A program made the position numbers and the translations under genes. The notes under the pieces are model-generated. The model saw only the letters and a program-made list of their open reading frames with translations. It did no database searches and was not told the origin of the DNA. From contig DASUYB010000075.1 in the NCBI GenBank assembly GCA_036377595.1, forward strand, positions 1 to 64,000: a DNA stretch of 64,000 nucleotides, in the 5' to 3' direction. This DNA comes from Longimicrobium sp. (GTDB lineage: Bacteria; Gemmatimonadota; Gemmatimonadetes; Longimicrobiales; Longimicrobiaceae). Below, piece after piece: positions 1 to 64,000 of the stretch. The first letter of the stretch is position 1. Every line of letters begins with the position of its first letter.

Positions 1-286
1 CTCCTCCTCGGGAGAAGAGGGATCAAACAACTTCCAAACCCAACAAACCCGCGCCCGATCATCCCTGGCGCAAGCAAGGAACCTTTCGCCGGACATTTCT
101 AAATCAACCAAACCCCGGACTTTTCTAAATCAACGAGACACGCGCCGCGTTCACTTTCGCGGCGGGGACGGGAGAACGCTATCTTCCCGCGCCCGGGGGA
201 GCGCGGACGGCGCGGCACGGGGCCTGCCGCCGTCCGCGCACGCGATCTCCATCCCCCTGAATCCAGAACCCGCATCGCCCGCGAGC
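1..286. other. Non-coding upstream region with an 18-bp direct repeat
   Basis: No convincing gene is seen before the ATPase start. The only structure noticed is an imperfect direct repeat of 18 bp (GGAC[A/T]TTTCTAAATCAAC) at 91-108 and 117-134, with one mismatch and 26 bp between starts. This region is much more AT-rich than its surroundings. It could be a regulator-binding pair or part of a repeat that begins outside the window; nothing decides between these. Confidence 0.4.
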
Positions 287-1993
287 ATGGATCCCAAGGT
301 CATCGAAGCGGCGCGCGCCGCCTTTCCCCCGTCCGCCGGCACCGTCACGCTGGGCGCGGTGGTGCACGAGGGCCAGTGCGCGCCCGAGCCTCTCATCCAC
401 CTTCCCCTGTCGATGATGAACCGCCACGGCCTGATCGCCGGGGCCACGGGAACGGGGAAGACCAAGACGCTGCAGCTGCTGGCCGAGCAGCTCTCCGCCG
501 CCGGCGTGCCCGTGCTGGTGAGCGACGTGAAGGGCGACCTGAGCGGCATCGCCGCGCCGGGCGAGGGCGGCGACCGCGTCTCCCGGCGCGCGGCGGAGAC
601 GGGGTTCGCGTGGCAGCCGGCCGGCTTCCCCGTCGAATACCTGTCGCTGACGGGAAAGCTGGGCGCGCAGCTCCGCGCCACCGTCTCCTCCTTCGGCCCC
701 CTCCTGCTGGCCCGGGTGCTGGGGCTGAACGAGACGCAGGCCAGCGTGCTGACCCTGGTCTTCAAGTTCTGCGACGACAAGGGCCTGCTCCTGCTCGACT
801 TCTCCGACCTCCGCGCCGTGCTGCGCTACCTGGCCGACGAGGGCGCCGACGAGCTGAAGGAGTACGGGGGGATGAGCAAGCAGACGGTGGGCGTGCTGCT
901 GCGCGAGATGGTGGAGCTGGAGGAGCTGGGCGCCGAGGACTTCTTCGGCGAGCCGGAGTTCGATCTCGACGACCTGATGCAGACCACGCCCGACGGCCGC
1001 GGCCTCGTCTCCGTGCTGGAGCTGCGCGACGTGCAGGACCGGCCGGCGGCGTTCAGCACCTTCATGCTGTGGATGCTGGCCCGCCTCTACGGCCAGCTCC
1101 CCGAGCTCGGCGACGTGGAGAAGCCGAAGCTGGTGTTCTTCTTCGACGAGGCGCATCTCCTCTTCGACAACGCCAGCAAGACGCTGCTGCAGCAGATCGA
1201 GCAGACGGTGCGGCTGATCCGCTCGAAGGGCGTGGGCGTCTTCTTCGTCACCCAGAGCCCCAAGGACGTGCCGCCCGACGTGCTGGGGCAGCTGGGCCAC
1301 CGCATCCAGCACGCGCTGCGGGCGTTCACGGAAGACGACGAGAAGGCGATGCGGGCGGCCGCGCGGACGTTTCCCAAGACCCAGCTGTACGACATCCAGG
1401 AGACGCTGACCACGATGGGGATCGGCGAGGCCCTGGTCAGCACCCTCTCGCCCAACGGCGTGCCCACGCCGCCCTTCGTCACCCGGATGGTGCCGCCCGC
1501 CAGCCGCATGGGCCCGCTGACCGAGGCCGAATTGCAGCAGCACCTGGCCGCGTCGCCGCAGGTGGCCGAGTACGCGCAGGACGTCGACCGCCAGAGCGCG
1601 CGGGAGATGCTGGAACAGCGCGTCACCGGCGCCGCGCCGCCCCCGCCGCCGGTCTCCGCCGGGCCGCCCCCGCCGCCGCTCCCCCCGGTGCAGCCCGGCA
1701 CCGCGCAGATGGGATCTCCGCCGCCGCTCCCCAGCCAGCCGGGGGTGCCGCCTCCGCCGCGATACCAGTACGAGCGGCAGGCCGCGCAGGAGGCCGCCAG
1801 CCCGCCGGCCTACAGCTACCGCCCCGAGCCGGCGCGGGGCCGCGGCCGCGCGCCGAAGGAAGACCCGGGCGTGTTCGAGCAGGTGATGAAGTCGCCCGTC
1901 ACGCGCTCCGTGGCCTCGCAGATCACCCGCGGGCTGATGGGCGCGCTGCTGGGGACGGGAAGGCGCCGCCGCCGCGGGGGCCTCTTCGGCTAG
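287..1993 (+). CDS. HerA/YjgR-type ATPase (DUF853 family)
   Basis: This is a predicted DNA-translocase-like P-loop ATPase of the HerA superfamily, YjgR/DUF853 branch; its cellular role is not established. The 568-residue product has a Walker A motif GATGTGKT at residues 52-59 and a Walker B-like stretch (LVFFFDEAH) near residues 280-288, as expected for the family. A proline-rich linker covers about residues 445-500, followed by a basic tail ending RRRRRGGLFG. The N-terminus (MDPKVIEAAR) is close to the usual family start, so the first ATG is accepted. The gene stands alone and is followed by a strong hairpin shared with the convergent gene. Confidence 0.9.
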   Translation: MDPKVIEAARAAFPPSAGTVTLGAVVHEGQCAPEPLIHLPLSMMNRHGLIAGATGTGKTKTLQLLAEQLSAAGVPVLVSDVKGDLSGIAAPGEGGDRVSRRAAETGFAWQPAGFPVEYLSLTGKLGAQLRATVSSFGPLLLARVLGLNETQASVLTLVFKFCDDKGLLLLDFSDLRAVLRYLADEGADELKEYGGMSKQTVGVLLREMVELEELGAEDFFGEPEFDLDDLMQTTPDGRGLVSVLELRDVQDRPAAFSTFMLWMLARLYGQLPELGDVEKPKLVFFFDEAHLLFDNASKTLLQQIEQTVRLIRSKGVGVFFVTQSPKDVPPDVLGQLGHRIQHALRAFTEDDEKAMRAAARTFPKTQLYDIQETLTTMGIGEALVSTLSPNGVPTPPFVTRMVPPASRMGPLTEAELQQHLAASPQVAEYAQDVDRQSAREMLEQRVTGAAPPPPPVSAGPPPPPLPPVQPGTAQMGSPPPLPSQPGVPPPPRYQYERQAAQEAASPPAYSYRPEPARGRGRAPKEDPGVFEQVMKSPVTRSVASQITRGLMGALLGTGRRRRRGGLFG

Positions 1994-2063
1994 GGAGACC
2001 GGAGGAGGGGACGCGGACGCCACGGCGGATGTGGTGCCGCTGCCTCATCTGCGGAGACGACGA

Positions 2064-2090
2064 AGCGGGCGGCCGTGGTGGCCGCCCGCT
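2064..2090. terminator. Bidirectional hairpin terminator
   Basis: An 11-bp perfect stem AGCGGGCGGCC/GGCCGCCCGCT with a 5-nt loop (GTGGT) is followed by CTTGTT. It lies between the ATPase gene and the convergent secreted protein and probably serves both. Confidence 0.7.
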
Positions 2091-2125
2091 CTTGTTCGTG
2101 CGCGGATGGGCCGTCGCCGCGGGAG

Positions 2126-2581
2126 CTACGAGCCGGGGTCGACGGGCTTCCAGCGGCCGCCGTCGCGCGCGTACTGGTACATCTCCAGGCTGCTCCAGCA
2201 GCTCCGGCGCGCGCCCGAGCCCTCGCAGCGCGTGACCTCGATCATCACGGCGGGCTGGTTGGCCACCATGTGCATCCCGCGCGTCCCCACCTCCATCGGC
2301 TGCGTGGACGCGGCGGGTCGGGTGAGGCGCCCGCTGGCCGCGATCTCCCGCGCCACCAGCGAATCGAAGCGCGAGACGGGCGCAGTCAGCTCCACCGGGA
2401 TCCCGCGGGTGTCCGACAGGATCTCGGAAACGACCGTGGCCGCGGCCGCGCGCGCCAGCGACGCCGAGTCGGCGGCGTTCAGCGCCTGCGCGGCTGCGTT
2501 CGTGTGCAGCATTGCACCAGAAACCAGCACGATGGCGAGGGCGATGCGGTACGTACGAGGCCTTTCGACGCGGGTTGCCAC
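2126..2581 (-). CDS. Secreted protein of unknown function
   Basis: I do not recognise this 151-residue protein. The N-terminus has a basic stretch (RVERPRTYR) and a hydrophobic core (IALAIVLVSGAML), ending in small residues (NAAAQA), which reads as a cleavable Sec signal peptide. The mature part is Ala-rich at first and contains two cysteines (RCEGSGARRSCW) that could form a disulfide after export. The gene is monocistronic and convergent with the upstream ATPase gene across a hairpin. Confidence 0.65.
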   Translation of the reverse strand: MATRVERPRTYRIALAIVLVSGAMLHTNAAAQALNAADSASLARAAAATVVSEILSDTRGIPVELTAPVSRFDSLVAREIAASGRLTRPAASTQPMEVGTRGMHMVANQPAVMIEVTRCEGSGARRSCWSSLEMYQYARDGGRWKPVDPGS

Positions 2582-2763
2582 TTCAACGCAGCCGGGCGAT
2601 CAAATCCCCTGCGATCCAACCTATCTCGTTCGCCTGCTTCAAGATCTGCTACCTTCAGACGGCTCAGTCGCACTGCATGAACCGTGCTCCTGCGATCCGC
2701 CTTCCCGCCCGCCGGTTTTCGGTGAGCCGCGCCGCCGTATCCGGTCGCACTGGACGGGAGATG

Positions 2764-3114
2764 TCAGACCTGTGCCTGCAGCCGCTTCGGCGCCACCATG
2801 CAGTACGCGTCCAGCACCAGCGACGCGATCTCTTCGTCGCTCGCGCGGGCGATCATGATCCCGATCCACCCCTTCACGCCCACGTACGGCGGCACGAAGT
2901 ACTTCTCGGGCTCGGTGCGGACCAGGTGCTCCTGCACGCCCAGCGGCGCGTTGCACCACAGCGCGATCCGGCCGTCGTTGTGATGGTTGCCGGCGAACAT
3001 GGCGAAGAGCTTCTTGCGCACCCGCCACGTCGGCTCGCCCCAGGCTACCTGCTCCGTGGCCTCCGGCAGCGCCAGGCAGATACGCCGCACCCTGCTCAGC
3101 TCGTCGTCGCTCAT
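2764..3114 (-). CDS. MmcQ/YjbR family protein
   Basis: The 116-residue product matches the MmcQ/YjbR fold family in length and pattern: an N-terminal helix, then LPEATEQVAWGEPTWRV, KKLFAMF, and a GWIGI block near residues 82-86. Members have a CyaY/DNA-binding-like fold, but their function is mostly unknown. The start at MSDDELS gives the usual family length; the longer open frame upstream lacks family features. The gene ends close to an untranslated gap separating it from the secreted protein gene on the same strand. Confidence 0.8.
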   Translation of the reverse strand: MSDDELSRVRRICLALPEATEQVAWGEPTWRVRKKLFAMFAGNHHNDGRIALWCNAPLGVQEHLVRTEPEKYFVPPYVGVKGWIGIMIARASDEEIASLVLDAYCMVAPKRLQAQV

Positions 3115-3273
3115 CGCTCGCGTCGGGTTGGAGATGATGTCCCGCGAGCAACGATAATCGGGTCCGCGACGTGCTGCACGGGAACATCGTGCGGCCGGTC
3201 GTCCAGCGGGCGATCGACCGGTGGGGCAGGGGGAGTTCGAACTGCAGGTGAACCGATCAGGCAGGAGATTCGA

Positions 3274-3732
3274 GTGCGAACGGTGCGCCGGCTGGGTGCG
3301 ATGCTCGCCCTCGCGGTCGGGGGGATGACGGACGGCGCGGCGGCGCAGCTGACCGATTCCGTGCAGGTGTCGGTCGCCGTGCCCGCGACGGTGCGCGCGG
3401 GGCGGCCGGTGCCCATCCGCGTGAGCCTCACGAACCGGCTGGACCGCCCCGTCACGCTGCGCGTTCCGCCGAACCAGCCGCCGGACTGGCTCGTCCGCGT
3501 GATCGCGGGGGGCGGCCTGGTCGTGTGGCTGCGCCGCGACTTCGATACCGGCTTCCAGCGCGGCGTCCTCACGCTGCCGCCGCGCGCGAGCGTCGTCCGC
3601 ACGATCGTGTGGGACCAGCGCGACATCGAAGGGCGCCAGGTACCGCGCGGAGTCTACCGCGTATGGGTCTTCTTCTACGCCCCCACCCTCCCGCGCGGCC
3701 GCGCCGCCGAAGCCGGCCTGCGCATCCGGTGA
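3274..3732 (+). CDS. Secreted BsuPI-like domain protein
   Basis: A 152-residue protein with an N-terminal signal-like segment (LGAMLALAVGGMTDGAAAQ) and one beta-sandwich resembling the intracellular proteinase inhibitor BsuPI family: the SLTNRLDRPVTLRVPP segment, then the 'TLPPRASV', 'VWDQRD' and 'VPRGVYRVWVFF' blocks in family order. A real inhibitor activity is not shown. The GTG start is chosen because AGGAG lies 7 nt upstream; an ATG 27 nt downstream would shorten the signal peptide. It is divergent from the YjbR gene. Confidence 0.65.
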   Translation: MRTVRRLGAMLALAVGGMTDGAAAQLTDSVQVSVAVPATVRAGRPVPIRVSLTNRLDRPVTLRVPPNQPPDWLVRVIAGGGLVVWLRRDFDTGFQRGVLTLPPRASVVRTIVWDQRDIEGRQVPRGVYRVWVFFYAPTLPRGRAAEAGLRIR

Positions 3733-4050
3733 GACGGGCGACCGGAACGGAGGTGCCCGAAGGACCCGCCTCCGACGCTCCGCGTTGAACCCAGGTACGC
3801 GGCGACCGGCAACGAATCCTCCGGACACTTCCGTCTTGCCGCCTTCAAATTGCGGAGTTGCGTCGGCTTCGGGTGTCGGGAGAATCGCACCGCATTCGAG
3901 GGATGGCCGGAGATAGCGAGTGGGGAGATCAGCGACGGGGGATCAGGCTTCGCGAGCGGGGATCGACGCGTCGCAGGACAGCGCGATTCATCCGTCGCTG
4001 TGGTCGATTCGGGAATGGAGCGGGGGATCTCTCGGATGGGCGCACGAAAC
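3733..4050. other. Intergenic region, nothing recognised
   Basis: Between the BsuPI-like gene and the rpsU terminator hairpin no supported gene, repeat or RNA is seen. Short open frames here have no family resemblance and no clear ribosome-binding site. Confidence 0.4.
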
Positions 4051-4087
4051 AGCACCGGGGGCGCGGCTGGACGCCGCCCCCGGTGCT
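4051..4087 (-). terminator. rpsU terminator hairpin
   Basis: A 13-bp stem AGCACCGGGGGCG/CGCCCCCGGTGCT starts about 30 nt after the rpsU stop codon on the minus strand and is followed by GTTTCGTG. This fits an intrinsic terminator for rpsU. Confidence 0.7.
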
Positions 4088-4117
4088 GTGGTCATCGATG
4101 GGTCCTGAGTGCCGCGG

Positions 4118-4324
4118 CTAGAACTCGCCGCGGCGCGCGCGCTTGCGGTCCTTGTGCCGGCGGCGCTCGGCGGCCTTCGCCTTGGCCTTGCGCGCCTCGC
4201 TCGGCTTCTCGTAGAAGCGCTTGCGGCGCATGTCGCGGAACATTCCCGAGCGAAGCATGCGGCGGCGGAACTGCTTCAGCGCCCAGTCCAGGCGATCGGT
4301 TTCCGCGAGCTGAACCTCGACCAC
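4118..4324 (-). CDS. rpsU: 30S ribosomal protein S21
   Basis: A 68-residue, strongly basic protein with the S21 signature: VEVQLAETDRLDWALKQF, then the RRM..SGMFRDMRRKRFYEKPSEARK block and a Lys/Arg tail. S21 binds the 30S subunit near the anti-Shine-Dalgarno end of 16S rRNA. The GTG start is preferred because GGAAGGA sits 6 nt upstream and the product then begins at the normal family position. It has its own terminator downstream, so it appears monocistronic. Confidence 0.95.
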   Translation of the reverse strand: MVEVQLAETDRLDWALKQFRRRMLRSGMFRDMRRKRFYEKPSEARKAKAKAAERRRHKDRKRARRGEF

Positions 4325-4573
4325 GATGATTCCTTCCGTAAAGGCGAAAACAGGGACGACTCGCCTCGGCCGCGGTGTCTCCGCGCGTCCAGGCGGGCGT
4401 CCTCCAACACTTCGATCAGGGGCCGGTGCGCCCAACGACCCACCGCGCACCGCGCGAGAAGACGATCAATCTAGCGAATCTCGGCGAAAATACCCAGCCC
4501 CACGCACGACCAGGACAGAAAGGCGCCCTCTCGAGCGCCCTTCCGCTGCCCTCGGCCGACGGCAGATCTGCCG

Positions 4574-5386
4574 TCAGTAGCTCCGCAGCTCGTCGACGGT
4601 GACACCCAGCCGCGCCGCGATGGCCGCGAGCGTGGCGGCGTGCGGCTTCTGGATGTCGCCGCGCTCGATCCGCCCGATCTCCTTGCTGGAGATGCCGGGA
4701 AAGTCCGACTGGCGGAGCCCGCGGAAGATGCGGAGCCTGCGCACCGATCCCCCGATCGAGCGGTCCAGCCCGAGCTCGCGCGCCCTGGCCCGCTTCCGGT
4801 ACTCGGGGTCGAACTCGTAGAGGATGGCGCTGGCCGCCGCCTCGTAGCTGCCGAAGCGGACCGTCTGGCCGTAGTCGCCCACGCCGAAGTCCGAAAAGTC
4901 GGGGGCGGTGCCGCCCCCCGGCCGCTGGAACCACGCGAACGGGACGATGAGCGGCTCGAGGGTGCCGCGGTACAGCACCACCACGCCGCTGGCCGCGTCG
5001 ACGGCCACGCCTGCGAGATAGTCGCCCGCGTCGGGCGCGGCCAGCACGTCCACGAGCTCCTCCGTGGGCAGGAGACGGACACCCTCGGCGGGCGCCAGGA
5101 TGCGGCGGAACAGCTCCGGATACACGGCGCGCTGCGCCGAGGAGAGCGGTTCCAGCACGACGACGCTCTGGCTGCGGAGGGCGCGGCGCGCGCAGCGGTC
5201 GGTGCCGAGGAACGACACCAGCGGCAGCAGGTCGTCGGCGCGCGGCGCCACCCACAGGTGCTCGACCAGGCAGTCGCCCACCGCCGCCCGGATCTGACCG
5301 CGGGTTTGGACCCGCACGGCCCCGAGGCCGGAAAGCGCCTCCGCACCTTCGCGCTCGGGGCCGAGCAGCAGGATTGCATCATTCAT
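4574..5386 (-). CDS. Antitoxin-like protein: DUF2442-like module fused to XRE HTH
   Basis: The 270-residue protein has three parts: an N-terminal ~125 residues I do not recognise, a DUF2442-like segment at about 130-190 (LIVPFAWF...YEAAASAILYE), and a C-terminal XRE-type helix-turn-helix at about 212-268 (LRQSDFPGISSKEIGRIERG). DUF2442 proteins are antitoxins usually paired with DUF4160 toxins; the HTH suggests autoregulation. It overlaps the stop of the upstream DUF4160-like gene by 8 nt, a typical coupled arrangement. Ordinary DUF2442 antitoxins are about 80-100 residues, so this fusion is unusually large. Toxin neutralisation is inferred, not shown. Confidence 0.65.
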   Translation of the reverse strand: MNDAILLLGPEREGAEALSGLGAVRVQTRGQIRAAVGDCLVEHLWVAPRADDLLPLVSFLGTDRCARRALRSQSVVVLEPLSSAQRAVYPELFRRILAPAEGVRLLPTEELVDVLAAPDAGDYLAGVAVDAASGVVVLYRGTLEPLIVPFAWFQRPGGGTAPDFSDFGVGDYGQTVRFGSYEAAASAILYEFDPEYRKRARARELGLDRSIGGSVRRLRIFRGLRQSDFPGISSKEIGRIERGDIQKPHAATLAAIAARLGVTVDELRSY

Positions 5387-5666
5387 CGTGGTCCTCGCTC
5401 GCTCCTACCGGATTGCGTGGATGCGCCGCGTCCCAGCATTCGACGAGGAGCGGCAGCCTGCCCACGGCGAACCCGACCAGATCCGCCGGGACGTCGCGCG
5501 GGTCGGGGTCCCTGTCCATGAACTCCCGCCTGCGCAGCCCGAACCTCCACATCGCCCGTTTGTGGATGAAGTTGAAGTGAGGCTCCTCGCCCCACTCGCG
5601 GTCCAGGATTTTGATCTTCCATCCGCCGCTGGCCCATGGCTCGGGCGCCTCCAGTGCGAACGCCAC
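5379..5666 (-). CDS. DUF4160-like putative toxin
   Basis: A 95-residue basic protein (WKIKILDREWGEEPHFNFIH core, then RFGLRRREFMD) resembling the small DUF4160 toxin family, whose members carry a P-H-x-H/N motif after a short strand pair. The family match is moderate, but the partner gene supports it. The GTG start has AAGGA 5 nt upstream. It is the first gene of a two-gene operon with a good sigma-70-like promoter and an adjacent inverted repeat. Alternative: an unrelated small hypothetical translationally coupled to the regulator. Confidence 0.55.
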   Translation of the reverse strand: MAFALEAPEPWASGGWKIKILDREWGEEPHFNFIHKRAMWRFGLRRREFMDRDPDPRDVPADLVGFAVGRLPLLVECWDAAHPRNPVGASEDHDE

Positions 5667-5703
5667 CGGGTTCCTTCTCGCGTCTCGACGCGGGCTCAGG
5701 TTG

Positions 5704-5732
5704 AATATATGTCTCCTTTAACATTTTTTCAA
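5704..5732 (-). promoter_or_regulatory. Promoter of the toxin-antitoxin-like pair
   Basis: On the minus strand, TTGAAA (5732-5727) and TATATT (5709-5704) are separated by exactly 17 nt. The region is AT-rich against a GC-rich background, and the predicted transcript starts about 30 nt before the GTG of the DUF4160-like gene. Confidence 0.7.
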
Positions 5733-5753
5733 GAAGGGACATTTCTTCCCTTC
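5733..5753. promoter_or_regulatory. Candidate operator, 7-bp inverted repeat
   Basis: GAAGGGA and TCCCTTC form a perfect inverted repeat with a 7-nt spacer directly upstream of the -35 box of the toxin-antitoxin-like operon. This position suits an operator for the XRE-domain protein. It could instead be a weak hairpin after comM, but no T-run follows on that strand. Confidence 0.5.
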
Positions 5754-5774
5754 AAAACCATCGAGTTCGTCCGC

Positions 5775-7337
5775 TCACCCGGACGCCGCTGCGGCTGCTG
5801 CGGCGGCGCTGGCGCGGTCGAGCGAGCGGTACTGGATGGCCTCGCTCACGTGCGCGGTGGTGATGTCGCCGCCGTCGTCGAGGTCGGCGATGGTGCGGGC
5901 GATCTTCAGCACGCGGTGATAGGCTCGCGCGCTCAGGCCCAGCCGCGTGATGGCCGTGCGGAGCAGCGCTTCGCCGCCGTCGCCGATCTGGCAGTGCTCG
6001 CGGAGGTCGCGCGCGCCCATGTGCGCGTTGGCGTGCGCGTCCGCGCGGTCGCCGAAGCGCGCGCGCTGCACCTCGCGCGCGCGGGCCACGCGTTCGCGAA
6101 TGGCCTCGCTGGGCTCGCCCGCGCGGCGGTCGGAGAGGTCGCGGTAGCGCACGGCCGGCACCTCCACGTGCAGGTCGATGCGGTCCAGCAGCGGCCCGGA
6201 GACGCGGCCGAGGTAGCGCTGCACCGCCTGCGGGGCGCAGGTGCAGCGGCGCTGGGTGTCGCCGTGGTGGCCGCAGGGGCAGGGGTTCATGGCCGCGACG
6301 AGCATGAACCGCGAGGGGTAGGTGAGGGAGACTGCCGCGCGGCTGAGGGTGACCCGGGCGTCCTCGATCGGCTGTCTCAAAACCTCGAGGACGTTGCGGC
6401 GGAACTCGGCGAGTTCGTCGAGGAAGAGCACGCCGTGGTGGGCGAGCGAGACCTCGCCCGGGCGCGGATGCGGCCCGCCGCCGATCAGCCCCGCGTCGGA
6501 GATGGTGGTGTGGGGATTCCGGAAGGGCCGCGTGGCGACGAGCGCCTTCGTGCCGCCGAGCAGGCCGGCCACGGAGTGGATCTTCGTCGTCTCCAGCGCC
6601 TCCTCGAAGGTCAGCGGCGGGAGGATGCCCGGGAGGCGCTGCGCGAGCATCGTCTTCCCCGAGCCCGGCGGGCCGACCATGAGGATGTTGTGCGCGCCGG
6701 CCGCGGCCACCTCCAGCGCGCGTTTGACGTGCTCCTGCCCCTTCACGTCCGCGAAGTCGAGCTCGGCGAGCGACGCGGCGCGGAACAGCGCCTCGCGGTC
6801 GATGGTGGTGCGCGGCAGGTCGGCCGAGCCTTCGAGGAAGTGGACGATCTCCTTCAGCGTGCCGGCGCCGCGCACGTCGAGCCCGTCCACTACCGCCGCC
6901 TCGGCCACGTTGTGCGCGGGGAGCACGATCCCCCGGAACCCCGCGTCCCTGGCGGCGATGGCCAGCGGCAGCGCGCCGCGCACGGGGCGCAGCGCGCCGT
7001 CCAGCCCCAGCTCGCCGACCATCATGTACTCGGCGAGGCGGTCGATGGAGCGCATCTGCGCCGAGCCGGCCAGCATCCCCACGGCGAGCGGGAGGTCGAA
7101 GGCGCTCCCCTGCTTGGGGACGTCGGCGGGGGCCAGGTTGAGGGTGATGCGGCGCGGTGGGATGTAGAACCCGCTGTTGGCCAGCGCGGCCTGGATGCGG
7201 TCGCGGGCCTCCTTCACCGCGCCCTGCGGCAGGCCCACCATGAAGAAGGCGGGGAGGCCGCTCGATACGTCGGCCTCGATGGTGACCAGGAACGCGTCGA
7301 TTCCCAGCACGGCTGCGGCGGTGACCGTGGCAAGCAT
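5775..7337 (-). CDS. comM: YifB/ComM family Mg-chelatase-like AAA+ ATPase
   Basis: The 520-residue protein has the full ComM layout: an N-terminal ChlI-like domain starting MLATVTAAAVLGIDAFLV, an AAA+ core with Walker A GPPGSGKT near residue 221-228, the FLDELAEF sensor/Walker B block, and a C-terminal Mg-chelatase domain with GLSARAYHRVLKIARTIADL. ComM is a hexameric helicase that drives branch migration during natural transformation. It is monocistronic, with a terminator hairpin upstream ending the preceding transcript. Known competence genes are not seen nearby. Confidence 0.93.
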   Translation of the reverse strand: MLATVTAAAVLGIDAFLVTIEADVSSGLPAFFMVGLPQGAVKEARDRIQAALANSGFYIPPRRITLNLAPADVPKQGSAFDLPLAVGMLAGSAQMRSIDRLAEYMMVGELGLDGALRPVRGALPLAIAARDAGFRGIVLPAHNVAEAAVVDGLDVRGAGTLKEIVHFLEGSADLPRTTIDREALFRAASLAELDFADVKGQEHVKRALEVAAAGAHNILMVGPPGSGKTMLAQRLPGILPPLTFEEALETTKIHSVAGLLGGTKALVATRPFRNPHTTISDAGLIGGGPHPRPGEVSLAHHGVLFLDELAEFRRNVLEVLRQPIEDARVTLSRAAVSLTYPSRFMLVAAMNPCPCGHHGDTQRRCTCAPQAVQRYLGRVSGPLLDRIDLHVEVPAVRYRDLSDRRAGEPSEAIRERVARAREVQRARFGDRADAHANAHMGARDLREHCQIGDGGEALLRTAITRLGLSARAYHRVLKIARTIADLDDGGDITTAHVSEAIQYRSLDRASAAAAAAAASG

Positions 7338-7475
7338 GGGCGGGCTCCAGCGTGGCGGTACATGATCGGAGTGTTCATGGGAGGGCCGAATGCTAGCGTG
7401 TCATGTTCGGTCTGTCAACTTCGTGTCTTCTGCGACCCGAGAGGTGCGCATTACGCCCGTGGAATCAAGGAAAAT

Positions 7476-7500
7476 CCCCGGTTGGAGGTGCCAACCGGGG
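7476..7500 (-). terminator. Intrinsic terminator upstream of comM
   Basis: A perfect 10-bp stem CCCCGGTTGG/CCAACCGGGG with a 5-nt loop is followed on the minus strand by ATTTTCC. It would stop transcripts coming from the hydrolase gene before comM. Confidence 0.75.
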
Positions 7501-7559
7501 TCGTCTGTGGCCCGAATTCAGCGCCTGCGCGGCGGCCCGCCGTAACAGAGGAAAAAATT

Positions 7560-7627
7560 GGGCTCACGCAGAGTCAGCAGGGTCAGCAGTGAACTAACCG
7601 CTGACCCTGCTGACTTTGCGTGAGCCC
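7560..7627. repeat. Long palindrome of the GCTCACGCAGAG family
   Basis: Arms of 28 nt pair almost perfectly (one G-T wobble): GGGCTCACGCA then AGTCAGCAGGGTCAGC on the left and their complements on the right, around a 12-nt loop. The element sits just after the hydrolase stop codon. It belongs with similar long CTCACG-starting palindromes at 17487, 43551 and 57275 and probably acts as a terminator or mRNA end-stabiliser. Confidence 0.75.
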
Positions 7628-7640
7628 TTCTGTTCTGGGA

Positions 7641-8570
7641 TCAGTCGCCGTCGGTGCCCGTCGCCAGGCGCACGGCGGGCACGGTGACGCGACGGGCGCC
7701 GCGGCGCAGGCCGTCGACGAAGCGGACCGCGCGCACGATCGTCTCCGGGTCCGCCAGCATCCCGCGGTGGCCGAGGCCGGGCGTCTCGACGACCTCGCAG
7801 CCGCGCCACGCCGCGGCGATCTCCCTCGCGTGCTCGTGGTACGGCGCCTCGGGGTCCGCCGGGTCATGCACCAGCAGGGCGGGGACGGCGGTCCCGCGCG
7901 CCACCCGCCGCACGTCGAACGAATAAACGTCGCGCCCGACGATGCGGTTCAGCTCGCGCGTCAGCCCCGCCATCCGCCCGCGCGGGAGGCCGATGAAACG
8001 CGCGAAGCGGTCGGCGAACGCCATCGGCGCCACCACGGGCGCCAGGAGCACGGCGCCGCGCGGCTCCACGCCCTCGTCCAGCGCCAGCGCGACGGCCGCC
8101 GCGCCCATCGAGTGGCCGACGACGGCGTACGGCTGGCCCAGCAGCCCCACGATCCCCCGCAGCGCGCGCAGCCACTCTGCCATCGAGGTGTGCCGCCGCC
8201 CGTCGTCGCCATGGCCGGGGAGCTCCAGGAACACCGCGCGGTATCCCGCCTCGGCCAGCGCGCCTGCCAGCGGCGCCATGTCCGCCGCGCCGCCCGCCCA
8301 GCCGTGCGCCAGCAGCACCATCGGCCCCGCGCCCCAGCTCCAGGCGGGAACGCGCAGCCCGTCCATCTCCAGCACGAAGGGGCGGGAGATCACGCCGGCG
8401 GCCGACTCCGGCGGCGCGGGCACGGGGCGGCGCCGGCGCTTCGGCGTCAGGAAGAGCCGCGCCGCACGCCGCTCCGTCCACCGCGGCGCCACGCGCGAGG
8501 CCGTGCCGAAGAAGAGGTGCAGGAGAGTACGACCGGTCGTGCTTTTCTGAGTCGCTCGGCGTGCGGGCAT
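7641..8570 (-). CDS. Alpha/beta hydrolase
   Basis: The 309-residue protein has a basic N-terminal extension, then an alpha/beta hydrolase domain from about residue 60: oxyanion strand LLAHGWAGG (87-95), nucleophile elbow GHSMG (Ser154), an acid in the HDPADPEAP loop, and the catalytic His in GLGHRGML. The substrate is unknown. The ATG is well supported by AGGAGG 6 nt upstream. It lies 16 nt after the tetR stop codon, so the two form an operon. Codons 10-15 contain a copy of the palindromic site found in the tetR promoter, so the regulator may also bind inside this gene. Confidence 0.8.
   Translation of the reverse strand: MPARRATQKSTTGRTLLHLFFGTASRVAPRWTERRAARLFLTPKRRRRPVPAPPESAAGVISRPFVLEMDGLRVPAWSWGAGPMVLLAHGWAGGAADMAPLAGALAEAGYRAVFLELPGHGDDGRRHTSMAEWLRALRGIVGLLGQPYAVVGHSMGAAAVALALDEGVEPRGAVLLAPVVAPMAFADRFARFIGLPRGRMAGLTRELNRIVGRDVYSFDVRRVARGTAVPALLVHDPADPEAPYHEHAREIAAAWRGCEVVETPGLGHRGMLADPETIVRAVRFVDGLRRGARRVTVPAVRLATGTDGD
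8528..8543. promoter_or_regulatory. Intragenic copy of the TetR operator
   Basis: TACGACCGGTCGTGCT, identical over 16 bp to the site in the tetR promoter at 9222-9237, with the palindromic core ACGACCGGTCGT. It lies in the first codons of the hydrolase, where bound repressor could block elongation or an internal promoter. Confidence 0.65.
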
Positions 8571-8586
8571 GGTGCTCCTCCTGCGG

Positions 8587-9210
8587 TCAGGGTGATGGGG
8601 ATCGGCTCGCGGCGGCCGCGTCCGCGCGGACGGACGCCAGCAGCGCGTCGAATGCGCCGTGCGCGCGCGCTTCGGCGTTGCGGTCGCCCAGCACGCGCTG
8701 CACGTGGTTGTAGGTCAGGAAGATGCCGTGCATCTGGAAGGCGAACAACTCGGGATCGGTGTCCGCGCGGAAGTGGCCGGCGTCGATGGCCAGCCGCGCT
8801 GCGCCGGCCAGCGCCTCGAACCAGCGGCGCTGCTGGGCCACCAGCGCGTCGCGCGCGGGGCCGGGGCGGTCGTCGAGCTCCGCGCCCAGGTGCACGAACA
8901 CGCATCCGCCGGGAAGGCTCTCCTGCCCCGTCCATTGGAGCCACCGCTCGAACAGCGCGCGGATCCGCGGCTCGCCGCGCGGCGCGGTGAACGCCGGGCG
9001 CACCACCATCTCCGTAAAGCGCTCGGCCGCCTCGTCGATCACCGCCAGCTCCAGCTGCTCCTTGGAGCGGAAGTGCGCGAACAGCCCGCTCTTCGACATC
9101 CCCACCTCGTCGGCCAGGCGGCCGAGACTGAGCCCCTCCAGCCCGTCGATGCTGGCCAGGCTCAGCGCGGTGGTCACGATCCGTTCGCGGCTCTGGTTTC
9201 CCTTTCCCAT
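8587..9210 (-). CDS. TetR family transcriptional regulator
   Basis: A 207-residue regulator with a TetR N-terminal HTH (RERIVTTALSLASIDGLEGLSLGRLADEVGMSKSGLFAHF pattern, residues about 8-47) and a C-terminal ligand domain resembling TetR_C for alkyl/aromatic effectors (GGCVFVHLGAELDDRPG). The start at MGKGNQ is chosen because the longer frame would place coding sequence over the promoter and operator. The -10 box ends about 8 nt before this ATG, so the mRNA is probably leaderless. It probably represses itself, the co-transcribed hydrolase and perhaps the divergent epimerase. Confidence 0.85.
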   Translation of the reverse strand: MGKGNQSRERIVTTALSLASIDGLEGLSLGRLADEVGMSKSGLFAHFRSKEQLELAVIDEAAERFTEMVVRPAFTAPRGEPRIRALFERWLQWTGQESLPGGCVFVHLGAELDDRPGPARDALVAQQRRWFEALAGAARLAIDAGHFRADTDPELFAFQMHGIFLTYNHVQRVLGDRNAEARAHGAFDALLASVRADAAAASRSPSP

Positions 9211-9217
9211 AGACGGT

Positions 9218-9246
9218 AGTATACGACCGGTCGTGCTATTCTGCAA
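9218..9246 (-). promoter_or_regulatory. tetR promoter with embedded operator
   Basis: On the minus strand TTGCAG (9246-9241) and TATACT (9223-9218) are 17 nt apart. The spacer carries the palindrome ACGACCGGTCGT (9223-9234), so a bound repressor would block polymerase. Transcription is predicted to start at or next to the ATG at 9210. Confidence 0.75.
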
Positions 9247-9336
9247 TACTGTCACACGGCGGGGGCGAATCTCGTCTCGAAGGCGGCCCCGGCCCGCATC
9301 CGACTGTCACTGAAATTCCGAGAAGGAGATCGGGAG

Positions 9337-10251
9337 ATGCGCATATTCGTCACCGGCGCGACCGGTGTGGTGGGGAAGCGGGTGATCCCGCAGCTGATCG
9401 CGCTCGGCCATGAGGTCACCGCCGTGGCGCGGACGACGGAGAAGGCGGTGCGGCTGAAGCGCGCCGGCGCCACGCCCGTGGTGCTCGACCTGTTCGACTC
9501 CGACGCCGTCGAACGCGCCGTGGCGGGGCACGAGGTGGTGATCAACCTGGCGACGCACATCCCGTCGTCGAGCACGAAGATGTTCCTCCCAGGCACTTGG
9601 CGCGAGAACGACCGCGTGCGCCGCGACGGCTCGCGCATCCTCGTCGACGCGGCCATCGCGGGCGGGGCGACGCGCTTCATCCAGGAGGCGTTCGCGCCGC
9701 TCTACGCCGACGCGGGCGACCGCTGGATCGACGAGGCGTCGCCGGTGAAGCCCGCGCGCTACAACCGCACCTCGCTCGACGCGGAGGCCTCGGCGCACCG
9801 CTTCACGGGAGACGGGCGGCAGGGCGTGGTGCTCCGCTTCGGCGCGTTCTACGGGCCGGACGCGATGCAGACGGTGGACTTCGTGAAGTTCGTGCGGAAG
9901 GGGCGCTTCCCGCTTCTCGGCGCGCCGGACGCGTACGTCTCGTCGATCTCGCACGACGACGCGGCGGGCGCGGTGATCGCCGCGCTCGGCGTGCCCGCGG
10001 GGCTCTACAACGCCACCGACGACGAGCCGGTGACGCGGCTGGAGTTCGCGCGGGTGATCGCCAACGCGCTCGGCGTGCCCGTGCCGAAGCTCTTCCCGCG
10101 CTGGGTGGCGAAGCTGGCGGGGTCGCTGGGCGAGCTGCTGTCGCGTAGCGAGCGCATCTCCAACCGCAAGCTCCGCGAGGCCAGCGGCTGGACGCCCAGG
10201 TACCCCAGCGTCCGCGAGGGCATTCCGGCGACGATCCGGGAGATGAAGTAG
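9337..10251 (+). CDS. NAD(P)-dependent epimerase/dehydratase (extended SDR)
   Basis: The 304-residue protein has a Rossmann nucleotide-binding motif TGATGVVG (residues 6-13) and the general shape of an atypical extended SDR, with an NmrA/epimerase-like C-terminus (WTPRYPSVREG). The canonical YxxxK is degenerate: the region reads PARYNRTSLDAE. The substrate cannot be named. GAAGGAG lies a few nt upstream of the ATG. The gene is divergent from tetR across the operator and is a plausible target of that regulator. Confidence 0.8.
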   Translation: MRIFVTGATGVVGKRVIPQLIALGHEVTAVARTTEKAVRLKRAGATPVVLDLFDSDAVERAVAGHEVVINLATHIPSSSTKMFLPGTWRENDRVRRDGSRILVDAAIAGGATRFIQEAFAPLYADAGDRWIDEASPVKPARYNRTSLDAEASAHRFTGDGRQGVVLRFGAFYGPDAMQTVDFVKFVRKGRFPLLGAPDAYVSSISHDDAAGAVIAALGVPAGLYNATDDEPVTRLEFARVIANALGVPVPKLFPRWVAKLAGSLGELLSRSERISNRKLREASGWTPRYPSVREGIPATIREMK

Positions 10252-10305
10252 CTGCCCTGAGCTCGCGTGGAGCCGCGGCGGAGATCGACAGGGGCGAGAC
10301 GACGG

Positions 10306-10488
10306 ATCTTCGCGCAGTGGGGCGGGAGAGGGCCGCCGCTCGAGGGCGGGCCGCTCGCGCGGTGGCGCGGCTGGGCCGCCGACGTGCGTGGCGAAGGCGT
10401 GGACGCCGGCCACTTCTTCCCCGAGGAGGCGCCCCGCGAGACGGCGGATTCGCTGCGCCGCTTCTTCGCCGCGGACGTGCCGCAGTGA
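10306..10488 (+). pseudogene. C-terminal remnant of an alpha/beta hydrolase (haloacetate dehalogenase-like)
   Basis: The translation IFAQWGGRG...WAADVRG...GHFFPEEAPRETADSLRRFF matches only the last ~60 residues of fluoroacetate-dehalogenase-type hydrolases, including the catalytic His in the AGHFFPEE loop. Nothing upstream encodes the nucleophile or oxyanion strands, and the frame opens just before the fragment. It is therefore a 5'-truncated relic directly behind the epimerase gene. Confidence 0.65.
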
Positions 10489-10594
10489 GCGCCGGAAACT
10501 GATGCAGTCTCCCCGGCGCCATCCACTCGTTCCGCGGCGGCGCAGGCGGGAGATCGGAGGGTGATTCTGCTACATCCTTTCGTCACAAAAGGTG

Positions 10595-10623
10595 TTGACA
10601 GGGGGTGATTCCCCACGCATCAT
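10595..10623 (+). promoter_or_regulatory. Possible promoter of the GMC oxidoreductase operon
   Basis: A consensus -35 box TTGACA at 10595-10600 is followed after 17 nt by CATCAT, a poor -10. The -35 is good; the rest is uncertain, and about 145 nt of leader would remain before the ATG. Confidence 0.3.
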
Positions 10624-10766
10624 ACCCTGTCGCGCCCGATGTTTCCCCACACCCGGCGCAACTCACCGTTTCCGCACCACGTTCCGCAAAGATTTTCCCC
10701 GTCCCGACCCCGCTGCGGGACTTCCCCGTTTTCCCTCCATCGCCGCACACACGGCAGGACCGCCGC

Positions 10767-13700
10767 ATGGACCGTCTTTCCCGTCCCGTCGAGCAGATGC
10801 GCGACCACTACGACGTGGTGGTCGTGGGATCCGGCTACGGCGGAGGCATCGCCGCGTCGCGCCTGGCGCGCGCGGGCCGCAAGGTCTGCCTCCTGGAGCG
10901 TGGCCGCGAGATCCAGCCGGGCGAGTACCCCGACACCCTTCCCGAGGCCGCGCACGAGATGCAGGCCCTGCTGAACGAGGGGCACGTGGGCAACCGCCTG
11001 GGGTTGTTCGATTTCCACGTGCACCCCGACATGAGCGCCCTGGTGGGGTGCGGCCTGGGCGGCACCTCGCTGATCAACGCGAACGTCTCCATCGTCCCCG
11101 ACGAGCGGGTGTTCGCGCAGGCGCGCTGGCCGGCCGAGCTGCGCGACCGCTCGGTCCTCGACGAGGGGTACCAGCGCGCGTGGAAGATGCTGCGCCCCAA
11201 TCCGTATCCCCCCGGGGGGACGAAGGGGTACCCGCCGCTCCCCAAGCTCACGGCGCAGGAAGTGTCCGCCGCGTACCTCAAGAAGATCCATCCCGACCAG
11301 CCCGCCGAGTTCCGCCGCACCGACATCAACGTGAACTTCACGGTCGACGGCCCGAACCACGTGGGGACGATCCAGAAGCCGTGCAACAACTGCGGCGACT
11401 GCGTGAGCGGGTGCAACGTCCGCGCGAAGAACACCACGCTGATGAACTACCTCCCCGACGCGCGCAACCACGGGGCGGAGATCTTCACGCAGTGCGCGGT
11501 GAAGTACGTGGAGAAGGAGCCCGACGGCACCTGGACCGTGCACTTCGACTGGGTGGGGAGCGGCCGCGGCGAGTTCAAGGCGCCCGAGCTCTTCGTCCGC
11601 GCCGACGTCGTCGTCATCTCCGCCGGCACGCTGGGGTCGACGGAGATCATGCTCCGCTCGCGGGCGAAGGGGCTGCCCGCCAGCGACCGCGTGGGCGACC
11701 ACTTCTCCGGCAACGGCGACGTCCTGGGCTTCGCCTACGACTGCAAGGACAACATCGACGGCATCGGCTACGGGCACAGGAAGCCCAAGGCCGACCGGCC
11801 GTGCGGCCCCTGCATCACCACCGTGATCGACCGGACCAAGACGGCGAAGGTGGAGGACGGGTCGATCATCGAGGAGGGCTCGATCCCCGGCGCCATCGCC
11901 GACCTCCTTCCCGTCGCGTTCGCGGCGGCCGAGGCGGCGGTGGGGCAGGAGACGCACGCCGGCGTGCACCACAAGCTGCGCGAGATCGAGCAGACCATCG
12001 AGAGCATCGTCCTCGGCCCGCGCGTGGGCGCCGACCGCAAGACGCAGACGTACCTGGTGATGGCGCACGACGGCAGCGACGGGCGCCTGGTGCTGGAGGA
12101 CGACCGCATCCGCATCCGCTGGCCGGGGGTGGGAAAGAAGCCGGTCTTCCAGTCCATCAACCAGGAGCTCAAGGAGTCCACCGAGCCGCTCGACGGGTGC
12201 TACATCGAGAACCCCGTCTGGGCGCCGGCGCTCGGCTCCAACCTGATCACCGTGCACCCGCTGGGCGGCTGCGTGATGGCCGACGACGCGTCGCAGGGCG
12301 TGGTGAACCACAAGGGCCAGGTCTTCAGCGGCTCGACGGGGACGGCGGTGCACGAGGGGCTGTACGTGACCGACGGCTCCGTCATCCCCACCTCGCTGGG
12401 GGTGAACCCGCTCTTCACCATCTCCGCCGTCTCCGAGCGCAACGTGGCGCTGCTCGCGGCGGACCGGGGATGGACGATCGACTACGCGCTGCCGTCGCAG
12501 AAGCCGGCGGACTGGCAGGAGCCGAAGCCCGGGATCCGCTTCACCGAGACGATGAAGGGGTTCTGGTCGCGCACGGCGGGGCTCGACTACCAGCACGCGG
12601 CCGCGGAAGGGAAGACGGCCGGCGACCGGCTGGAGTTCACCCTCACCATCCAGAGCGACGACGTGCAGGCGATGATCGAGGACCCGGCGCACCGGGCCAC
12701 GATGATCGGCACGGTGATCTGCCCCGCGCTGTCGCCGAAGGCGCTCGCCGTCAGCCAGGGCGAGTTCCACCTGTTCGTGGACGACGCGCAGCAGGCGGGC
12801 GCCAAGCAGATGATCTACCGGATGGTGATGCGGAGCGAGGAGGGACGCGCCTGGTTCTTCTCCGGCTTCAAGGAGATGACCGACGGCTCGGCCATCCACG
12901 CCTGGCCGCAGACGACGACGCTCTACGTCACCGTCCGCGACGGCGACAACGAGGCGGCGCCGGTGCTGGGGAAGGGCGTGCTGACCATCGCTGCGGCCGA
13001 CTTCGCGCGGCAGATGACCACGATGAAGGTGACCAACGCCTCGTCGTTCAAGGAGCGGCTGAAGTGGATGGAGAAGTTCGGCCGCTTCTTCGCCGGCAAC
13101 CTGTGGGACCAGTACGGCGGCGTGGTGGGCGCCTTCACCCACCTGGAGTACGAGGAGAGCCCGCGCAAGCGCCGCCCGCTGCGGGTGGGCGCGCCCGAGG
13201 TGCACGACTTCTGGACGGAGGACAGGGTCAAGCTGCGCCTCACCCGCTACCGCGGCGGGGCCAAGGGGCCGGTGATCCTCTCGCACGGGCTGGGCGTGTC
13301 GAGCCTGATCTTCTCGGTCGACACCATCCAGACCAACCTGCTCGAGTACCTGTACGCTCAAGGGTACGACTGCTGGCTGCTGGACTACCGCAGCAGCATC
13401 GCCCTTCCCGAGGACGCGCGCCTCCAGTCCACCGGAGACGACGTGGCGAAGTACGACTATCCCGCCGCGGTGGCGACGGTGAAGAAGGTGACCGGCGCGC
13501 CGAACGTGCAGATGGTGGCGCACTGCTACGGGGCGACCACGTTCACCATGGCCATGCTGGGCGGCCACCTGGGCGACAGCGTGCGCTCGGCGGTGATCTC
13601 GCAGATCAGCACCAACGTGAAGACGCCGGCGCTGACGGCCATCAAGTCGGCGATGCACCTGCCCAACGTCCTCCAGGTCTTCGGCTTCAAGACGCTGACG

Positions 13701-14297
13701 GCGTACACCGACAAGCGGGAGAGCTGGATCGGCAAGCTGTTCGACCGCTTCGCCGCCATGTACGCGTACTTCGTGGCGCAGGGGCGCTGCCACGACCCCG
13801 TCTGCCACCGCATCAGCTTCCTCTACGGGCCGCTGTACAAGCACACCACGCTGAACCCCGACACGCACAACGTGCTGCACGAGATGTTCGGGCTGGCGGC
13901 CATCGCCCAGTTCAAGCACCTCGCGCTGATGGTGCGGAAGAAGAAGGTGGTGGCGGCCGACGGGAAGGACGTCTACTTCCCCAACCTGGAGCGGATGGCC
14001 ATCCCCATCGAGTTCGTGCACGGGGCCGAGAACCGCTGCTTCCTGCCGGTCAGCACCGAGCTGACGGTGAAGAACCTGTCCGCGGCCAACGGGGCGGAGC
14101 TGTACAGCCGCCACGTGATCCCCGGCTACGGCCACATCGACTGCATCTACGGCGAGGACGCGGCGAAGGACGTGTATCCGCACATCCTCGCGCACCTGGA
14201 GAAGACCGCCACCCTCCCCGGCGCCACGGTGGAGTTCGCGGCGATCGCCACGCCCGAGGCGGCCACGCCGGGCGAACCCGAACCCGCGGGGAACTGA
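10767..14297 (+). CDS. GMC oxidoreductase fused to an alpha/beta hydrolase domain
   Basis: A 1176-residue two-enzyme fusion. The N-terminal half is a cholesterol-oxidase-like GMC flavoprotein: FAD motif GSGYGG at 21-26, a Cys cluster C206-x2-C209-x2-C212-x3-C216 of the kind seen in this bacterial subfamily, and the C-terminal GMC block (HPLGGCVMADDASQG, later SLGVNPLFTISA). The C-terminal third is an alpha/beta hydrolase (VILSHGLGVSS) whose nucleophile elbow reads AHCYGA, so Cys920 replaces Ser, with His1123 in GYGHID. No signal peptide is seen, so it should be cytoplasmic. It overlaps functionally with the next gene, whose ATG is 3 nt after the stop; that cytochrome may accept its electrons. 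The substrate (sterol, terpenoid or similar) is inference. Confidence 0.88.
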   Translation: MDRLSRPVEQMRDHYDVVVVGSGYGGGIAASRLARAGRKVCLLERGREIQPGEYPDTLPEAAHEMQALLNEGHVGNRLGLFDFHVHPDMSALVGCGLGGTSLINANVSIVPDERVFAQARWPAELRDRSVLDEGYQRAWKMLRPNPYPPGGTKGYPPLPKLTAQEVSAAYLKKIHPDQPAEFRRTDINVNFTVDGPNHVGTIQKPCNNCGDCVSGCNVRAKNTTLMNYLPDARNHGAEIFTQCAVKYVEKEPDGTWTVHFDWVGSGRGEFKAPELFVRADVVVISAGTLGSTEIMLRSRAKGLPASDRVGDHFSGNGDVLGFAYDCKDNIDGIGYGHRKPKADRPCGPCITTVIDRTKTAKVEDGSIIEEGSIPGAIADLLPVAFAAAEAAVGQETHAGVHHKLREIEQTIESIVLGPRVGADRKTQTYLVMAHDGSDGRLVLEDDRIRIRWPGVGKKPVFQSINQELKESTEPLDGCYIENPVWAPALGSNLITVHPLGGCVMADDASQGVVNHKGQVFSGSTGTAVHEGLYVTDGSVIPTSLGVNPLFTISAVSERNVALLAADRGWTIDYALPSQKPADWQEPKPGIRFTETMKGFWSRTAGLDYQHAAAEGKTAGDRLEFTLTIQSDDVQAMIEDPAHRATMIGTVICPALSPKALAVSQGEFHLFVDDAQQAGAKQMIYRMVMRSEEGRAWFFSGFKEMTDGSAIHAWPQTTTLYVTVRDGDNEAAPVLGKGVLTIAAADFARQMTTMKVTNASSFKERLKWMEKFGRFFAGNLWDQYGGVVGAFTHLEYEESPRKRRPLRVGAPEVHDFWTEDRVKLRLTRYRGGAKGPVILSHGLGVSSLIFSVDTIQTNLLEYLYAQGYDCWLLDYRSSIALPEDARLQSTGDDVAKYDYPAAVATVKKVTGAPNVQMVAHCYGATTFTMAMLGGHLGDSVRSAVISQISTNVKTPALTAIKSAMHLPNVLQVFGFKTLTAYTDKRESWIGKLFDRFAAMYAYFVAQGRCHDPVCHRISFLYGPLYKHTTLNPDTHNVLHEMFGLAAIAQFKHLALMVRKKKVVAADGKDVYFPNLERMAIPIEFVHGAENRCFLPVSTELTVKNLSAANGAELYSRHVIPGYGHIDCIYGEDAAKDVYPHILAHLEKTATLPGATVEFAAIATPEAATPGEPEPAGN

Positions 14298-14300
14298 GCC

Positions 14301-16583
14301 ATGAGCCGATCCGAGAAGCTGCTCGGCTGGGCGGTGGGGCTGGGGACGCTGCCGTACGTGCTGTTCGGCGCGCTCTCGGTCTTCGCGCCCGACTTCCTGA
14401 GCGTGATGCTGGGCGTTGAATGGGTGGAGTTCAGCTACGTGTGGGTGGCCAACCTGGGGATGCTGGCGCTGGTCTGGGCGCTCTTCTCCTTCCCCGTGGC
14501 CGGGCGGCCCGACCAGTACCGCTGGCAGGTGTGGACCTTCACCCTGGGCCACCTCCTGCTCGCGGCGTACTGGGGCGTGGCGATCCTGTCGCCCACGCGG
14601 CACGTGTTCCGGCTCTTCTTCGCGGTCGAGGCGGTGCTCTTCGTTACGCACGCCGTCCTGCTGTTCTTCGCCCCGGCGGGGCTGAAGCCGACGCCGGCGA
14701 ACATCAAGGCGGAGCTGGCGGCGCTCAAGCAGTCGCGCCAGGGCGAGAACACGGCGTGGAAGTGGTTCCGCATCGTCACCTGGGTGGGGATCACGACCAA
14801 CGTGGCGCTGTTCATCGTCCCCGCGCTCTTCTTCAAGGGGTTCCTGGCGGCGCAGCTGGGGGCGGGGCAGACCATGTTCTCGCACGTGTGGCTGAACGTG
14901 GTGGCGGTGATCCTCCTCTCGCTCACCCTGGCCTACGTGGCCACGGCCATCGGGCCGAAGCGGAACCCGGCGATGCCGCTGCTGATGGCGCTGAACCGGG
15001 TGGCGGTGGGGATCTTCTGGTACAACGTGTTCCGCACGCCGTACCAGTCGGCCTACCTGGTGAACTTCCTCTCCGACTTCGGCTACGGGGTCATCCTCCT
15101 GGTCCTCCTGGCCCTGGCCTACCGCGCGGACAGGCACCCCGTCTGGCAGGCGCTGTCGGGGATCAAGCCGCTGGCCGCGTCGGTGCTGACCGTGGTGGCC
15201 ATCGGCGTGCTGGGGACGGTGGCGGTGGGGAGCGAGGTGCGCCCCGCGCAGCAGGCGGGCGGGGTGCAGGGCGACTCGCCGCTCGACCACTACAAGCACG
15301 GGGCGATCGGGATGAACCCGTCGGCCCGGGTGCCGCTGTACGTGTGGGAGGTGCTGCCCACGCTCTTCCCCGACCTGCTGCCGCAGAACGGCCGCCCGGG
15401 GATGGAGGCGCTGGGGCTGCTGTACGAGGAGGGGAACCCGCTGCCGATCGGCTTCGCGCGGCACGACTCGGGCTTCCCCGCGGTGGAGCCGAACTGCTCG
15501 CTCTGCCACACGGGGAGCTACCGCGCCGCGGTGGACAGCCCGCAGCGCATCATCCCCGGCGCGCCGGCGCACCTGCTGGACCTGCAGGCGATGCAGCGCT
15601 TCCTCTACGGCGTGGCGGGCGACCCGCGCTTCACGGCCGACAACCTGATCGCCGCGATCGAGAAGAACCACCCGCTGTCGGCGGCGGAGAAGCTGCAGTA
15701 CCGCTACGTGATCCTCCCCATGACGCAGAGCTCGCTGCTGAAGCAGAAGCGCGACTACGCGTGGCAGAACAGCCGGCCGGTGCAGGGCCCGGGGCGGACG
15801 GACACGTTCAACCCGACGAAGATCAACGTCTTCCACATGCCGGACGACGGCACGATCGGCACGGTGGACCTGCCGCAGATCTGGAACCAGGCACTGCGCC
15901 GCAACCTGTGGCTGCACTGGGACGGCAACAACAACCGGCTCGAGGACCGCAACCTCGCCGCGGCGATGGCCGTCGGTGCGACTCCGCGCTCGGTGATCCT
16001 CCCCAGCTTCCAGCGGGTGTTCGACTTCGCGCTGGAGCTGAAGCCGGCGCCGTATCCGTTCCCCGTCGACCGCGCGAAGGCCGCGCAGGGCGAGGCGATC
16101 TACCAGCAGAACTGCAGCAGCTGCCACTCGTTCGGGGCGCCGAAGGTGGGCCAGGTGACGCCGATCGAGGAGATCGGCACCGACCGCCACCGGCTGGACT
16201 CGTTCACGCAGGGGCTGGTGGACCGCTTCCACGCGGTGGAGGAGTATCCCTTCCGCTTCCAGGCGTACCGGAAGACGCAGGGCTACACCGACACGCCCAT
16301 CGACGGGATCTGGGCGCGCGCGCCGTACCTGCACAACGGCTCGGTGCCCACGCTGTGGGACCTGCTGCAGCCGCCGGCCAACCGCCCGAAGTCGTTCTAC
16401 ACGGGCTTCGACGTGTACGACCCGGTGCACGTGGGGTACGTGACCACCGGGCCGGATGCGGAGCGCGGCGGGTGGAAGCTCGACACCACCGTCCCCGGGA
16501 ACGGCAACCAGGGCCACACCTACGGCACGCAGCTCACCGACGAGCAGAAGTGGGCGCTGATCGAGTATCTGAAGACGTTCTGA
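14301..16583 (+). CDS. Multi-span membrane protein with RoxA-like dihaem cytochrome c domain
   Basis: The first ~315 of 760 residues contain about nine hydrophobic helices, ending GVLGTVAVGSEVRP. The rest is a soluble dihaem domain like the RoxA/LcpK-type cytochromes: a 'YKHGAIGM...VPLYVWEVLPTLFPD' block, haem motifs CSLCH near residues 399-403 and CSSCH near 605-609, and the conserved W-x-RAPYLHNGSVPTL. An odd number of helices would put the haems in the periplasm if the N-terminus is inside. It is the second gene of a two-gene operon with the GMC fusion, suggesting electron transfer from that flavoprotein or oxidation of the same hydrophobic substrate. The fusion of a membrane region to this domain is unusual. 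Confidence 0.82.
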   Translation: MSRSEKLLGWAVGLGTLPYVLFGALSVFAPDFLSVMLGVEWVEFSYVWVANLGMLALVWALFSFPVAGRPDQYRWQVWTFTLGHLLLAAYWGVAILSPTRHVFRLFFAVEAVLFVTHAVLLFFAPAGLKPTPANIKAELAALKQSRQGENTAWKWFRIVTWVGITTNVALFIVPALFFKGFLAAQLGAGQTMFSHVWLNVVAVILLSLTLAYVATAIGPKRNPAMPLLMALNRVAVGIFWYNVFRTPYQSAYLVNFLSDFGYGVILLVLLALAYRADRHPVWQALSGIKPLAASVLTVVAIGVLGTVAVGSEVRPAQQAGGVQGDSPLDHYKHGAIGMNPSARVPLYVWEVLPTLFPDLLPQNGRPGMEALGLLYEEGNPLPIGFARHDSGFPAVEPNCSLCHTGSYRAAVDSPQRIIPGAPAHLLDLQAMQRFLYGVAGDPRFTADNLIAAIEKNHPLSAAEKLQYRYVILPMTQSSLLKQKRDYAWQNSRPVQGPGRTDTFNPTKINVFHMPDDGTIGTVDLPQIWNQALRRNLWLHWDGNNNRLEDRNLAAAMAVGATPRSVILPSFQRVFDFALELKPAPYPFPVDRAKAAQGEAIYQQNCSSCHSFGAPKVGQVTPIEEIGTDRHRLDSFTQGLVDRFHAVEEYPFRFQAYRKTQGYTDTPIDGIWARAPYLHNGSVPTLWDLLQPPANRPKSFYTGFDVYDPVHVGYVTTGPDAERGGWKLDTTVPGNGNQGHTYGTQLTDEQKWALIEYLKTF

Positions 16584-16614
16584 CCGAAGTGCCCAGTGCC
16601 TAGTGCCTAGTGCC

Positions 16615-16650
16615 CAGTGCCCAGGAACTCAGCGCGGTTCCTGGGCACTG
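16615..16650 (+). terminator. Hairpin behind the cytochrome gene
   Basis: A perfect 14-bp stem CAGTGCCCAGGAAC/GTTCCTGGGCACTG with an 8-nt loop follows a run of AGTGCC(C/T) repeats starting near 16589. It has no T-tract, so it may stabilise the mRNA end rather than terminate. Confidence 0.55.
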
Positions 16651-16700
16651 GTGCGTCAGGGAGGTAATCGAGGGGCCGCCAGCCGGTGAGGCCCTCACCC

Positions 16701-16751
16701 GAAAAAACGAAGAGCCGAGACAAAACTGCCGTCTCGGCTCTTCGTTTTTTC
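16701..16751. terminator. Bidirectional terminator, AAAAAACGAAGAGCC stem
   Basis: A perfect 21-bp stem with A6 on one side and T6 on the other and a 9-nt loop, between convergent genes. It is flanked by CTCACC and by an adjoining inverted repeat CTCTCCCAAAC/ATGGGAGAG. The same arrangement with a different stem sequence recurs at 23790-23880 in the opposite orientation, so this is a repeat family as well as a terminator. Confidence 0.9.
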
Positions 16752-16799
16752 GACCTCTCCCAAACTGATGGGAGAGGTAACTGCAACAGCAACAGATTC

Positions 16800-17462
16800 T
16801 TACGAATCTCCGACGAACCACGTCTCCACGTCCGTCGCGCCGCAGTGGCGGCGGAGGAGGGTGGCGAGGAGGGCCATCGCGGGCTCCAGGCTCGCGCGGC
16901 CGGTGACGCCGAAGACGACGGCGACGACCTCGCGCGTGTCGCCGGTGACCATCGTGCGGAGGCTGTCGCTGGTGGGGCTGCCGAACGGGCCGGCGGCGTC
17001 GGCGAGGACGGGGAGGCCGTCGAGGTTCAGCTGCTCCTTGCCGATGCCGTCGTACGCCTCGCCCGGCGCGCCGCGGCGCAGGGTGACGGGCGGCCGCACC
17101 TTCGCCGCGTCGTACAGGCCGATGGGCAGCAGCGTGCGCAGGGAGACCAGGTTGACGACGTCGACCACGTTGTGGATGCGGTACAGCTCCTTTCCCGCGC
17201 GCGAGCGCCGCAGCAGCGCCTCGGGCGAGCCGCGGTAGCGCGACGGCTCCTTCCCCAGCCGCCTGTACATCTCGCGCGTGGCGGCGATCGCCGGGCGCGC
17301 GGGCGGCTCCGCCGGGTCGGCGATCGCCTCGCGCGCGGCGTCCTGCATCTCCGCCCAGAGCGCGTCGCTGCCGGGCTCCGTGCGCACCGCCGCGCGCGCG
17401 CATCCCAGCACCAGCCCCGGCGCCGCCTCGGCGATCCGCGCATCGATCCTGATCTCCATCAT
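16800..17462 (-). CDS. B3/B4 domain protein
   Basis: The 220-residue product resembles the stand-alone B3/B4 (tRNA-editing-like) domain first defined in phenylalanyl-tRNA synthetase beta: RPAIAATREMYRRLGKEPSRYRGS, HNVVDVVNLVSL, and GPFGSPTSDS appear in family order. Such free-standing proteins are proposed to act on amino acids or misacylated tRNA, but this is not demonstrated here. A GGGGG stretch lies just upstream of the ATG. It is monocistronic and convergent with the cytochrome gene. Confidence 0.8.
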   Translation of the reverse strand: MMEIRIDARIAEAAPGLVLGCARAAVRTEPGSDALWAEMQDAAREAIADPAEPPARPAIAATREMYRRLGKEPSRYRGSPEALLRRSRAGKELYRIHNVVDVVNLVSLRTLLPIGLYDAAKVRPPVTLRRGAPGEAYDGIGKEQLNLDGLPVLADAAGPFGSPTSDSLRTMVTGDTREVVAVVFGVTGRASLEPAMALLATLLRRHCGATDVETWFVGDS

Positions 17463-17486
17463 CCCCCATTTTCTTGAAAGAATGGC

Positions 17487-17556
17487 CTCTCACGGAGGGC
17501 ACAGAGGACACGGAGAACCATCTCGTCCTCTGTGACCTCCGTGCCCTCTGTGAGAG
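17487..17556. repeat. Imperfect long palindrome, CTCTCACGGAGG family
   Basis: Outer arms CTCTCAC/GTGAGAG and GAGGGCAC/GTGCCCTC pair with one wobble and one mismatch between them. It lies between divergent genes, so a simple terminator role is less obvious here than at the related elements 7560, 43551 and 57275. Confidence 0.65.
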
Positions 17557-17651
17557 AATCTGCAGTTCTCCGTCTCCGCGACGCCAGCGGGATTGCAGCG
17601 GGGCGGGGGAGGGCGAAGATTCACGCATCACCCTTCAGCCGGGGCCTCGAC

Positions 17652-18806
17652 ATGCCGAGCTGCCAGCGCGAGCTGTTCCATCTTCCCGAAGGGCTGCACT
17701 ACCTCAACTGCGCGTACATGGGCCCTCTGCTGAAGTCCGTCGAGGCGGCGGGCATCGCGGCGGTGCAGCGCCGGCGCGACCCGACCAGCATCACCGCCGC
17801 GGACTTCTTCACCGACTCCGACCGCGCGCGGGGGCTGTTCGGGCGGCTGGTGAACTGCGCGGCCGAGCGCGTGGCCATCGTTCCCGCGGTGTCGTACGCC
17901 GCCGCCGCCGTCGCCAGGAACCTGGACCTTCGCGCGGGGCAGAACGTGGTCGTCGCGCGGGCGCAGTTCCCCAGCAACGTGTACGCGTGGCGGCGCCTCT
18001 GCGCCGAGGCCGGCGCTACGCTGCGCATGGTCGATCCCCCCGACGCCGTCCACGGACGAGGCGAGGCTTGGAACGCGCGGCTGGTCGAGGCGATCGACGG
18101 CGGCACGGCGCTGGTCGCGCTCGGCAACGTGCACTGGGCCGACGGCACGCGCTTCGACCTGGAGCGCATCGGCGCCCGCGCGCGCGAGGTGGGCGCGCTG
18201 CTGTTCGTCGACGGCACCCAGTCCGTCGGCGCGATGCCCTTCGACGTGGCCGCGGTCCGGCCCGACGTGCTGGCGTGCGCGGGATACAAGTGGCTGCTGG
18301 GACCGTATGGCCTGGGCGCGGCGTACTTCGGCGAGCGCTGCGACGGCTGGGCGCCGCTGGAGGAGACGTGGATGGGGCGGCTGGGAAGCGAGGACTTCAC
18401 CGCGCTGGTCGACTACGAGGACGAGTACCAGCCGACGGCCGCGCGCTTCGACGTGGGCGAGCGCAGCAGCTTCGCCAACATGCCGATGCTGATCGCCGCG
18501 CTGGAGCAGGTGCTGGCGTGGACGCCCGCCGCGGTGCAGGAGTACACGCGCGAGCTCACCCGCGACCTGATCGCCGCCGCGCGCGGGCTGGGCTGGACGG
18601 TGGAGGACGAGCCATGGCGCGGCGCGCACCTGTTCGGCCTGCGCGCCCCCGCCGGCGCCGACACCGCGCGGCTGCAGGCGGCGCTCAGCGAGCGCCGCGT
18701 CTCCGTCTCCCTCCGCGGCGACGCCGTCCGCGTGGCGCCGAACGTCTACAACACGCCCGACGACTGCACCGCCCTGGCCGACGCGCTGCGGGCCGCGGCG
18801 GGGTGA
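17652..18806 (+). CDS. Class V aminotransferase family PLP enzyme
   Basis: The 384-residue protein is a fold-type I PLP enzyme of the aminotransferase class V/cysteine desulfurase/kynureninase group. Visible marks are the LNCAYMGP start, the cofactor Asp in FVDGTQSVGAMPFDV, the Schiff-base Lys in CAGYKWLLGPYG, and a typical small C-terminal domain (VSVSLRGDAVRVAPNVYN). The start is placed at MPSCQREL, where family similarity begins. Reaction and substrate are not determinable; a selenocysteine-lyase-like assignment is also possible. No partner gene is adjacent. Confidence 0.82.
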   Translation: MPSCQRELFHLPEGLHYLNCAYMGPLLKSVEAAGIAAVQRRRDPTSITAADFFTDSDRARGLFGRLVNCAAERVAIVPAVSYAAAAVARNLDLRAGQNVVVARAQFPSNVYAWRRLCAEAGATLRMVDPPDAVHGRGEAWNARLVEAIDGGTALVALGNVHWADGTRFDLERIGARAREVGALLFVDGTQSVGAMPFDVAAVRPDVLACAGYKWLLGPYGLGAAYFGERCDGWAPLEETWMGRLGSEDFTALVDYEDEYQPTAARFDVGERSSFANMPMLIAALEQVLAWTPAAVQEYTRELTRDLIAAARGLGWTVEDEPWRGAHLFGLRAPAGADTARLQAALSERRVSVSLRGDAVRVAPNVYNTPDDCTALADALRAAAG

Positions 18807-18855
18807 TCATCCTCCTGCAGCTGCCGGTGAGCATGGTATGATCACTCGGAAAAAA

Positions 18856-18889
18856 GCAGGGCCGCGCCGGGATTCCGGCGCGGCCCTGC
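18856..18889 (-). terminator. Strong intrinsic terminator
   Basis: A perfect 15-bp GC stem (GCAGGGCCGCGCCGG and complement) with a 4-nt loop, followed on the minus strand by TTTTTT. It closes the plug-domain gene at 18907. Confidence 0.9.
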
Positions 18890-18906
18890 GATCTTCGGCG
18901 ATGGCC

Positions 18907-19653
18907 TCAGCTCACCACCAGCGGCAGCGGATGGAAGTTGTGGTTCGCGGCCCACTCCAGGAACCAGCGCGTGTAGACGCGCACCTGCTGGCCGCCGCCG
19001 TACACCTCCACGCGCGCCACCTCCTCGGGGCGGTACGTTGCCAGCACGCCGAGTCCGTCACCCCAGCGGACCTCGTCGACGTACACCACCGGCTGCGCGG
19101 GGCGCCCGCGCAGGCTCACGCAGTCGGACCCACCCGATCCCCCGGCGGAGATGCCGACGCACTGCACGCGGCTCAGCCCGGCACGGACCAGCAAGAAGTC
19201 GCGCATGTCGCGCGCGGCCGAGTTGGTGATCTCGCGATCCGTCATCAGCCGCGCGCTGCCGCCGAACGACCGCCGCCGCGACTCGAAGCGGTTCACCGTC
19301 GCCGTGATGGCCGCCAGCCGCACGGGGTCGCGCCGCAGCGCCAGGTTCACCGTCGCCGACCCGCTTCCCAGCGTCACCGGCTGCGCCTCCACGCCGTAGC
19401 CCAGCGCCGTGGCCCAGATCACCCGGTCGCCCTGCGGCACGCGGCGCAGCGTGAAGCGGCCCTGCACGTCGGTCATCACCTCGCGGTCGTCGTCGTCCAC
19501 GTGGATGAACGCGCCGGCCACGGGCTGTCCATTGTCTGCGTCGGTCACCTGTCCACTCACGGTGACGCGCTGCGCCCGCGCGGGGCCGGCGGCGAGCGCC
19601 ACGGCGGCCAGGGCGGCCGCGCAAGCGATGTTGTACCAGCGGGATGCGTTCAT
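18907..19653 (-). CDS. Secreted carboxypeptidase-regulatory-like/TonB plug protein (paralogue 1)
   Basis: The 248-residue protein has a signal peptide (ACAAALAAVALAAGPARAQ), a CarboxypepD_reg-like beta-sandwich at about 30-105 (VTVSGQVTDADNGQPVAGA, GRFTLRRVPQG), and a TonB-receptor plug-like domain at about 110-230 (YVDEVRWGDGL, EEVARVEVYGGG). The family's 22-strand barrel is missing; the protein ends shortly after the plug (LEWAANHNF). It is about 50% alike to the next gene in the same direction, with identical N-terminal MNASRW and C-terminal GGQQVRVYTRWF motifs, so the two arose by tandem duplication. Function unknown, outer-membrane or periplasmic location inferred. Confidence 0.8.
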   Translation of the reverse strand: MNASRWYNIACAAALAAVALAAGPARAQRVTVSGQVTDADNGQPVAGAFIHVDDDDREVMTDVQGRFTLRRVPQGDRVIWATALGYGVEAQPVTLGSGSATVNLALRRDPVRLAAITATVNRFESRRRSFGGSARLMTDREITNSAARDMRDFLLVRAGLSRVQCVGISAGGSGGSDCVSLRGRPAQPVVYVDEVRWGDGLGVLATYRPEEVARVEVYGGGQQVRVYTRWFLEWAANHNFHPLPLVVS

Positions 19654-19808
19654 CGGAGAGGCTGGTGGAGGGTGATGCGTCTCACTCGGTCGGCGGGATA
19701 GAGGTGCACGGCATGTTCCGGATTCGCCCCGATTCCGCGCCATGCGACGAAGTGTGACCGTGGCCTGCATCCCGCGAACGTCTGCCGCCGCGCGGCGCCC
19801 TCACGGAT

Positions 19809-19996
19809 GTCATCCTGAGGGCGCGGAGCACTGGAGTCGCGTTCATACAGAACTTTGCGCGCCCGAAGGATCTTGCATGGCGGGCCGGATGTTTGCCCGG
19901 AGGAACCGGAATCTCCCGCGGGTCGAGTAGATCCTTCGGTCGGCGCCAGATTTCGGTGCGGGCGAGAGTTCGGTGCGGCGCCTCTCTCAGGATGAC
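19809..19996. repeat. Dispersed repeat with GTCATCCTGAGGG ends (copy 1)
   Basis: A ~188-bp element bounded by GTCATCCTGAGGG and the inverted CTCAGGATGAC. Inside are CCCGAAGGATCTTGCATGGC and, inverted, AGATCCTTCGG. A close copy lies at 22237-22423, and the same termini occur in the 42296-42601 element and the single arm at 37591-37668. It separates the two plug-protein paralogues. No open frame or transposase is present. Confidence 0.85.
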
Positions 19997-20035
19997 ACCA
20001 GAGGAGTTCCGAAGCCGGAGGTTCTGCAACACCCT

Positions 20036-20770
20036 TCAGTATCCGGAGATGAGGATCGGCCAAGGCTGGTAGTTGTGCTGCGCGGCCCACTCCATGAACC
20101 AGCGCGTGTAGACCCGCACCTGCTGGCCGCCGCTGTACACCTCCACGCGCGCCACGTCCGCGGGCCGGTAGTAGGAGAGTATGTCCAGCCCGCCGAGCCA
20201 CCTCACCTCGTCCACGTAGACGACCGGCTGCGACGGCCGCCCGCGGATGTTGACGCAGTTCAGCCCGCCGCCGCGCGAACCGCCGCACGCCACGCGATAG
20301 AGCCCGGCGCGCGCCTCGACGAACTCGCGCATGTTCGCGGCGCCGCTGGTGGCGATCTCTCCCTCGTTCATCACCCGCGCCGAGTGCGCGTACGCCCGCC
20401 GCCGCGCCTCGAAGCGGTTGACCGTGGCGGTGATCCCCTCCAGCAGGATGGGCGCGCGGTCCAGCACCAGGTCCACGCCGGGGGCGCCGGTCTCCGTCAC
20501 CGTCACCGTGCCGGCGGACATGGCGTAGCCCAGCGCGTTCGCCCACACCGTGCGCTCGCCGGGGCGCACGCCGCGCACCGCGAAGTTGCCCTGCGCGTCG
20601 GTGACGGCCACGTGCTCCTCGTCGCCTACCTTCACGATGGCGCCGGGGATGGGCTCTCCGGTGCCGTCGGTCACCTGCCCGGTGACGGTGACGCGCTGCG
20701 CGTGCGCGGGGACGGCGGCCAGCGAGAGGGCGGCCGCGCAAGCGATGATGTGCCAGCGGGATGCGTTCAT
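20036..20770 (-). CDS. Secreted carboxypeptidase-regulatory-like/TonB plug protein (paralogue 2)
   Basis: A 244-residue paralogue of the downstream gene with the same order: signal peptide (ACAAALSLAAVPAHAQ), CarboxypepD_reg-like domain (VTVTGQVTDGTGEPIPGA), plug-like domain (YVDEVRWLGGLDI, ADVARVEVYSGG) and early end (QHNYQPWPILISGY). The barrel is absent, so it cannot be a channel on its own. Two cysteines flank the plug loop (VACGGSRGGGLNC) and a similar pair is kept in paralogue 1 (VQC...SDC), suggesting a conserved disulfide. The head-to-tail arrangement with a repeat between them points to duplication. Confidence 0.8.
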   Translation of the reverse strand: MNASRWHIIACAAALSLAAVPAHAQRVTVTGQVTDGTGEPIPGAIVKVGDEEHVAVTDAQGNFAVRGVRPGERTVWANALGYAMSAGTVTVTETGAPGVDLVLDRAPILLEGITATVNRFEARRRAYAHSARVMNEGEIATSGAANMREFVEARAGLYRVACGGSRGGGLNCVNIRGRPSQPVVYVDEVRWLGGLDILSYYRPADVARVEVYSGGQQVRVYTRWFMEWAAQHNYQPWPILISGY

Positions 20771-20903
20771 GGCCGGGGAGAGTGAGGGGTGCGTTGCGAT
20801 AAGGGCCCGCGGATGAAGGAGCACGGCGTGATCTGGTTGCGCCTCGCTCCCGAGAAGATACGTTTCGCCGCCGCACCCGGTCCACGATTTCGAACGCAGG
20901 CGA

Positions 20904-22199
20904 ATGAGCCTCCGCATCTCGGGCGACGTCACCGTCCCCGGCGACAAGTCGATCACCCACCGCGCGCTGATGCTGGCCGCCGCGGCCGAGGGCGACAGCC
21001 GCCTCTCCGGCCTCCTCCCCGGCGAGGACTGCCGCAGCACCGCGTCCGTGCTCCGCGCGCTCGGCTGCGACGTCCCCGCGCCGCCGGACGACGCGGGCGA
21101 GATCGTCGTGCGCGGGCGGGGGATCGGCGCGTGGCGCGCGCCCGCGGAGCCGCTGGACTGCGGCAACAGCGGAACGACGTCCCGCTTGATGATGGGATGG
21201 CTCGCATCGCGCCCTTTCGCATCGGTGCTGACGGGGGATGCGTCGCTGCGCAGCCGCCCGATGCGGCGCATCACCGCGCCGCTGGCGGAGATGGGCGCGC
21301 GCTTCCGCGAGCTCGAGTCGCCCGACCGGCTGCCGATCGTGGTCGCCGGCGGCGCGCTGCACGGGATCGACTACGTCTCGCCGAAGGCGAGCGCGCAGAT
21401 CAAGTCGGCGGTGCTGCTGGCGGGCGTGGGTGCGCGCGTCCCCGTCTCCGTCACCGAGCCCGTGCTCTCGCGCGACCACACGGAGCGGATGCTGTCCTCG
21501 CTCGGCGCGCCGGTGCGGACCGAGCAGGGGGGCGACGGCGTCCGCGCGGTGCTGGGGGCGTGGGACGCGCCGCTGCCGCCGCTCGATCTCCGCATCCCCG
21601 GCGATCCGTCGTCCGCGGCGTTCCTGGCGGCGCTGGCGCTGATGGCGGACGCGGGCGAGCTGCGCATCCGCGGCGTCCTCGCGAATCCCACGCGCACCGG
21701 CTTCTTCTCCATCGCCCGGTTGATGATGGGGCTGGTGAGCTGGGAGCGGGGCCGTGCCGCCGGCGGCGAGCCCGTGTCGGACCTCGTCGTCCGCCCGTCG
21801 CGGCTGAAGGCGGCGCAGATCGGCGCCGAAGACATCCCCGCCGCCATCGACGAGGTGCCGGTCCTCGCCGCGATGGCCACGCGCGCCGAGGGCGAGACGC
21901 GCATCACCGGCGCGGGCGAGCTGCGGGTGAAGGAGAGCGACCGCATCGCCGCCATCGTGGCCGCGATCCGCGCCATCGGCGGCGAGGCGGAGGAGCTGGC
22001 CGACGGCCTGGTCGTGTGCGGCTCCGACCGCCCGCTGCGGGGTACCGTCGCCACCCACGGCGACCACCGCATCGCCATGGCGTTCGGCGTGCTCGCCGTG
22101 CTCCCCGGCAACGACATCACGGTCGATGATCGCGATTGCGTCGCCGTGAGCTTCCCCGGCTTCTGGGAGACGATTTCCTCGCTCGTGCGGCAGTCCTGA
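20904..22199 (+). CDS. aroA: 3-phosphoshikimate 1-carboxyvinyltransferase (EPSP synthase)
   Basis: The 431-residue enzyme joins shikimate-3-phosphate and phosphoenolpyruvate in the shikimate pathway. Key motifs are PGDKSITHR near the N-terminus (Lys15, Arg20), GNSGTTSRL around Asn88, the 'VKESDRI' block and GDHRIAMAF near the C-terminus. Length and order are normal for the family. It stands alone between the divergent plug gene and a dispersed repeat; the other aromatic genes are about 33 kb away in an attenuated operon. Confidence 0.96.
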   Translation: MSLRISGDVTVPGDKSITHRALMLAAAAEGDSRLSGLLPGEDCRSTASVLRALGCDVPAPPDDAGEIVVRGRGIGAWRAPAEPLDCGNSGTTSRLMMGWLASRPFASVLTGDASLRSRPMRRITAPLAEMGARFRELESPDRLPIVVAGGALHGIDYVSPKASAQIKSAVLLAGVGARVPVSVTEPVLSRDHTERMLSSLGAPVRTEQGGDGVRAVLGAWDAPLPPLDLRIPGDPSSAAFLAALALMADAGELRIRGVLANPTRTGFFSIARLMMGLVSWERGRAAGGEPVSDLVVRPSRLKAAQIGAEDIPAAIDEVPVLAAMATRAEGETRITGAGELRVKESDRIAAIVAAIRAIGGEAEELADGLVVCGSDRPLRGTVATHGDHRIAMAFGVLAVLPGNDITVDDRDCVAVSFPGFWETISSLVRQS

Positions 22200-22236
22200 G
22201 CGTTGCCGAAGTAAGCTGGGAGACGCGCGTCAGGGT

Positions 22237-22423
22237 GTCATCCTGAGGGCGCGGAGCAGTGAAGCTGCGTCCACCCGAACGTCTGCGCGCCCGAAGGATC
22301 TTGCATGGCGGGATGGATATCCGCGCGGAAGACGGGCCTGTCCGCAGGGCAAGTAGATCCTTCGGTCGGCGCCCAAACACCCGTGCGGTCGAGAGTTGGG
22401 GGCGGCGCCTCCCTCAGGATGAC
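22237..22423. repeat. Dispersed repeat with GTCATCCTGAGGG ends (copy 2)
   Basis: A ~187-bp copy of the element at 19809-19996, with the same terminal inverted GTCATCCTGAGGG/CTCAGGATGAC and the internal CCCGAAGGATCTTGCATGGC and AGATCCTTCGGTCGGCGCC blocks. It fills the gap between aroA and the serine hydrolase. Confidence 0.85.
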
Positions 22424-22469
22424 ATCGAGAGATGTAATCCTTGGTCCTTGAACATCTTCTGAGCCACAG

Positions 22470-23669
22470 ATGAAGCGTCACGCGATACGTCGATTATTCG
22501 TGAGATCCACGGTTTTCCCCGGCAGCGTGGCCATCGCCGTCGCGGTCTCCGCCGCATGCGCGCCGCGGCTCGCCCAGCCCGCGCCGGCGACGGATCGACT
22601 GACGGCGCGGTTGCAAGCGAAGCTCGATTCGCTGCACGCGACGGGGCACTTCCCCGGCGCCACGCTCGGCGTCGCGCTGCCGGACGGGCGCACGCTGGCG
22701 CTGAGCACGGGGCTGGCGGACAGCAGCGGCGTCGCCATGCGCCCGCGCGATCGCATGCTGGCGGGGAGCACGGGGAAGACGTTCGTCGCCGCCGTGGCGT
22801 TCCAGCTGGTGCGCGAGGGGAAGCTGGGGCTCGACCAGCCGATCTCGACCTGGCTGGGGACGGAGCCGTGGTTCGATCGCCTGCCCAACGCGCGGGCGAT
22901 CACCGTGCGGATGCTGATGAACCACACCAGCGGCCTGGTGCGCTACGAGTTCAATCCGGCCTTCCTGCGCGACCTGAACGCGAGCCCGATGAAGCGCTGG
23001 ACGCCCGCCGAGCGGATCTCGTATCTCCTCGGCACGCAGGCGCCGTTCGAGGCGGGGCGTGGATGGGACTACTCGGACACGAACTACATCGTGCTGGGCG
23101 CCATCATCGAGCGCATCACCGGCAGCACGCTGGAGCAGGAGATCCGCCGCCGCGTGCTGGAGCCGAATCGCTTCGCGGACGTGATCCCGTCCGACACCGT
23201 GGTCCTCCCCGGCGTGGTGCAGGGGTACGCGGGTCCGGACAACGACTTCGGCCACGAGCCGCGGATGATCCGCGACGGCCGCTTCATCGTGAACCCGCAG
23301 CTCGAGTGGGCGGGCGGGGGATACGCTACCTCGGCGTCCGACCTGGCGCGCTGGGCGGCGCTGCTGTGGGGCGGGAAGGAGATCCCGCAGGCGATGCTGG
23401 CGCAGGTGGTGGACGGCGTCGCCGCGCCCATGCTGGGTGCGGGGACGAAGTACGGGCTGGGCGTGATCGTGCGCGAAGGGCCGCTGGGCACCAGCTACGG
23501 CCACAGCGGCTTCTTCCCCGGCTACTTCACCGACGTGCGCTACTATCCGCGGCAGGACTTCGCCGTCGCGATGCAGGTGAACTCCAGCGCCCGCGGCGCG
23601 CTCACGAGGCCGCTCGGCGCGATGGTGGAGGATTTCGCGCGCATCGTCGCCGAGGAGCTGGGGCGGTAA
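22470..23669 (+). CDS. Serine hydrolase of the beta-lactamase/PBP-like (class C) family
   Basis: The 399-residue protein has a hydrophobic N-terminus ending SAAC at Cys30, a possible lipoprotein lipobox, and a class C beta-lactamase/D-Ala-D-Ala carboxypeptidase fold. The nucleophile motif is STGK (Ser100, Lys103), the Tyr motif is YSDTN, and the third motif is GHSGF in place of KTG. These substitutions are common among esterase/peptidase members, so beta-lactam resistance should not be inferred. It is exported and acts in the periplasm or at the outer membrane. Monocistronic. Confidence 0.85.
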   Translation: MKRHAIRRLFVRSTVFPGSVAIAVAVSAACAPRLAQPAPATDRLTARLQAKLDSLHATGHFPGATLGVALPDGRTLALSTGLADSSGVAMRPRDRMLAGSTGKTFVAAVAFQLVREGKLGLDQPISTWLGTEPWFDRLPNARAITVRMLMNHTSGLVRYEFNPAFLRDLNASPMKRWTPAERISYLLGTQAPFEAGRGWDYSDTNYIVLGAIIERITGSTLEQEIRRRVLEPNRFADVIPSDTVVLPGVVQGYAGPDNDFGHEPRMIRDGRFIVNPQLEWAGGGYATSASDLARWAALLWGGKEIPQAMLAQVVDGVAAPMLGAGTKYGLGVIVREGPLGTSYGHSGFFPGYFTDVRYYPRQDFAVAMQVNSSARGALTRPLGAMVEDFARIVAEELGR

Positions 23670-23817
23670 ACGGCGGGGGCTCGCTGGCGCTCGCGAGGCC
23701 CCTCATCCCCCCGACCCCCTTCTCCCGAACAGCACGGGAGAAGGGGGAGAACTGCAACGGCGTCGCGGCGTAAGTTGTTGTTGCAGTTACCTCTCCCAGG
23801 CTGTTTTGGGAGAGGTC

Positions 23818-23855
23818 GAAAAAGAGCGACGAGGCAGTTTTCGTCGCTCTTTTTC
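23818..23855. terminator. Bidirectional terminator, GAAAAAGAGCGACGA stem
   Basis: A perfect 15-bp stem with A5 and T5 tracts around an 8-nt loop. Next to it lie CTCTCCCAGG/TGGGAGAG and GTTGCAGTTAC, the same flanks as the terminator at 16701 but inverted. It ends the serine hydrolase transcript. Confidence 0.88.
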
Positions 23856-23918
23856 AGGTGAGGGCCCACGCTGGGTGAGGCCACGACGGGATTCAAGATC
23901 TACGGAAGATTCGATCGC

Positions 23919-24617
23919 ATGACCGAAGGAAGACGGCACCCGGACGGGATCATCGTCGCGCTGGACGGGCCGGCGGGGTCGGGGAAGAGCTCCACCGCCA
24001 AGGCCGTGGCGGCGGCGCTGGGGTATCGCCACCTCGACTCCGGCGCCTTCTACCGCGCCATCACCTGGGCCGCGCTGCAGGCTGAAATCCCAGTCGAGAC
24101 GTGGTGCGATCTCGCTCCCGCGCAGCTCGACGCGCTGGACGTGCACGGCCGCCCCGGCGGCGCGGGGTACACGCTCACCGTCGGCGGCGCCGAGGTGATG
24201 CAGGAGATCCGCTCGCCCGCGGTGAACGCGCACGTGTCGCAGATGGCCGCCGTCCCCGCCGTGCGCACCTGGCTGATGGGCGCGCTGCGCGAGGCCGGCG
24301 CGCGCGGCGGCCTGGTGGCCGACGGGCGAGACATCGGAACCGTGGTCTTCCCCGACGCCGAGCTCAAGGTCTACCTCGTCGCCGATCCCCGCGAGCGCGC
24401 GCGCCGGCGGCTGCTGGAGCAGGGCTTCTCATCCCCCTCTCCCGAGGACGTGGAGGCCGAGGCCGCGCGGCTGCAGGGGCGCGACGAGATCGACTCCACC
24501 CGCGCGGTGGCCCCGCTGGCCCGCGCCGCCGACGCGGTGGAGCTCGACACCACCGCGCTCGACTTCGCCCACCAGGTGGACGCGATCGTGCGCCTGGCGC
24601 GCGCCCGCGGGGGTTGA
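23919..24617 (+). CDS. cmk: Cytidylate kinase
   Basis: The 232-residue enzyme phosphorylates CMP and dCMP. It shows the P-loop GPAGSGKSS at 17-25, the YRHLDSGAFYRA nucleotide-binding block, the VADGRDIGTVVFPDA motif, and the lid/Arg region (ERARRR, DEIDSTRAVAPL). The size is normal. It lies 134 nt upstream of rpsA in the same direction, the common cmk-rpsA pairing. Confidence 0.95.
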   Translation: MTEGRRHPDGIIVALDGPAGSGKSSTAKAVAAALGYRHLDSGAFYRAITWAALQAEIPVETWCDLAPAQLDALDVHGRPGGAGYTLTVGGAEVMQEIRSPAVNAHVSQMAAVPAVRTWLMGALREAGARGGLVADGRDIGTVVFPDAELKVYLVADPRERARRRLLEQGFSSPSPEDVEAEAARLQGRDEIDSTRAVAPLARAADAVELDTTALDFAHQVDAIVRLARARGG

Positions 24618-24751
24618 CCGGGGCGAAAAGATTCCGTAAGTTTTTACGTTTCCCCGGGATACCGACCTCCCGGACCACCATTCACCCTCAACTCCCGTCC
24701 GCGGAAGCACTTGCGGCCCACCCGGCGGGACGTTCAGGAGATCCGTTCCAC

Positions 24752-26725
24752 ATGTCCGACCAGACCGAGCAGTTCACCCCCGAGCAGAACGACGAGGGAA
24801 GCGTGGCGGTGGCCGAGCGCCGCCCCATGTCGACCCAGGAGATCGCCGACAAGGCCCGCGCGCTGAACATCCGCGCCGACCTGTGGGACGAGGACGAGTA
24901 CTCCGCCGAGGAGTACGAGGCCATGCTGGAGATGTACGACGACACCCTCACCAACATCGAGGAGGGTGAGATCGTCAAGGCGCGCGTGCTGCGCGTCACC
25001 GACAAGGCCGTGATCCTCGACCTGGGCTTCAAGAGCGAGGGCGCCGTCGCCCGCGACGAGTTCAAGGACCCCGACAACCTGCAGATCGGCGACGAGGTCG
25101 AGGTCTTCCTCGAGAACCTCGAGGACGAGGACGGCGTGGTCGTCCTCTCGAAGAAGAAGGCCGACTTCCTGCGCGTCTGGGAGAAGATCAAGGAAGCGCA
25201 CGAGAGCGGCACCCCGGTGAAGGGCACCCTCACCCGCAAGATCAAGGGCGGCGTGACGGTGGACCTGATGGGCGTCGACGCCTTCCTGCCGGGCTCGCAG
25301 ATCGCGCTCCGCCGCGTCCCCAACATCGAGGACCTGCTGGGCGAGACCTACGAGTTCAAGATCATCAAGCTGAACAAGCGCCGCCGCAACATCGTGGTCA
25401 GCCGCCGCGTGCTGCTCGAGGCCGACCGCGAGATCAAGCGCGACAAGCTGAAGAAGGAGCTCGAGGTCGGGCAGGTGCGCACCGGCGTGGTGAAGAACAT
25501 CACCGACTTCGGCGCCTTCATCGACCTGGGCGGGATGGACGGCCTGCTGCACATCACCGACATGTCGTGGGGCCGCGTCGGCCACCCGAGCGAGGTGGTG
25601 TCGATCGGCGCCGAGCTCGAGGTCAAGGTCCTGGACATCGACTGGGAGCGCGAGCGCCTGTCGCTGGGCCTCAAGCAGCTCCAGGAGTACCCCTGGAAGG
25701 ACGTCGAGAAGAAGTACCCCGTGGGCGCCCGCGTCCGCGGCAAGGTGGTGTCGATCACCAACTACGGCGCCTTCGTGGAGCTGGAGAAGGGCGTCGAGGG
25801 CCTGGTCCACATCTCGGAGATGAGCTGGACGCGCAACGTCCGGCACCCGTCGAAGATCGTCTCGCTGGGCGAGGAGATCGAGGCGGTGATCCTGAAGGTG
25901 GACCCCGAGGGCGAGAAGATCTCCCTCGGCATGAAGCAGATCGAGGAGGACCCCTGGCACGCGCTGCCGGTGAAGTACCCGACCGGCACGCGCCTGACCG
26001 GCAAGGTCCGCAACCTCACCAGCTTCGGCGCCTTCGTCGAGATCGAGCCCGGCATCGACGGCCTGGTGCACATCTCCGACATGAGCTGGACCAAGCGGAT
26101 CCAGCACCCGTCGGAGGTGGTGAAGAAGGGCGACGACGTGGAGGTGGTGATCCTCGCGGTCGACGCCGAGAACAAGAGGATCAGCCTGGGCCTCAAGCAG
26201 ACCCAGGACGACCCGTGGGACTACCTGGCCACGCAGTTCCACGTGGGCCAGGAGATCAACGGCCGCATCACGCGCCTGCAGGACAAGGGCGTGGCGGTGG
26301 ACCTGGGCAACGACGTCGAGGGCTTCGTCCCCGTGTCGCAGCTGGGCGTCACCGGGCTGCAGAACCCCGCCGACGTGTTCGTCGAGGGTGACGAGCTGGA
26401 GATGCGGGTGACCGAGGTCGACGCCGGCAACCGCCGGATCGTGCTGGAGGTGACGCGCGTGCCCAAGTTCGAGGGCGGCGAGCCGATCTTCCGCACGCAG
26501 GGCGAGGCGGTGGAGCCCGAGGCTCCCGCCGCCGCGCCCGAGGCCGACGCGCCGGAGGCCCCCGAGGCCGAGGCCGCGGCGAGCGCTCCCGAGGCCGAGA
26601 CTTCGGAGAGCGCTCCGGAGGCCGACGCTGCGGCGAACGCCCCCGAGGCCGCCGCGCCCGAGGAGGCTCCGGCCTCCGAGACCGCGCCCGAGGAGGCGCC
26701 GGTCGCGGAGCCCGAGGAGGGCTGA
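24752..26725 (+). CDS. rpsA: 30S ribosomal protein S1
   Basis: The 657-residue protein has six S1 RNA-binding repeats between about residues 65 and 565, several starting with the typical GxxVxGxV and TDFGAFIDLGG/TNYGAFVELE patterns. S1 brings mRNA to the 30S subunit. The N-terminal ~60 residues are acidic, and the last ~80 are an unusual low-complexity Glu/Pro/Ala tail. AGGAG lies 11 nt before the ATG. It follows cmk and has a strong terminator 28 nt downstream. Confidence 0.95.
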   Translation: MSDQTEQFTPEQNDEGSVAVAERRPMSTQEIADKARALNIRADLWDEDEYSAEEYEAMLEMYDDTLTNIEEGEIVKARVLRVTDKAVILDLGFKSEGAVARDEFKDPDNLQIGDEVEVFLENLEDEDGVVVLSKKKADFLRVWEKIKEAHESGTPVKGTLTRKIKGGVTVDLMGVDAFLPGSQIALRRVPNIEDLLGETYEFKIIKLNKRRRNIVVSRRVLLEADREIKRDKLKKELEVGQVRTGVVKNITDFGAFIDLGGMDGLLHITDMSWGRVGHPSEVVSIGAELEVKVLDIDWERERLSLGLKQLQEYPWKDVEKKYPVGARVRGKVVSITNYGAFVELEKGVEGLVHISEMSWTRNVRHPSKIVSLGEEIEAVILKVDPEGEKISLGMKQIEEDPWHALPVKYPTGTRLTGKVRNLTSFGAFVEIEPGIDGLVHISDMSWTKRIQHPSEVVKKGDDVEVVILAVDAENKRISLGLKQTQDDPWDYLATQFHVGQEINGRITRLQDKGVAVDLGNDVEGFVPVSQLGVTGLQNPADVFVEGDELEMRVTEVDAGNRRIVLEVTRVPKFEGGEPIFRTQGEAVEPEAPAAAPEADAPEAPEAEAAASAPEAETSESAPEADAAANAPEAAAPEEAPASETAPEEAPVAEPEEG

Positions 26726-26753
26726 GCCTTCCGCGGGTCGGCTGGATCGACGA

Positions 26754-26786
26754 GGGGTGGAGAGCGAAAGCTCTCCACCCCTTTTT
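26754..26786 (+). terminator. rpsA intrinsic terminator
   Basis: A 12-bp perfect stem GGGGTGGAGAGC/GCTCTCCACCCC closed by a GAAA tetraloop and followed by TTTTT. A textbook intrinsic terminator. Confidence 0.95.
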
Positions 26787-26808
26787 CGCGTCCGCCATCG
26801 CTCGCGAC

Positions 26809-26859
26809 GATGCGAGTGAACTCGCGGCTACGACGACACGCAGTCCGCCTTCGCGGACT
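26809..26859. repeat. REP-like element, TCGCGGCTAC...AGTCCGC family
   Basis: About 51 bp: ATGCGAGTGAACTCGCGGCTAC, then a short spacer and the hairpin AGTCCGCcttcGCGGACT. Related copies occur at 41295, 46186, 58118, 59292 (inverted pair) and 62891. Confidence 0.8.
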
Positions 26860-26954
26860 CCATCAGCGCAATTCGGGGCTGGATCGCCGAATCGTGCGCG
26901 AGTAGCTTGGTCGCATTCCTCCGCCGTTATCCCGAATCTCCATTCAATCCTCCG

Positions 26955-27401
26955 ATGCGCCGCATTCTCATCACCGCCGCCGCCGGGCTGGCGCTCGTTG
27001 CTTCGCGAGCGCCGGCGCAGAGCGCCGCCGCCGATTCCGCCGCGGCCGATTCGGTGCCGACGGTGGAATTCGAGCAGATGAATCCGAAGCCACGGCTACG
27101 GAACTGGCCGCACGTCCGCATGGTCATGGGCAACGAGATGCGGCGGGTGATTCGCGGCCCCGACCAGCAGTGGCGGGTCGACGTGGGGGTGATCATCGAG
27201 CCGGACGGGACGCCGTCCACCCTTGTCGTCGCCCGCTCCAGCGGAAACGCGGCGGTGGACAGCGCCGCGTTGGCGGTCATGCGCGCGAGCCGGTACACGC
27301 CTCCGCGGCAGGACGGCCATCCCGTCCGCGTCCGCGGCATCCTGCCGGTCACCTTCGAGTCGCAGCCCTCCGCCGCCGACGCACGACCATATCCGCGCTA
27401 G
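26955..27401 (+). CDS. Secreted TonB C-terminal domain protein
   Basis: A 148-residue protein with a signal peptide (ILITAAAGLALVASRAPAQ) and a single TonB C-terminal-like domain (WRVDVGVIIEPDGTPSTLVV...AVDSAALAVMRASRYTPPRQDG...RGILPVTF). It lacks the N-terminal membrane anchor and proline-rich spacer of a true energy-transducing TonB, so it should not power transport alone. The start at MRRILI gives a proper signal peptide. A second protein of the same type follows 214 nt downstream. Confidence 0.75.
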   Translation: MRRILITAAAGLALVASRAPAQSAAADSAAADSVPTVEFEQMNPKPRLRNWPHVRMVMGNEMRRVIRGPDQQWRVDVGVIIEPDGTPSTLVVARSSGNAAVDSAALAVMRASRYTPPRQDGHPVRVRGILPVTFESQPSAADARPYPR

Positions 27402-27614
27402 TCGAAGCTCGTCTTCATCTTCTCTTAATGAAATCTGTAAGTCGATAGAACCACATGGGTTTGTCGTCGCTGCCACCTGGCCCTGGCGTGCAGCGACGGG
27501 ACTCGGGGATACAGATGTTTGAACCTCAGCGGGTGAATCACTCGTCTTACTCGTCGTAGGCGTTACGCGATGCCGCTCGGTGGAGCGGCGCCAACCCCGA
27601 TCTACGACAGAGCC

Positions 27615-28052
27615 ATGATCAACTCCTCGCCGCTGCAGGCGATTCGCGGGGCCGGCCGCATGGTCGCGCTGGCCGGTACCTTCGCCCTGGCGTTTGCCGC
27701 CTCCCCCGTGCACGCGCAGATGGCGCCGCTCGACAAGCGCATCTGGGACGCCGAGCAGGTGACGCAGAAGCCCGTCCTCGTCAACGCGCAGGCCGTGGGG
27801 CGGATGATCTCCCACAGCTATCCGCGGCAGCTCCTCGACTCCGGCGTCCCGGGGATGGTGACGCTCGAGTTGACGCTGGGGACGAACGGCCAGGTGGAGC
27901 AGGTGGCGGTGGTCGACGCATCCCGCCGCGAGTTCGGCGACGTGGCGCGCGGCCTCGCCCGGGCGATGCGCTTCACGCCGGCGAAGGTGGATGGCGAGGT
28001 GGTGCGCTCGCGCGTGACGGTGCCGGTGGAGTTCATGCTGGTGTCGTACTGA
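27615..28052 (+). CDS. Secreted TonB C-terminal domain protein
   Basis: A 145-residue protein with a long signal peptide (MVALAGTFALAFAASPVHAQ) and a TonB C-terminal-like fold (GMVTLELTLGTNGQVEQVAVVDASRREFGD...MRFTPAKVDGEVV...VTVPVEF). As in the preceding gene, the anchor and Pro-rich region are missing. The two genes are same-direction relatives but quite diverged. A hairpin terminator follows within 20 nt. The role is unknown; export to the periplasm is inferred. Confidence 0.75.
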   Translation: MINSSPLQAIRGAGRMVALAGTFALAFAASPVHAQMAPLDKRIWDAEQVTQKPVLVNAQAVGRMISHSYPRQLLDSGVPGMVTLELTLGTNGQVEQVAVVDASRREFGDVARGLARAMRFTPAKVDGEVVRSRVTVPVEFMLVSY

Positions 28053-28070
28053 CCGCATCCGCGGTGACGA

Positions 28071-28105
28071 AGAGGCGGGCGTGCCGGGAAGGCGCGCCCG
28101 CCTCT
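28071..28105 (+). terminator. Intrinsic terminator
   Basis: AGAGGCGGGCGTGCC pairs with GGCGCGCCCGCCTCT (15 bp, one T-G pair) around GGGAA, followed by TTCAG. A similar hairpin core with the same GGGAA loop recurs at 29023. Confidence 0.8.
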
Positions 28106-28300
28106 TTCAGTTGTTCATAGCACCAATCATTTCTCTTGTGTTGCACTCGTTTCACAACCGATATTCGTCCCAGTTAGGCCATGAGGAATACCATCCTGTC
28201 AGGTCATCGCCAGTGTATCTGTCGCAGGGAAGATGGATGTTGATCGCTTACGAAAACCCAGCACGCTCAGTCCCGGAGTTCCCATAACGAGAGGTGCCTT

Positions 28301-28906
28301 ATGGCAGAGCCCAAGAATGTTCCTTGGCCGGTTTGGGCCGTCGTTACGGTGATTGTCGCCGCGATTCCCGTATACGCGAGTTTGTCTGGCGGTGACCCAA
28401 AGGAGACGGAACCAGCTGATGTTCTGGTGACGACCTATGGTCCCGAGGTAAAAGCGGCAATTCAGCGGTCCTTCTCGATCGGTACAGTTGCCTACCTGAA
28501 TTCCGATACGCTTCTCCTTTCACAGATCTTTTCGGGCGAGGCGCTCCGAACCACGGTCGGCGAGGTTCTGAGGTTCAGGTCTGCTCATGTCCGCCTCAAG
28601 CGGCAGATCGGTCGAGTCGTATTTGGACCGATGTCGTTCACGCGCGATCCACTCCGTGCAGAAGTCCGCGTCACACGTACAATGAAGGGGCAATTCGAGC
28701 AGATCGACTCCGGTGTATGCACCGAAGCCCTGCCTACCGTGACGCAGGAACAAACGTACTACCTGGAACGGATCGACAACGCCTGGATGATTTACTCCGT
28801 GGTAGCTCACACCCAGTCGCCGATCACGGTGCCTTGTCCTGTTGTCAGCGGACGAACAGCGCTGGACGTCTCAGGACAGCTGCCAGCGACCCAGCCGCCG
28901 AAGTAA
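28301..28906 (+). CDS. Membrane-anchored protein of unknown function, lower GC
   Basis: I do not recognise this 201-residue protein. A single transmembrane helix lies near the N-terminus (VWAVVTVIVAAIPVYASL), and the rest is a soluble domain with alternating strands ending in a Tyr-rich stretch (QTYYLERIDNAWMIYSVV). The base composition is visibly less GC-rich than the neighbours, as is the preceding 200 nt, suggesting acquisition. GAGAGGTG lies upstream of the ATG. No partner gene is evident. Confidence 0.65.
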   Translation: MAEPKNVPWPVWAVVTVIVAAIPVYASLSGGDPKETEPADVLVTTYGPEVKAAIQRSFSIGTVAYLNSDTLLLSQIFSGEALRTTVGEVLRFRSAHVRLKRQIGRVVFGPMSFTRDPLRAEVRVTRTMKGQFEQIDSGVCTEALPTVTQEQTYYLERIDNAWMIYSVVAHTQSPITVPCPVVSGRTALDVSGQLPATQPPK

Positions 28907-29022
28907 GCGAAAGGGGAGCGAGCACGGGTCAGCGCCGAGGGGTGCGTTGACCGACCACGGTGGGCGGAACCGGCACCGCTTCCAACCACCCTCAGAGCTT
29001 CTGATCGTTCGAGACCGAGATT

Positions 29023-29047
29023 CGGGCGTGCCGGGAAGGTGCGCCCG
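29023..29047 (+). terminator. Hairpin resembling the one at 28071
   Basis: CGGGCGTGCC/GGTGCGCCCG with the GGGAA loop (two G-T pairs). The core is nearly the same as the hairpin at 28071, so the lower-GC gene sits between two copies of one hairpin. Confidence 0.55.
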
Positions 29048-29167
29048 TCTCCGCTTTGTCCTTCACCTCCATCGCCTCCCGGACTTTCGTCCCGTCGCAC
29101 TCGGCTTAGATTCCCGCGCTTCGATTCCGATCCGAAGACACGAGAAAACCGAACCGGGACGCGCCCG

Positions 29168-30718
29168 ATGTCGATGCGGGAAAAGCTGGAGCACTTGGAC
29201 GAGCTGCGCCGCCAGGCCGAGATGGGCGGCGGCGAGAAGCGCATCAGGCAGCAGCACGAGCGCGGCAAGCTGACCGCGCGCGAGCGGCTGGACGTGCTGC
29301 TGGACGAAGGGAGCTTCGTGGAGCTCGACCGCTTCGTGGTGCACCGCGCCACCGACTTCGGGCTGGCCAACGAGAAGTACCTGGGCGACGGCGTGGTCAC
29401 CGGCTACGGGACGATCCACGGGCGCCTGGTCTACGTCTTCTCGCAGGACTTCACCGTGTTCGGCGGCTCGCTCAGCGAGGCGCACGCGGAGAAGGTCGTG
29501 AAGATCATGGACCTGGCGCTGAAGAACGGCGCGCCGGTGATCGGACTGAACGACTCGGGCGGCGCGCGCATCCAGGAAGGCGTGGTCTCCCTCGGCGGCT
29601 ACGCCGACATCTTCCTGCGCAACACGCTCGCGTCCGGCGTGATCCCCCAGGTCAGCGCCATCCTGGGCCCGTGCGCGGGCGGCGCGGTGTACTCGCCCGC
29701 CATCACCGACTTCATCTACATGGTGCAGGGGACGAGCTACATGTTCGTCACCGGGCCCAACGTGGTGAAGACGGTGACGCACGAGGACGTGACGATGGAG
29801 GAGCTGGGCGGCGCCGCCACGCACGCGGCCAGGAGCGGCGTGGCGCACTTCGCGGTGAAGAGCGAGGTGGAGTGCCTGCACCGCATCCGCCACCTCTTCG
29901 AGTTCATCCCGCAGAACAACGCCGAGGACCCGCCCTTCAAGCCGACGGACGATCCCGCGGACCGGGCCGACGAGGAGCTGCTCGACGTCGTTCCCGACAA
30001 CCCCAACAAGCCGTACGACATGCACGACGTCATCCGCCGCGTGGTGGACGACGGCGAGTTCTACGAGGTGCACGCCGACTACGCGGGGAACATCCTCTGC
30101 GGCTTCGCGCACGTGGGCGGGCGGTCGATCGGCATCGTGGCCAACCAGCCGGCCGTCCTGGCGGGCGTCCTGGACATCGACGCGAGCGTGAAGGCGGCGC
30201 GCTTCGTCCGCTTCTGCGACGCGTTCAACGTGCCGCTGCTGACCTTCGAGGACGTCCCCGGCTTCCTCCCGGGCGTGGCGCAGGAGCACGGGGGGATCAT
30301 CCGCCACGGCGCCAAGCTGCTCTACGCCTTCTGCGAGGCCACGGTGCCGAAGGTCACCATCATCACCCGCAAGGCCTACGGCGGGGCGTACGACGTGATG
30401 AGCTCCAAGCACATCCGTGGCGACGTGAACTATGCGTGGCCCACGGCGGAGATCGCCGTCATGGGCGCCAAGGGCGCGGTGGAGATCCTGTACCGCCGCG
30501 AGATCGGCGCGGCCGCGGACCCCGCGGCCGAGGCGGCGGGGAAGCAGAAGGAGTACGAGGACCGCTTCGCCAACCCGTTCGCGGCCGCCGCGCGCGGCTA
30601 CGTGGACGACGTCATCGACCCGCGCGAGACGCGCGCGCGCGTGGTCAGCGCCTTCGAGATGCTCCGCAACAAGCGCGATTCCAACCCGCCGAAGAAGCAC
30701 GGTAACATCCCGCTGTAG
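29168..30718 (+). CDS. pccB: Acyl-CoA carboxylase beta (carboxyltransferase) subunit, probably propionyl-CoA
   Basis: The 516-residue protein transfers carboxyl from biotin to an acyl-CoA. It has the carboxyltransferase N- and C-domains with the oxyanion-forming glycines ([13 protein letters not shown], and [18 protein letters not shown]), and the usual KLTARERL N-terminal block. Length and the '[11 protein letters not shown]' motif match propionyl/methylmalonyl-CoA carboxylases. The biotin carboxylase and biotin carrier genes are about 7-10 kb away and methylmalonyl-CoA mutase about 19 kb away, supporting propionyl-CoA use, although acetyl-CoA cannot be excluded. Confidence 0.92.
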
Positions 30719-30939
30719 CAGCACATCCGGAATACCTGAAGAGGCGCGGCGGACGCGGAGGATCTTCCTCCCGTTCGCCGCGTTTCGCGTAAAGATCTCG
30801 CGGATATCTGTGACGCCGGTGGCCGCTTTCACGCGTAAAGGGCGAAAAGGGTTGATATCCGGTCTGCGGGGTGGCAGCTTTGTAGAAAAGCGACAGGCGA
30901 CGAGACAGACGTACGGGGCAGTATGGGGGAGGAGGAGAG

Positions 30940-31488
30940 ATGGAGCAGCAGAGTAGAAGCCGGATGCTCTATCCGCCTGCGCGGTGGAGGAACCCGGTCA
31001 TCCGGTTGTACCATGGGACGACTGCGGACGCCGCGCGTGAGATCGTCCAGAGCGGCATAGCCATCTCCCGGGGTCGTGACGAGCGAGACTTCGGGCGCGG
31101 CTTCTACACGACGACACTTCAGCGTCAGGCGAGGAACTGGGCATTCGAGGTCGCCCGCGAAAGCGGTCGGACCAGGTCGGCGGCGGTGGTTCAGCTTGAT
31201 CTCGCTCGCGAGTCGCTGGCTTCCCTCGCGACGCTGATGTTCGTGCGTGGGGATTTCCACGCTGCGGATTATTGGAGCTTCGTGGTCCACTGCCGTAACG
31301 GTGCGGTGGACCACGGCCGAACGAGCCATGCGGACGGCCTGTACGACGTCGTAGTCGGTCCGATCGCTGCGTTCTGGAAACAGCGCGCTGCGATGTCGGA
31401 CTCCGACCAGATCAGCTTCCACACCGAGGCGGCAGAGGCCGCACTGAACTCCAGCGCGCGCGTGATCTCATGGACAGCAAGCCGCTGA
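30940..31488 (+). CDS. DUF3990 domain protein, putative ADP-ribosyltransferase-like toxin
   Basis: The 182-residue protein matches the DUF3990 pattern: LYHGTTADAAREIV near the N-terminus, then DFGRGFYTT and a following QARNWA helix. This fold is related to ADP-ribosyltransferases, and members occur in toxin-antitoxin-like pairs. A 113-residue gene overlaps its 3' end by 19 nt, as expected for such a pair. GAGGAGAG lies just before the ATG. Base composition is lower in GC than the flanking carboxylase gene. Enzymatic activity and toxicity are inferred. Confidence 0.7.
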   Translation: MEQQSRSRMLYPPARWRNPVIRLYHGTTADAAREIVQSGIAISRGRDERDFGRGFYTTTLQRQARNWAFEVARESGRTRSAAVVQLDLARESLASLATLMFVRGDFHAADYWSFVVHCRNGAVDHGRTSHADGLYDVVVGPIAAFWKQRAAMSDSDQISFHTEAAEAALNSSARVISWTASR

Positions 31489-31811
31489 AAGACGCCTACT
31501 GGGAAATCGTTGCCGACTGCCTGCGCGTGTTCCACGGCTACGCCCCGCAGGCGGCGCGTGCCGCGGCGCGTGCCCTGAGGGAGCAGGTTGAACCGCCCGT
31601 GGACCCTTTCCCGGGCTACATGCGCGACAGCTTCTACAACCGGGAACCCTTCAACGTCGCGTGTGGCATTGCGGGGCACGACCTCGAGTTGAGGGACCAT
31701 GCCGACGTCTACATGCCCATGATGGACGACCGGTACGCCCCGGCCGAACGCATCGTGTTCGCCAACGGTCCTCCGAGGCTGGGTTTGCTCCTGGACGGGC
31801 AGATCCTGTAG
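31470..31811 (+). CDS. Putative partner (antitoxin-like) of the DUF3990 protein
   Basis: A 113-residue protein with no family I can name. It begins with a helical region (YWEIVADCLRVFHGY), then a DSFYNREPFNVACGIAG segment and an acidic stretch (LRDHADVYMPMMDDRY). The start lies inside the DUF3990 gene (19-nt overlap), so translation is probably coupled. The position and size suggest an antitoxin, but there is no DNA-binding motif. It could also be an immunity-like or accessory protein. Confidence 0.55.
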   Translation: MDSKPLKDAYWEIVADCLRVFHGYAPQAARAAARALREQVEPPVDPFPGYMRDSFYNREPFNVACGIAGHDLELRDHADVYMPMMDDRYAPAERIVFANGPPRLGLLLDGQIL

Positions 31812-31861
31812 GTCCGGGATGCTTCGCCATCATCGGCCGCGGGGACCAGGGGGAAGGGGAG

Positions 31862-32566
31862 ATGAGCGAAACGTGGGAGGCGGGCACTGCGCGGCTGATC
31901 GATCTCAGCCACACCATCGAGCACGGGATGGTGACGCTGAAGGGGTATCCCGCGCCGATCATCTGCGACTACCTGAGCCGCGAGGCGTCGCGGGCGGTAT
32001 ACGCCGAGGGAACGGAGTTCCACATCGGCCGGATCGACATGATCGCGAACACCGGCACCTACGTGGACAGCCCGTTCCACCGCTACGCCGACGGGAAGGA
32101 CCTGTCCGAGCTACCGCTGGAGTCGCTCGCCAACCTCGACGCCGTCGTCGTTCGCGCCACGCAGCGCGCCGGCCGCGCGGTGGATGTGGAGGCGTTCGCC
32201 GGAGTGGAGGTGGCGGGGAAGGCGGTGCTGGTGCACACCGGCCATGCGCGGCACTGGGGGACGGACGCGTACTTCGAGGGCCATCCCTTCCTCACCCGCG
32301 CGGCGGCCGAGCACCTGCGCGATTCCGGCGCCGGGTTCGTCGGCATCGACACGCTCAACATCGACGACATGGACGACGGGACGCGGCCGGTGCACAGCAC
32401 GCTGCTGCGCGCCGACATCCCCATCTGCGAGCACATGCGCGGGCTGGAACTGGTGCCGGACTCCGGCTTCCGCTTCTTCGCCGTCCCCGTGAAGGTGAAG
32501 GCGTTCGGCACCTTCCCGGTGCGCGCCTTCGCCCTGCTGGACCGACCGCAGGTGTTCTCAGTGTAA
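31862..32566 (+). CDS. Cyclase family protein (kynurenine formamidase-like), variant metal motif
   Basis: The 234-residue protein belongs to the cyclase/KynB family of metal-dependent hydrolases: DLSHTIEHGM at the start, then the motif that is normally HxGTHxDxPxH. Here it reads ANTGTYVDSPFH, so two of the usual His ligands are Asn and Tyr. Such a variant clade may bind metal differently or catalyse another reaction, so a formamidase name would be unsafe. GAAGGGGAG precedes the ATG. A hairpin overlaps its stop codon. Confidence 0.8.
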   Translation: MSETWEAGTARLIDLSHTIEHGMVTLKGYPAPIICDYLSREASRAVYAEGTEFHIGRIDMIANTGTYVDSPFHRYADGKDLSELPLESLANLDAVVVRATQRAGRAVDVEAFAGVEVAGKAVLVHTGHARHWGTDAYFEGHPFLTRAAAEHLRDSGAGFVGIDTLNIDDMDDGTRPVHSTLLRADIPICEHMRGLELVPDSGFRFFAVPVKVKAFGTFPVRAFALLDRPQVFSV

Positions 32567-32591
32567 TAGTGCAATCAGTGATTGCACTATT
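32565..32591. terminator. Hairpin overlapping the cyclase stop codon
   Basis: AATAGTGCAAT/ATTGCACTATT, a perfect 11-bp stem with a 5-nt loop, begins in the TAA stop codon. It is AT-rich and has no T-run, so termination is plausible but not certain. Confidence 0.55.
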
Positions 32592-32729
32592 CACGTCCCC
32601 GCTAGGGGTTCGATGGACCAGCGCGGACTGCGCTCGACGGTCCGGCGGAGCCATCGCTCGATGCACCGCGATGGCTTATCGTTCCCCTCGCATCCGCAAG
32701 CCGATCCACCCCCTCCGACGAGCCCGACG

Positions 32730-33275
32730 ATGACGACGACCGCCGCCGCACCCGTGGTCGAGCGCCCCGCGCCCGACGAGCATGCGCCGTACTACTCGAA
32801 GTACACCGACCTTGTCCCCGACGGCGACGTGGTGGAGCACATGGACCGCCAGGCGCGCGAGACGATCGCGTTCCTGCGCGGCATCCCCTCGGATCTCCAC
32901 GACCATCGCTACGCCGAGGGGAAGTGGAGCATCAAGGAGGTGATCGGCCACATCGCCGACGCCGAGCGCATCTTCGCGTACCGCGCGCTGCGGATCGCGC
33001 GGGGCGACCAGACGCCGCTGGCCAGCTTCGACGAGAACCTGTACGTGCCCGCCGGCGAGTTCGGCGCGCGCGCCTACGGCTCGCTGGTGGACGAGTTGGA
33101 GAGCGTCCGCCGCGCCACGCTGGCGTTCTTCCGCTCGCTGACGCCCGAGCAGGCGCGGCGGCGCGGGGTCGCGAGCAGCAACGAGGTTTCCGTGCGCGCC
33201 ATCGCGTACATCATCGCGGGGCACGTCGACCACCACGTGCGCATCCTGCGCGAGCGCTATCTCGGCCAGTCGTGA
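32730..33275 (+). CDS. DinB superfamily protein
   Basis: A 181-residue four-helix-bundle protein with the DinB/YfiT metal-site pattern: a His in KWSIKEVIGHIADAERIF and the HVDHH motif near the C-terminus. These proteins are often thiol-dependent transferases or hydrolases that need a divalent metal; the reaction is unknown here. The start at MTTTAAA follows a region without family similarity. It precedes the dCMP deaminase gene by 89 nt in the same direction. Confidence 0.82.
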   Translation: MTTTAAAPVVERPAPDEHAPYYSKYTDLVPDGDVVEHMDRQARETIAFLRGIPSDLHDHRYAEGKWSIKEVIGHIADAERIFAYRALRIARGDQTPLASFDENLYVPAGEFGARAYGSLVDELESVRRATLAFFRSLTPEQARRRGVASSNEVSVRAIAYIIAGHVDHHVRILRERYLGQS

Positions 33276-33364
33276 CGATCGTCCGCCCGCGCTGGCGGTC
33301 GCCGGCGCGGGCGCATCTCGCATCTCCCTTCCGTTCATCTCCATCTCCCTCCACCACGCGAGCC

Positions 33365-33925
33365 ATGCCTGAGCACCGGCGGCCGGGGACGCACGAGTAC
33401 TTCATGGGGATCGCGCTGGCGGTGCGCAGCCGGGCGGACTGCACCGGCAACCGTGTGGGCGCGGTAATCGTGAAGGACCGGCGCATCGTGAGCACCGGCT
33501 ACAACGGCACGCCCGAGAACATGCCCAACTGCAGCGAGGGCGGCTGCCACCGCTGCGCGCATCGCGAGCAGTACGCAAGCGGCACGGGCTACGACCTGTG
33601 CATCTGCGTGCACGCCGAGCAGAACGCGCTGCTGGCGGCGGCGCGCTTCGGGATCGCGGTGGAGGGGTCAACGGTCTATACGACCATGCGCCCGTGCTTC
33701 GGCTGCACCAAGGAGTTGCTGCAGGCGCACGTGGAGGCCGTGTGGTTCCTGCACGACTGGGTGCATCCCGATCCGCACTACCAGGCCGAGTACGAGCGCC
33801 TGCAGGGCCGCTTCCCCGAAGGCATCCGCCACCTGGAGATGGAGGATCCGGACGCGGAGTGGGCCATCACGTCGCGGCGTGTAGCGGCGGGGAGGCCGGA
33901 CGAGACGGGGCACGGGGCGGCGTGA
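33365..33925 (+). CDS. Deoxycytidylate deaminase
   Basis: The 186-residue enzyme would convert dCMP to dUMP for thymidylate synthesis. The zinc site is clear: His83-Ala-Glu85 in CVHAEQNALL and C111-x2-C114 in RPCFGC. The extra Cys/His cluster (CSEGGCHRC, residues 56-64) is typical of the ComEB/dCMP deaminase group. The gene ends just before a marked drop in GC content. A housekeeping role is most likely, though deaminases can also occur in defence loci. Confidence 0.88.
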   Translation: MPEHRRPGTHEYFMGIALAVRSRADCTGNRVGAVIVKDRRIVSTGYNGTPENMPNCSEGGCHRCAHREQYASGTGYDLCICVHAEQNALLAAARFGIAVEGSTVYTTMRPCFGCTKELLQAHVEAVWFLHDWVHPDPHYQAEYERLQGRFPEGIRHLEMEDPDAEWAITSRRVAAGRPDETGHGAA

Positions 33926-34050
33926 GGGTTTGAATTCGCATCGTGAACCCCAGCTGTTACGATCTACGGCGCTCGCCGGGTGAGGGGCTTCTGTGTATTT
34001 TATCCTGCCCCTATGATCGTTTCTTTCCTCATCAGGATCCAAGCGCGCCT

Positions 34051-35739
34051 ATGCCGGCTCTCTACAATCCAGAAAAGCGGACCATTGGTCAGCTGCTCAC
34101 GATGACGAATCCTCCGATTGTAGTTCCGCAGTGGCAACGGAACTACAGTTGGACCGTTTCGGAAGTCGAAACATTTTGGAAAGATTTACTGGGCTTTGAC
34201 CGTCTTTATCCAGATAATAACATCGAAGATCAAGAGTATTTTCTTGGCTCGCTCGTAATTGTTGATCAGAACACAACGCACTTGCTCCTTGACGGCCAGC
34301 AGCGCCTCGCGACCGCCGCAATCCTGTTATCGGTAATTCGCGACTTTCTCGCACGTTACAGCAAGGATGCAGCGCTCCGGACATCCACGCGGTATTTGAT
34401 GGATTATGATGATGCCCAGAATCGGAACATCTACAAGTTGACCCTAAACAGGTACGATCGGGACTTCTTTCGGCGAGAAATCCTTGAGTACCGCGATGCG
34501 GACTACGTAGCTCCGAATCCACAACTCGAATCACATCGGCTTATCCGCAAGGCGCGGGAATTCTTCGAAAAGCAATTTCAGCAGCATTATGACCAGTTGC
34601 GGGATGGAGAGGCCGCGCAGCGATGGGCACTTCGCATCCAAAAGGTCCTGATCCATCATCTATCTGTGGTGGCCGTTTTCTCGACTGATGAGGAGAACGC
34701 ATCGACGGTTTTTGAAACCTTGAACGATAGAGGGATTGGGCTGTCTACACCCGATCTCGTTCGGAATCTACTGCTTCGGCGCGCCGCGGAGCATCAGCGC
34801 GACGAGATCATCGAGCTTTGGAGAGTTGTGCTCGAGATTGAAGCCGATGCGAAGCTCAACACATTCCTACGGCACTATTGGATCTCTCGCGAGGGCGATG
34901 TCAAGAGTCAGAGTCTTTACCGAGAGATGCGTGATGCCGTTATCGATCAAAACATTGACAGTTTGGCGCTATCACGGCAGTTACACGATTCGTCGCTTGT
35001 GTATCGTGATATCGTGAATGCAAAGGATGATGATGAAGATGTTCGTGCCATGCTGGCTGACGTGAACGCACTTGGCGCGACGATGTTGTATCCAGCAATC
35101 ATGAGCGCCAATGAGCGACTTGAGCCGGGTGATTTCAAGATGGTGCTCCGCGCTCTTCTTGTTACGTTCGTTCGCCATAGCGTCATCGGCGGCTTGGATA
35201 ATAGCCAACTTGAGACTGTGGTTTACGAGATCTCGCGCAGGTTGGATGATGATCTCACACCAGCCGCTGCAGTCGCTTGGCTTCGTGATTTTGCTCCGGA
35301 CGATGAGTTGTTGATCCGAATGTTCGAGGGCGCGAGCCTGCCCAAGACAGCTTTCGCCCGGTACGTATTGAAGGAGATCGAACTGCTCCTCCGAGAAACC
35401 GAGGAACTCACTGTGGCCACACCGAGCCGAGTGCACGTAGAACACGTCTATCCGCAAAATCCACCAGCAGATCGACGGTGGGAGAACCATTTCTCTGCGT
35501 TAAACCGAATTGGGAACCTCACGTTACTCGCGCGAAGCCTAAACACCGCGATCCGGAATGCAGACTTTCCAACGAAGAAGCCAAGGTATCAAGAGTCTAA
35601 CCTTCTCGTTACGCGAGACTTGCTGAATTATGAAGAATGGAACTGGGACACCGTGCAGGAACGTCAGAAGCGTCTAGCTTCGTTCGCTCCTGAGATTTGG
35701 CGGTATCCTGATATAGAACAGCCCGGCCAAGCTGAATAA
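34051..35739 (+). CDS. Single-chain GmrSD-type protein (DUF262 + DUF1524), putative type IV restriction nuclease
   Basis: The 562-residue protein joins a DUF262/GmrS-like N-terminal domain, with the nucleotide-handling motif DGQQR at residues 81-85, to a DUF1524/GmrD-like His-Me finger nuclease at about 455-530 (HVEHVYPQ at 462-469, then RIGNLTLL and a late Asn). Such enzymes can cut modified phage DNA using an NTP. GC content is clearly lower than the surroundings, indicating horizontal acquisition. The start at MPALYNP is the family-like one; a longer in-frame start upstream has no matching residues. It ends 7 nt before a hairpin that is duplicated upstream of accC. Activity is inferred. 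Confidence 0.85.
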
Positions 35740-35745
35740 GGAAAG

Positions 35746-35772
35746 ACCGGCTCGCGAGACCCGCGGGCCGGT
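35746..35772 (+). terminator. Terminator hairpin, left copy of a duplicated block
   Basis: ACCGGCTCGCG/CGCGGGCCGGT (one T-G pair) with a 5-nt loop, followed by TGTCGTTT. The same hairpin recurs at 37480-37504 upstream of the intact accC. Confidence 0.75.
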
Positions 35773-35822
35773 TGTCGTTTGGGGGTCTTCCAAATCGGCC
35801 GGTGCGTAAGACGGAAGCGAGC

Positions 35823-35920
35823 GTGTTCAACAAGATCCTGGTTGCCAACCGCGGCGAGATCGCGCTGCGGGTGATCCGCGCGGCACACGAGCTGGGCGTC
35901 ACGGGGGTGGCCGTGTACTC
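35823..35920 (+). pseudogene. Truncated copy of the accC 5' end
   Basis: These 98 nt correspond to codons 1-33 of the intact accC at 37733-37830, starting at the same GTG ([20 protein letters not shown] versus FDKILV...), with only a handful of substitutions. Similarity stops abruptly at 35920, after which the 3' end of a minus-strand gene follows. The upstream hairpin is also shared. The fragment cannot make a functional carboxylase. Confidence 0.85.
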
Positions 35921-35950
35921 AAAGCCGGGGGAGGATGCCGGGGCAGGGAA

Positions 35951-37342
35951 TCAGCGTGCGCGTCCGGAACGGAAAAGGAGCTGCAGCCCGGCGAACACGC
36001 CCAGCAGGGCCACCACCACGCCCACCAGCACGAGCGACCGCGTGGTCATGCTCGGGATCAGGTGGTGCTCGTCGCTTTCCAGGAAGGTATAGGAATCGGC
36101 CAGGATGCTGATGAAGGTGAGGTTGGTGAGCACCAGCAGCACCGCGTTCAGCCGCCGCTGCTGGCGCTCGTCCTGCGCGGCGCGGGCGGACTCCTCGGCT
36201 GCGGTCTCGGCGCTCTGCACGTTGTAGAGGATGTCGCAGCGGTCCTGGATCAGGCGGTGCTTCGCCGCGATCCGGGCATTCGCCTCGAACAGCGCGAAGT
36301 AGGCCTGGTCCTCGCCCGACTGGGTGATGGGGGCGAAGCTGGTCAGCCCCACCACGGCCAGCGCCACGGTGCGCAGCCGGTTCAGCGCGCGGGTGTCGAG
36401 CCCGCCCGCCTCGTCTCTCAGGAAGGCGCCCGCCTTCTCGATCGTCTCCGCCAGCACGAGGTTCTCGTATGCCTCGCAGGTGCCCAGGAAGGTGTGGGCG
36501 ATGCGGATGCACTCGAGGATCCGCTCCATCTCGTCGCGGGGCTCGTCGATGCGGTTCTCGGCCGGGCGAGGCTCGACGACGCACGCCGACCAGTTGTAGT
36601 GCAGCGTCCCGTGGTATTCGAACACCACCGGCACGAAGCGCTCGCCCCCCGCGCCGGGCGTGGCGAGCGGCTCGACCGCGCGGAGCACCGCGTCGGGCCG
36701 GTCCGAGGGATCGATGCACAGCGCGACCGGCGTGAAGCCGGTGATCAGGTGCCACTCCTCGTACCCGCTCTCGTCGGCGGGCGTCTTCGGCTCCGGCCGC
36801 CGGGTGAGCGTCTGCAGGCGTTTGAGTGCCTGGCCGCCGGCGCCCCGCGCCTCCTCGTCCAGCTTCTCGCGCGCGAACGCAACGAGCGCCGACGAGATCG
36901 CCGGCATGTACGCCGCGTATTCGAAGCAGCGGTGGACGGCGCGAAGGAAAGGGAGCGGGATCGTGGGCCCGAGCTCCAGGTCCAGGAACGCGGTGCCGAT
37001 CGCGAAGAGGGTAACGTCGCAGCGGGCGATCTCGACGTCCTCGACCGCCGCGCGCGCTTGGGCAAGAAAGCGCTTGCGACGAGTCTCGTTCTCCTCGGGG
37101 AGGGCGGACTCGGCCAGAAAGCCGAGCTCCATGTCCGGATCTTCGACCTTGGCCACGGCCTCCGCGCGCCAGACCTCCAGGATGCGCGGGCGCTCCGTGG
37201 CCAGGTTGAAGCGCACGCCTTCGCCGAGGGCGTTCCAGATTCCCACCTTGCGAATGTCCGGGACGGCGCTCTTGCGGAAGAAGCTGTCGTCGAGGCCGTA
37301 GGTGGCGCCGACGTCGAAGTAGCACTGAAGGCAGAGGCGCAT
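35951..37342 (-). CDS. CorA-like membrane protein of unknown function
   Basis: The 463-residue protein has a large soluble N-terminal region with helices rich in charged residues, and two hydrophobic segments at the C-terminus ([18 protein letters not shown] and [19 protein letters not shown]) separated by a short loop. This is the CorA-like topology, but the ion-selectivity GMN signature is missing; the loop reads [14 protein letters not shown] would not assign Mg2+ transport. It lies alone between the truncated accC copy and the duplicated hairpin before the real accC, next to a GmrSD-type nuclease gene. It may be part of a mobile accessory insertion. Confidence 0.6.
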
Positions 37343-37479
37343 TGTCGGGTCGCTCCGGGAGAGAGCGGAAGACGGCCATCACGCAAGTAGGTCGTCCGCA
37401 TCGGCGCGAGCAAGCCTTTTCATCCCACGCTCCGGAATCGCGGTCGAGCTTCCGGAGAAGGGGACGCGGAGAACCCTCG

Positions 37480-37504
37480 CCGGCTCGCGAAACCCGCGGG
37501 CCGG
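37480..37504 (+). terminator. Terminator-like hairpin, right copy
   Basis: CCGGCTCGCG/CGCGGGCCGG with a 5-nt loop and TTGTAGTTTG downstream, nearly identical to 35746-35772. It marks the right edge of the segment holding the CorA-like gene. Confidence 0.7.
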
Positions 37505-37590
37505 TTGTAGTTTGCGCGCCTTCCCAACCGGCCGGTGGATGACGACCAATCCGGATGGAGATCGGGTGCGTTTTACCGAAAGCGCGTGCT

Positions 37591-37668
37591 GAGTCGGCGA
37601 TAGATCCTTCGGCCTGCAAGCTCCTGTGCAGACGCTGATTACGGTCTGGCCGGCCTCAGGATGACGTC
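37591..37668. repeat. Single arm of the TCATCCTGAGG repeat family
   Basis: About 78 bp homologous to the right arm of the element at 42296-42601 (ATAGATCCTTCGGCCTGCAA ... GGTCTGGCCGGCCTCAGG, ending ATGACGTC). The opposite arm is not found here. It lies between the duplicated hairpin and accC, and is absent from the truncated copy. Confidence 0.8.
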
Positions 37669-37732
37669 GGTTCGGGGTTCAGCATGGATGCCGCAGCTGG
37701 GCACCCGAATCGGACATGAGACGGGAGCGAGC

Positions 37733-39232
37733 GTGTTCGACAAGATCCTGGTTGCCAACCGCGGCGAGATCGCGCTGCGGGTGATCCGCGCGGCGCACGA
37801 GCTGGGCGTGCGCGCGGTGGCCGTGTACTCCGAGGCCGACCGCCTCAGCCCGCACGTGCTCGCCGCCGACGAGGCGGTGTGCATCGGCCCGGCGCCGAGC
37901 GCGCAGAGCTACCTGCGCGGCGACGCCATCATCGACGTCGCCCGGCGCACCGGCGCGCAGGCCATCCACCCCGGCTACGGCTTCCTCAGCGAGCGCGCGC
38001 CGTTCATCCAGGCGGTGCGCGACGCGGGACTGGTCTTCATCGGCCCGTCGCCCGACGCCGTTACCGCGATGGGCGACAAGACGGCGGCGCGCGCCCGGAT
38101 GATCGAGGCGGGCGTCCCCGTCGTCCCCGGCACCGCGGAGCCGCTGCGGGACGCGGCCGAGGCGCGGCGGGTGGCGGCGGAGGTGGGGTATCCCGTGCTG
38201 CTGAAGGCGGCGGCCGGCGGGGGCGGGAAGGGGATGCGCGTGGTCCAGACCGAGGACGAGATCGAGCGCGCGTTCGAGGCGGCGGGGAACGAGGCGCAGG
38301 CGGCGTTCGGCGATCGGTCCGTCTACATCGAGAAGTTCCTCGAGGGGCCGCGCCACATCGAGATCCAGCTGCTGGCCGACCGCCACGGCACCACGCTGCA
38401 CCTGGGCGAGCGCGAGTGCTCCATCCAGCGCCGCCACCAGAAGCTGATCGAGGAGGCGCCGTCGGCCGTGCTCACCCCCGAGGAGAGGTCGGCGATGGGG
38501 CAGATGGCCGTGGCCGCGGCCCGCGCGGTGGGCTACGAGGGCGCGGGAACGGTGGAGTGCCTGTACCAGGACGGCGCCTACTACTTCCTGGAGATGAACA
38601 CGCGCATCCAGGTGGAGCACCCGGTGACCGAGCTGGTCACGGGGATCGACCTGGTGCAGTGGCAGATCCGCATCGCCGCGGGCGAAAAGCTGCCGTGGAC
38701 GCAGGATGACGTGCGCTTCACCGGCCACGCCATCGAGTGCCGCATCACCTCCGAGGACCCGTTCAACTCCTTCCTCCCCTCCACCGGCCGCATCGGCGAG
38801 CTGACGCTGCCCTCCGGGCCGGGCGTTCGCTGGGACGGGGGGATCGCGACGGGGGTGGAGGTGGGGCTTTCGTACGATCCCATGCTGGCCAAGCTGATCG
38901 TGTACGCGCCCACGCGCATCGAGGCGGTGGAGCGGATGAAGCGCGCGCTGCTGGAGCTGCGCGTGGACGGCGTAGACACCAGCGTCCCCTTCCACCTGCG
39001 GGTGATGGACGAGCCGGATTTCCGCGCGGGGCGGCTGGACATCAGGTACCTGGAGAAGCACGACGGTCTCCTCTCCGCCGCGCCGTCGGACGACGATGTC
39101 CGCGTGGCCGCGCTGGCGGCGGCGCTGCTGGAGGAGGAGCGCCGGCAGATGCGCACCGTCGCGAAGCCGTCCGGCGCCGCGCCGTCGACAGGTGCGAGCG
39201 GGTGGCGGCAGATGGGGTGGAGAGGGCGGTGA
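37733..39232 (+). CDS. accC: Biotin carboxylase subunit of acyl-CoA carboxylase
   Basis: The 499-residue enzyme carboxylates biotin with ATP and bicarbonate. It has the [19 protein letters not shown]-domain, the glycine-rich ATP-grasp loop (KAAAGGGGKGMR), EKFLEGPRHIEIQLL, and the catalytic EMNTRIQVEHPVTE region. GTG is taken as the start because it matches the family N-terminus; a longer frame runs back through a repeat. The gene overlaps rlmD by four bases. Its first 98 nt and upstream hairpin are duplicated about 1.9 kb upstream. The biotin carrier follows rlmD. Confidence 0.94.
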   Translation: MFDKILVANRGEIALRVIRAAHELGVRAVAVYSEADRLSPHVLAADEAVCIGPAPSAQSYLRGDAIIDVARRTGAQAIHPGYGFLSERAPFIQAVRDAGLVFIGPSPDAVTAMGDKTAARARMIEAGVPVVPGTAEPLRDAAEARRVAAEVGYPVLLKAAAGGGGKGMRVVQTEDEIERAFEAAGNEAQAAFGDRSVYIEKFLEGPRHIEIQLLADRHGTTLHLGERECSIQRRHQKLIEEAPSAVLTPEERSAMGQMAVAAARAVGYEGAGTVECLYQDGAYYFLEMNTRIQVEHPVTELVTGIDLVQWQIRIAAGEKLPWTQDDVRFTGHAIECRITSEDPFNSFLPSTGRIGELTLPSGPGVRWDGGIATGVEVGLSYDPMLAKLIVYAPTRIEAVERMKRALLELRVDGVDTSVPFHLRVMDEPDFRAGRLDIRYLEKHDGLLSAAPSDDDVRVAALAAALLEEERRQMRTVAKPSGAAPSTGASGWRQMGWRGR

Positions 39233-40563
39233 GGGAGCGCCGCCCCGGCGGGCCGCGGAGACCCGATCGCGGCGGGGGACCGCGCCGACCGCCGCGATCG
39301 GAGCGGGTGCGCATCGACTCCATCGCCGCGGGCGGCGAGGGCGTGGGGCGGCTGGCGGACGGGCGCGTGACCTTCGTGCACCGCACCGCGCCGGGGGACC
39401 TGGCGGAGATCGCGCTGACGGAGCGGAAGGAGAGGTGGACGCGCGGACGGCTGCTGCGCGTGGTCGAGCCGTCTCCCGATCGCCGCGAGCCGCCGTGCCG
39501 GTTCTACGCGCGGTGCGGCGGGTGCACGCTGGAGCACGTCTCCTACGACGCGCAGCTCCGCGCCAAGGCGCGCATCGTGGCGGACGCGCTGACGCGCATC
39601 GGCGGGATGGCGACGGAGCCGCCGGAGGTGGTGCCATCTCCCTCCGAGTTCCGTTACCGCAACCGCGTCTCCTTCGCGCTGCGGCGGGCGGAGCACGGGC
39701 GGGTGGAGGCGGGCTTCCACGCGCTCGGCGCGCCGGACGAGATCGTGGACCTCGACGGATCGTGCCTGCTCCCGGAGGAGTCGATCGCGCGCGTGTGGGA
39801 CGCGCTGCGGGCGGCGTGGGGGCCGGACGCGCAGCGGCTGCCGAGTGGCGAGAGGCTGCGGCTGACGCTGCGCGCGAACGCCGCGGGCGAGGTGTCGCTG
39901 CTGGTGGAGGGCGGCTATTCGCCCGGTCGGCCGGAGGAGCTGATCGGCGCGGTGCCGGGCCTCGTCTCCATCTGGCACCGCCCCGGCGAGGCGGCGCCGG
40001 AGCTGATCGCCGGCGCGCCGGGGCTGCCCGAGACGTGGGGCGACGAGACGGTGGAGCTCTCCGGTGCCGCGTTCCTGCAGGTGAACCGCGGCGCGGCGGC
40101 CCTGCTGGAGTCGCACGTCGCCGACCTGGCGGGGGACGTCGCGGGGATGCGGATCGTGGACGCGTACTGCGGTGTCGGTTTCCACGCCCGCCGCTTCGCC
40201 CGCGCGGGCGCGCAGGTGGTGGGGATCGAGCTGGACCCGCAGGCGGTGGAGGAGGCCGTCCGCGCGGCGCCGGAGGGCGCGCGCTTCGTCGAGGGGCCCG
40301 TCGAGGAGCTGATCCGCGCGGAGCTGCCGGCGGACCTGGTCGTCCTCAACCCCCCGCGCGCCGGCGTGCATGCCGAGGTGGCGGCGGCGCTGGCGGAGAT
40401 GCCGGCCGCGCGCGTGATCTACATCTCCTGCAACCCCGCCACGCTGGCGCGCGACCTGAAGCGGATCGGCGAGACGTATCGCCTCGAGTCCGTCCGCTCG
40501 TTCGACCTCTTCCCGCAGACGGCGCACGTGGAAACCGTCGTGCTGCTGGCGGCTGCTTCGTAG
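39229..40563 (+). CDS. 23S rRNA (uracil-C5)-methyltransferase, RlmD/RumA type
   Basis: The 444-residue protein has a TRAM-like N-terminal region (about 27-85), a 4Fe-4S cysteine set (C90, C96, C99 and the Cys of DLDGSCLL), a SAM-binding motif (VDAYCGVGFHARRFA) and the catalytic Cys in YISCNPATLARDL. It should methylate a uridine in 23S rRNA, but related enzymes act on tRNA. The GTG start overlaps the accC stop (GTGA), and GGAG-AGGG lies just upstream; GTG at 39307 is an alternative. The arginine-rich first 25 residues are unusual. Its place between carboxylase genes looks incidental but coupled. Confidence 0.88.
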   Translation: MRERRPGGPRRPDRGGGPRRPPRSERVRIDSIAAGGEGVGRLADGRVTFVHRTAPGDLAEIALTERKERWTRGRLLRVVEPSPDRREPPCRFYARCGGCTLEHVSYDAQLRAKARIVADALTRIGGMATEPPEVVPSPSEFRYRNRVSFALRRAEHGRVEAGFHALGAPDEIVDLDGSCLLPEESIARVWDALRAAWGPDAQRLPSGERLRLTLRANAAGEVSLLVEGGYSPGRPEELIGAVPGLVSIWHRPGEAAPELIAGAPGLPETWGDETVELSGAAFLQVNRGAAALLESHVADLAGDVAGMRIVDAYCGVGFHARRFARAGAQVVGIELDPQAVEEAVRAAPEGARFVEGPVEELIRAELPADLVVLNPPRAGVHAEVAAALAEMPAARVIYISCNPATLARDLKRIGETYRLESVRSFDLFPQTAHVETVVLLAAAS

Positions 40564-40718
40564 CGCATTCATCGCATATCGAGGGGTTGCTCCTGCTCAC
40601 CGTGGCGCGGCCAGCCGGAAGACCCTGGCGAAGCCGCGGTCTTGCGGACGCGGCACCGGAGGGGCAGGTTGGCCGCGTTCCGTGGCGACCCGATCTCCCG
40701 CGACCCCGACCCGCGCCG

Positions 40719-41216
40719 ATGCGCTACTTCGTGACGATTGCCGGCCGCACCGTGGAGGTGGACCTGACCGGCCACACGCCGGTGGTGGACGGCACGCCCG
40801 TGGAGGCGCAGATGGCGCTGCTTCCCGGCACCCACGTGCGCAGCCTGACGGTGGACGGCCGCAGCCACACGCTCGCCGCGAAGCCCGGCGACCGGCGCGG
40901 TCGGTGGCAGATCGCGCTGGGCCGCGAGCGCTTCACGGTCGACGCGGTCGACGAGCGCACCCGCGCCATCCGCGAGATGACCGGCGGCGACGAGGCCGAG
41001 GTGGAGAAGGTGGTCGCCGCGCCGATGCCCGGGCTGGTGGTGAAGATCGAGGTTGAGGTGGGGCAGACGGTGAAGGCCGGCCAGGGCGTGATCATCGTCG
41101 AGGCGATGAAGATGGAGAACGAGCTGAAGGCGCCCGCCGACGGCGTCGTCGCCAAGGTGCTGGTCCAGGAGCGCCAGACGGTGGACAAGGGCGCGACGCT
41201 GATCGTCTTCGAGTAG
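40719..41216 (+). CDS. Biotin carboxyl carrier (biotin/lipoyl attachment) protein
   Basis: The 165-residue protein carries the biotin used by the carboxylase genes nearby. The C-terminal biotinyl domain contains PMPGLVVKIEVEVGQTVKAG and the biotinylation motif EAMKMEN, the Lys being the attachment site. The N-terminal ~90 residues are a predicted beta-rich region similar to those of propionyl-CoA carboxylase carriers. It follows rlmD by 155 nt in the accC direction. Confidence 0.92.
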   Translation: MRYFVTIAGRTVEVDLTGHTPVVDGTPVEAQMALLPGTHVRSLTVDGRSHTLAAKPGDRRGRWQIALGRERFTVDAVDERTRAIREMTGGDEAEVEKVVAAPMPGLVVKIEVEVGQTVKAGQGVIIVEAMKMENELKAPADGVVAKVLVQERQTVDKGATLIVFE

Positions 41217-41294
41217 CAGGGGGACAGGGACAGGGGATCGGCGATGCGGTCGCATCTGCGTGACGGTTGATGCGGGCAGGGATGGCGCGGGGGG

Positions 41295-41345
41295 GATGCG
41301 ACTGAAGTCGCGGCTACAAAAACACACAGTCCGCCTTCGCGGACT
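41295..41345. repeat. REP-like element, TCGCGGCTAC...AGTCCGC family
   Basis: GATGCGACTGAAGTCGCGGC, a spacer, then the hairpin AGTCCGCcttcGCGGACT. It is a close copy of the elements at 26809 and 46186, between the carrier gene and the DUF4184 gene. Confidence 0.8.
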
Positions 41346-41484
41346 TCGATCACGCCGCACCCACGCGCCTCTGCGACATATATTCTCCAGCCATCCACAC
41401 CGATCGCGTAAGCCTGCGATGGCGTGACTTCTGCCTGACGCGAGGGCGCCGGACCGGCGCCCTTCTTCGTTCTCCGCCACGCAG

Positions 41485-42243
41485 ATGCCCGTCACGCCCG
41501 CACACGCCGCCGCGGCCTGGCCGCTCCATCGCGCCATGCCGCGGCTGCCGCTGGCGGCGCTGGTGATCGGCACGTGGGCGCCGGACCTGGAGTACGTGCT
41601 GCACCTGGAGGCTCGCGGCAAGTTCGGCCACACGCCCGCGGGCCTCGTCGTCTTCTGCCTTCCCGCCACCCTCGTGCTGTGGGCGGTCTGGCGCGCGCTG
41701 ATCCGGCCGGCGCTGACGCAGTTGCTGCCACCCGCGCTCCGCCGCGCGGCAGAGGCGCCGCCGCCCGGGCGACACTCGGACGTGCTCCCGCTGGCGGTGT
41801 TCGCGGCGCTGATCGGCGCGGCCACGCACATCCTGTGGGACGGCTTCACGCATCCCGGTGGCTGGGCGGTCGCGCTGATTCCGGCGCTGGAGCGGCCGGC
41901 ATTCGGACTCTGGTGGCTGCCGTGGTTTTCGGTGCTGCAGCACATCAGCTCCGTCGTGGGCTGCGCGATCGTGGCGATCTGGATCGGCCGCGAGCTGCGC
42001 CGCCATCCCGCCGAGGCGCGGCGGATGCCCCCGGGTGAGCGCGCGCGGCTGCTGCGCGTCGCCGCGTTCGTCGCGGCGGTGACGTTGCTCGCTGGCGGCA
42101 TCAACGCGCTCTTCGCGCGCGGGTTCGCGCCGCGGCTGGGGCGCGCCGCCGTCGGAGGGATGCTGGGGCTCGGGATCGCTCTCGCGGCGTACGGCGTCTT
42201 CGCGCGCTGGAGGGCGGGGGAGACGCCGCGCGGCATCTCCTGA
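41485..42243 (+). CDS. DUF4184 family membrane protein
   Basis: The 252-residue protein fits DUF4184: the start MPVTPAHAAAAWPL, then LAALVIGTWAPDLEYVL, a FGHTPAGLVVFCLP block and several transmembrane helices (about five to six). His and Asp residues in the first 45 positions and in THILWDGFTH are arranged like metal ligands of the metal-dependent membrane hydrolase group, but activity is unknown. Monocistronic, followed by a long inverted element. Confidence 0.82.
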   Translation: MPVTPAHAAAAWPLHRAMPRLPLAALVIGTWAPDLEYVLHLEARGKFGHTPAGLVVFCLPATLVLWAVWRALIRPALTQLLPPALRRAAEAPPPGRHSDVLPLAVFAALIGAATHILWDGFTHPGGWAVALIPALERPAFGLWWLPWFSVLQHISSVVGCAIVAIWIGRELRRHPAEARRMPPGERARLLRVAAFVAAVTLLAGGINALFARGFAPRLGRAAVGGMLGLGIALAAYGVFARWRAGETPRGIS

Positions 42244-42295
42244 ACTGATACGAAATCTGGAAATTTTGTTGATGCATCCAGACCGATCCAACGCT

Positions 42296-42601
42296 GACGT
42301 CATCCTGAGGCCGGCCAGACCATAATCAGCGTTTGCGCAAGAAGTTGGCAGGCCGAAGGATCTATCGCCGATCCGGCACGCGATTCGGCGAGACGCACCG
42401 ATCTACCGGCCGGATTTCCTATTACGTAACTCGTGCTGCGGCCGGTCGGGTACTCTCATCCCCCTGATCAGCGTAATTCCAAATCCAGAGAAAGAGTTGG
42501 TGCGACCGGCCGGATCGCGTGCCGACGCGGTTATAGATCCTTCGGCCTGCAAACCATTGCGCGGTCTCTGATTACGGTCTGGCCGGCCTCAGGATGACGT
42601 C
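42296..42601. repeat. Large inverted element with GACGTCATCCTGAGG ends
   Basis: A 306-bp element whose outer ~35 bp form inverted arms: GACGTCATCCTGAGGCCGGC and its complement, continuing through CAGACC...TAATCAG. Further in, GGCAGGCCGAAGGATCTAT is answered by ATAGATCCTTCGGCCTGCA. The centre is AT-richer and has no open frame. It is related to 19809, 22237 and 37591. It fills most of the 528-nt gap before the PadR promoter. Confidence 0.88.
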
Positions 42602-42691
42602 AGCTCGAGGATCAGACGTGGGGAACAGCCAGACGAATATGAAGAACGTCCCATCTCCCGATCTATCTTGCGATAGTTCTTGCGATATATC

Positions 42692-42720
42692 TTGACGACC
42701 GATATATCGTGCGTTATATC
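42692..42720 (+). promoter_or_regulatory. PadR gene promoter with GATATATC operators
   Basis: TTGACG and TATATC are exactly 17 nt apart. The 8-bp palindrome GATATATC occurs at 42684-42691 and again in the spacer at 42701-42708, with a half site in TTATATC over the -10. The 17-bp spacing between palindromes suits cooperative binding by the PadR protein on its own promoter. Confidence 0.75.
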
Positions 42721-42771
42721 TTGAATCGTTCGAGGTAGTCCTGTCCCAATCCGGGAGACGAGGGAGGCGGC

Positions 42772-43365
42772 ATGTTCGGATGGCATCACTGCGGGCCGCG
42801 GCACTGCGGGCCGCGCCCGCGCGGCGGCGGCGGCGCTTGGGGATTCGGGTTCGGCGCGGGGCCGTGGGGCGGCCCCGGCGGGCAGTGGGGCGGGGGGCCC
42901 GGCCGCGGCCGCATGTTCGGCCACGGCGACCTGAAGTTCGTGATCCTCAGGCTCCTGGCCGAAAAGCCGCGCCACGGCTACGAGATCATCAAGGAGCTGG
43001 AAGACCGCTTCGGCGGCACGTACTCGCCCAGCCCGGGCACCGTGTACCCCACGCTGTCGCTGCTGGAGGACCTGGGATACGCGCGCTCGCAGACCGAGGA
43101 GGGGAACCGCAAGGTGTTCGAGATCACCGACGAGGGGCGGAAGTACCTCGAGGAGAACCGCTCCACCATCGACGACATCTTCGACCGCGTGGACGACTTC
43201 GGCGCGTTCATCGGGCCGGTGATGCACGGGCTGGGGCGCGCGTTCGGCAACCTGGGGCGGTCGACGTTCCGCGCGGCGATGCGCCACCAGGGCGACGAGC
43301 AGTGGATCCAGCGCGCCCGCGAGATCCTGGAGCGCGCCGCCCGCGACATCGAGGGGCTGAACTGA
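42772..43365 (+). CDS. PadR family transcriptional regulator
   Basis: The 197-residue protein has a Gly/Trp/His-rich N-terminal ~48 residues (including HHCGPRHCGP), then a PadR winged helix at about 50-120 (FVILRLLAEKPRHGYEIIKELEDRF, SPGTVYPTLSLLEDLGY) and a C-terminal helical dimerisation region. The His/Cys-rich head could bind a metal. GGGAGG lies 4-9 nt upstream of the ATG. Autoregulation is suggested by the repeated GATATATC sites. A 54-codon frame begins 1 nt after its stop. Confidence 0.9.
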   Translation: MFGWHHCGPRHCGPRPRGGGGAWGFGFGAGPWGGPGGQWGGGPGRGRMFGHGDLKFVILRLLAEKPRHGYEIIKELEDRFGGTYSPSPGTVYPTLSLLEDLGYARSQTEEGNRKVFEITDEGRKYLEENRSTIDDIFDRVDDFGAFIGPVMHGLGRAFGNLGRSTFRAAMRHQGDEQWIQRAREILERAARDIEGLN

Positions 43366-43366
43366 G

Positions 43367-43531
43367 ATGGACGGCCCCGGCGAGCCCGCGGACCCTTACG
43401 GCGGCGTCGATCCGTCCGCGGCGTTCTTCGGCCTCTGGCCCAAGTTCGACGCGGAGCGATCCGATGCTGCCGCCCGTGAGCCGCGGCCGAGGATGATCGC
43501 GCACGAGCCGCCACGGCTGCGCCCGGCCTGA
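43367..43531 (+). CDS. Small protein downstream of padR
   Basis: A 54-residue frame (MDGPGEPADPYGGVDPSAAF ... PRLRPA) begins one base after the padR stop codon, which suggests translational coupling. It is acidic and Pro/Gly-rich at first, then basic, with no hydrophobic segment. I do not recognise it. It could be a small partner of the PadR regulator or a chance frame; conservation would decide. Confidence 0.45.
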   Translation: MDGPGEPADPYGGVDPSAAFFGLWPKFDAERSDAAAREPRPRMIAHEPPRLRPA

Positions 43532-43550
43532 CGATCTACAAGAGATTGGC

Positions 43551-43611
43551 CTCACGCGGAGGCGCGGAGGCGCGGAGGAACATCTCCGTGCCCTCCGTGT
43601 CTCCGCGTGAG
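43551..43611. repeat. Long palindrome, CTCACGCGGAG family
   Basis: CTCACGCGGAG at the left pairs perfectly with CTCCGCGTGAG at the right; between them GCGGAGG units are answered by CCTCCG units. It lies after the padR operon and resembles the elements at 7560, 17487 and 57275. The rest of the 330-nt gap up to 43861 shows no gene. Confidence 0.75.
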
Positions 43612-43861
43612 ACTTCCATTCCCAGCGGTGCGGCGAGCTTCTTCGTTTTCTCCCGCGCTCGCTATTCCATCGAACCTGGTCGATCCTATACGTCGATTCC
43701 TCATTGAATCTTGAATCGAATCACATTCTGCTGCCCGACGCCACTCGCCACGAAGTCAGATAAACAATAGTTTTACCGCTCCGCGGCCTCATCGCCGCGG
43801 CGGTAGGGCACGTCGCGCGTGACGTGCCGCGAACCCACTTTCGTCGGCTGGTACGGTATCG

Positions 43862-44584
43862 GTGCACGTTCCCGCGTTTTCGTCGGTCAGGCAGTCGTGG
43901 CGCAAGGTCGAAACAGCTCCCGCGGTCCGGCTCGTCAAGCGGCGCATCCGTCAGCTCACCGGGAAGGAGGCCCGGCACTTCAGGGACATCCGCTGCAGGG
44001 TGGAGAAGTTCGGCACCTGGGCGATCATCGCATCCGCGCTGGGCCGCGACAGCATCGTCTACTCGGTGGGCGTGGGTACGGAGATCGACTTCGACCTGGC
44101 GCTGATCGACCGTTTCGGGCTGCAGGTGCATGCCTTCGATCCAACGCCGGTGGCCGTCGAGTGGGTACGCGCGCAGCGGCTTCCGCCCGGGTTCGTGTTC
44201 CACCCCGTGGGCGTTGCCGCGCATGACGGGACCGCGGAGTTCGGCGCCCGCTCCACGGCCACGCACTACACCACCCTGGCCGGCAACGACGCGGGCGGCG
44301 AGCGCGTGTCGCTTCCCGTCCGCCGGCTGGCGAGCCTCGGCGCGTCGCTGGGCCATGAGCGGATCGACCTGCTGAAGCTCGACATCGAGGGCGCGGAGTA
44401 CGCGGTGCTGCACGACATGCTCGAGCGCAAGCTGCATGCGGAGCAGATCCTGGTCGAGTTCCATCACCGTTTCAGGACGATCGGGAAGTCGCGGACCGAG
44501 CAGGCGGTCGCCGCGCTGCGGGACGCGGGATACCGCATCTTCCACATCTCCCCGTCCGGGCGGGAGTACGGCTTCGTGCGTTAG
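43862..44584 (+). CDS. FkbM family methyltransferase
   Basis: The 240-residue protein has the FkbM SAM-dependent fold: YSVGVGTEIDFDLALID as motif I, HAFDPTPVAVEWV as the acidic loop, and the family-typical IDLLKLDIEGAEYAVL. FkbM enzymes usually methylate oxygen on sugars or polyketides, and the substrate here is unknown. The start is GTG. It is monocistronic with a strong terminator 40 nt downstream. Confidence 0.88.
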   Translation: MHVPAFSSVRQSWRKVETAPAVRLVKRRIRQLTGKEARHFRDIRCRVEKFGTWAIIASALGRDSIVYSVGVGTEIDFDLALIDRFGLQVHAFDPTPVAVEWVRAQRLPPGFVFHPVGVAAHDGTAEFGARSTATHYTTLAGNDAGGERVSLPVRRLASLGASLGHERIDLLKLDIEGAEYAVLHDMLERKLHAEQILVEFHHRFRTIGKSRTEQAVAALRDAGYRIFHISPSGREYGFVR

Positions 44585-44623
44585 CCGCGTGGCGCGGGAT
44601 GGTGCGGGGGATGAAGAGGGCCG

Positions 44624-44655
44624 CGCCGGCGGACGCACAGACGCGTCCGCCGGCG
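44624..44655 (+). terminator. Intrinsic terminator
   Basis: A perfect 13-bp stem CGCCGGCGGACGC/GCGTCCGCCGGCG with a 6-nt loop, followed by TTCGTGT. Confidence 0.8.
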
Positions 44656-44789
44656 TTCGTGTCTCCGGGATGGAAGACGAGACCACGACACCTGAAGGTG
44701 TGGCGATCTCCTCCCGCTTCCCGTCGGGTGCGTCTCCGGTCTAGATTCTCCCGTCGCCGGATCGTCGAATCCTCCCGAGCACTACCCGC

Positions 44790-45341
44790 ATGCCGCGAAT
44801 CGAGCCGCTGGAATACGAGCAGATGCCGCCGGACGCGCGCGCGGCGCACGACGAGCACCTGGAGGTCGCGCGCATCACCAACATGAAGCGCACGCTGCTG
44901 CACTCGGTGCCGGCGTTCGACGCGCTGATGACCTGGTACCGCCTGCGCGACACGGTGCGGCCGTTCCTGGGCGAGCGGCTGACCACCCTCTTCGCGCACG
45001 CGGTGTCGGCCGAGACGGACTGCCTGATCTGCTCGACCTTCTTCCGCCGCATCCTCGTCGACAGCGGCGAGAACCCCGATGCGCTGGAGATGGACGAGCG
45101 CGAGGCCGCCGTCGTCGCCTTCGGCCGCGCGCTGGCGCAGACGCCGCACCGCGTCCCCGACGCTCTTTATGCGCCCGTGGCGGCGTTTTTCGATGACGAG
45201 CAGATGGTGGCGCTGACGGCGTTCGGGGCGCTGATGGTGGCCACCAACGTGATCAACAACGTGCTGCAGGTGCCGCTGGACGACTATCTCCAGCCGTACC
45301 GGAAGCACCCCGCGGCGGAAGGGATCGGGGCGCATGGGTGA
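44790..45341 (+). CDS. Carboxymuconolactone decarboxylase/AhpD-like protein
   Basis: A 183-residue all-helical protein of the AhpD-like superfamily. The redox or proton-relay motif CLICSTFF (C-x2-C) lies in the central helix, preceded by the characteristic ERLTTLFAHAVSAETDC. AhpD members reduce peroxidase partners, while CMD members decarboxylate; the CxxC favours the former. Its last 8 nt overlap the next SDR gene, so the two are co-translated and probably act in one pathway. Confidence 0.82.
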   Translation: MPRIEPLEYEQMPPDARAAHDEHLEVARITNMKRTLLHSVPAFDALMTWYRLRDTVRPFLGERLTTLFAHAVSAETDCLICSTFFRRILVDSGENPDALEMDEREAAVVAFGRALAQTPHRVPDALYAPVAAFFDDEQMVALTAFGALMVATNVINNVLQVPLDDYLQPYRKHPAAEGIGAHG

Positions 45342-46137
45342 GTTCGGTGGGCGCGTGGCGTTCGTCACTGGCGCGGCGCACGGGCAGGGGCGCGCGGCCG
45401 CGCTGGCGCTGGCGAAGGAGGGCGCGAGCATCGCCGCGTTCGACGTGGCGCGGCCGCTGGCGTATCCCGGCTACGGGATGGGCACCGGCGAGGAGCTGGA
45501 CTCGCTCGTGCGCGAGTGCGAGGCCGCGGGGAGCAGCGCCGTCGCCTTCGCCGGCGACGTGCGCGACGATGGGGCCATCACCGCCGCGGTGGAGGGAACG
45601 CTCGAGCGCTTCGGGCGCATCGACATCCTGTTCAACAACGCGGGGATATGCGCGTACGGCCTGGCCCACGAGCTCTCCGAGGCCGAGTGGGACGCGATGC
45701 TCAACGTCAACCTCAAGGGGCCATGGATGGTCGCGCGCCGCATCATCCCCGTGATGATCGGGCAGAAGTCCGGCGTGATCATCAACAACTCGTCGGTGGC
45801 GGGATATCGGGGGATGAACCGGCTGAGCCACTACGCCGCCAGCAAGCACGGCCTGGTCGGGCTGACGAAGAGCTGGGCGATCGAGCTGGCGCCGCACGGC
45901 GTCCGCGTCGTCTCCATCCACCCCACCGGCGTCAACACGCCGATGAACGACGGCCTTGCCGAGCTGGAGGGGAAGACGGTCGAGGAGATCGCCGAGGCCA
46001 GCGCCGGCAACCTCCTCCCCGTCCCCTGGATCGAGCCCGAGGACGTGGCCGAGGCCGTCGTCTTCCTCGCCAGCGACCGCGCGCGCTTCGTCACCGGCGC
46101 GGGGCTGGTGGTGGATGCGGGGCTGCTCACGCGGTGA
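45334..46137 (+). CDS. Short-chain dehydrogenase/reductase
   Basis: The 267-residue SDR has TGAAHGQGRA as the cofactor glycine motif, NNAG, catalytic Ser in NNSSVAGYRG and YAASK (Tyr/Lys). Its opening (GRVAFVTGAAHGQGR) and the ELAPHGVRVVSIHPTGVNTPM block resemble the mycofactocin-coupled/carveol dehydrogenase-like SDRs, but no mycofactocin genes are seen, so ordinary NAD(P) use is equally possible. It overlaps the AhpD-like gene by 8 nt. Confidence 0.88.
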   Translation: MGEFGGRVAFVTGAAHGQGRAAALALAKEGASIAAFDVARPLAYPGYGMGTGEELDSLVRECEAAGSSAVAFAGDVRDDGAITAAVEGTLERFGRIDILFNNAGICAYGLAHELSEAEWDAMLNVNLKGPWMVARRIIPVMIGQKSGVIINNSSVAGYRGMNRLSHYAASKHGLVGLTKSWAIELAPHGVRVVSIHPTGVNTPMNDGLAELEGKTVEEIAEASAGNLLPVPWIEPEDVAEAVVFLASDRARFVTGAGLVVDAGLLTR

Positions 46138-46185
46138 GGTTCGCGGAGGGGTGATGCAGGTGCGTTGGTTGGGAGAGGCGGAACA

Positions 46186-46235
46186 ATGCGAGTGAACTCG
46201 CGGCTACAACGACACACAGTCCGCCTTCGCGGACT
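46186..46235. repeat. REP-like element, TCGCGGCTAC...AGTCCGC family
   Basis: ATGCGAGTGAACTCGCGGCT, then a spacer and AGTCCGCcttcGCGGACT. It lies 26 nt before the start of the truncated chagasin-like gene. Confidence 0.8.
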
Positions 46236-46260
46236 TCAACGGCTCATCCCTCCTGCGATC

Positions 46261-46416
46261 ATGCAACGTATCGGCTTCGTGGCTGGCTCGGTGGCACTCC
46301 TGGCGGCGTTCGGGTGCACGGCGCGCGAGTCCTTCAGCGACCCGTCGATGCCGATCGAGATGGCGCGCGGGGCGGAGTTCGACATCGCGCTGGAGTCGAA
46401 CCAGAGCACCGGCTAA
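46261..46416 (+). pseudogene. Truncated chagasin-like (I42) lipoprotein, copy 1
   Basis: The frame encodes a lipoprotein signal (GSVALLAAFGC, lipobox Cys) and the first third of an inhibitor I42/chagasin-like domain (MARGAEFDIALESNQSTG), then stops. It ends exactly at the conserved N-x-S/T-T/S-G loop, where the complete paralogue at 46863 reads HSTGYEW. The next gene's ATG is one base after the stop, so the missing C-terminal part was replaced by it. Confidence 0.75.
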
Positions 46417-46417
46417 G

Positions 46418-46798
46418 ATGGAATTCACGTTGTACGGCTTTGAGGTGTACACCTCGGAGGTTGACGACCGCTGCGTGGATTTCGTTGTGAGGCGTGACGG
46501 CGGACAGTTCTACGACGTTCAAGTGAAGTCTGTTCGAGGCTACAACTACATCTTCATCCCCAAAGAGAAGTTTCCAATCGCGCCGCACCGGTTGGTAGCC
46601 GTCGTGGTACTGCATCAGGACTCAGAGCCTGAACTGTACCTGATCCCGATCACGGCGTGGCTCGCACCGAACCAACTCCTCGTCAGCCGTGATTATGAGG
46701 GGTTGAAGAGCGAACCGGAGTGGGGGATCAACATCTCGCGGAAGAATCAGCCGCTGCTAGAGACCCATCGCTTCGAGCGCGTGATCGTGAGGCTTTGA
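46418..46798 (+). CDS. Small nuclease-fold protein (DUF4365-like)
   Basis: A 126-residue protein with a PD-(D/E)xK-like core: strand-rich start (FTLYGFEVYTSEVDDRC), then VDFVVRRDGGQFYDVQVKS, where Asp and the Q-V-K triad occupy nuclease-like positions, and later YLIPITAW and PEWGINIS. This resembles DUF4365-type proteins; enzymatic activity is unproven. GC content is lower than its neighbours. It starts one base after the broken inhibitor gene, so it looks like an insertion. No second domain or partner is adjacent. Confidence 0.6.
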   Translation: MEFTLYGFEVYTSEVDDRCVDFVVRRDGGQFYDVQVKSVRGYNYIFIPKEKFPIAPHRLVAVVVLHQDSEPELYLIPITAWLAPNQLLVSRDYEGLKSEPEWGINISRKNQPLLETHRFERVIVRL

Positions 46799-46862
46799 GT
46801 CTTCCTGTCCTAAAACTATGATGCTGCGCCACGATGGTTGATTTCCTACATCCTTCTCGATC

Positions 46863-47230
46863 ATGACCCGAATCCATCCCATCCTCCTGGCGGCTGTGCT
46901 CGCGCTGACCGCCGCGCGAGCTTCGACGATCCTGCGCAGCCGGTCGAGGTGCGCGCGGGGAGCGAGTTCACGCTTGCGCTGAAGGCGAACCACAGCACGG
47001 GCTACGAGTGGGTGCTGGCGGATTCGGCCGCGCTCGGCCGGCTGCGCCTAGTCTCGAAGGACTACACCATCCCGCGCCTAGACCGCGACCGCGACGGCGC
47101 CGGAGGCACCGAGCGCTGGGTCTTCCGTTCGGACGGTCCCGGTAACGGTGTGGTCGCCCTCGCCTACCTGCGCCCGGGAGAGACCACGCCGCCGGCCGAT
47201 TCGGCGCGCTTCCGCGTGACGGTGCGGTAG
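46863..47230 (+). pseudogene. Chagasin-like (I42) protein, frameshifted copy 2
   Basis: A signal peptide (HPILLAAVLALTAAR) opens at 46863 in one frame, but the inhibitor domain (VEVRAGSEFTLALKANHSTG, GGTERWVF, GVVALAYLRPG, ending FRVTV) continues in another; the two are joined near 46918, where copy 1 is in frame through TARESFSDPS. One base too many or too few would explain it. The domain has the I42 loops N-x-STGYEW and a C-terminal R-F-like strand, normally cysteine-protease inhibitory. A sequencing error must be excluded. Confidence 0.65.
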
Positions 47231-47362
47231 CCCGATCGTTTCATAAACGGTTGATTAGAAGCAGTCCGGAGCGGTTCCCCTGAACTGCAACAGGTGCTAT
47301 TCTCCGAGCGTCGCCGCCCACTCGGGGACGGCGCGAGAACGGATGCCACAGGGAGAGGCTCC

Positions 47363-47524
47363 ATGGAGAAGGTGAAGCTGAGCATGAGCGAGCTGGCGGT
47401 CGAGTCGTTCGAGATGGAGATCGAGCAGGCGCAGGGGACGGTGAACGCATTCGAGTTCGCGCCGACCGGGCGCACGCGCGACTGCCCCTGCATCGAGCTC
47501 ACCGGCCCCGCCTCGTGCGGGTGA
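47363..47524 (+). CDS. Orphan RiPP (pinensin-type lanthipeptide-like) precursor 1
   Basis: A 53-residue peptide with a leader containing ELAVESFEME and a GTV motif at residues 25-27, and a short C-terminal core with three cysteines (Cys41, Cys43, Cys52) plus Thr/Ser. The leader matches the second precursor at 53663 (ELSVTSF, RGTV). GGGAGAGG lies 5 nt before the ATG. No lanthionine synthetase or other maturation enzyme is in the window, so modification in trans is inferred. Confidence 0.7.
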   Translation: MEKVKLSMSELAVESFEMEIEQAQGTVNAFEFAPTGRTRDCPCIELTGPASCG

Positions 47525-47571
47525 GCGGCGGCGGCGTGGCGAGCTGACGCCCGCCGGCAGCGAGCGATGCG

Positions 47572-47596
47572 CAGGCCCGGCCAGTCGCCGGGCCTG
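47572..47596 (+). terminator. Terminator hairpin behind RiPP precursor 1
   Basis: CAGGCCCGG/CCGGGCCTG, a perfect 9-bp stem with a 7-nt loop, followed by TTCG. Confidence 0.65.
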
Positions 47597-47816
47597 TTCG
47601 CGTCTGATGCGCGTGGAGGATGTTTCCGAAGATTCCGTCGCGGAGGAGTCGGCAGCGGTGTGCTTCCAGCGGCGCGCCTTCTGCTGTATGGCGGCCCAAC
47701 CTTCATGCACCGGCGCCCGTCAGGGTAGCCCGTCTGGATATCTTTTGACCTGAACCGGGCGCAAACGCATGAATGGACCATCCTTCTGCGGACACCCATC
47801 ATCCGGGAGGCGATCC

Positions 47817-48665
47817 ATGGCACGCACGCGGCGCTCGAGCTCCAACCGTCCCAGCGGCACGGTCGTCCTCTCCGCCGGGCCGGCTCCGGGCGCGCCCGAC
47901 GGGAACGCATCTCCCCGCGAAGCGACCGAGTCTCCCGGCGAAGCGGCTGAATCTTCCCGCCAGGCGGTTGAATTGCTTCTCGCCGAGCTGGCGCCGGGTT
48001 CGCCGAGCGGAATCGGGCAGGCTTCCACCGCCATCCTCTTCCCCGAGGCGCCGCCACCGTGGCGGCTGGCGATCGGAACGCGGGTGCGATGGGCGACGCG
48101 TTCGGCGCGGCGGCTGCCGGCTGTGCTCCGGTTCACCGGGATCGCGCGCTCCGGCACGTACGCACGGCGGGCACGGAAGCGGGCCGCGCCGCCCGTCACC
48201 ACGCTCACGCTCCGCGACGAGAAGAAGGCCCACGTGCTGATCGCCGCCCACAACGCGGCGCGGGAGAGCATCGCCCGCTGGGAGGACCGCCTGTTCAGGG
48301 GCTCGCTGGCCTCGGCCGGCGCCATGCTGCTGGCCCCCGGATTCCTTCTCCAGAAGCCGGTGCCGGCGCGCGTCCATGGCGTGCTCGTGACCGCCATGCT
48401 CCTGTTCGGCGCGTTCGCGACCCTGTACCTGCTCCTGGCCGCGCGGGCGCGCGCCGAGCGCTGCACGGACCTGGCGCAGATCGAGGCTGCGCTGGGCTTC
48501 TCCGAGTCCGGCCGGTATCTCCGCGGGCGCAGGCTGGTGGGCTACCGGCCACGGCGGACGCGGGAGTGGGGCGCGCTTCCGCTCCTCGTGGGGCACAGCG
48601 TGGTCTGGCTGTTCGCCGTGTACGCCCTGCGTGCGTCCCTAGCCGCGTCCTTCCTCCCGCTCTGA
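47817..48665 (+). CDS. Membrane protein of unknown function
   Basis: I do not recognise this 282-residue protein. The first ~60 residues are Ser/Pro/Glu-rich and disordered with repeated 'SPGEA/SPREA' units. Three hydrophobic segments follow the middle charged part: ASAGAMLLAPGFLL, VHGVLVTAMLLFGAFATLYLLL and LLVGHSVVWLFAVYAL. A GGGAGG lies 7 nt before the ATG. The gene ends 39 nt before a hairpin. Confidence 0.65.
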   Translation: MARTRRSSSNRPSGTVVLSAGPAPGAPDGNASPREATESPGEAAESSRQAVELLLAELAPGSPSGIGQASTAILFPEAPPPWRLAIGTRVRWATRSARRLPAVLRFTGIARSGTYARRARKRAAPPVTTLTLRDEKKAHVLIAAHNAARESIARWEDRLFRGSLASAGAMLLAPGFLLQKPVPARVHGVLVTAMLLFGAFATLYLLLAARARAERCTDLAQIEAALGFSESGRYLRGRRLVGYRPRRTREWGALPLLVGHSVVWLFAVYALRASLAASFLPL

Positions 48666-48704
48666 CGCGCCCGTCCGCGGCTGGTTGCGTCGATCGAGAG
48701 TTCC

Positions 48705-48731
48705 GCCGACGGATGCCACGCGTCCGTCGGC
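48705..48731 (+). terminator. Hairpin terminator
   Basis: GCCGACGGA/TCCGTCGGC, a perfect 9-bp stem with a 9-nt loop, followed by GTTATTTCG. The downstream arm with its GTTAT tail (CGTCCGTCGGCGTTAT) recurs at 49345 before the mutase gene. Confidence 0.65.
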
Positions 48732-48744
48732 GTTATTTCGATCG

Positions 48745-48811
48745 CCGCCGCTCCGCTTGGGAACAGCGCGAGAACATGTACCACAGGGAGCTGTTTTGCT
48801 TCCACGGATGA
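48745..48811 (+). repeat. Decayed copy of the RiPP precursor leader region
   Basis: GCGCGAGAAC followed by ATGtaCCACAGGGAG resembles the 5' region of precursor 1 at 47333-47356 (GCGCGAGAAC, GATGCCACAGGGAGAGG). After it there is only a short peptide ending FCFHG-stop, so the coding part seems lost. It lies before the GNAT gene. Confidence 0.45.
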
Positions 48812-48859
48812 CGAACGCAGCGCTCGGCCCTGTGTTCGCCCTACGCGCAAGGAGAGCAC

Positions 48860-49315
48860 GTGACCGGGATTCTCTACCGCGAGGCGGGTCTGGTGGACGT
48901 GCCGCGGCTGGTCGGGCTTCCGCGTCGGTGCGAGGCTGGCGGCGACCCGCGGATGCTGGCGTACCTGGCCGGCGAGCATCATCCGCAGCAGGCGCTGCCC
49001 CTCCGCGTGCTGTGGATGGCCGAGGCGGAGGATGCGCCGGCCGGCTACATCGCCGGGCACCTGACGCGCCGGCTGGGATGCCAGGGCGAGCTGCAGTGGA
49101 TCTACGTCGTTCCCGATTACCGTCGCGCCGGCGTGGGGTCTAGACTGCTGGCGCTGCTGGCGGCCTGGTTCGTCGAGCACGGGGCCCGCCGCATCTGCGT
49201 GGACGTGGGCGACGATGCCGCGCGGCCGTTCTACCGGCGCCAGGGAGCGGTGGAGCTGAACCGCCACTGGATGGTGTGGGAGGACATCGGCGTCGTCCTC
49301 GGCAATTCGTCCTGA
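48860..49315 (+). CDS. GNAT family N-acetyltransferase
   Basis: The 151-residue protein has the acetyl-CoA binding motif A of GNAT enzymes: LQWIYVVPDYRRAGVGSRLL (Arg-x2-Gly-x-Gly), and the C-terminal GDDAARPFYRRQGAVE block. The acceptor is unknown. The GTG start has AAGGAGAG about 6 nt upstream. Confidence 0.85.
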   Translation: MTGILYREAGLVDVPRLVGLPRRCEAGGDPRMLAYLAGEHHPQQALPLRVLWMAEAEDAPAGYIAGHLTRRLGCQGELQWIYVVPDYRRAGVGSRLLALLAAWFVEHGARRICVDVGDDAARPFYRRQGAVELNRHWMVWEDIGVVLGNSS

Positions 49316-49415
49316 ACATCCCGGCGCGCTCGGATGCCGCGCGCGTCCGTCGGCGTTATGTTTGCCGCCCTGACGCAGTTCCGTACTTCGAGACTCTTGT
49401 ACTTTCGTACTGGCG

Positions 49416-51110
<1,695 letters not shown>

Positions 51111-51137
51111 GCGTCGCGCGAAGACTGGACGACGGCA

Positions 51138-51165
51138 GAGGGGGCCTGCGACCGCGGGCCCCCTC
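51138..51165 (+). terminator. Mutase terminator hairpin
   Basis: GAGGGGGCC/GGCCCCCTC with further inner pairs, just after the mutase stop codon. There is no T-run, so efficiency is uncertain. Confidence 0.65.
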
Positions 51166-51205
51166 GAGCGTTCAGGTGTGGATCCGGTGATCGCCCCGCG
51201 CGGGC

Positions 51206-51868
51206 TCACTGCGGCAGGAGCGTGCCGGCCACCGCCAGGAGGAGGAGAAGGCTGCCCACCGCGAACGCGGCGTAGTGCCGCCCGTCGAAGGAGTCGTCGG
51301 CACGGACGCCCCGGCGCGCGGCCATCGCGTTGATGCTCGCCTGGACGGGGAGGAGCGGGAGGAAGCCCACGAACGTGATCAGCGACCACGGATCGGGGAG
51401 CCGCCACGCGGCCGAAAGGAGGAAATAGGCGGCCCCGAGCGCGATGCTGCTCCACCCCACCTCCATCTGCTGGGCGAGCGCCTGGCGGTCGACCTCCTCG
51501 AACATCGAGTAGGCCCACAACGGCGCGAAGAACGCACGCCAGAACGGGCTGATGTCCTCGCCGGTCCGCGCGCGGACCCGCTTCCAGTTCCGATAGAACC
51601 AGTAGAGCTCGTACAGCCCGAGGGTGAAGATGGAGAGCAGCACCAGCTTGTGGATGGCCAGCGGGTGCAGCTCGTCCTCCGCCACGGCGGCCGGCGGCGC
51701 GAGATAGGGCGATTCGAGCGCGACCGCCGCACCGGGGTGCGCCGGCCAGGGAGCGGGAGTTTCGCGCGGCGGCGCGGCGGGCGCCCACAACGCGCTGCCG
51801 CAATGCACGCACACGTGCGCGGCGTCGGAGACTTGCCGCTGGCAGACGCGGCAGGTGACGAGAGCCAT
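51206..51868 (-). CDS. Zinc-ribbon membrane protein (DUF4234-like)
   Basis: The 220-residue protein starts with a zinc ribbon (CRVCQ...CVHCG, residues 6-23), then a proline-rich spacer and several transmembrane helices (LVLLSIFTLGLYELYWFYRNW, YFLLSAAWRLP, LITFVGFLPLLPV, FAVGSLLLLLAVAGTLL). The first helix block resembles DUF4234. Function unknown. It is convergent with the mutase gene. Confidence 0.72.
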   Translation of the reverse strand: MALVTCRVCQRQVSDAAHVCVHCGSALWAPAAPPRETPAPWPAHPGAAVALESPYLAPPAAVAEDELHPLAIHKLVLLSIFTLGLYELYWFYRNWKRVRARTGEDISPFWRAFFAPLWAYSMFEEVDRQALAQQMEVGWSSIALGAAYFLLSAAWRLPDPWSLITFVGFLPLLPVQASINAMAARRGVRADDSFDGRHYAAFAVGSLLLLLAVAGTLLPQ

Positions 51869-52046
51869 GGTTCGGACCCGGGTGTCGAGAGGTTGGCTGA
51901 GTGCGGGCAGGAGAGGAAGACGAGGCGGGATGGCACGTCGATCACGCGCCCATGGGCAATCTGGGCATTCGGCCGACTCCGCGCAATATGTTTAATGTCC
52001 GTATCGAGTCGGGCGGGGAGCCTGCGGAGCCATTCTGGAATCGGAC

Positions 52047-52080
52047 GCGGAGAACTCAGCGCCGGCGCTGAGTTCTCCGC
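52047..52080. repeat. Perfect 34-bp palindrome
   Basis: GCGGAGAACTCAGCGCC joined directly to its complement, with no loop. It is followed by CTCCGCGTCTCCGCGTGAGGC, which resembles the right arm of the 43551 element, so this is a partial member of that family at the end of the SRPBCC gene transcript. Confidence 0.75.
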
Positions 52081-52118
52081 GCCTCCGCGTCTCCGCGTGA
52101 GGCATTCCTTTTAGATAA

Positions 52119-52595
52119 TCAGCAGGGCTGGGCGATGCGGCCGAGGATGTCCGTCTCTTCTGCCGCGTGCTTCAGGGCGCGGACGCGCGCGGCGATGTCG
52201 CGGGTGAAGATGGCGGAGATGGCGCGGTCGAGCAGCGGGCGGAGGACGCGCCAGCGCGTGCGGAAGCTGTAGCGGAAGGTCACCCGCGTGCGCCCCTCTC
52301 CGGCCTCGTGGAAGATCCATGCGCCGGCGAAGCTCTCGAAGAAGAACGGGCCGCGCACCAGCTTCACCGCCACGCGCTCGGGCGGGACGACGGTGACGTA
52401 CTCCACCAGCATGCTCAGCCCGTTCTTCGCGCGCACCCACACGCGCACGCCCGGCGCCGGCCCGGTGGCGCCGTCCAGGAAGCGGAGGCCGCGCAGGAAC
52501 GGGTCCCATTCCAGCCGGATGTAGTAGTCCTGCGTCAGCGCGAACAGCGCCTCGCGCGGGGCGCGGATCTCCGCGGAGCTCTCGACGACGGGCAT
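52119..52595 (-). CDS. SRPBCC family protein
   Basis: A 158-residue START/polyketide-cyclase-like domain protein: ESSAEIRAPREALFALTQDYY at the start, then repeated strands (GVRVWVRAKNGLSMLVEYVTVV, GRTRVTFRYSF) and a C-terminal long helix (LDRAISAIFTRDIAARVRALKH). It should bind a hydrophobic ligand; no catalytic assignment is possible. It lies 38 nt after the RutE-like gene in the same direction. Confidence 0.82.
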   Translation of the reverse strand: MPVVESSAEIRAPREALFALTQDYYIRLEWDPFLRGLRFLDGATGPAPGVRVWVRAKNGLSMLVEYVTVVPPERVAVKLVRGPFFFESFAGAWIFHEAGEGRTRVTFRYSFRTRWRVLRPLLDRAISAIFTRDIAARVRALKHAAEETDILGRIAQPC

Positions 52596-52633
52596 GCGGT
52601 CCGGGTGCGGGTGGAATGGGCCGCGGCGACGCG

Positions 52634-53266
52634 CTACATGAGCGTGCAGGCTTCCTCGAACGCGAGCCGCGGGAGGCGCGGAAAGAGCTTCTCCGGGTCG
52701 CCGTGGCCCAGGTTCACCAGGAAGTTGGACTTCACGTGGCCCTGGGGAAAGAACTCCTGGTCGCACCCCTCGCATTCCTTCCCCGCGCCGAAGAACTCCT
52801 CGTCGACCCTGGCGTTGTCGAACCCCGACATCGGCCCGCAGTCCAGCCCCAGCGCTCGCGCCGCGATGATCAGGTAGGCGCCCTGCAGCGACGAGTTGCG
52901 CCGCGCCGTGGTCTCCACCAGCTGCGGATTGTTGGCGTAGAGGTTCGCCATCCCCGGGTTGTGCGGGAAGGTCTTGATCAGCTTGTGGTAGAAGAGGAGG
53001 TCGTAGGCGACGATGACCGTCACCGGCGCCGTCAGCGTCTTGTCGACGTTCGCCGGGGCGAGCGCGGGGCGCAGGCGCTCCTTCGCCGCCGGCGTGCGGA
53101 GGAACACGAAGCGCGCGGGGCCGGAGTTGGCCGCGGTGGGGCCCCACTTCACCAGGTCGTACAGCGCGCGCAGCGTGTCGTCGTCCACCGGCCGGTCCAG
53201 CCAGCTGTAGTGCGTGCGCGCCTCGCGGAACAGCAGGTCGAGCCCCGCGTCGTCCAGCCTCTCCAT
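52634..53266 (-). CDS. RutE/HadB-like nitroreductase family protein (malonic semialdehyde reductase-like)
   Basis: The 210-residue FMN-dependent nitroreductase-like protein begins at MERLDDAG, which has GGGGGAGG upstream. The [17 protein letters not shown] block, the [10 protein letters not shown] segment and the C-terminal [17 protein letters not shown] match the RutE subgroup, which reduces malonic semialdehyde to 3-hydroxypropionate in pyrimidine breakdown. Other rut genes are not seen, so another aldehyde or quinone substrate is possible. Confidence 0.85.
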
Positions 53267-53384
53267 CCCGTCCTCCCCCTGTCGTCGTTGCAACGCAGAA
53301 ACCGCGAACGGCGGGGGAGATGCAACATCCGCGCATGACTCCGTCGCAGCGCGGACCGCGCTTCTTCGGCCGGCGTGAACGCGA

Positions 53385-53409
53385 AAGGGCCTCCCGCGGG
53401 GAGGCCCTT
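53385..53409 (-). terminator. Terminator of RiPP precursor 2
   Basis: An 11-bp perfect stem AAGGGCCTCCC/GGGAGGCCCTT with a 3-nt loop, followed on the minus strand by TCGCG; it lies 24 nt after the precursor stop codon. Confidence 0.75.
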
Positions 53410-53432
53410 CGTGCCATCGGAAAGGCGATCGG

Positions 53433-53663
53433 TCAGCAGGGATCCATCGTGAACGGCACGCACGGATTCACGTCGCAGGTGGAGATGCAGCTCGCCACGC
53501 AGCTGATCTCGCACGTGGGCGCGCAGCTGAACCCGCAGGTGTCCGCGCAGGTGTTCCCACGCGTGGCGTCGTTGCCCACGACGGTACCACGGAGCCTCGG
53601 CACTCCGGTGGTGGCGAACGAGGTGACGGACAGCTCCTCCAGCTTCAGGGCGAGCTTCTTCAT
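53433..53663 (-). CDS. Orphan RiPP (pinensin-type lanthipeptide-like) precursor 2 with a cysteine ladder
   Basis: A 76-residue peptide. The leader has the [15 protein letters not shown] block and an RGTV motif at 25-28 shared with precursor 1. The core carries nine cysteines; seven fall at exact four-residue steps (39, 43, 47, 51, 55, 59, 63), each but the first preceded by Thr or Ser (for example [11 protein letters not shown]). Cys68 and Cys76 follow. This xx[S/T]C repeat gives alternating Cys and dehydratable residues suited to thioether crosslinks. No maturation enzyme is nearby. The start at MKKLALK is the standard leader start. Confidence 0.75.
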
Positions 53664-53885
53664 GGTGCGGCTCCCGGGACGGGGATGGAGAGAGGCGGGC
53701 CAGGCTGGTCCCGGCCCGGCTGAGATACCGCCGCGCGCGGAGCTTGGTTTCATCTCCCGCCCGTTTTCCCATCTCCGCTCACGTCCCGACGGCCGCGCCC
53801 GCGAGCCCCCACCCTGGCGCTTCGCGCCGGTCCCTCCCCCGAACAGCGCGGGGGAGGGACGGAGGCTCGCTGCACTCGCGGCCAA

Positions 53886-54575
53886 TCAGCGCATGGTTGG
53901 CTCGCGCGCGGGAAGGAGATCGCAGTACGCGAAGCGGCCGTCCCGAATCACCACCTCGCCGATGTCGCAGGCGACGGGGGAGCGGAAGCCCGGGCCGTGG
54001 GTGACGAAGGTGTGGAACTCGCCCTTCTCGCCGCAGGGGTCCACGGTCGCGGGGAGATCGGCCAGGAGCGCGGCGTCGTACGCGCGCCCGGCGAACGACG
54101 CGTCCAGCTGCGTGGTGTCGACGCAGACGAGCCGCGCCTGGAAGCCGCGGGCCACGAACTCGCGGGCGAGCGCGGCGGTGTCGCGTCCCCACAGCGGGAA
54201 GAGCGGCTCGAAGCCGAGGGGGGTGACGCGCTCCTCGCGGTACCGGCGCACGTCCTCCAGGAACAGGTCGCCGAACGCGATGCGCGTCGCGCCGAAGCGG
54301 CCACGCACGTCACCCAGCGCGGCGGCGAGCGCGGCCTCGTATTCGTCGTTGGAGCAGGCGGGGCGCAGCTCGAACTCGTGCAGCGGCAGCCCCAGCGCGT
54401 CGGCCTGCGCGCGCAGCAGCCCGCGGCGCACGCCGTGGATGGCGATGCGCTCGTACCCGCCCGTGACGCTGGTGAGCAGCACGATGGGATCGTACGCGCC
54501 GCAGGCTCGCAGCGCGTCCAGCGCCAGCGCGCTGTCCTTGCCGCCGCTCCAGCTCAGGATCAGGGGTTCGGGCAT
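53886..54575 (-). CDS. Dph6-related ATP pyrophosphatase family protein
   Basis: The 229-residue protein has the PP-loop SGGKDSALAL (residues 9-18) and later GDLFLEDVRRYREE and the C-terminal GEKGEFHTFV motif, as in bacterial diphthine-ammonia-ligase-like proteins. Since bacteria lack diphthamide, the real substrate is unknown; adenylation of an acid followed by amidation is the family chemistry. It is divergent from the aromatic operon leader. Confidence 0.82.
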   Translation of the reverse strand: MPEPLILSWSGGKDSALALDALRACGAYDPIVLLTSVTGGYERIAIHGVRRGLLRAQADALGLPLHEFELRPACSNDEYEAALAAALGDVRGRFGATRIAFGDLFLEDVRRYREERVTPLGFEPLFPLWGRDTAALAREFVARGFQARLVCVDTTQLDASFAGRAYDAALLADLPATVDPCGEKGEFHTFVTHGPGFRSPVACDIGEVVIRDGRFAYCDLLPAREPTMR

Positions 54576-54824
54576 CTTCGCCGGAGCTGTTGGACAGGAG
54601 ATCGAAAGCGGGATAATGCCGCCTCCGCCACGATCAGGACAGGGCGCGGGCGAGTGGTGACGATGCGCACCAGATCGGCATTTCATACATCGACGCGACG
54701 CGGCCGCGCGCGCCACTTCCCCGTCCCGCTTCGGCCGGTCCGTGTGGGGCGAACTGTGACTTCACGACGAAATCTTGACGAGGGGGGTTGCGCGTTTCCG
54801 GACGGCGGGGTTACCGTTGAACCC

Positions 54825-54911
54825 ATGAGCCTCGACGCCGCGCGCTTCAGCCGCTTCTACTTCTATTACCGGCCCTGTAACGGGAGTCCGGGATTCGTCG
54901 CGCGCGGCTGA
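54825..54911 (+). CDS. Phe/Tyr-rich leader peptide (attenuation) of the aromatic operon
   Basis: A 28-residue peptide with six aromatic codons in residues 8-15: F8, F11, Y12, F13, Y14, Y15 (FSRFYFYY), plus F24. It ends 25 nt before a strong hairpin terminator and about 110 nt before the DAHP synthase start. This is the layout of pheL/tyr-type attenuators: ribosome stalling at Phe/Tyr codons would prevent the terminator. No ribosome-binding site is obvious; TACCGT lies 7 nt upstream and could be the -10 of a leaderless transcript, which is uncertain. Confidence 0.8.
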   Translation: MSLDAARFSRFYFYYRPCNGSPGFVARG

Positions 54912-54921
54912 GCGGCCGCCA

Positions 54922-54927
54922 CCGAAG
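54922..54927 (+). promoter_or_regulatory. Candidate antiterminator segment
   Basis: CCGAAG can pair with CTTCGG (54953-54958), which is part of the terminator's loop and right arm. This would exclude terminator formation when the ribosome stalls in the leader peptide. Only 6 bp are directly visible, so it is tentative. Confidence 0.4.
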
Positions 54928-54936
54928 GCGATCACG

Positions 54937-54966
54937 GAGGGCTCCCGAGCGGCTTCGGGGGCCCTC
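54937..54966 (+). terminator. Attenuator hairpin of the aromatic operon
   Basis: GAGGGCTCCCGA pairs with TCGGGGGCCCTC over 12 bp (one T-G pair) around a 6-nt loop, followed by TTCGCTTTCTC. It lies between the leader peptide and the DAHP synthase gene, so it would stop transcription before the operon when Phe and Tyr are ample. Confidence 0.85.
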
Positions 54967-55019
54967 TTCGCTTTCTCCCCCATGCCGCAGCACCCGTCCC
55001 CCTGCAGGAGAAGAACCAC

Positions 55020-56078
55020 ATGATCATCGTCACCCGTCCGAACGTGACCGACGCGGAGCTGGACCACATCCGCGAGCGCATCGAGACGCTCGGGATGCGC
55101 ACGCACGTGTCGCGCGGCGAGCGCCGCACCATCATCGGCTGTATCGGAGACGAAGCGCTGGTCCAGGAGGCCGCGCTTCTTTCGCTTCCCGGCGTGGAGT
55201 CGGTGACGCCGATCATGAAGCCGTACAAGCTGGCGGCGCGCGAGTTCGCCGCCGACCCGTCGGTGGTGCGCGTAGGCGACCGCGCCGCCGCGGCGATCGG
55301 CGGGCGGCGGCTGGCGGTGATCGCGGGGCCGTGCTCGGTGGAAGGACGCGAGATGCTGCGCGAGACCGCGTACGCCGTGCGCGACGCCGGCGCGGGGCTG
55401 CTGCGCGGCGGCGCCTTCAAGCCGCGCACTAGTCCCTACGCCTTCCAGGGGCTGGGCGAGGCGGCGCTCCGGATGCTGGCCGAGGTGCGCGCCGAGACGG
55501 GGCTGCCGGTGGTGACGGAGGTGATGGACACGCGCCAGGTGGAGCTGGTGGCCGAGCACGCCGACGTGCTGCAGGTGGGCGCGCGCAACATGCAGAACTT
55601 CGCGCTCCTCTCCGAGCTGGGCCGCGTGCAGCGGCCCGTGCTGCTCAAGCGCGGACTTTCGGCCACGGTGAAGGAGCTGCTGATGGCGGCCGAGTACGTG
55701 ATGGCGCAGGGGAACCGCGACGTGATCCTGTGCGAGCGCGGCATCCGCACCTTCGAGACCATCACCCGCAACACGCTGGACGTGGCCGCGATCCCCGTGC
55801 TCAAGGCCGAGACGCACCTGCCCGTGGTGGTCGACCCCAGCCACGCCGGTGGCCGCGCGGATCTCGTCGCGCCGCTGGCCTTCGCGGCCGTGGCGGCGGG
55901 CGCCGACGGGCTGATCATTGAAGTGCACCCCGACCCCCAGGGCGCGCTGTCGGATGGCGACCAGTCGCTCACGCTCAACGCGTTCGGGCGGATGATGCAC
56001 GGCCTGCGGCCATTCGCGCTCGCGGCCGGGCGCGAGCTGCCGCTCCCCGGCGCCGCGGCGCTGCGGGAGGCGGCGTGA
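55020..56078 (+). CDS. aroF: 3-deoxy-7-phosphoheptulonate (DAHP) synthase
   Basis: The 352-residue enzyme condenses PEP and erythrose-4-phosphate, the first step of the shikimate pathway. It has the ferredoxin-like N-terminal domain of type I-beta enzymes ([15 protein letters not shown], residues 1-70) and the barrel with [27 protein letters not shown], the metal Cys in that barrel's start, and [13 protein letters not shown] lies 9 nt before the ATG. It overlaps the chorismate mutase gene by its stop (TGATG) and follows the Phe/Tyr attenuator. Confidence 0.94.
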
Positions 56079-56371
56079 TGGCGCAGGACGCCCCGCCCGC
56101 GGCGGAACGGCTCGGCGAGCTGCGGGTGCAGATCGAGCAGATCGACCGCTCCATCATCGGCCTGATCGCCGAACGGGTGCGGTTGGCGCGCGAGGTGGGG
56201 ATCGCCAAGCACGAGCTGGGGCTGCCGACGCTGGACCCGGCGCGCGAGGCCGCCGTCGTGCGCCGCGCGGGCGAGCTGGCGCGCGAGGCGGGGCTGGGCG
56301 ACGAGGACGTGCGCTACATCTTCTGGCACCTGATCGGGCTCTCCCGCCGCGCGCAGATGGAGGAGGGGTGA
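56078..56371 (+). CDS. Chorismate mutase (AroQ class)
   Basis: A 97-residue all-helical enzyme turning chorismate into prephenate: [35 protein letters not shown] gives the AroQ Arg/Lys active-site pattern, with a second helix ([17 protein letters not shown]) and a C-terminal [12 protein letters not shown]. The ATG overlaps the preceding stop; a GTG one codon earlier is possible. It is the second gene of the operon that goes on to prephenate dehydrogenase. No prephenate dehydratase domain is attached. Confidence 0.9.
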
Positions 56372-56390
56372 CGGTGCACGGCCAGCCCGG

Positions 56391-57257
56391 TTGCCTTCGG
56401 TGAGCGGCGAGGACCCGGCGTTTACGGACCCGGGCTCGATCCGGACGGTCGCCGTTGCGGGATTGGGGCTGATCGGGGGATCGGTGGCGCGCGACCTGGC
56501 CGCCCTCGGTGTGCGCGTGCTCGGGCACGACCGCGACCGCGCGGCGGTGGATGCGGCGCTCCGCGAAGGCTTCGTCTCCGCCGCGCTGGGGGATGGCTTC
56601 GCGGGGGTGGAGGACGCGGACGCGCTGGTGATCGCCGTCCCCGTGCATGCGGCCGCGGCGGTGCTGGAGCGCGCGCTGCCGCGTCTCGGCGGCGTGCGGC
56701 TGGTGACGGACGCGGGGAGCACCAAGCGCGCGATCGTGGCCGCGGCGGAGCGGCTGGGGATCGGCGCCCGGTTCGTCGGCGCGCACCCGTTCGCCGGCGA
56801 CCATCGCGCGGGGGTGGAGGCCTCTCGCCTGGGACTGTTCGCTGGCGCGCGCGTCTACCTCTGCCCCGCCGCGGGCGCGTCTGCCGAGGCGCGGGGGATG
56901 GCGCGCGGGCTGTGGACGATGCTGGGCGGGACGGTGATGGAGATCGGCGCGGAGGAGCACGACGCGCGGCTGGCGTGGACGAGCCACCTCCCGCAACTCG
57001 TCTCCACCGCGCTGGCGGCGGTGCTGGCGGCGCGCGGGATTCCGCGCGCGGATCTCGGCCCCGGTGGGCGCGACGTCACCCGCCTGGCCGCCAGCTCGCC
57101 GGAGATGTGGACCGGCATCGCGCTGGAGAACGCCGATGCGCTCCTCGCCGCGCTCGATGCCACGGGCGCGCAGCTCGCCGCCCTCCGCGACGCCCTCGCG
57201 CGGCGGGACGAGGACGCGATCCGCGCCGCGTTCGCCTCGGGCCAGGCGTGGAGCTGA
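56391..57257 (+). CDS. tyrA: Prephenate dehydrogenase
   Basis: The 288-residue NAD(P)-dependent enzyme oxidises prephenate to 4-hydroxyphenylpyruvate for tyrosine. The Rossmann motif [13 protein letters not shown] is at about 24-36, the catalytic His lies in [14 protein letters not shown], and the C-terminal helical domain is present ([20 protein letters not shown]). The start is uncertain: TTG at 56391 or GTG at 56400. It is the last gene of the operon and is followed by a long palindrome. Confidence 0.9.
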
Positions 57258-57274
57258 ACCACCCAACAGATTGA

Positions 57275-57350
57275 GTCTCACGCAGAGGCCGCAGAGGACG
57301 CAGAGGACCGATCTTCTTCCTCTGCGTCCTCTGCGGCCTCTGCGTGAGAC
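57275..57350. repeat. Perfect 33-bp-arm palindrome between tyrA and hisIE
   Basis: Two perfect 33-nt arms around a 10-nt loop. Each arm holds three tandem CGCAGAGG units. It lies between convergent genes and may terminate both. It is the best preserved member of the group at 7560, 17487 and 43551. Confidence 0.92.
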
Positions 57351-57359
57351 TTCTTCAGT

Positions 57360-58043
57360 TCAGCCGATCTCGGACGCGCGGCGGGCGGCGGGGTCGGTGG
57401 AGCCTTCGCGCGGGGCCCGGCCGAAGCGGCGGTCGAGCTCGTCCCACAGCTCGTCCAGCGGCAGCCCCTTCGCGCGCCAGAGGACGAGGAGATGGTAGAG
57501 CAGGTCGGCCGATTCGCTGCGCAGCTGCTCCGTTCCCTCGTTCTTCGCGGCGATGATGGTCTCCGTGGCCTCCTCGCCCACCTTCTTCAGGATCTTGTCA
57601 AGCCCCTGCGCGAACAGGTACGTGGTGTACGACCCCTCCGGCCGCTCCGCGTCGCGCGCGGCGACAAGCGCCTCGACGCGGGCGAGGACGTGGCGCGAGT
57701 CGCCCCCGTCCCGCAGCTCGTCATCGGCCACCGCGCGGAAGAAGCAGCTGCGCTCGCCGGTGTGGCAGGCGGGGCCGGCCTGGCGCACGCGGTAGAGCAC
57801 GGCGTCACCGTCGCAGTCCACGCGCACCTCGTCCACCTCCTGCGTGTTTCCGCTCGTCTCCCCTTTCTTCCACAGCTCGCCGCGCGACCGGCTCCAGTAG
57901 TGCGCGCGGCCCGTCTCGCGCGTCAGGCGCAGCGCGTCGGCGTTGGCCCAGGCGAGCATCAGCACCTCGCCGGTGCGCGCGTCCTGCGCCACCACGGGCA
58001 CCAGGCCGCGGTCGTCGAACTTCACCTCGTCGAGCCAGGACAT
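57360..58043 (-). CDS. hisI: Bifunctional phosphoribosyl-AMP cyclohydrolase/phosphoribosyl-ATP pyrophosphatase
   Basis: The 227-residue HisIE fusion performs steps 2 and 3 of histidine synthesis. The cyclohydrolase part has [36 protein letters not shown] and the zinc-site Cys in HTGERSCFF (about 1-105). The pyrophosphatase part (about 120-227) has [24 protein letters not shown] and the metal-binding [10 protein letters not shown]. The start at MSWLDEV is the usual one. It is separate from the hisZ-hisG-hisD cluster. Confidence 0.95.
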
Positions 58044-58052
58044 CTGAACCGC

Positions 58053-58100
58053 AGTGCGTGAGTGCGGAAGTGCGTGAGTGCGTGAGTGCGTGAGTGCGTG
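58053..58100. repeat. Tandem repeat, six 8-bp units AGTGCGTG
   Basis: Six head-to-tail copies of AGTGCGTG (the second is AGTGCGGA) directly upstream of hisI on its 5' side. A slippage-prone tract of this kind can vary in number between strains. Confidence 0.85.
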
Positions 58101-58117
58101 TAGGTTCCCGAACGTAC

Positions 58118-58261
58118 GGGCGAATGGAATTCGCGGCAACAACGGCACAAAGTCCCTGCGGCGACTGCGGCCGAGGCATTCGCGCGACGTACTGCCATCT
58201 GCTCCCATGATGAGTTCTCCCCCGCCCCTGCGAAGCGGGGGAGGGGGCCGGGGGGAGGGGG
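58118..58261. repeat. Composite repeat: REP-like element plus GATGAGTTCTCCC element
   Basis: A REP-like part (58118-58166: GGGCGAATGGAATTCGCGGC ... AGTCCCTGCGGCGACT), a ~42-nt spacer, and a GATGAGTTCTCCCCCGCCCC hairpin element (58209-58261). The same two parts with the same spacing recur at 62891-63031. The remainder of the gap to 58454 contains only the hairpin at 58322. Confidence 0.85.
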
Positions 58262-58321
58262 CCAGCCGCGGCCGCGCGATTCTTTGTGACCGGCTTGGAG
58301 CCAGACCCCACGCTGAGTATC

Positions 58322-58353
58322 ACCCTCCCCCCAGTCGGTTTTGGGGGGAGGGT
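58322..58353. terminator. Hairpin ACCCTCCCCCCA
   Basis: A 12-bp perfect stem ACCCTCCCCCCA/TGGGGGGAGGGT with an 8-nt loop, upstream of otsB between divergent genes. Termination in this position is not obviously needed, so it may be part of a repeat. Confidence 0.45.
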
Positions 58354-58454
58354 CGCGCGCAGCGCGGGGAGGGGGGCCTTCGCGCCGCGGCAGCGGAGGT
58401 GCTTGTGATCGTGATGATGCTGATCTCGAACCCCTTGCGATCCGATCTAACCTG

Positions 58455-59276
58455 ATGCAGGAGATGTGGATGCTGGTGCACGCGATGGAGCGGGTGGCGG
58501 GGTGGGCCGAGGCATGGCGGCGGGCGGGGCGGCTGGTGCTGCTGCTGGACTTCGACGGCACGCTGGCGCCGATCGTCGACCGGCCGGAGCTGGCGGGGAT
58601 GCCCGAGGCCACGCGCCGCGCGCTCGAGCGGCTGATGGCACTGCCGGGCGTCGAAGTCGCCGTGGTCAGCGGCCGCGGGCTGGCGGACGTGCGCGCGCTG
58701 GCGGCCATCCCCGGCATCGCGTACGCGGGGAACCACGGGATGGAGATCCATGGCCCCGGCATCGACCGCGTGCACCCCGAAGCGGCCGCCGCGCGCCCGG
58801 TGCTGGAGCGCGCCGCCGCCGCGCTGCGCGACGCGATCTCCGGCATCCCCGGGGCGTTCGTGGAGGACAAGGAGCTGACGCTGTCCGTGCACTTCCGCCT
58901 GGCCCCGCGCGAGCGCCTGGACGAGCTGCACGACATCGTCCGGCGCGTCGTCGAGCCGCTCGAGGGCGTGCACCTGACCGAGGGGAAGCAGGTGATCGAG
59001 GTGCGCCCGAACGTCGACTGGAACAAGGGGCGCGCGGTGATCTTCCTGCTCGACCAGATGCGCCCCCCCGCCGGCGCGCCCGTCCTCTACTTCGGCGACG
59101 ACCGCACCGACGAGGACGCCTTCCGCGCCCTCCGCGACGCCGGCGCCGGCGAGGGCGTCCTCGTCGCCGAGGAACTGCCGGAGACCAGCGCGGCCGCGTC
59201 GTTCCTCCGCGAGCCGGCGGAGGTGGGGGAGGTGTTCGCCGCGCTGGCGGAGGCGCGGGCTGGGATCTTGGAGTGA
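58455..59276 (+). CDS. otsB: Trehalose-6-phosphate phosphatase
   Basis: The 273-residue HAD-family enzyme dephosphorylates trehalose-6-phosphate. The catalytic motif DFDGT has Asp32 as nucleophile and Asp34 as acid; SGRGLADV is motif II, RPNVDWNKGRAV holds the motif III Lys, and FGDDRTDEDAF gives the Mg2+-binding acids. No otsA is nearby. The start is one of several in-frame ATGs (58455, 58464, 58485); the earliest is reported. Confidence 0.92.
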   Translation: MQEMWMLVHAMERVAGWAEAWRRAGRLVLLLDFDGTLAPIVDRPELAGMPEATRRALERLMALPGVEVAVVSGRGLADVRALAAIPGIAYAGNHGMEIHGPGIDRVHPEAAAARPVLERAAAALRDAISGIPGAFVEDKELTLSVHFRLAPRERLDELHDIVRRVVEPLEGVHLTEGKQVIEVRPNVDWNKGRAVIFLLDQMRPPAGAPVLYFGDDRTDEDAFRALRDAGAGEGVLVAEELPETSAAASFLREPAEVGEVFAALAEARAGILE

Positions 59277-59291
59277 TCCGGCTGGGGGAGC

Positions 59292-59487
59292 GGGGCGAAT
59301 AAATTCGCTGCAACAACCACACGAAGTCCGCCTTCGCGGACTACAGGCTTCGGTGTGGCCGAGACGACGGTGCTCGCGACCGGCTTCCACGAAAGCTGGC
59401 TCCGCGCACCACAATCTCGTCGGCACGAAAGTCTGTAGTCCCCGCAGGGGGACTTCGTGTCGTTGTTGCTGCGAATTTATTCGCCCC
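59292..59487. repeat. Inverted pair of REP-like elements
   Basis: The arms GGGGCGAATAAATTCGC / its complement, continuing through GCAACAAC and CACGAAGTCC, form a 196-bp inverted element with about 90 bp of spacer. Each arm contains one copy of the AGTCCGC or AGTCCCC hairpin. The rest of the gap to 59699 shows no gene. Confidence 0.85.
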
Positions 59488-59699
59488 CTCCAATCTCCAT
59501 CTCCCCAATCCCCTGCGGCAATGGAGCGTTACGGCGCTGGAACGGCGCGTTGCAGCCGCGGAGATCGCACCCTCCTGTCTTGTATCTCCAAGCTGTTGTG
59601 GTGATTGGGGTTGCCGTTGATGGAAGATGGGGAATGCGCGTTGCCCCGTCATCCGCCGACAGCCCACCCGACCGACACACGCCAGCAAGGAGCCGGACG

Positions 59700-60857
59700 A
59701 TGTTCACCCAGGGCTACAGCCAGACCGAGGCGCAGGAGATGATGACGCTCTCGTCCATCGCGTACGCGGGCGAGAACACCGGCAGCTACCAGCAGATCCA
59801 GCAGGCCATCGAGAGCGAGCTGGCCGCCTCCAGCGTGGTCGGCCCGTACTTCCAGCTGGTGTGGCTTGGGATCACCCCCGACTTCAGCAACCTGATGTAC
59901 GTGGCGCGCGACAACCGCGAGACGGCGCGCTTCGCCGTGGTGGTGCGGGGGACGGACTGGAACTTCCTGACAGACTGGAAAGAAGACTTCGACGTCATCG
60001 ATAAGCACGACTGGCCCACCGCCAGCCCGCCGAACCCGCGGATCTACGTGGCGCAGGGGTCGTGGGACGGGATGACCGATCTCCTGGCGACACAGTCGAA
60101 CCTGTTTAACATGACGCCGCCGGCCATCCCCCAGCCCTCGAACATGATCACCCTGTTCATGGCCGAGGCGCTCTGGAACACCTACGACACCGACGTCGAC
60201 ATCTTCGTCACCGGCCACTCACTGGGCGGCGCCATGGCCACGGTGATCGGCCTCTGGCTGGCGGACACGGCCTCGACCTGGGTGCTGCGGCCCAACAAGG
60301 TGAACTTCAAGACCTACACCTTCGCCGCGCCCACCGTGGGGAACCAGGACTTCGTGAACTACTACAACGGGCAGACGGCGAACCCGCAGGTGCAGTGGCA
60401 GGCCTACCGCGTGTACAACGAGCAGGACGCCATCCCCTTCGGCTACGCGAACATCGGCGGCGTGGCGGAAGACGGCGTGCCGTACAGCCTCCTCTTCGCC
60501 ACGCTCGAGCTCATCCCCGCGCTGGCGGCCATCCAGACCGCGCTCGACCAGGCCGGCGTGGCCTACGTGGACGTGGGGAGCGCGTCGAACGGGACGGCGC
60601 TGGGGCTCAGCAACAATCCCCCCAGCTCCAGCTGGCCGCCGCCGTGCAACAGCGAGGTGAAGAATTTCGACCCCGACTTCGCCTGCTGGGTGGGATACGA
60701 GCACGACCACAACACCTACCTGTTCCTGCTCGGCGCGCCCACCATCCCCAGCATCCCGCAGCGCGCGGTGGACACGGCCGCCATCGCTGCCACGCCGCTG
60801 TGCTCGGTGATGCCCATCACTCCCGAAACGCTCGCGGGCGAGGCGGCGCCGGCGTAA
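59700..60857 (+). CDS. Class 3 lipase family protein
   Basis: The 385-residue protein has the class 3 lipase nucleophile elbow GHSLGG (Ser174), the preceding FAVVVRGTDWNFLTDWKEDF strand with the oxyanion Thr/Asp, and the YNEQDAIPFG acid loop. The catalytic His is likely in the YEHDHNTYLF stretch. No signal peptide is seen, so location is uncertain. AAGGAG lies 7 nt before the ATG. It is followed by a strong GC hairpin. Confidence 0.85.
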   Translation: MFTQGYSQTEAQEMMTLSSIAYAGENTGSYQQIQQAIESELAASSVVGPYFQLVWLGITPDFSNLMYVARDNRETARFAVVVRGTDWNFLTDWKEDFDVIDKHDWPTASPPNPRIYVAQGSWDGMTDLLATQSNLFNMTPPAIPQPSNMITLFMAEALWNTYDTDVDIFVTGHSLGGAMATVIGLWLADTASTWVLRPNKVNFKTYTFAAPTVGNQDFVNYYNGQTANPQVQWQAYRVYNEQDAIPFGYANIGGVAEDGVPYSLLFATLELIPALAAIQTALDQAGVAYVDVGSASNGTALGLSNNPPSSSWPPPCNSEVKNFDPDFACWVGYEHDHNTYLFLLGAPTIPSIPQRAVDTAAIAATPLCSVMPITPETLAGEAAPA

Positions 60858-60886
60858 CCGTCGCCGACACAGGGAGATAACGACGC

Positions 60887-60914
60887 GCGGGGGCCCCGGT
60901 CGGGGCCCCCGCGT
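60887..60914. terminator. Lipase terminator
   Basis: A perfect 12-bp stem CGCGGGGGCCCC with a 4-nt loop, between the lipase gene and the convergent small membrane gene, followed by TGCTTG. Confidence 0.75.
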
Positions 60915-60944
60915 GCTTGCGTGGAGATCCGTCTGCCGCGCGCG

Positions 60945-61106
60945 TCAGGCCACGGGGCGGCGGCCGGTGATCACGCGCCAGGCGATCACGATCACGGCGA
61001 TGATCAGCAGAATCCAGGCGATGCTTCCCAGGGCGTGGATCACGCCGCCCACGCCCAGCAGGCCCAGCAGCAGCAGGATGATGGCGATGATCAGGATGAT
61101 GTCCAC
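60945..61106 (-). CDS. Small membrane protein (DUF5670/Lmo0937-like)
   Basis: A 53-residue protein with two hydrophobic helices (IILIIAIILLLLGLLGVGGVI and IAWILLIIAVIVIAWRVI) around a short HALGS turn and a basic tail RRPVA. This resembles the tiny stress-associated Lmo0937/DUF5670 membrane proteins. The GTG start has GGAGGGGAGG about 6 nt upstream, which fixes the frame. It is divergent from hisZ. Confidence 0.75.
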   Translation of the reverse strand: MDIILIIAIILLLLGLLGVGGVIHALGSIAWILLIIAVIVIAWRVITGRRPVA

Positions 61107-61260
61107 AAGTGCCTCCCCTCCAAGGGTGAAATCGGGTACTGCACCTCCTCGGCGGGGGAGTAAAGCAAGGGGTGTGCCTAAAGCGTAAATCCGGTGCACA
61201 TCGTGAGTTGTGCGACCGCCGCGTTGCCCGCCCCGCACCCCGCCGATATCTTCCGGCCCC

Positions 61261-62244
61261 ATGCCGACCTCCCCCATCGCCCAGGTGCCGCCCGGCTCGC
61301 TCGACCTGCTGGCCGGCGACGTCCGCCGCCGCCGGCGCGTTCAGCGCGCGTGGTTCGCGCTGGCCGAGGCGCACGGCTACCAGGAGGTCATCCCCCCGAC
61401 CTTCGAGTACGAGGAGGTGTTCACCCGCGGCGCCGGCCCCGAGCTGGCCGCGCGGCTGATCCGCTTCGTCGACCGCGACGGCCGCCTCGTCGCCCTGCGC
61501 GCGGACTTCACCTCGGCGATCGCTCGGGTGGTGGCCACGCGGCTGGCGGACGCGCCGGGGCCGCTGCGGCTGGCGTACGCGGGGAAGGTGTATCGCCAGG
61601 AGCCGGAAGGGCTTGGGCGGCGGAGGGAGATCTTCCAGCTGGGCGCCGAGCTGATCGGCGATCCGTCACCGGAAGCGGACGTCGAGGCGCTGCGACTGGT
61701 GATCCTGCAGATGCGCGCGCTGGGGCTGCACGAGTTCCAGATCAACCTGGGCGACATCCGTTTCATCCGCCCGCTCCTCTCCGGCCTCTCGCCCGAGCAG
61801 GCGGAGGCGCTGCGGACGGCCATCGACCGCAAGGACCGCGCGGCGCTGGCCGCGGGCGCGCGCGAGATCGGCGCCCCGGCGGCCGTGACCCGCGCGCTCG
61901 TCGTCCTCCCCGAGCTGATCGGCCGCGGCGACGTCCTCACCCGCGCGCACGCGCTCGCCTCCGGCCGCGAGGCGGAGGAGGCCATCGACCGCCTGCGCCG
62001 CGTGGACGCGCTGCTGGGCGACGACGAGCGGCGGCACGTGGTGTACGACCTGGGCGAGATCCGCGGGCTGGGGTACTACTCCGGCATCCAGTTCGAGGTG
62101 TTCGTGGCCGGCGTCGGCCGCGCGGTGGGCTTCGGCGGCCGCTACGACGGGCTCCTCGCGCTGTACGGCGCCGATCGTCCCGCGGTCGGCTTCGCGCTGG
62201 AGACGGACGCGCTGGCGGATCTCCTGGACGAGGAGCCGTCGTGA
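61261..62244 (+). CDS. hisZ: ATP phosphoribosyltransferase regulatory subunit
   Basis: The 327-residue class II aminoacyl-tRNA-synthetase-like protein (SLDLLAGDVRRRR, GYQEVIPPTFEYEEVF, LRADFTSAIARVVATRL) is HisZ, the subunit that lets short-form HisG respond to histidine. It has lost the tRNA-binding C-terminal domain, ending after YYSGIQFEVFVAGVGRAVGFGGRYD. It overlaps hisG by 4 nt. Confidence 0.93.
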   Translation: MPTSPIAQVPPGSLDLLAGDVRRRRRVQRAWFALAEAHGYQEVIPPTFEYEEVFTRGAGPELAARLIRFVDRDGRLVALRADFTSAIARVVATRLADAPGPLRLAYAGKVYRQEPEGLGRRREIFQLGAELIGDPSPEADVEALRLVILQMRALGLHEFQINLGDIRFIRPLLSGLSPEQAEALRTAIDRKDRAALAAGAREIGAPAAVTRALVVLPELIGRGDVLTRAHALASGREAEEAIDRLRRVDALLGDDERRHVVYDLGEIRGLGYYSGIQFEVFVAGVGRAVGFGGRYDGLLALYGADRPAVGFALETDALADLLDEEPS

Positions 62245-62900
62245 CGCGCGCGCTCCGCATCGCCCTCCCCAAGGGGCGGATGATGGACGAGGCGCTGCGC
62301 CTGTTCGAGGCGATGGGCTCGCAGATCGATCCCGCCGCGCGCGACAGCCGCCGCCTGATCCTGCCCTCGGCGGACGGGCGCTTCGAGTTCCTGCCGGTGA
62401 AGAGCGGCGACGTCCCCGTCTACGTCGAGGCCGGCGTGGCCGACGCGGGCGTGGCGGGGCTCGACGTGCTGGAGGAGACGCAGCCGGACGTGCTGCGCCC
62501 GCTCGACCTGGGCTTCGGGGGATGCCGCCTGGCCGTGGCGGCGCCGGCGGGCGCGCCGTATCCGCAGCTGGTGGGCGGCGGGATCCCGCGCGTGGCGACG
62601 AAGTACGTGGAGAGCGCGCGCCGCTTCTTCGCGGGGCGGGGGATCCAGGTGGAGTTGATCCGCATCTCAGGCTCGGTGGAGCTGGCGCCGCTGCTGGGGT
62701 TGTCGGACTGGATCGTGGACCTGGTGCAGACCGGGCGCACGCTGGCCGAGAACGGGCTGGTGGTGCTGGACGACGTGGCCCCGTCCACCGCGCGCCTGAT
62801 CGTCAACCGCGCCAGCCACAAGCTGCGCCTCGACGAGCACCAGCGCCTGATCGCCGACCTGGCGAAGGCGCTGGAGAGCGGACCACTGCCGGGCGAATGA
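62241..62900 (+). CDS. hisG: ATP phosphoribosyltransferase catalytic subunit (short form)
   Basis: The 219-residue short-form HisG catalyses step 1 of histidine synthesis and needs HisZ. Visible motifs: ALPKGRMMDEALRLF, the PRPP-binding IVDLVQTGRTLAENGLV, and RVATKYVESARRFF. The GTG start overlaps the hisZ stop. The C-terminal regulatory domain of long-form HisG is absent, as expected with HisZ. Its 3' end overlaps a REP-like element. Confidence 0.95.
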   Translation: MTRALRIALPKGRMMDEALRLFEAMGSQIDPAARDSRRLILPSADGRFEFLPVKSGDVPVYVEAGVADAGVAGLDVLEETQPDVLRPLDLGFGGCRLAVAAPAGAPYPQLVGGGIPRVATKYVESARRFFAGRGIQVELIRISGSVELAPLLGLSDWIVDLVQTGRTLAENGLVVLDDVAPSTARLIVNRASHKLRLDEHQRLIADLAKALESGPLPGE

Positions 62901-63031
62901 ATTCGCGGCAACGAAAGCACAAAGTCCCTGCGGGACTGCGGCCGAGATCAAGGCACGACGGGCAGAAATCGATTCAGTGATGAGTTCTCCCCCGCCCCTG
63001 CGAAGCGGGGGAGGGGGCCGGGGGGAGGGGG
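62891..63031. repeat. Composite repeat: REP-like element plus GATGAGTTCTCCC element
   Basis: REP-like part 62891-62936 (GGGCGAATGAATTCGCGGC ... AGTCCCTGCGGGACT), beginning inside the last codons of hisG, then a 42-nt spacer and the GATGAGTTCTCCCCCGCCCC hairpin element at 62979-63031. It duplicates 58118-58261. Confidence 0.88.
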
Positions 63032-63112
63032 CCTCCCGGTCGCGTCCGCGCCGGATTCTCCCCGTCGCACCCGCAGTTTGGTGGAGATCATGATTGAGAT
63101 GAGGCTGATGCA

Positions 63113-64000
63113 GTGCTGAACATCCGGACCCTCCGCACCGCGCCGCCGTTCACGGAGCTGCGGGAGATGGCGGCCGCGGCGTCGACCGACGACCCTGCGC
63201 TCCGCGAGGCCGTGGCGCGCATCGTGGGCGACGTGGCCGCGCGCGGCGACGCGGCGCTGGTGGAGTACACGCGCCGCTTCGACAATCTCGACGTCTCCAC
63301 CGGCGCGGAGCTGCGCATCGGCGCGGACGAGCTGGAGCGCGCTGCGGCCTCCATCGATCCCGATCTCCTGGCATCGCTGCGGCGCGCGGCGGAGAACGTG
63401 CGCCGCTTCCACGAGCGCCAGCGCGAGCACGGCTTCGTCGAGTGGCTGCCCGACGGATCGCTCCTGGGCCAGCGCGTCTCGCCGCTGCGCCGCGTGGGGA
63501 TCTACGTCCCGGGCGGCCGCGCGGCGTACCCGTCGTCGGTGCTGATGAACGCCATTCCCGCCGCGGTGGCGGGCGTGGACGAGATCGCCATGGTGTCGCC
63601 CACCCCCGGCGGCGAGGCGTCGCCCGTCGTGCTCGCGGCGGCGCACGTGGCGGGGGTGACCGAGGTGCTGCGGATCGGCGGCGCGCAGGCGGTGGCGGCG
63701 CTGGCGTACGGGACGGAGACGGTCGGGCGGGTGGACAAGATCGTCGGCCCGGGGAACAAGTGGGTGGCCGAGGCCAAGCGCCAGGTGTTCGGCCTGGTCG
63801 ACATCGACATGATCGCCGGCCCGTCGGAGATCCTGGTGATCGCCGACGAGTGGGCCGACCCCGTGCACGTCGCCGCGGACCTGATCGGGCAGGCGGAGCA
63901 CGACCCCGACGCCATCGCCTGGCTGGTGACGAGCTGCGTCTCGCTTCCCATGGCCGTTCCCGGCGAGATCGAGCGGCTGCTGGAGCGCAACCCGCGCGCG
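63113..64000 (+). CDS. hisD: Histidinol dehydrogenase (partial, runs off the window)
   Basis: The first 296 codons are present; the gene continues beyond the end. HisD oxidises histidinol to histidine with NAD+ and zinc. Visible motifs are RRVGIYVPGGRAAYPSSVLMN, RIGGAQAVAALAYG, KIVGPGNKWVAEAKR and IAGPSEILVIAD, in normal order. The GTG start gives the usual N-terminus (MLNIRTLRT). It lies downstream of hisG, separated by the composite repeat. Confidence 0.93.
   Translation, partial: MLNIRTLRTAPPFTELREMAAAASTDDPALREAVARIVGDVAARGDAALVEYTRRFDNLDVSTGAELRIGADELERAAASIDPDLLASLRRAAENVRRFHERQREHGFVEWLPDGSLLGQRVSPLRRVGIYVPGGRAAYPSSVLMNAIPAAVAGVDEIAMVSPTPGGEASPVVLAAAHVAGVTEVLRIGGAQAVAALAYGTETVGRVDKIVGPGNKWVAEAKRQVFGLVDIDMIAGPSEILVIADEWADPVHVAADLIGQAEHDPDAIAWLVTSCVSLPMAVPGEIERLLERNPRA

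Follow-up and report, generated by a model that had tools for sequence, protein, structure and literature searches.

Results

Gene content of the locus

The window, i.e. the whole stretch of 64,000 nucleotides of Longimicrobium sp. DNA analysed here, contains an intact short-chain dehydrogenase (SDR) gene at 45334..46137 on the forward strand (Pfam adh_short_C2, 6.8e-55), which serves as the left syntenic anchor. Three small genes follow on the same strand: the 5′ half of a chagasin-like (I42) lipoprotein gene, cut off after NQSTG (copy 1, 46261..46416), the 3′ part of a DUF4365-like PD-(D/E)XK nuclease gene (46418..46798), and an I42 domain with NHSTG, GAGG and RPGE stretches (copy 2, 46919..47230). 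A hydrophobic, leader-like stretch precedes copy 2 at 46863..46918, out of frame with the domain. The I42 family is one of protease inhibitors, with papain-type cysteine peptidases as the expected targets. For the I42 family, the motifs listed in PMC5014320 are NPTTG, GxGG and RPW, and the Pseudomonas chagasins described there carry a leader.

Copy 1 is the truncated ortholog of an intact gene

Copy 1 starts at ATG 46261 and encodes MQRIG...AFGCTARESFSDPSMPIEMARGAEFDIALESNQSTG, ending with the TAA at 46414-46416, directly 3′ of the codons for the STG loop. The product thus stops after NQSTG, and the GxGG and RP stretches are lacking; the domain is incomplete, with the first of the three motifs alone, and a Pfam scan of copy 1 gave no match. 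The relation to copy 2 was detected with the protein (E 3.7e-5, own-genome search) as well as with the DNA (74% over 127 nt, E 9.6e-13, within the window), and by these alignments the two copies are related beyond chance.

The SDR gene was found in 3 of the 10 genomes of the genus (E up to 1e-60), and a match over the Pfam cut-off for I42 in 5 of the 10; one of the three SDR-containing genomes, G003, has an intact I42 gene beside the SDR gene. This gene encodes 127 amino acids with a lipoprotein-like leader, and begins 30 nt after the SDR stop. Over the 28 codons compared, its nucleotide sequence is 87% identical to copy 1, with dS 0.33 and dN 0.10, values close to those of the SDR gene between the window and G003 (dS 0.28, dN 0.07). 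Judged by these distances, copy 1 is the ortholog of the SDR-adjacent I42 gene of G003. The original prediction had proposed a comparison with relatives holding intact I42 genes, and had named as evidence against itself a short copy 1 shared by relatives: G003 has the intact gene at the same place, and in this one clear ortholog it is full-length.

At the same site in the other congener with the SDR gene, G001, two other genes lie between SDR and I42. The syntenic I42 gene of G001 (L015 6903-7276) changes frame just after the STG loop, which represents either independent decay or an assembly error. The interval from the SDR gene to the methylmalonyl-CoA mutase gene (46138-49415 in the window, with its counterparts in L014 and L015) is a variable site, as its small genes differ between the three congeners.

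A further piece of copy 1 was looked for in the draft genome of the window (208 contigs), with copy 2 as query and with the Pfam profile, and none was found, although the missing piece may be unassembled. Besides copy 2 itself and copy 1, the search with copy 2 returned a distinct I42 gene, on contig C142, two weak matches (E 0.26 and 0.63), and nothing else. The C142 gene has its leader and full domain in one frame and is apparently intact.

The nuclease gene is truncated at its 5′ end

The nuclease ORF is open over 126 codons, and its GC content is 0.561, compared to 0.696 for the window. A single base (G) separates the TAA of copy 1 from its ATG at 46418 (TAAGATG), so that the first observation of the original prediction, a copy 1 stopping at the STG loop with a lower-GC ORF starting one base later, holds. 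What it did not contain is that the nuclease ORF is itself incomplete at its 5′ end. In a blastn comparison with the intact gene of G007, homology begins at 46415, three bases before the ATG, and not earlier. With the family profile, the window ORF matches from position 22 of 149, whereas the G007 protein matches positions 1-148. About 22 extra N-terminal residues were present before the conserved KM/KI pair in 8 of the 8 homologues inspected (L018-L022, L027, G007 and an Acinetobacter plasmid CDS; the Bacillus phage and Microvirga plasmid matches were left out of this inspection).

To interpret the missing part, we used the full-length relatives. The family set comprised 10 loci (L018-L027), of which L023-L026 were left out of the alignments, as the query matched them partially and inside longer ORFs, as was L027, whose ORF ends early though its N-terminal stretch is present. 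In the five remaining proteins, W6, L9, Q13, G15, A18 and E19 of the missing stretch are invariant (in the Acinetobacter plasmid protein, A18 is replaced by Val). E19, D44, Q58 and K60 are invariant in all five, and we take them to be the catalytic positions. An AlphaFold2 model of the Desulfacinum protein, built with an alignment of 5 sequences, had a pLDDT of 87.7 and a pTM of 0.85, with a helix at 11-28 as first long element. The top structural match by Z was the homing endonuclease I-Ssp6803I (2ost_C, Z 12.0, 122 aligned residues, 3.0 Å), and Hjc resolvases were matched with a Z of about 11, Foldseek being part of this comparison. For the Sulfolobus Hjc (4tkd_C), the first aligned residues are 16 in the model and 9 in the chain, a start that would place E19 near Hjc residue 12, a catalytic Glu. 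Full-length relatives are therefore predicted by the model to adopt a PD-(D/E)XK fold, with a Glu on helix 1, and D and QxK on core strands. A sequence profile search of the PDB with the family profile returned nothing at E up to 1, and the five full-length relatives scanned all matched DUF4365 (PF14280) weakly, below the cut-off (best by E-value: L020, 17.2 bits for a cut-off of 24.3). The DUF4365-like label of the original prediction is acceptable in this sense, i.e. a weak family match and a predicted PD-(D/E)XK nuclease fold.

Compared to these relatives, the window ORF is missing E19 and the greater part of core helix 1, so that its PD-(D/E)XK core is incomplete. Moreover, the conserved Gly of DDRG/DDKG (G42, invariant in L018-L022) is a Cys, and Pfam and NCBIfam scans of the ORF gave no match. 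Because most of the predicted helix 11-28 is absent, the window ORF is most likely inactive. The TAAGATG arrangement and the open ORF would nevertheless allow translation of the fragment by reinitiation, and loss of function is therefore not proven. Between the window and G007, omega was 0.10 with a dS of 2.0, near saturation; most of the time of divergence may precede the truncation.

The same compact arrangement, with TAA and ATG one base apart and all ORFs open, could also be read as a functional operon, in which copy 1 would give a short secreted peptide, the short nuclease would be translationally coupled to it, and copy 2 would be made from another start. The absence of the GxGG and RP stretches from copy 1 and of the helix-1 Glu from the nuclease speak against it, as does the fact that the only other nuclease relative among 61 genomes, that of G007, is full-length and located elsewhere. 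We hold such an operon to be highly improbable.

A single junction seems to truncate both genes

The junction between copy 1 and the nuclease gene lies at 46412..46417 (forward strand). On its left side, the sequence is of I42 type up to approximately 46414: in the DNA alignment of the I42 copies, it agrees with the relatives as far as GGCTA (46410-46414). On its right side, the nuclease relatives are followed from AAG (46415) in the DNA comparison, or from the Ala codon GCT (46412) with the profile. The two sides may thus overlap by as many as four bases (GCTA). These are compatible with microhomology, although they may be there by chance. The TAA of copy 1 is created at the join. A single illegitimate junction seems to have truncated both copy 1 and the nuclease gene.

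The original prediction had read this arrangement as one clean insertion. Such an event would imply that the small nuclease gene entered the conserved STG-coding site as a whole, perhaps through homing; the position of the join exactly at a conserved motif, and the homing endonuclease found as top structural match of the full-length family, both fit with it. But after a clean insertion the cargo gene should be intact and be followed by the remainder of copy 1, and the reading is rejected on these grounds: 3′ of the nuclease ORF we found copy 2, with its own start, in place of that remainder, and the loss of the first ~22 codons of the nuclease already contradicts it. In addition, the intact G007 nuclease gene lies outside any I42 gene. 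We regard a clean insertion as very improbable, and the more specific proposal that the DUF4365-like family are free-standing homing-type nucleases targeting motifs like the I42 STG stretch, the window being a failed or decayed homing event, as extremely improbable. The original prediction of a locus broken after acquisition of a nuclease gene remains right in outline; it is the clean insertion that has to be abandoned.

Copy 2 has probably lost leader sequence independently

Copy 2 carries a full domain (Pfam Inhibitor_I42, 3.8e-19, 69.2 bits for a cut-off of 27.2), in a frame that is open from 46814 to 47230. The NPTTG-like motif is NHSTG, with N, T and G kept as in G003, and GxGG is GAGG. 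In the RPW motif, RP is kept, and the Trp position of copy 2 is occupied by Gly, as it is in the intact gene of G003. The GC3 of the domain is 0.874. The leader, by comparison, starts at ATG 46863 in another frame than the domain and meets a stop at codon 40, so that the in-frame export signal seen in the intact relatives is missing. As the original prediction had it, the signal peptide and the domain of copy 2 are in different frames, and both I42 copies are broken as assembled.

A frame break in a draft assembly of 208 contigs calls for caution, since an indel error near 46918, together with a misjoin at 46414, would turn the whole arrangement into an artefact. We measured the leader as the span from the ATG to the first aromatic codon of the mature start (FDDP in copy 2, FxDP/YxDP in general). 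Copy 2 has a span of 59 nt. The values are 72 nt for copy 1, 75 nt for G001, and 69-75 nt for G003, depending on which of three ATGs is used, so that copy 2 is shorter by 13, 16 and 10-16 nt, respectively. The leaders of copy 1, G003 and G001 all hold a Cys, whereas that of copy 2 is without the lipobox Cys. With a leader 13 nt shorter and no Cys, a one-base sequencing error would therefore not restore the form of the relatives, and a lone base does not explain the difference. Alignments of the AhpD-like, SDR and mutase genes of the window with their counterparts in G003 and G001 stay in a single frame and cover at least 99% of each gene. The SDR protein has full-length relatives of 90% identity in G003 and 87% in G001; the FkbM gene of the window had no relative in either genome. 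The three neighbouring genes with relatives thus show no frame breaks, which speaks against a generally error-ridden assembly, and the join is far from the ends of the contig (65,546 bases). We consider an artefact improbable for the locus as a whole; for copy 2 taken separately, an assembly-error frameshift added to a naturally lipobox-free leader could account for what is seen.

Copy 2 has 63% protein identity with the G003 protein. Over its first 28 codons dS was 0.80 and dN 0.36 relative to G003, and over the remaining 75 they were 0.44 and 0.26; compared to copy 1 (28 codons), dS was 0.52 and dN 0.45. By these estimates, copy 2 is more divergent from G003 than copy 1 is.

Possible traces of a one-sided import

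Within the reading that we prefer, in which one illegitimate join truncated both genes, a particular case is that DNA imported from a related strain, with cargo upstream of its I42 gene, recombined through homology on its right side, from copy 2 onwards, and was attached on its left side by a short illegitimate join. One event would then account for both truncations, and G001 does have cargo at the corresponding place, between its SDR and I42 genes. On the left side of the join, G003 is the closer relative of the window (dS 0.20, versus 0.45 to G001, for the AhpD-like gene; 0.28 versus 0.42 for SDR), whereas on the right side the mutase gene is about equidistant (dS 0.30 for G003 and 0.32 for G001). 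Yet the shift in the mutase gene is small, and its dN favours G003 (0.044 versus 0.065). Copy 2 itself was examined as a possible chimera, by sliding identity and by dS in parts. Over the first 28 codons, G001 is slightly closer to it (nucleotide identity 0.70, versus 0.67 for G003; dN 0.27 versus 0.36), and over the rest G003 is closer (nucleotide identity 0.75, versus 0.66 for G001), but this comparison is based on 28 and then 59-75 codons, too few to be decisive. The donor arrangement was not found either. The change in distances from left to right is a hint, and we consider one-sided import possible, though rather doubtful.

Distribution of the nuclease family

Nuclease relatives were present in 2 of the 61 genomes, and in 2 of 298 taken from the phylum; both counts include the genome of the window. 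Because of this patchy distribution, the gene was likely acquired by transfer, which agrees with the original prediction that the low-GC gene was probably acquired. One of 50,697 phage records and 2 of 72,556 plasmid records contained a relative (E up to 1e-5), two counts that do not support a typical phage or plasmid home for the family.

In G007, the intact nuclease gene (L013 2339-2800) overlaps by 14 nt the end of an ORF resembling ribbon-helix-helix proteins (2110-2352, named by eye), and a transposase-like ORF is located nearby. Inspection by eye of the ORFs listed in the vicinity of L018-L022 and L027 showed no ribbon-helix-helix-like partner. A toxin-antitoxin reading of the nuclease was discarded as a rule for the family, with a partner seen in G007 and none around the six other relatives.

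REP-like repeats and a small ORF in the vicinity

A REP-like repeat is found between the SDR gene and copy 1 (46186..46238, forward strand); it is absent at this place in G003. Its 53-nt core folds into two hairpins. With a 125-nt query, at least 48 matches were obtained in the same genome, self included (40 of 259 candidates scored). Other copies in the window are at 26810-26862, 41296-41347, 59295-59345 and 59434-59484, and, in a REPIN-like arrangement, eight among the matches listed form inverted pairs within 200 nt. The genome has two RAYT-like Y1_Tnp genes, of which one, at L050, is flanked by inverted copies of the repeat (1135-1184 and 1986-2027 of L050, 95-96% identity). The repeat and Y1_Tnp look like a REP/RAYT system in this lineage; among the matches listed in a literature search on RAYT/REPIN in Gemmatimonad, no title concerned this lineage.

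Further downstream, a small ORF at 47363-47524 has a pinensin-like leader (NCBIfam leader_pinensin, E 0.043, 13.7 bits for a cut-off of 24) and a CPCIE...CG tail. A similar small ORF is present in the same stretch of G003 (L014 7538-7699, MEKVKLSLDELSVESFE...YCPCIEHTSPHECG). From its sequence, the window ORF is a possible RiPP precursor.

Discussion

We propose, with good confidence, that the locus consists of three damaged genes in a small cluster, derived from a G003-like ancestor by an illegitimate join and by a separate loss of leader sequence in copy 2. In this ancestor, the SDR gene would have been followed by a single intact I42 lipoprotein gene, the ortholog of copy 1. DNA carrying a horizontally spread, DUF4365-like nuclease gene, with a divergent I42 gene (copy 2) downstream, would then have come to lie beside the ancestral I42 gene. 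A single illegitimate join would have fused the two genes, at codon 51 of copy 1 and approximately codon 22 of the nuclease, leaving neither whole, either through a deletion between neighbours, or through an import in which one end alone was homologous. Independently, copy 2 would have lost leader sequence including the lipobox, and as the number of nucleotides lost is not divisible by three, the leader would have been put out of frame. The nuclease gene was found beside I42 in the window's genome only, and we infer the order of these events because no other genome with such a neighbourhood was found. Loss of function of the three genes is likewise probable rather than established, and the joining mechanism suggested by the short common sequence is a candidate one.

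The feature is real, and looks like ordinary gene decay after faulty DNA joining. It illustrates that an apparently clean gene insertion can turn out to be a double truncation. It also suggests that a chagasin-like gene has decayed more than once at the same syntenic position, the gene being intact in G003 and broken, as assembled, in the window's genome and in G001. For annotation, neither a 'DUF4365 nuclease' nor 'two I42 inhibitors' should be counted here; beyond this, the locus has little significance.

How does this locus compare with known systems? Relative to the I42 family (PF09394; a bacterial example is Cip1 of Pseudomonas syringae), copy 2 is over the Pfam cut-off, and its NHSTG, GAGG and RPG stretches are like the motifs listed in PMC5014320, but it has no in-frame leader, and a Gly for the Trp of RPW; copy 1 differs in ending after the first motif. 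The leader described for Pseudomonas chagasins in the same source is a trait in common with the intact G003 relative.

Full-length relatives of the nuclease resemble the DUF4365 and PDDEXK_5-type nucleases (PF14280, PF11645), I-Ssp6803I and Hjc, by their predicted fold and their weak Pfam matches. The window ORF differs from all of these PD-(D/E)XK systems, being without most of helix 1 and without a Pfam match.

Finally, homology-facilitated illegitimate recombination is a known concept of illegitimate joining, and pseudogenes may form by such joining. The present locus departs from this scheme in that the types of event, deletion between neighbours or one-sided import, are indistinguishable here. 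It is alike in that the two genes are both truncated where they meet, at a short sequence that they may have in common.
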